Below, in pieces: positions 1 to 11,996 of a stretch of DNA of 11,996 nucleotides. Source of the DNA: Desulfobacula sp. (GTDB lineage Bacteria; Desulfobacterota; Desulfobacteria; Desulfobacterales; Desulfobacteraceae); NCBI GenBank assembly GCA_027858355.1, contig JAQICW010000210.1, positions 1-11,996 of the forward strand. The letters run 5' to 3'. The position numbers and the translations under genes were made by a program. How positions within the stretch are numbered: the first letter of the stretch is position 1; the number at the start of each line of letters is the position of its first letter. The notes beneath the pieces are model-generated. The model searched no databases and was not told the origin of the DNA. It was given only the letters and a program-made list of their open reading frames with translations.

Positions 1-300
1 CCCATCTACTGCGTTGCACCAAAGGCCTAATACGTATACTATTAAACATTTGATGCGCCTTGTAGATGAACCAAAATCCTGCGCTATTTCTGCTCAATTT
101 ATTTCATTTGAGGTCCTTAGTCAAATGTCATTTTGTTACGTACAGATTATCCACTGCATGATTATTCATGGCCCCGATAAATTGTGGATACCATTACTAT
201 TCAAAACCTGATATGGTCGATTTGTTCAGGGATGATTGTTGCAAAATGGTTGATATTTGGATATTGTCATGATTGATATAAAAAATTCCAATTCTGGGTT
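1..300. other. Non-coding left flank
   Basis: No ORF here looks like a protein; the only open frame (14-211) has no recognisable motif and no ribosome binding site. The stretch is AT-rich. It carries two near-consensus DnaA-box-like 9-mers in opposite orientation, TTATCCACT at 147-155 and TGTGGATAC at 183-191, which may be chance. The far left (5-68) has a weak inverted pair, atctac and gtagat, of unknown meaning. Confidence 0.5.
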
Positions 301-466
301 ATATGGTCAGATATCATTCAAATATACAAGATGGACGGAACCACACATTAATTCGTTCCCGCCGCTGCGCGGCGGGAACGGCCCGGGTCAGCCGCCCTTG
401 CGAAGTTGCCGCTTGGGCGGGAACAATCCGGTTCCATCCGACTTTCGCGGCTGACCCGGGCCGTTA
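301..466 (+). repeat. Left copy of 166-bp structured inverted repeat (MITE-like)
   Basis: This element has two parts. Positions 301-354 are an AT-rich arm, and 355-466 are a GC-rich core. The core begins with a perfect 11-bp hairpin (355-365 with 369-379, loop TGC). A perfect 19-bp stem follows: AACGGCCCGGGTCAGCCGC (377-395) pairs with 447-465. Inside that stem, 396-446 can form smaller hairpins such as GGAAC/GTTCC around 420-435. The core matches 3023-3134 in reverse complement at 111 of 112 bases; the one difference lies around 441-446. The arm matches 3135-3188 at about 39 of 54 bases, including a perfect outermost 13-mer, ATATGGTCAGATA. Its inner end, GTTATGT (463-469), doubles as an attC-like core site only 15 bp upstream of the methyltransferase start. 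Confidence 0.9.
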
Positions 467-484
467 TGTATTTAAGGATTACAT

Positions 485-1648
485 ATGAACGAAAGCATAC
501 TAGTCCAGCAAATTAGAAATCGATTAAAAGGGATCTCTTTTAAGGTTCAGTTGCCCAACGGACGTGACTGGAAGTTTGGGGACAACGATCCCTCATTCAC
601 TGTTAAAGTCAACGATGAGAGCGTTTTATCGGCTTTTATGCGCTTTGATGAGTTTCGCATTGCTGAAGCGTACATAAATGGTGATTTGGATGTGGAAGGT
701 GATATGTGGGGTTTTGTGAGTTGCCGCGAATCCTTGCGAGATATACATCCGCTCTACTATGTTTGGTGGCGAGTTTTGCCATTGCTTGTTGGGCAGCTGC
801 GAACGAATAGACACGCAATATCAAATCACTATGAATATGATAATGACTTTTTTCTCAGTTTTATGGATCCAAGCCGTTGTTATTCACAGGCTTTATTTGA
901 ACATGACGATGAATTACTGGAAACTGCCCAAAAACGGAAATTGGATTTTGTGGTTAAAAGCTGTGGTCTTAAAGCGGGTGACCGCGTGCTGGATGTTGGC
1001 GGAGGCTGGGGAACATTTGTCGAGCACGCCGGGAAACAGGGAATCCATGTAACAGCCCTTACACTCGCCAAGGAGTCTGAAGAATATCTTAACGATCTTA
1101 TTCACCGGCTTCAATTACCCTGCAAAGTAAAATTCGGGGATTTTTATGAGTACGAATCATCCAGACCCTATGATGCTATCGTTATACTTGGCGTAATGGA
1201 ACACCTTCCTAATTACACTTCTGTACTAAAACAGTTCGAGCGTTTGTTGCGACCTGGCGGCAAGATATATCTTGACGCTAGCTCTTATAAAAGAAAATAT
1301 TCCAAACCCGCTTTTATATCTCGCTACGTGTTTCCAGGAAATCATCGATACTTTTGTCTGCATGAATTTCTGACTCAAGTCGCAGACACAAATTTCGAGG
1401 TGAATAGTATTTTCAATGATCGCCATAGTTATTATCTAACATGTCGGGAGTGGGCAAAAAATCTGAAATCATCACGTGAGAAAATAGTTAAACGCTGGGG
1501 GGAAAGGCTTTACCGAACTTTTCGGCTCTATCTTTGGGGTTCTTCCTATGCGTTTTTTAGTCATAACATGGATGCTTTTCGGGTTGTTTTGGAACGTCCT
1601 GAGGACAGGTCTCGCATCAGTTCTTGCACTGAAATGCAGTATAAGTAA
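485..1648 (+). CDS. Cyclopropane-fatty-acid-synthase-like SAM-dependent methyltransferase
   Basis: This 387-aa protein has the layout of the CFA synthase / mycolic acid methyltransferase family, which moves a methyl or methylene group from SAM to unsaturated acyl chains of membrane lipids. Visible motifs are the substrate-side HYEYDNDFF (115-123), CYSQALFE (132-139), the SAM loop VLDVGGGWG (168-176), the acidic-loop GVMEH (236-240), YVFPG (281-285), SYYLTCREW (315-323) and RLYLWG (347-352). Length is close to E. coli Cfa (about 382). In Cfa and CmaA1 the YSCAY motif carries the bicarbonate-binding Cys. Here it reads YSQAL, so that Cys is Gln, and the HY of HYxxTxxxW is SY. The product may therefore not be a cyclopropane. 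The ATG at 485 has AAGGA (474-478) at good spacing. The start lies 15 bp after the attC-like 7-mer at 463-469, as expected for a gene cassette. The gene converges on the permease. Confidence 0.85.
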   Translation: MNESILVQQIRNRLKGISFKVQLPNGRDWKFGDNDPSFTVKVNDESVLSAFMRFDEFRIAEAYINGDLDVEGDMWGFVSCRESLRDIHPLYYVWWRVLPLLVGQLRTNRHAISNHYEYDNDFFLSFMDPSRCYSQALFEHDDELLETAQKRKLDFVVKSCGLKAGDRVLDVGGGWGTFVEHAGKQGIHVTALTLAKESEEYLNDLIHRLQLPCKVKFGDFYEYESSRPYDAIVILGVMEHLPNYTSVLKQFERLLRPGGKIYLDASSYKRKYSKPAFISRYVFPGNHRYFCLHEFLTQVADTNFEVNSIFNDRHSYYLTCREWAKNLKSSREKIVKRWGERLYRTFRLYLWGSSYAFFSHNMDAFRVVLERPEDRSRISSCTEMQYK

Positions 1649-1683
1649 CGGAATTATATTGCTGCGCGAGAAACGTCAATGAA

Positions 1684-1743
1684 ACATAACAAACCCATCA
1701 AACCGACGCTGAAAAGCAGCGCGGTTTATGGGTGACGTTAGAC
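1684..1743 (+). other. Integron attC recombination site
   Basis: This 60-bp imperfect palindrome lies between the two convergent genes. The R'' box is ACATAAC (1684-1690) and the R' box is GTTAGAC (1737-1743), which fits the GTTRRRY consensus. An unpaired spacer (1691-1692 opposite 1734-1736) follows, then the L stem ACCCAT/ATGGGT (1693-1698 with 1728-1733). An extrahelical C is at 1699. AAACCG/CGGTTT (1700-1705 with 1722-1727) comes next, then an extrahelical A at 1706, CGCTG/CAGCG (1707-1711 with 1717-1721) and loop AAAAG. Both bulges are on the 5' arm and are six bases apart, as I recall for the aadA cassette attC, where the context is also CCGaCGC. Cleavage would fall at 1737/1738. This orientation makes the + strand the top strand and the methyltransferase the normally oriented cassette gene. 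A bidirectional terminator is the main alternative, but it does not explain the boxes or bulges. Confidence 0.8.
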
Positions 1744-1755
1744 CCAAGTGCATTC

Positions 1756-2964
1756 TCAACTATTAGTAACAAGAAACACGGCCAAGCCGACAAGCAATAC
1801 TGTCAGAAACAACAATGCAATGATCCGCTTCGGACCGATACCTCCTTTCATATTCATCTTGTGATCCATGTGTGCCTCGCGGTGGTGCCGCCGGTGCAGC
1901 CAAAAAAGACCTGCTGCCACGGCAAGAAACACGACGTTCATATAGAAGGTATAGTCAAAGGAAAACTGAGCGACATCAGCGACCTTACGGCCGCTTTCGG
2001 GGGTAATGCCGAGCGCCTCGAACAGGTAATTCAGGATCAACGCCGTTGCAACGATGCTCACATACATCACAGCGGCGATGTAGAGCGCTACCCGCCAACC
2101 GTAGTACTTGGCATTGATCACCACCAGTGGCGGCTTCATCAGATCCGAATAAATGAAGCCTATGATGCCGGCAAACAACACGCCATTGGCGTTCAGCACC
2201 GTGGCAATGGGAATGTTGCCCATCGATCCGATGAAAGTCATAGCCGCAACAAACGGTGCTATTGCTGCATTCTCAAGCGCGATCAACCAGTCCGGCAGAT
2301 CGCCGTGCGCACCGTTCAGGAAGATACTTTCCCATACCCCGGTCGGCACCAGCACCGCCACGAATCCGGCGACAGTGAAGCCAATGAGTATCTCCTCCCA
2401 GACCATTTTCCAGTCCGAGACGAAGCTGTGGCCCACGAGGTTCCAGCCTTCACGGCTACGGATCCGGCGACGCCAGTCAAAGTCCGACTCCTCGTCGCCA
2501 GCCTGATTTTCCACCCTCTCGCGAACTTTTTTGACCCAGCGTTTCGGGTAGGTCAGTTTGATGAGAACGCTGATGATGCCGATGAGAATCAGCCCGCCGA
2601 TAACCTCTGCGGCCAGGAACTGCCACCCCAGAAAGATCAGGATGAGAATTCCGAGTTCAATGACCAGATTGGTTGAAGCAAACATGAAAGCAACCGCCGC
2701 CACGAAGTTGACGCCCTTGAGCACCAGTGAGCGGGCAGCCGTAAGCGCACCAAGCGAACAAGATGAGGAAGCCGCGCCAAAGAGCGTTGCGAGCGATACA
2801 CTGGTGAAGTTAGCCTTTCCCATGTAGGGCGTCAATCGACCCTTCGGAACGAACGCCTGGATCATTGCACTAACCCAGTAACCCAATATGAAAGCCCAGC
2901 CGGATTTCCAGAAAAATCCAAACGAAGTCTTAGCAGCTTCGCCATAGAGTTGCCAAAAGTTCAT
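1756..2964 (-). CDS. ArsP/YraQ-type (DUF318) membrane permease
   Basis: This 402-aa polytopic inner-membrane protein belongs to the permease family that includes the organoarsenical efflux pump ArsP and YraQ. Two family signatures are clear: GAASSSCSLGALTAA (63-77, with Cys69) and FIGSMGNIPIATVL (244-257), each inside a hydrophobic stretch. Roughly eight to ten membrane segments can be seen, with a charged cytoplasmic-type linker at 138-175. Before the last segment lies a His/Met-rich loop, residues 357-372 (HRRHHREAHMDHKMNM), which could bind a metal. The substrate cannot be named from sequence; arsenicals, metals or other small solutes are possible. The ATG at 2964 is firm, because the minus strand carries AAGGAGG (2970-2976) 5 nt upstream. 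Base composition is clearly more GC-rich than the methyltransferase, so the two genes probably have different origins. It runs against its neighbour, and its upstream region starts at the right-hand repeat. Confidence 0.88.
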   Translation of the reverse strand: MNFWQLYGEAAKTSFGFFWKSGWAFILGYWVSAMIQAFVPKGRLTPYMGKANFTSVSLATLFGAASSSCSLGALTAARSLVLKGVNFVAAVAFMFASTNLVIELGILILIFLGWQFLAAEVIGGLILIGIISVLIKLTYPKRWVKKVRERVENQAGDEESDFDWRRRIRSREGWNLVGHSFVSDWKMVWEEILIGFTVAGFVAVLVPTGVWESIFLNGAHGDLPDWLIALENAAIAPFVAAMTFIGSMGNIPIATVLNANGVLFAGIIGFIYSDLMKPPLVVINAKYYGWRVALYIAAVMYVSIVATALILNYLFEALGITPESGRKVADVAQFSFDYTFYMNVVFLAVAAGLFWLHRRHHREAHMDHKMNMKGGIGPKRIIALLFLTVLLVGLAVFLVTNS

Positions 2965-3022
2965 ACTTGCCTCCTTCTACTGCCATCATGCTCTGCTATC
3001 ACGAAGGTAGCCTCTGTGGGTC

Positions 3023-3188
3023 TAACGGCCCGGGTCAGCCGCGATAGTCGGATGGAACCGGATTGTTCCCGCCCAAGCGGCAACTTCGCAAGGGCGGCTG
3101 ACCCGGGCCGTTCCCGCCGCGCAGCGGCGGGAACAAGAGATTGTACAGTTCTGTTCATCATGTATATCTCGATGTTATCTGACCATAT
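3023..3188 (-). repeat. Right copy of 166-bp structured inverted repeat (MITE-like)
   Basis: This is the reverse complement of the element at 301-466. The GC-rich core is 3023-3134 (111 of 112 bases identical) and the AT-rich arm is 3135-3188 (about 72 per cent identical). The 19-bp stem (3024-3042 with 3094-3112) and the terminal 11-bp hairpin (3110-3120 with 3124-3134) are both intact. The inner boundary reads GTCTAAC (3020-3026), a perfect RYYYAAC inverse core and the exact complement of GTTAGAC at 1737-1743. The core lies about 60 bp upstream of the permease start, so it could also influence that gene's transcription. Confidence 0.9.
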
Positions 3189-3384
3189 GTCCAAACATTT
3201 TCATGGTTTCAGTATTTGTGCAAGGAGAATATGAACACATGGTCCTGATCGTGTTCCAGTACAAAACTGCTGGCCCTTTAAATCTGTTTAGATAACGGGA
3301 CGTAAGACCTTCTTTATTCAGCCCATGTATGATAAAAAAATCCATGACATCAACAGCAGATAGGAACTTACCGGCAAACAAACA

Positions 3385-3855
3385 ATGAACGAACCGAATT
3401 GCTATTGCGGAAGCCAAAAAAATTATAAAGACTGCTGCCCGCTTTTTTTGACCGGAACATCAAAACCGGAAACACCAGAACAGCTGATGAGATCCAGGTA
3501 CTCAGCCTTTTGTATCAAAGACATTGAGTATCTGATTTCAACACATCACCCTTCCAGGCGGCAGGCCAATGAACGGGATCTGTTAATAAAAACAATCCAT
3601 GAGACCCAATGGCTTGGTTTGAAGATCTTGAAAACAGAAATAGATCCGGAGGATCCGCATATCGGTTATGTTGAGTTTGCCGCCTTTTACCAAAACACGG
3701 AGATCGGCCAGCTGCATGAAAGATCAAGATTTATCCATGAAAACGGTAAATGGTATTATCTGGATGGTGAGTTTATGCAACCTTTGGTATTCGGACGTAA
3801 TGATCCCTGCTGGTGCGGCAGCAACAAAAAGTATAAAAAATGCCATGGGCGTTGA
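3385..3855 (+). CDS. ychJ: YchJ family protein with two SEC-C zinc motifs
   Basis: This 156-aa protein is close to the length of E. coli YchJ (about 152 aa) and has the same plan. An N-terminal SEC-C zinc-binding motif, CYCGSQKNYKDCC (6-18), comes first. A central NTF2-like domain contains the family signature PEQLMRSRYSAF (about residues 31-42). A second C-terminal SEC-C motif, CWCGSNKKYKKCHG (about 142-155), ends the protein. SEC-C motifs bind zinc with three Cys and a Cys/His and often mediate protein contacts, as in SecA. The biochemical role of YchJ is not established. The ATG at 3385 lacks a clear Shine-Dalgarno at normal spacing, yet the motif starts only five residues in, so the start cannot be much later. 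It appears to be a single-gene unit with 195 bp of non-coding DNA after the right repeat and over 350 bp after the stop. Confidence 0.88.
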   Translation: MNEPNCYCGSQKNYKDCCPLFLTGTSKPETPEQLMRSRYSAFCIKDIEYLISTHHPSRRQANERDLLIKTIHETQWLGLKILKTEIDPEDPHIGYVEFAAFYQNTEIGQLHERSRFIHENGKWYYLDGEFMQPLVFGRNDPCWCGSNKKYKKCHGR

Positions 3856-4256
3856 TGCGTAGTCTTTGGCCGCCCTGGTAAAATCTTGTGACTTGCCTGT
3901 TAATCGTCCAGCATAAAAAGGGATGATATGATAAAGCACTTCAAAAATCGGTTGGCATCATGGCCTGCAATGGCTTAATAGCGACCTTCATGCGGCTTTT
4001 TTATCATGCTTTCCTATTTTTTTCGGGTCGATCTGGTTTGCGAACACTGTGGCCTATCAGGGCCAGAGAATCCTTTTTATTCGCAGTCCGGCTTGGCTTT
4101 ATTATAGGTACGCTGGTATTCGGACCGTGTTTTTGCCCCTGGTTTTCGGGCGGGTCTTCGGCTGGGTGTCACTCAGGAAATAAAAAGGCAAAGAATGACG
4201 ATTCACTCAGGGACGGCAGATTGAATTCTCTTTCGGGGTCTGGTATTTATTAAGCC
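3856..4256. other. Intergenic region without a supported gene
   Basis: About 400 bp separates ychJ from the small ORF pair. All three plus-strand frames have open stretches between roughly 3985 and 4250, but none has a convincing start, ribosome binding site or family motif. The sequence may be a decayed gene. No strong terminator was found after ychJ. Confidence 0.4.
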
Positions 4257-4483
4257 ATGTTTGACAGCATTTTCATCCGTGCCAGCCGTAAGGCCATTGA
4301 AATTCGGGACGAGGGCATTATCCGGACTGCAAATATTTTTTACCAATTCAAATGAAGGGGACAGGTGGCCTGCTGGAAAGAAACCGTCCGGAAAGCCGGC
4401 AGATGGGCCTGGAATTCATTGAAGCCGTAGAATCCAGTCAGATCCGGAACATCGTTGCTCCACTTGAAGATGCTTCCGTGTGA
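4257..4483 (+). pseudogene. Two short overlapping ORFs, possible remnant of a decayed gene
   Basis: A 32-codon ORF (4257-4355) ends in TGA that overlaps the ATG of a 43-codon ORF (4352-4483) as ATGA. The second ORF has a protein-like, charged sequence (for example GLEFIEAVESSQIRNIVAP) and codon use like the DUF362 gene 60 bp downstream. No family is recognised for either. The most economical reading is the tail of a larger gene broken by a frameshift near 4352. Two translationally coupled small proteins remain possible, but no good ribosome binding site supports the first. Confidence 0.3.
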
Positions 4484-4542
4484 ATCCGGTATTGGACCAA
4501 AGCTTGTGAACATTTCAACCCTAACCCAAAAAGGAAACCCAC

Positions 4543-5610
4543 ATGCATCATGTCATGATTCATCCCGCCACTTACGAAACCTGCCGCAAAGCCGTTGAGA
4601 AATCGTTTGAACTGTTTCCCATTGAGATCACGGGGAAAAAGGTGGTGATCAAACCCAATGTGCTCCGTCTCTCGGAAGCCCGGGAGCATGTCGTGACCCA
4701 TCCGGCTGTTCTTAAAGCTGTAGTGGAAAAGGTTGAAAGCCTGTCCCCGGAACAGATTATCGTGGGTGATAATCCCGGGATGTTCAACTATGGTGATAAT
4801 GAAAACAGCTTTGAGAAAACCGGCCTGATGGAAGCGGCCAAAGGGTACTACCGAAACCTTGGCAATTCCCCGGTACCGGTGGTCTTTAACCCGGAATTTA
4901 TACCGAAAGTCGGGGTTTCCAAAGAGATCCTGGAGGCCGATGTCGTGATCAGTCTGCCCAAGTTCAAGACCCATGGATTGACCGTGATGACAGGAGCCAT
5001 CAAGAACAGCTACGGATTCCTTCCCGGCGCCCAGAAAGCCAATCTGCACCGGATTGCCGGAACTCCGGAACGGTTCCATGAGGTGATCGTGGAAGTGTTC
5101 CGTCTCCGGGTTCCGGACCTGTTCATCATGGATGCCGTGGTGGGAATGGAGGGCAACGGTCCGGCTTCACCGGATTTAAGGGAAATCGGCCTGGTTCTCG
5201 CATCGGACAATGCCGTTGCCCTGGACGGCACTGTCGCCCGGATGATGGGGCTCGATCCCGGGGCATTGAAATTTTTGCGGAAGGCAAGGGACATGGGGCT
5301 TGGAAAGTTTGATGCGGACCAGGTCCGCATTGACGGCGAGCTTAAGGTAATTCCCGGTTTCAAACTGCCTCCCCTGGGCGGGGAAGCCATTGCTGGGAAT
5401 ACGCAGATCCAGGAGTTCATGGAAGCCCGGCTAAAGGTCCGGCCTAAGGCCGATCCTGAACGGTGCACGGCTTGCGGGGCCTGCGTGGATCAATGCCCGG
5501 TATCTGCCCTGTCCATGACCGATACCGTTCCGGTAGTAGATGAAACGCTTTGTATCACCTGTTTCTGCTGCCAGGAAATCTGTCCGGAAAAAGCCATTTC
5601 TCTCACATGA
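4543..5610 (+). CDS. DUF362 protein with C-terminal two-cluster ferredoxin domain
   Basis: This 355-aa cytoplasmic protein has an N-terminal DUF362 domain (about 1-290) with the recognisable stretches KKVVIKPNVL (about 32-41), IIVGDNPGMF and LPKFKTHGLTVMTGAIKNSYG. A 2[4Fe-4S] ferredoxin domain follows, with cluster-I ligands Cys308, 311, 314, 318 and cluster-II ligands Cys337, 340, 343, 347; Cys342 is an extra cysteine inside the second motif. Such proteins are common in anaerobes, particularly sulfate reducers, and are presumed electron-transfer or redox enzymes. The reaction is not known from sequence. The ATG at 4543 is preceded by AAGGA (4531-4535) at 7-nt spacing. An 8-bp inverted repeat begins inside the last codons (5599-5634) and may end the transcript. 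Nothing looks truncated. Confidence 0.87.
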   Translation: MHHVMIHPATYETCRKAVEKSFELFPIEITGKKVVIKPNVLRLSEAREHVVTHPAVLKAVVEKVESLSPEQIIVGDNPGMFNYGDNENSFEKTGLMEAAKGYYRNLGNSPVPVVFNPEFIPKVGVSKEILEADVVISLPKFKTHGLTVMTGAIKNSYGFLPGAQKANLHRIAGTPERFHEVIVEVFRLRVPDLFIMDAVVGMEGNGPASPDLREIGLVLASDNAVALDGTVARMMGLDPGALKFLRKARDMGLGKFDADQVRIDGELKVIPGFKLPPLGGEAIAGNTQIQEFMEARLKVRPKADPERCTACGACVDQCPVSALSMTDTVPVVDETLCITCFCCQEICPEKAISLT

Positions 5611-5634
5611 CCAGTGGCGGATAACCGTGAGAGA
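5599..5634 (+). terminator. Weak hairpin at the 3' end of the DUF362 gene
   Basis: TCTCTCAC (5599-5606) pairs perfectly with GTGAGAGA (5627-5634) around a 20-nt loop, and the stop codon lies inside the loop. There is no run of T after it, so an intrinsic terminator is doubtful. It could equally protect the mRNA end. Confidence 0.25.
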
Positions 5635-5802
5635 TAAGTATCTCCACTTGAATTGGACGTGCTTTTGGCGATCTCATGAGTCAGAATGTTTTGCCTGTTT
5701 GTTCAATATCAGCAATTTTTCTGGCAAAAATGACATCAACGTCCTCTGGCTTGAAGGAGAAGAGTCAGCTGAAAAAAGATCAGCAGTGAAAGGTCCGAAC
5801 CT

Positions 5803-6413
5803 ATGTGCGGCAGATTCTCACAGAACATAACACTGGAGCAGATCCAGCAGCATTTCCCTGTTGATGTCATTACCTGTGAACTGGAGCCCAGGCCGGAAGT
5901 GTTCCCTTCCCAGCAGGTGCTGGCAATCATCATGCATGAATCCAAAATGCGCCTGGGCAATTTGAATTGGGGCCTGACCTGATACCGTCTTGGGCCAAAG
6001 AAAAGAAAGGAACCGGTCATATCAATGCCAGGATGGAGACCCTGGACCTGAAGCCCAGCTTCAGGGGGTCGTTTAGGAAACGGCGGTGTCTTATTATCGG
6101 GGATGGATACTATGAATGGAAATCCGATCCTGACAAGAGCAACAGAAAGACCAAATATTATTTTCAGGTACCAGACAAAGCCCCGTTTGCATTTGCAGGG
6201 TTATGGGATACATGGCAGAAAGATTATCCCGGCTGTGCCATTATCACCAAAGATGCAGTGGGAGAGGTCAGGGATGTTCATGACCGGATGCCTTGTGTTT
6301 TGAAGCCTAAAGCATATGGAGAATGGCTTGATCCTGCAAACCTGGATGTTCATGGGTTGAAGGTGTGGCTGAATACTTGTTGTGTGGATGATTTTGTAAT
6401 ATCGAGAACATGA
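5803..6413 (+). pseudogene. yedK: SRAP domain protein (YedK/HMCES family), frameshifted
   Basis: The family forms a thiazolidine crosslink to abasic sites in single-stranded DNA through Cys2, shielding them during replication. Here the first frame (5803-5982) starts MCGRFSQN, with Cys2 in place, and runs to NLNWGLT then TGA. The second frame resumes with LIPSWAKEKKGTGHINARMET and continues to 6413. The family expects WGLIPSWA. The sequence holds CCTGA twice in tandem (5973-5977 and 5978-5982). Removing one copy restores a 201-aa protein with Cys2, the NAR Asn73, the YYEW Glu103 and the DVHDRMP His158. All key residues thus survive, so the break looks recent. The C-terminus is also short of the usual PVS-type ending. 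The ATG has AAAGG about 10 nt upstream. A sequencing error or recoding cannot be excluded. Confidence 0.85.
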
Positions 6414-6475
6414 ATTATGTCAAAGTTTGAATATCAATGCTGACATAAATTCAGGACTCCTGACATCATATGTCA
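6413..6475. promoter_or_regulatory. Cluster of four TGACAT half-sites
   Basis: TTATGTCA (6415-6422) is inverted relative to TGACATAA (6441-6448). TGACAT (6461-6466) and ATGTCA (6470-6475) then form a second palindrome around CAT. Four copies of one 6-mer in alternating orientation within about 60 bp suggest a protein-binding site or paired hairpins. Which gene it serves is unclear; it lies between the broken SRAP gene and the end of the defence operon. Confidence 0.35.
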
Positions 6476-6693
6476 AAAGGGCAGATTATCAATGGTTTTG
6501 AAAAATTCATGCCGTAAAATGGAATGCAACATAATTCAGGGCAGTTATGCTCACAAGTCCCGTTTTTTAAGGGTTTTATGCCCGCAACCTTGTTAAAAAC
6601 ACCTTTTTGTAACAGCGTATGTTGCATTACAAAGTCACAGATGTCAGGAGCTCTGAAATTGGCGGCAGATAGGGAGTACGTAAAATCAGCCAA
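6466..6693 (-). CDS. Doubtful 75-aa cysteine-rich ORF
   Basis: An open frame starting with TTG at 6693 encodes 75 residues with a cluster reading TCEHNCPELCCIPF and no known family that I recognise. No clear ribosome binding site precedes it, and its stop sits inside a palindrome. It may be a decayed fragment. The rest of 6414-6805 holds nothing else I can support. Confidence 0.2.
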   Translation of the reverse strand: MADFTYSLSAANFRAPDICDFVMQHTLLQKGVFNKVAGIKPLKNGTCEHNCPELCCIPFYGMNFSKPLIICPFDI

Positions 6694-6805
6694 AGAATTG
6701 TAACGACTGTTAATAATAGTCCGTTCTTTTGAATCCAGCGTTGGAGGAGAAAAAAATAGATAATTCTCGGTTTTAACATTTGGAGGCCTATTTAATTTCG
6801 AGTGC

Positions 6806-8575
6806 CTAATCTAAAGTCCACAATGCTCCTATATCAACATCCTCACTATCTGGCCGCTTTGTTTTTTCCAATCGGTCTACTTGCAATACCATTGGTAAAT
6901 CAAACGACGTTCCTGTTACAATACAACTACCTTTCGATAAGTTTGGAATTAAACTTCTGGAAAGACTGTCCAAAGTGCTAATTGTATTATCTACAAGGAA
7001 CAAATCTCGATCATTCACTAATCGATGAATAAAGAAATTATGAAGTTGCGAAATAATGGTGGGGGAAATATCTGCTGGCCTTTGGCTTGAAAGGGTAATA
7101 AACATTCCAAACTTACGACCCTCTTTAATTATCTCCTCAAATAGTTCCAATCTGTAATCCTTCCAACTTTCATGTTCTCTTGAGGACTGCTGAGAAAGAA
7201 TATTATGTGCTTCATCAATGATCAAGTGCATCGTTTTATTGATTGGGTTTTTTACATCGCGTTTATGCAGATGATAAAAATGTTTTGCAATCAATAAAGG
7301 TAATACTTTTTTAATCTCTTGATTGCATTTTCTTAAAGAAATAACTGACAATAACTTGCCTTCACTTCGATGATTTTCAATACTGACTACTTTTCTTAAA
7401 TTCAATAACGAAGACTCGATTCTTTTTAACAACGGTTGAATATGTTCAAATTGGACATATCCATAAATCAGATCTCTAATCAATTGTAAGTTAGATCTGA
7501 TAACCAACTCATCAAATGAATCTAACTTATCAGTCGCTATCTTATCTACCTCAGTTCTCAAAATTGCGTCATATGCAACGCCATCAGCGTTGAAATACAA
7601 ACCAGATCTAACAAAAGTATTGTTTTTTCCACCCATCCATTTGATTTCCTTGAGCATATCACTGAGAACATTTGCACTTAAGATCTTCACGACATTTCTA
7701 AGTAAATCTAGCGTATCTGCTTTAGGAGAAGCGGCAGAAAAGACTGCTTTAAATGTTCCTTTAATATAGTTCAAAAGGCTATTCGGTCTATCTACAAACT
7801 TCTTTCTTCCATTGATGATGCGGTTTAAAAATGGGCGCTGAGTGTTGGTAGTTGCTTGGAAAAGGAGACTAAGAGTCTCAGAGTTCCAAAACTCATCTTC
7901 ATACAAGGGAAACTTATCTTCCCCTGTGGTTTGAGTATTTAGACGCAAAGTTGTTTTATGCTTACCAGACACCAACTGGTCAGCAGTATATTCTCCATTG
8001 AAATCAATAATAACGAATTTACTTTTATTGCCAACGGCATTCAGTTTTTGTTCGAAGAGTACAGTATACAGTTTGGCTAAAGTGTTTGATTTTCCACTAC
8101 CTGTATTTCCAAAAATACCAATGTGGCTGTTAAAAAGTTTTTGCCACGGAAGAGAGATTGGAATCTCTTCCTTAAGCATTTTTCCGATAACAAAGCCCTC
8201 AATATGGCCTCGACTATAGATTTTAGATATTTTCTCCTCCTGAAGAAGAAAAGCGAAGTCTTTAATCATGGGAAGGAATTTTATTCCTTCATTAAATTGA
8301 TCATGCTCAAAATACCCGATAGGCTTAGCTTGTACTTTTCGAATATAATATGTTTTGTTTCTCTCTTCTTCAAATCTGTTCTCATCAAGGTATTCTCCCT
8401 CAATAATACAAACAATATCTCTAAACCCACGTTGAATAAATATATATTCTCTTATTGAGACACCTTTATATTTTTGACCATCGTAATAAAGGGTGTCTTT
8501 ACTCGATTCTTCAAATATCTTGATGGTCACGTTGACACCATTTACAGCGATAACCTCACCGATCCTAATTGTCAC
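6806..8575 (-). CDS. herA: HerA-type hexameric ATPase of a SIR2-HerA defence system
   Basis: This 589-aa protein has the HerA/FtsK-like ATPase plan. An N-terminal HAS-barrel-type region (about 1-90) precedes Walker A GNTGSGKS (156-163). The conserved IIDFNGEY (189-196), Walker B LIIDEAH (451-457), SQRPADISPTIISQ (497-510) and HRLVN with Arg518 (517-521) follow. A long family-specific insert occupies about 220-440. HerA proteins assemble as hexamers that translocate DNA. In reported SIR2-HerA systems the hexamer scaffolds SIR2 subunits and the complex degrades NAD+ and DNA during phage infection. The start is GTG (8575-8573), and its TG forms the stop TGA of the SIR2 gene, so translation is very likely coupled. 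The gene is AT-rich compared with 4543-6413, which suggests acquisition. Its stop is TAG at 6806-6808, with no convincing terminator after it. Confidence 0.9.
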   Translation of the reverse strand: MTIRIGEVIAVNGVNVTIKIFEESSKDTLYYDGQKYKGVSIREYIFIQRGFRDIVCIIEGEYLDENRFEEERNKTYYIRKVQAKPIGYFEHDQFNEGIKFLPMIKDFAFLLQEEKISKIYSRGHIEGFVIGKMLKEEIPISLPWQKLFNSHIGIFGNTGSGKSNTLAKLYTVLFEQKLNAVGNKSKFVIIDFNGEYTADQLVSGKHKTTLRLNTQTTGEDKFPLYEDEFWNSETLSLLFQATTNTQRPFLNRIINGRKKFVDRPNSLLNYIKGTFKAVFSAASPKADTLDLLRNVVKILSANVLSDMLKEIKWMGGKNNTFVRSGLYFNADGVAYDAILRTEVDKIATDKLDSFDELVIRSNLQLIRDLIYGYVQFEHIQPLLKRIESSLLNLRKVVSIENHRSEGKLLSVISLRKCNQEIKKVLPLLIAKHFYHLHKRDVKNPINKTMHLIIDEAHNILSQQSSREHESWKDYRLELFEEIIKEGRKFGMFITLSSQRPADISPTIISQLHNFFIHRLVNDRDLFLVDNTISTLDSLSRSLIPNLSKGSCIVTGTSFDLPMVLQVDRLEKTKRPDSEDVDIGALWTLD

Positions 8576-9723
8576 GCAGGCACCTCTACTTCATGAGCAA
8601 TAGGCTCCTTGGCTTTGGGAGCAATTGTGAACACTCCTTCGTTAAACGCATTAAAATCAAGATTACCATCAACGATTATATACTCCACATTTTTATAAAT
8701 CTTGAAATATTCCTGCATGATCGATAGTTCTAACTCATTGAAACAACACACGAAGAGTTGTAATGTTGGATTAGAAAGAGACCTTTTAACTAGGTTTAAA
8801 ATATGTTCGTCCGAAAAGGAGAAGCCAAAAGTAATGAACACAGAGTTTGGCTTTTCAAGTTCATAGCTTAAAAGCCGTAACATTTGGTAGTAGTGTTCTT
8901 CAAATACTGTTTCGTGAAATTTCCATTTGGTGGGATTAACTATTGGAAGATTATTATAACTTTCCCAAAACATCCCTTTTTCGATATCACTTAGTTTGTA
9001 TTCTGAAAAATCATCAATAGTCTTGTTCTCACTTAACAATAGCTCTGAAAAGCCCTTCATATTTTGAAATATATCTGCTTGTATTATCCGATTTTCATTT
9101 TTTGTCGAATAATCAACGCGGATACTTTCAACATCCTTATACCAGTAAACTGATCCATGAACATGAATGAGATTTATCTGTGGTACATCCGTATGATGGC
9201 GCTCAAAGATACCGGTTTGGCATACAAAACTATTGAAGTTTTTCGCCTGAAGATAGCGTCGACTGAACCCCCTAGCACCATCATTAACTACGAAATCAAC
9301 ATGTCCACGTCGTATTAGTTCATCAGCGACATGAACGAAACATCCATCATAGTTGGTAGTAAATATATTACAGCTTTTCTCAAAATCCTTTCGACGTTCC
9401 AAAATGATTAGTATGGTCTCTATAAATTTCCTATAGTTTTCGACTACTATTTTCTGACTGCTATCTGCTTTAGCTATCTCTAAATCGAATAACATTGCTG
9501 GTTCGATACACGTTTTGTAATAATGCATGAATAATAGAGTATAGAGTGGGCCTTCTTGCTTTTGACCAAAGCGTGTTGCTAATGTTTCGACTGTTTGTTC
9601 TTTTCCTTGTTCATCCTTTATTTTGAGAGCCAATGTTGGAAAAAGCCCGAATGACGCTCCTGAGCCTATCAAGAAGTTAATGTTTTTATCGTAAATATCA
9701 TTAAGACTAATTTTTTCGACCAT
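8572..9723 (-). CDS. SIR2-like NAD+-hydrolysing effector of a SIR2-HerA defence system
   Basis: This 383-aa protein has a SIR2-like (SIR2_2 type) fold. The NAD-binding loop is NFLIGSGAS (16-24). The TTNYD motif (122-126) supplies Asn124 and Asp126, and VHGS (188-191) supplies the catalytic-type His189. IVNPTKWKF (261-269) and FGFSFSDEHI (299-308) are the late family motifs. In known systems the SIR2 protein is an NADase that empties the cell of NAD+ once phage is sensed, held in check by the HerA partner. All expected catalytic residues are visible, so it should be active. The ATG at 9723 follows a G-rich GGGGG on the minus strand about 4-8 nt upstream. It is the first large gene of the unit, overlapping herA by 4 bp. 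A 33-codon ORF lies 118 bp upstream on the same strand. Confidence 0.9.
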   Translation of the reverse strand: MVEKISLNDIYDKNINFLIGSGASFGLFPTLALKIKDEQGKEQTVETLATRFGQKQEGPLYTLLFMHYYKTCIEPAMLFDLEIAKADSSQKIVVENYRKFIETILIILERRKDFEKSCNIFTTNYDGCFVHVADELIRRGHVDFVVNDGARGFSRRYLQAKNFNSFVCQTGIFERHHTDVPQINLIHVHGSVYWYKDVESIRVDYSTKNENRIIQADIFQNMKGFSELLLSENKTIDDFSEYKLSDIEKGMFWESYNNLPIVNPTKWKFHETVFEEHYYQMLRLLSYELEKPNSVFITFGFSFSDEHILNLVKRSLSNPTLQLFVCCFNELELSIMQEYFKIYKNVEYIIVDGNLDFNAFNEGVFTIAPKAKEPIAHEVEVPA

Positions 9724-9841
9724 TGGTCCCCCAAAAATAGATAATATAATTAAAAAACACCCTTCCAGTTTCTTTAATACCTTTATTGACTGAATTAAGG
9801 CTAAATATCAAGTGTCAATTACTTTGTCCGTTCGTATTGCA

Positions 9842-9943
9842 TCAATTATCTTGGCCGGTTTTTTTAATAATTATAAATGATTTTGAACCAGTAGATTCTG
9901 ATTGTTTTTTACTGCTACTGCTACTTTTAGTTTTAATGACCAT
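9842..9943 (-). CDS. Small Ser/Lys-rich protein upstream of SIR2-HerA
   Basis: This 33-codon ORF starts with ATG at 9943-9941 and stops at TGA (9844-9842). It begins MVIKTKSSSSSKKQSES, ends KSFIIIKKTGQDN and has no family I recognise. Its main support is an exceptional Shine-Dalgarno. The minus strand reads AGGAGGAGGA complementary to 9951-9960, with AGGAGG about 8 nt before the ATG. It has the same strand as SIR2-HerA and lies 118 bp upstream, so it may share the transcript. It could be a leader peptide, an added small subunit or regulator, or an unrelated gene. Nothing in the sequence chooses among these. Confidence 0.5.
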   Translation of the reverse strand: MVIKTKSSSSSKKQSESTGSKSFIIIKKTGQDN

Positions 9944-10465
9944 GTTCTCTTCCTCCTCCTTTATTGTAATTGACGTTGTTTTTAAATTCAATTTGCCAAC
10001 TAAATTGGCCTCGCCTCATCATTGGTTCAGCTCTGGTTACAGGTATGGCTTTCGGAATTCAAAAATCTCCCCCAGACTATCTGTTATTCCTGATTTTTTT
10101 CGAAAACAATCCAGGCACAACTTGTGGCACCAGTATTTTTTATTTTCCCAAAAATCCAAAATAAACTAATTTATGTATTAACCTCCCTGTAGAGAATTTT
10201 TAGACCGGAATGTTATTTTTCCATAAAACTAATTTTTTATAGTGGGTATGTACGGCGTCTGTTTATCATGTTAGGGATCAAAATTTTTAAAAGAATACCG
10301 TTGTAATCTCCATGTATTTTTGGTAGCCGATGAGGTGTTATCTTGTTTGTTAGAACTGAATGAAGGGCAGAAAAAAACTGGTAAACACATTGTTTATAGG
10401 CTATGAGCACATTGATATTAAGCGAAAAACATAGGAGGTAAGCTATTTCAATTCTTATTGGATCA
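9944..10465. other. Divergent intergenic region between the defence operon and the 243-aa gene
   Basis: About 520 bp of AT-rich sequence lie between the small minus-strand ORF and the plus-strand gene. It should hold the promoters of both directions, but no clear -35/-10 pair stands out. Open plus-strand frames at 9970-10164 and 9786-10169 lack a start context or family motif and overlap the better-supported small ORF region. Confidence 0.4.
10433..10438 (+). promoter_or_regulatory. Strong Shine-Dalgarno that does not fit the first ATG
   Basis: AGGAGG here is 27 nt upstream of the ATG at 10466, too far for normal initiation. Six nt after it lies ATT (10445-10447), in frame with the gene and with no stop between; the nearest upstream in-frame stop is TAA at 10439-10441. 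No in-frame ATG, GTG or TTG lies at the right distance. ATT is a rare start codon, used for example by infC under self-regulation. Confidence 0.5.
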
Positions 10466-11197
10466 ATGGAAACTTGGCCTAAAGAGGTACGCCAATTTTT
10501 AGATAACAATTATCATGATTTTATTGGTTGGGAATGCGAAGGACAAGGGCAATCATCTCCTTCTCAATACGATCAGTTAATCTACTCTTTTAGGAATGTT
10601 TTAAAGGGTTTCTCGTTGCTTGGTTATCACTGTACTAAGCTAACCAGAGAAGAAATCTCAGCGGTTAAATCTGAGGGAATGCAGCTTCAGAATCAAAATA
10701 CCTTATCGGCGAGAATTGATAGTCTACAAAAGATAGGTGTTATAGATGAACTCGTTGCGATGAGCCTAAAAAATAACAATCAGAGCGGGGAAACAGATCG
10801 AGCCAATATGCTTTGGTTTTGTTTTTTTGAGCCTAACATTGAAGGTGAATCCGGTATTGGTCGTTTCTTTAGATCTTGGGGTGGGGAAGCACTATACAAT
10901 TCACATGAAGGAAATCAAACAACAGGAACCTTACTGCTTCAAATTGGGGTTTCCTGTGTAATCCAAGCATCAGTTCCAATGCAATATATGCCAGACAATA
11001 GATTACCGTGTGAAAATTTTATTCGTAGTTACTTGAAACATAAAGGTTACAAAATAGACAATGCTATAGAGGCCGAGGGTTATATTAACCAACCGTTACC
11101 AGCAAGCTACATTTCGGATATCCATGAGTATCCTAGTGCCGAATTCTTTGCATTAACTGGCTGTGAACATTGGAGAAGCCCTATAACTATCGTTTGA
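10466..11197 (+). CDS. Unrecognised 243-aa protein, divergent from SIR2-HerA
   Basis: I do not recognise a named family. The protein looks genuine: mixed composition, no membrane segment or signal peptide, and conserved-looking motifs. These are LLGYHCTKLTREEI (51-64), a WFCFFEP strand (117-123), FRSWGGEALY (135-144) and TGCEHWR near the C-terminus (231-237). A YHxT strand followed by a later aromatic-rich Tyr motif and an acidic residue is loosely reminiscent of ADP-ribosyltransferase-like folds, which would suit a defence neighbourhood. That is only a suggestion. The start may be an ATT at 10445, adding seven residues (see the ribosome binding site entry). It is AT-rich like SIR2-HerA and is transcribed away from it. 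It is followed by about 290 bp to a strong terminator. Confidence 0.7.
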   Translation: METWPKEVRQFLDNNYHDFIGWECEGQGQSSPSQYDQLIYSFRNVLKGFSLLGYHCTKLTREEISAVKSEGMQLQNQNTLSARIDSLQKIGVIDELVAMSLKNNNQSGETDRANMLWFCFFEPNIEGESGIGRFFRSWGGEALYNSHEGNQTTGTLLLQIGVSCVIQASVPMQYMPDNRLPCENFIRSYLKHKGYKIDNAIEAEGYINQPLPASYISDIHEYPSAEFFALTGCEHWRSPITIV

Positions 11198-11483
11198 ACT
11201 GCGGATTGGAATAGCTTGTTCGGAGTTTTAAATGTTGTTGTTAAATTGAAAATTATTAACTTCTTACTTAATAGTTCTCGTATAACCTGTTCGACCGGTT
11301 AAGCGATAGGCAATTCAAAAATCAACTTATTTATCTGACAACCTTCATCTAAAATCTTTTTCCATAATAATCTAAATAATATAATTACCGCCTTGAAGAG
11401 GGTTCCTCAAAAATCGAATAATATAAAAAGTTTAGATGAGTTTTTCCGGCAATATTTTTGGATTTTCAGAATTCAATAATTAC
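11198..11483. other. AT-rich intergenic region upstream of a terminator
   Basis: No ORF is supported here. A GTTAAGC 7-mer (around 11297) fits the attC core consensus, but no attC fold surrounds it. The region could be the 3' untranslated part of the 243-aa gene or hold a small RNA gene ending at 11515. Confidence 0.35.
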
Positions 11484-11515
11484 TGTGGACTTTCCCTGTT
11501 AGTCCACATTTTTTT
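11484..11515 (+). terminator. Intrinsic (Rho-independent) terminator
   Basis: TGTGGACT (11484-11491) pairs perfectly with AGTCCACA (11501-11508), with loop TTCCCTGTT and seven T directly after (11509-11515). This is a textbook plus-strand terminator. The nearest upstream gene ends 286 bp earlier at 11197. Confidence 0.85.
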
Positions 11516-11609
11516 AAAAATATCAAATCACAGCATATGGTATTGGGGATTTTTTTATTATCAGGCCGCCGGGGAAACATAATTTGAGAATAAGTTTATT
11601 GTAAAGTGG

Positions 11610-11996
<387 letters not shown>

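Follow-up and report, generated by a model that had tools for sequence, protein, structure and literature searches.

The two 166-bp inverted repeats of the window (the whole stretch of 11,996 nt that was analysed) each probably consist of an integron attI-type site and a 108-bp cassette without a gene, joined at G|TT, so that two platforms would lie head to head. Sequence comparison shows arm and core to be separate modules that meet at G|TT, and the window appears to read attI>mini-cassette>CMAS>attC<permease<mini-cassette<attI, with attI-L, a mini-cassette and the CMAS cassette contributed from the left, attI-R, a mini-cassette and the permease cassette from the right, and the two sides meeting at one attC (Table 1). 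No intI was found within the window.

Table 1. Predicted features of the window and the evidence for each.
Feature	Positions (nt)	Strand	Basis
Leader 5' of left attI	146–298	+	like the leaders at other arm copies; inferred role as promoter
Left attI-type site, crossover G355|T356	299–355	+	arm profile, E 2.6e-18; family alignment; 3' half adjoins intI elsewhere
Left gene-less mini-cassette, 108 bp, crossover G463|T464	356–463	+	identity limits, copies, fold
11-bp perfect hairpin, opening of mini-cassette	355–379	+	fold
attC-like palindromic stem-loop	377–465	+	19-bp perfect stem AAC...GTT, without extrahelical bases; sequence, fold, 13-copy pair count
CMAS gene cassette, TTATGT ... attC ... 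G	464–1737	+	start complementary to R''; attC
CMAS, cyclopropane-fatty-acid-synthase-like methyltransferase	485–1648	+	PF02353, E 2.2e-51
Central attC, canonical for CMAS cassette	1684–1743	+	attC scan, fold
Permease cassette, read from right attI	1738–3025	-	opening bases TTAGAC at 3025–3020
ArsP-like permease	1756–2964	-	PF03773, E 5.1e-53
Right gene-less mini-cassette, 108 bp	3026–3133	-	111/112 with left copy across 112 bp
Right attI-type site, crossover G3134|T3133	3134–3190	-	arm profile, E 3.8e-13; 70.7% to left site

A repeat search of the window returned one inverted pair of 177 nt (290–466 and 3023–3199, 88% complementary), the second-longest pair being only 29 nt. The original prediction described a two-part repeat with 112-bp cores differing by one base, 54-bp outer arms about 72% identical and a perfect outermost 13 bp, and base-by-base alignment agrees: 111 of 112 bases are alike in the core (355–466 versus 3134–3023), 39 of 54 in the arm (301–354 versus 3188–3135), 13 of 13 at the outer tip, and 150 of 166 across the entire repeat. 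The internal boundary is real and lies at G|TT. The identity step starts at G355|TT and stops at GTT(A)466, and both limits have the form of an integrase crossover, which bears out the suggestion that the core ends in attC-like core sites; as a description of the layout, the hybrid-looking design is also supported. The perfect tip is no special terminus, being a conserved stretch within the arm family when copies from other genomes are aligned. As single-stranded DNA, each core folds far better than its dinucleotide shuffles whichever strand is taken (z -6.5 to -7.5), and none of 200 shuffles folded as well.

Judged by its sequence, the arm resembles the attI site of an integron. Arm family matches occur in 57 of 86 genomes of the family to which a related Desulfotignum genome belongs, at 1–27 matches each, and are few elsewhere in the phylum (7 of 297 genomes, one of them the seed genome). 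The copies are solitary, typically end in CTTG|TT, and are each followed by a different gene or ORF. GTT occurs at arm positions 53–58 in 41 of 64 copies, compared with 33 of 317 shifted windows, and the sequence beyond differs; like attI, the arm copies combine a G|TT crossover with variable cassette starts. A same-strand ORF of at least 90 aa lies within 150 nt of 44 of 62 arm copies (580 of 1260 random positions), and one of at least 90 aa lies on the upstream side in only 4 of 34. Window positions 146–218 and 186–351 align to loci L015 and L009, immediately upstream of the arms there. Perfect stems of at least 7 follow 3 of 64 arms (two being those of the window) and 3 of 21 intI-side sites, and a hairpin behind attI was discarded as a general rule.

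In three genomes (G042, G066, G004) the 3' half of the arm lies upstream of an above-cut-off intI in divergent orientation, at distances of 95, 100 and 241 bp. Among 25 regions upstream of long intI genes, the strongest half-profile match came from this half on the expected strand, adjacent to intI and directed outwards, in 19 and on the other strand in none; eight of the 19 matches have E<0.01, eleven are weak (E 0.03–5.3), and six regions gave none. With the full-length profile the best match was on the expected strand in 16 regions, on the other strand in eight and absent in one, while a strict motif was present in 6 of the 25 regions (expected strand) and at 2 of 27 short-intI loci (either strand). 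The window and most solitary arms have no adjacent intI. Orthologous loci of two genomes, G066 and G067, are 95.7% identical until the CTTG|TT of one attI, after which the cargo differs, being a mini-cassette in G067, and they converge again at an attC. Cargo is also swapped between orthologous loci of G039 and G051, which converge at GTTGGAAC/GTTAGAAC. Identity between attI-L and attI-R is 70.7%, compared with 69.0–93.1% for 30 within-genome pairs of other genomes, three of which are as low, and a between-genome mean of 73.2%.

In the sequence examined there are 16 copies of the core, of which eight lie directly behind an arm, with the joint exactly at G|TT in seven and reading CTTG|CT in the other (L107). 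Each module is also found without the other; the core is neither confined to this locus nor always independent of the arm, in line with the original prediction. Like a gene-less cassette, it is a discrete unit between two crossover sites with an R'' complementary to its own start, and a second mini-cassette family follows the same plan, with compensatory changes between start and R''. The extrahelical bases of attC are absent, the 19-bp stem being fully paired in both window copies. When 13 of the 16 copies were aligned (the partial L090, L091 and L103 were left out, and a relative of L018 was set aside), the stem was paired in 90.9% of cells, compared with 90.0% in shuffles, 29 of 500 of which reached 90.9%; for the alignment of cores, RNAalifold favoured a different structure, with a covariation term that was unfavourable. 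Of the causes first offered for the uneven divergence, a young core beside older arms is favoured, and selection on the core fold is weakly supported. A scan of the genomes with the 19-bp core pattern gave 17 loci, of which four (L004, L009, L015, L016) align along the repeat; the other 13, with repeat matches absent or of at most 36 nt, were dropped. The core was not found in the phages searched, nor the core and arm patterns in the viral contigs searched, and a 196-bp query against plasmids gave five short matches (E 0.05–0.6).

The CMAS cassette has the features of a gene cassette, with its start, TTATGT, complementary to R'' (ACATAAC, 1684–1690) and, by eye, an extra C in the left half of the central attC, which is an imperfect palindrome. 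Background for the attC scan was four shuffled hits per 409,646 bases at the same threshold. The right end of this attC, GTTAGACCCA, also supplies the opening bases of the permease cassette. Close CMAS relatives were found in none of the 86 family genomes at the strict cut-off of E<=1e-80 and permease relatives in one (45% identical, E<=1e-60), and the closest protein-database entry to CMAS is 95% identical.

We infer that an integrase encoded elsewhere in the genome placed a mini-cassette into both attI sites, or that one copy converted the other, which would explain why the cores are 99% alike and the attI sites 71%. That would account for the uneven divergence: the attI sites would be old and distinct from each other, and the cassette shared only recently. 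The head-to-head junction may, more tentatively, have arisen through a top-strand cut in the permease attC, at R'', followed by joining to R' of the CMAS attC.

A single ordinary plus-strand array is rather unlikely. In it, attI-L, a mini-cassette and CMAS would be followed by a cassette with a reversed permease and with the right core, taken on the plus strand, as its attC, and the right attI would be an inverted remnant next to the array. The central attC carries a perfect GTTRRRY when read on the plus strand, with the extra base in its left half, and the right core on that strand has an R'', GTCTAAC, complementary to TTAGAC. Against this, the order leftward from the right attI (attI, mini-cassette, ribosome-binding site, gene) is that of G067, G001 and G003, and the right core passes at G3134 into an inverted attI; a close permease cassette bearing its own sense-orientation attC after TGGGTCTAAC would be incompatible with such an array. 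A dispersed repeat of the family with a promoter or regulatory function, related to attI by descent yet not in present use by an integrase, and with cargo changed by other recombination, is an improbable reading of the arm. Three observations favour such a repeat: a search of the 5 kb downstream of 28 arms gave an attC candidate for only 6, cassette-like at L083, L086 and the window centre and otherwise the core itself or chance; the copy-rich genomes G085, G039 and G051 have no intI at E<=1e-75; and a promoter-like TTTACA...GATAC is, by eye, conserved upstream in G085. The first two also count against the attI reading, as do the lack of intI in the window, the weak or absent intI-side matches, the core stem without extrahelical bases and the greater divergence of the right attI. 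Against such a repeat, the break falls at G|TT at both of the orthologous loci with swapped cargo, the mini-cassette is attached to arms of different genomes at an identical position, and arms are commoner in genomes with long intI (22 of 24, versus 35 of 62 without, in classes drawn up by the analyst and with intI-side copies possibly among the matches).

Duplication of one 166-bp unit in inverted orientation, with later gene conversion keeping the core alone alike, is very unlikely. The window cores do agree at 99.1%, slightly above their identity to any of the other 11 aligned copies (77.5–98.2%), but the attI pair falls at the low end of within-genome pairs and near the between-genome mean, a G039 copy resembles the left attI more (87.9%) than the right attI does, and the identity step lies exactly at the crossover. 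Least credible of all is a MITE-flanked composite transposon carrying cassettes. The inverted layout and perfect outer 13 bp recall such an element, and the original prediction compared the layout with MITE-like elements that mobilise cassettes. The data do not support arms as MITE or transposon ends: arms are usually single, before many different genes, with a facing partner within 4 kb in 1 of 25 copies having at least 4 kb of downstream sequence, namely the window's left copy. The eight window ORFs scanned contain no transposase domain, no target duplication was seen by eye beyond a palindromic ATAT, and the 3' half of the arm is common to the intI side.

The usual picture of an integron has a single integrase, a single attI and a single array. 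The two platforms proposed here share with sedentary chromosomal integrons (intI, attI and array) an attI-type site, the G|TT crossover and cassettes with attC, and intI adjoins a similar site in related genomes; unlike those, the attI here is solitary, present many times per genome, without adjacent intI and head to head. MITE-like structures are reportedly found flanking a class 1 integron (Gillings 2009), also as inverted repeats around cassettes, whereas the arms here match attI, are mostly single and have an IntI crossover as inner boundary. CALINs are attC clusters without an integron integrase (PMC9668308), resembling this locus in having none, but here attI is kept and attC is usually undetectable; and cassettes without ORFs have been observed (PMC8618304), which, like the core, are cassette-sized units between crossover sites, although the core is multi-copy, conserved, a near-perfect palindrome without extrahelical bases, and often in position 1 behind attI. 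The Delta-attI cassettes of mobile integrons carry truncated attI pieces at the cassette end (PMC12901181) and so also place attI sequence outside its usual place, whereas the arms here are solitary upstream platforms. No report of dispersed solitary attI was found among the open-licence papers searched.

Similar, solitary attachment sites, as predicted from sequence, are scattered through the genomes of related sulfate-reducing bacteria. One possibility, put forward tentatively, is a distributed integron, in which a trans-acting integrase would serve many solitary promoter-attI pads, and in which the mini-cassettes (108 and ~164 bp, two families of one design) would be an integrase-spread counterpart of MITEs, usable both ways without strand-setting bases, so that arrays join head to head. 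If true, the scattered attI sites would form a genome-wide capture network, each captured gene lying beside its own promoter, and most of these loci would escape searches based on intI or attC, because few show a recognisable attC. Unpaired attC bases are held to choose the strand, and since the palindromic mini-cassettes are without them, they would directly test what sets cassette orientation.

The repeat search returned a single outstanding inverted pair in the window, and the identity profile originally predicted for it held on position-by-position comparison: the inner 112-base cores differ at one position, the outer 54-bp arms agree at 39 (about 72%), and the outermost tip is identical over 13 of 13 bp. 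Identity steps up sharply at G355 and high identity stops with GTTA at 466, both limits having the form G|TT. Between two such crossovers lies a gene-less 108-bp unit (the mini-cassette); its first bases are TTCCCG, to which its R'' box, CGGGAAC, is complementary. That prediction attributed the uneven divergence to gene conversion, to selection on the folded core or to a young core within an older repeat. As single-stranded DNA, both cores form much more stable folds than shuffled sequences; across 13 aligned cores the 19-bp stem has 90.9% of cells paired and three both-sides changes, while shuffled cores give 90.0%, 29 of 500 reaching the observed percentage and 7 of 500 the covariation score. 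Neither conversion nor fold selection is needed on the reading given below: the two attI sites (attI-L and attI-R) are 70.7% identical and the two mini-cassettes 99.1%. Elsewhere, 30 within-genome attI pairs range from 69.0 to 93.1% (mean 82.4), three being as low as the window pair, and the between-genome mean is 73.2.

A 19-bp core pattern scanned against 84,980 species (one genome each) gave 17 loci, of which four were real relatives, titled Desulfobacterales, Desulfobacteraceae and Desulfotignum. The repeat matched all four of these genomes and, in the family to which the Desulfotignum genome (G001) belongs, taken to be Desulfobacteraceae, 15 of 86 genomes at E<=1e-5. Comparison of these sequences showed arm and core to be separate modules. 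Sixteen core copies, some partial, were found in the sequence examined (including locus L018). An arm immediately precedes eight of them, weakly matched at L088 and L103, with the junction at G|TT in seven; three, all from one orthologous locus (L085, L087, L099), have no arm. At L085 two such copies stand inverted around a 3.1-kb stretch of genome G066 that is missing at the orthologous G073 locus, a second inverted-core arrangement besides that of the window.

The arm is probably an attI-type site, judging from its 3' half and from orthologous loci, and the core a gene-less cassette. Aligned arms read about TTATCTGGTCAGATATCATTCAAATTTACAAGATACACAGAACCACACATTAACTTG|TT, followed by differing sequence. 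Of 64 copies (window, L015, L083-L149), 41 have GTT somewhere in arm positions 53-58, vs 33 of 317 shifted windows. The set is biased: regions were mostly picked for matching, some adjoin intI, L147 and L148 are near-identical, and 25 of the 64 trained the profile. A same-strand ORF of at least 90 aa starts within 150 nt after the arm in 44 of 62 cases vs 580 of 1260 random positions; on the upstream side the figure is 4 of 34. The 3' half lies 95, 100 and 241 bp upstream of an integron integrase gene (intI) in genomes G042, G066 and G004, respectively, pointing away from the gene, which in each case scores above the TIGR02249 cut-off. Such genes are present in 45 of the 86 family genomes in two forms, the long one (profile match running to 313; open frames of 411-488 aa in most cases) being assigned to 24 genomes by our own classing. 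Sequence upstream of intI was taken from 20 long-form loci, several of them truncated at contig ends, and from five further ones. A 3'-half profile trained on no intI-side site placed its best match on the expected strand in 19 of these 25 regions and never on the opposite one (8 at E<0.01, 11 weak, 6 regions without match). The full-length profile was less strand-consistent (16 expected, 8 opposite, 1 none), so what is shared is the arm's 3' half as far as the crossover.

Exchanged cargo at orthologous loci likewise agrees with attI. Genomes G066 and G067 are 95.7% identical across the 5.85 kb that ends at CTTG|TT of a shared attI. Behind it lies the mini-cassette in G067 and a different cassette in G066; homology resumes at an attC (98.7% over 3.6 kb). 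In G039 and G051 differing cargo, presumably DUF262-like in the former and DUF4238 by domain scan in the latter, follows the same site, and homology resumes at GTTGGAAC/GTTAGAAC; the G039 crossover reads TTTGTACGG. In G066 and G067 a tyrosine-recombinase-like ORF adjoins attI sites, together with an ORF that we take to resemble an IS91-type transposase.

A sequence-only model built from 24 arms matched at least 57 of the 86 family genomes at E<=1e-3, with 1 to at least 27 matches each. Seven of 297 genomes in a phylum sample matched at E<=1e-4 (six matches in the seed genome, one weak match in each of six others), in a less sensitive search (18 vs up to 62 candidates scored per genome; tighter cut-off). 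Matches occur in 22 of 24 genomes with long intI, as classed by us, vs 35 of 62 others (p 0.002), an association confounded by unfinished genomes and intI-side copies. Pfam was run on 30 of the 41 first genes behind arms: nine had no match at E<=1e-5, and the matches include acetyltransferase, cupins, methyltransferases, DUF4238, caspase, an AbiJ domain, an AAA_13 ATPase and an FRG protein. Of seven genes run through PADLOC, four hit models for defence or candidate-defence systems. What speaks against the attI reading is the scarcity of downstream attC and the arm-rich genomes lacking intI. Candidate attC sites lie within 5 kb downstream of 6 of 28 arm positions, and among these six only those at L083, L086 and the window centre look like attC of cassettes; at E<=1e-75, intI is absent from three of the four most arm-rich genomes (G085, G039, G051) and present in the fourth, G041. 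In G085, 24 aligned leader-plus-arm copies have mosaic leaders, and in some the similarity sets in immediately before TTTACAG, which may be a -35 box. Two arm-like copies in G001 have a YchJ-like gene nearby and face away from it, as attI-R does in the window.

A second gene-less family has the plan of the core and an unrelated sequence. Its units, about 164 bp and palindromic, occur at the intI-side attI (G031, G032, G053) and many other places, with matches, often partial, in 32 of the 86 genomes; G060 has seven, of which six fall in the 41 kb that follow an intI gene. Longer copies mostly start (G/A)TT and end ATTA ahead of a gene. Start and R'' co-vary (TTCACG/CGTGAA, TTCATG/CATGAA, TTCTCG/CGAGAA, TTCCAG/CTGGAA), and 118 of 132 positions pair among 12 distinct heads, that of L222 hardly at all. 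A free circular cassette needs this pairing, since its attC consists of R'' and the cassette's own first bases.

Coordinates of features in the window and in related loci
Locus	Position	Strand	Feature
Window	355-466 and 3134-3023		inverted cores
Window	3385-3855		YchJ-like gene
Window	6806-8575 and 8572-9723	-	HerA-like ATPase adjoining SIR2-like protein
Window	11545-11996	+	bacterial 23S rRNA match
L085 (G066)	6126-6211	-	core without arm
L085 (G066)	7956-8031	+	core without arm
L109 (G001)	4817-4873 and 5914-5957		arm-like copies
L143	2674-4661		tyrosine-recombinase-like ORF and neighbour
L086	9861-11817	-	tyrosine-recombinase-like ORF and neighbour
L095, L113-L117, L119-L136 (G085)			leader-plus-arm copies
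L190	380-590	-	second-family copy
L193, L194, L205, L206-L223			second-family copies

The window reads as attI-L, mini-cassette, CMAS (cyclopropane-fatty-acid-synthase-like methyltransferase) cassette, one attC, and then, all reversed, ArsP-like permease, mini-cassette and attI-R. The inward order on each side (attI, mini-cassette, gene) recurs in G067, G001 and G003, and the attI-plus-cassette part of this best reading is likely to be correct. For the CMAS cassette the central attC is a canonical one. The ten bases with which the permease cassette opens recur at the right end of this attC, GTTAGACCCA, which can therefore also serve as the permease cassette's R''. A single strand exchange at R'' rather than R' would yield a head-to-head array sharing this attC. 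Such a fusion is possible but somewhat doubtful: a review (PMC8946536) gives the bottom strand an advantage of about 1000-fold in recombination efficiency, so such events should be rare. The rival is that the permease is a reversed gene inside an ordinary second cassette.

Further along the window, the HerA-like and SIR2-like genes match the PADLOC HerA and SIR2 defence models, and the 23S rRNA match, only 452 bases yet spanning most of the model, is thus a fragment or decayed copy. The attI, attC, ORF-less cassettes and integrase-less arrays of the best reading are known parts; a search of open-licence literature turned up neither dispersed solitary attI nor mini-cassettes of this kind.
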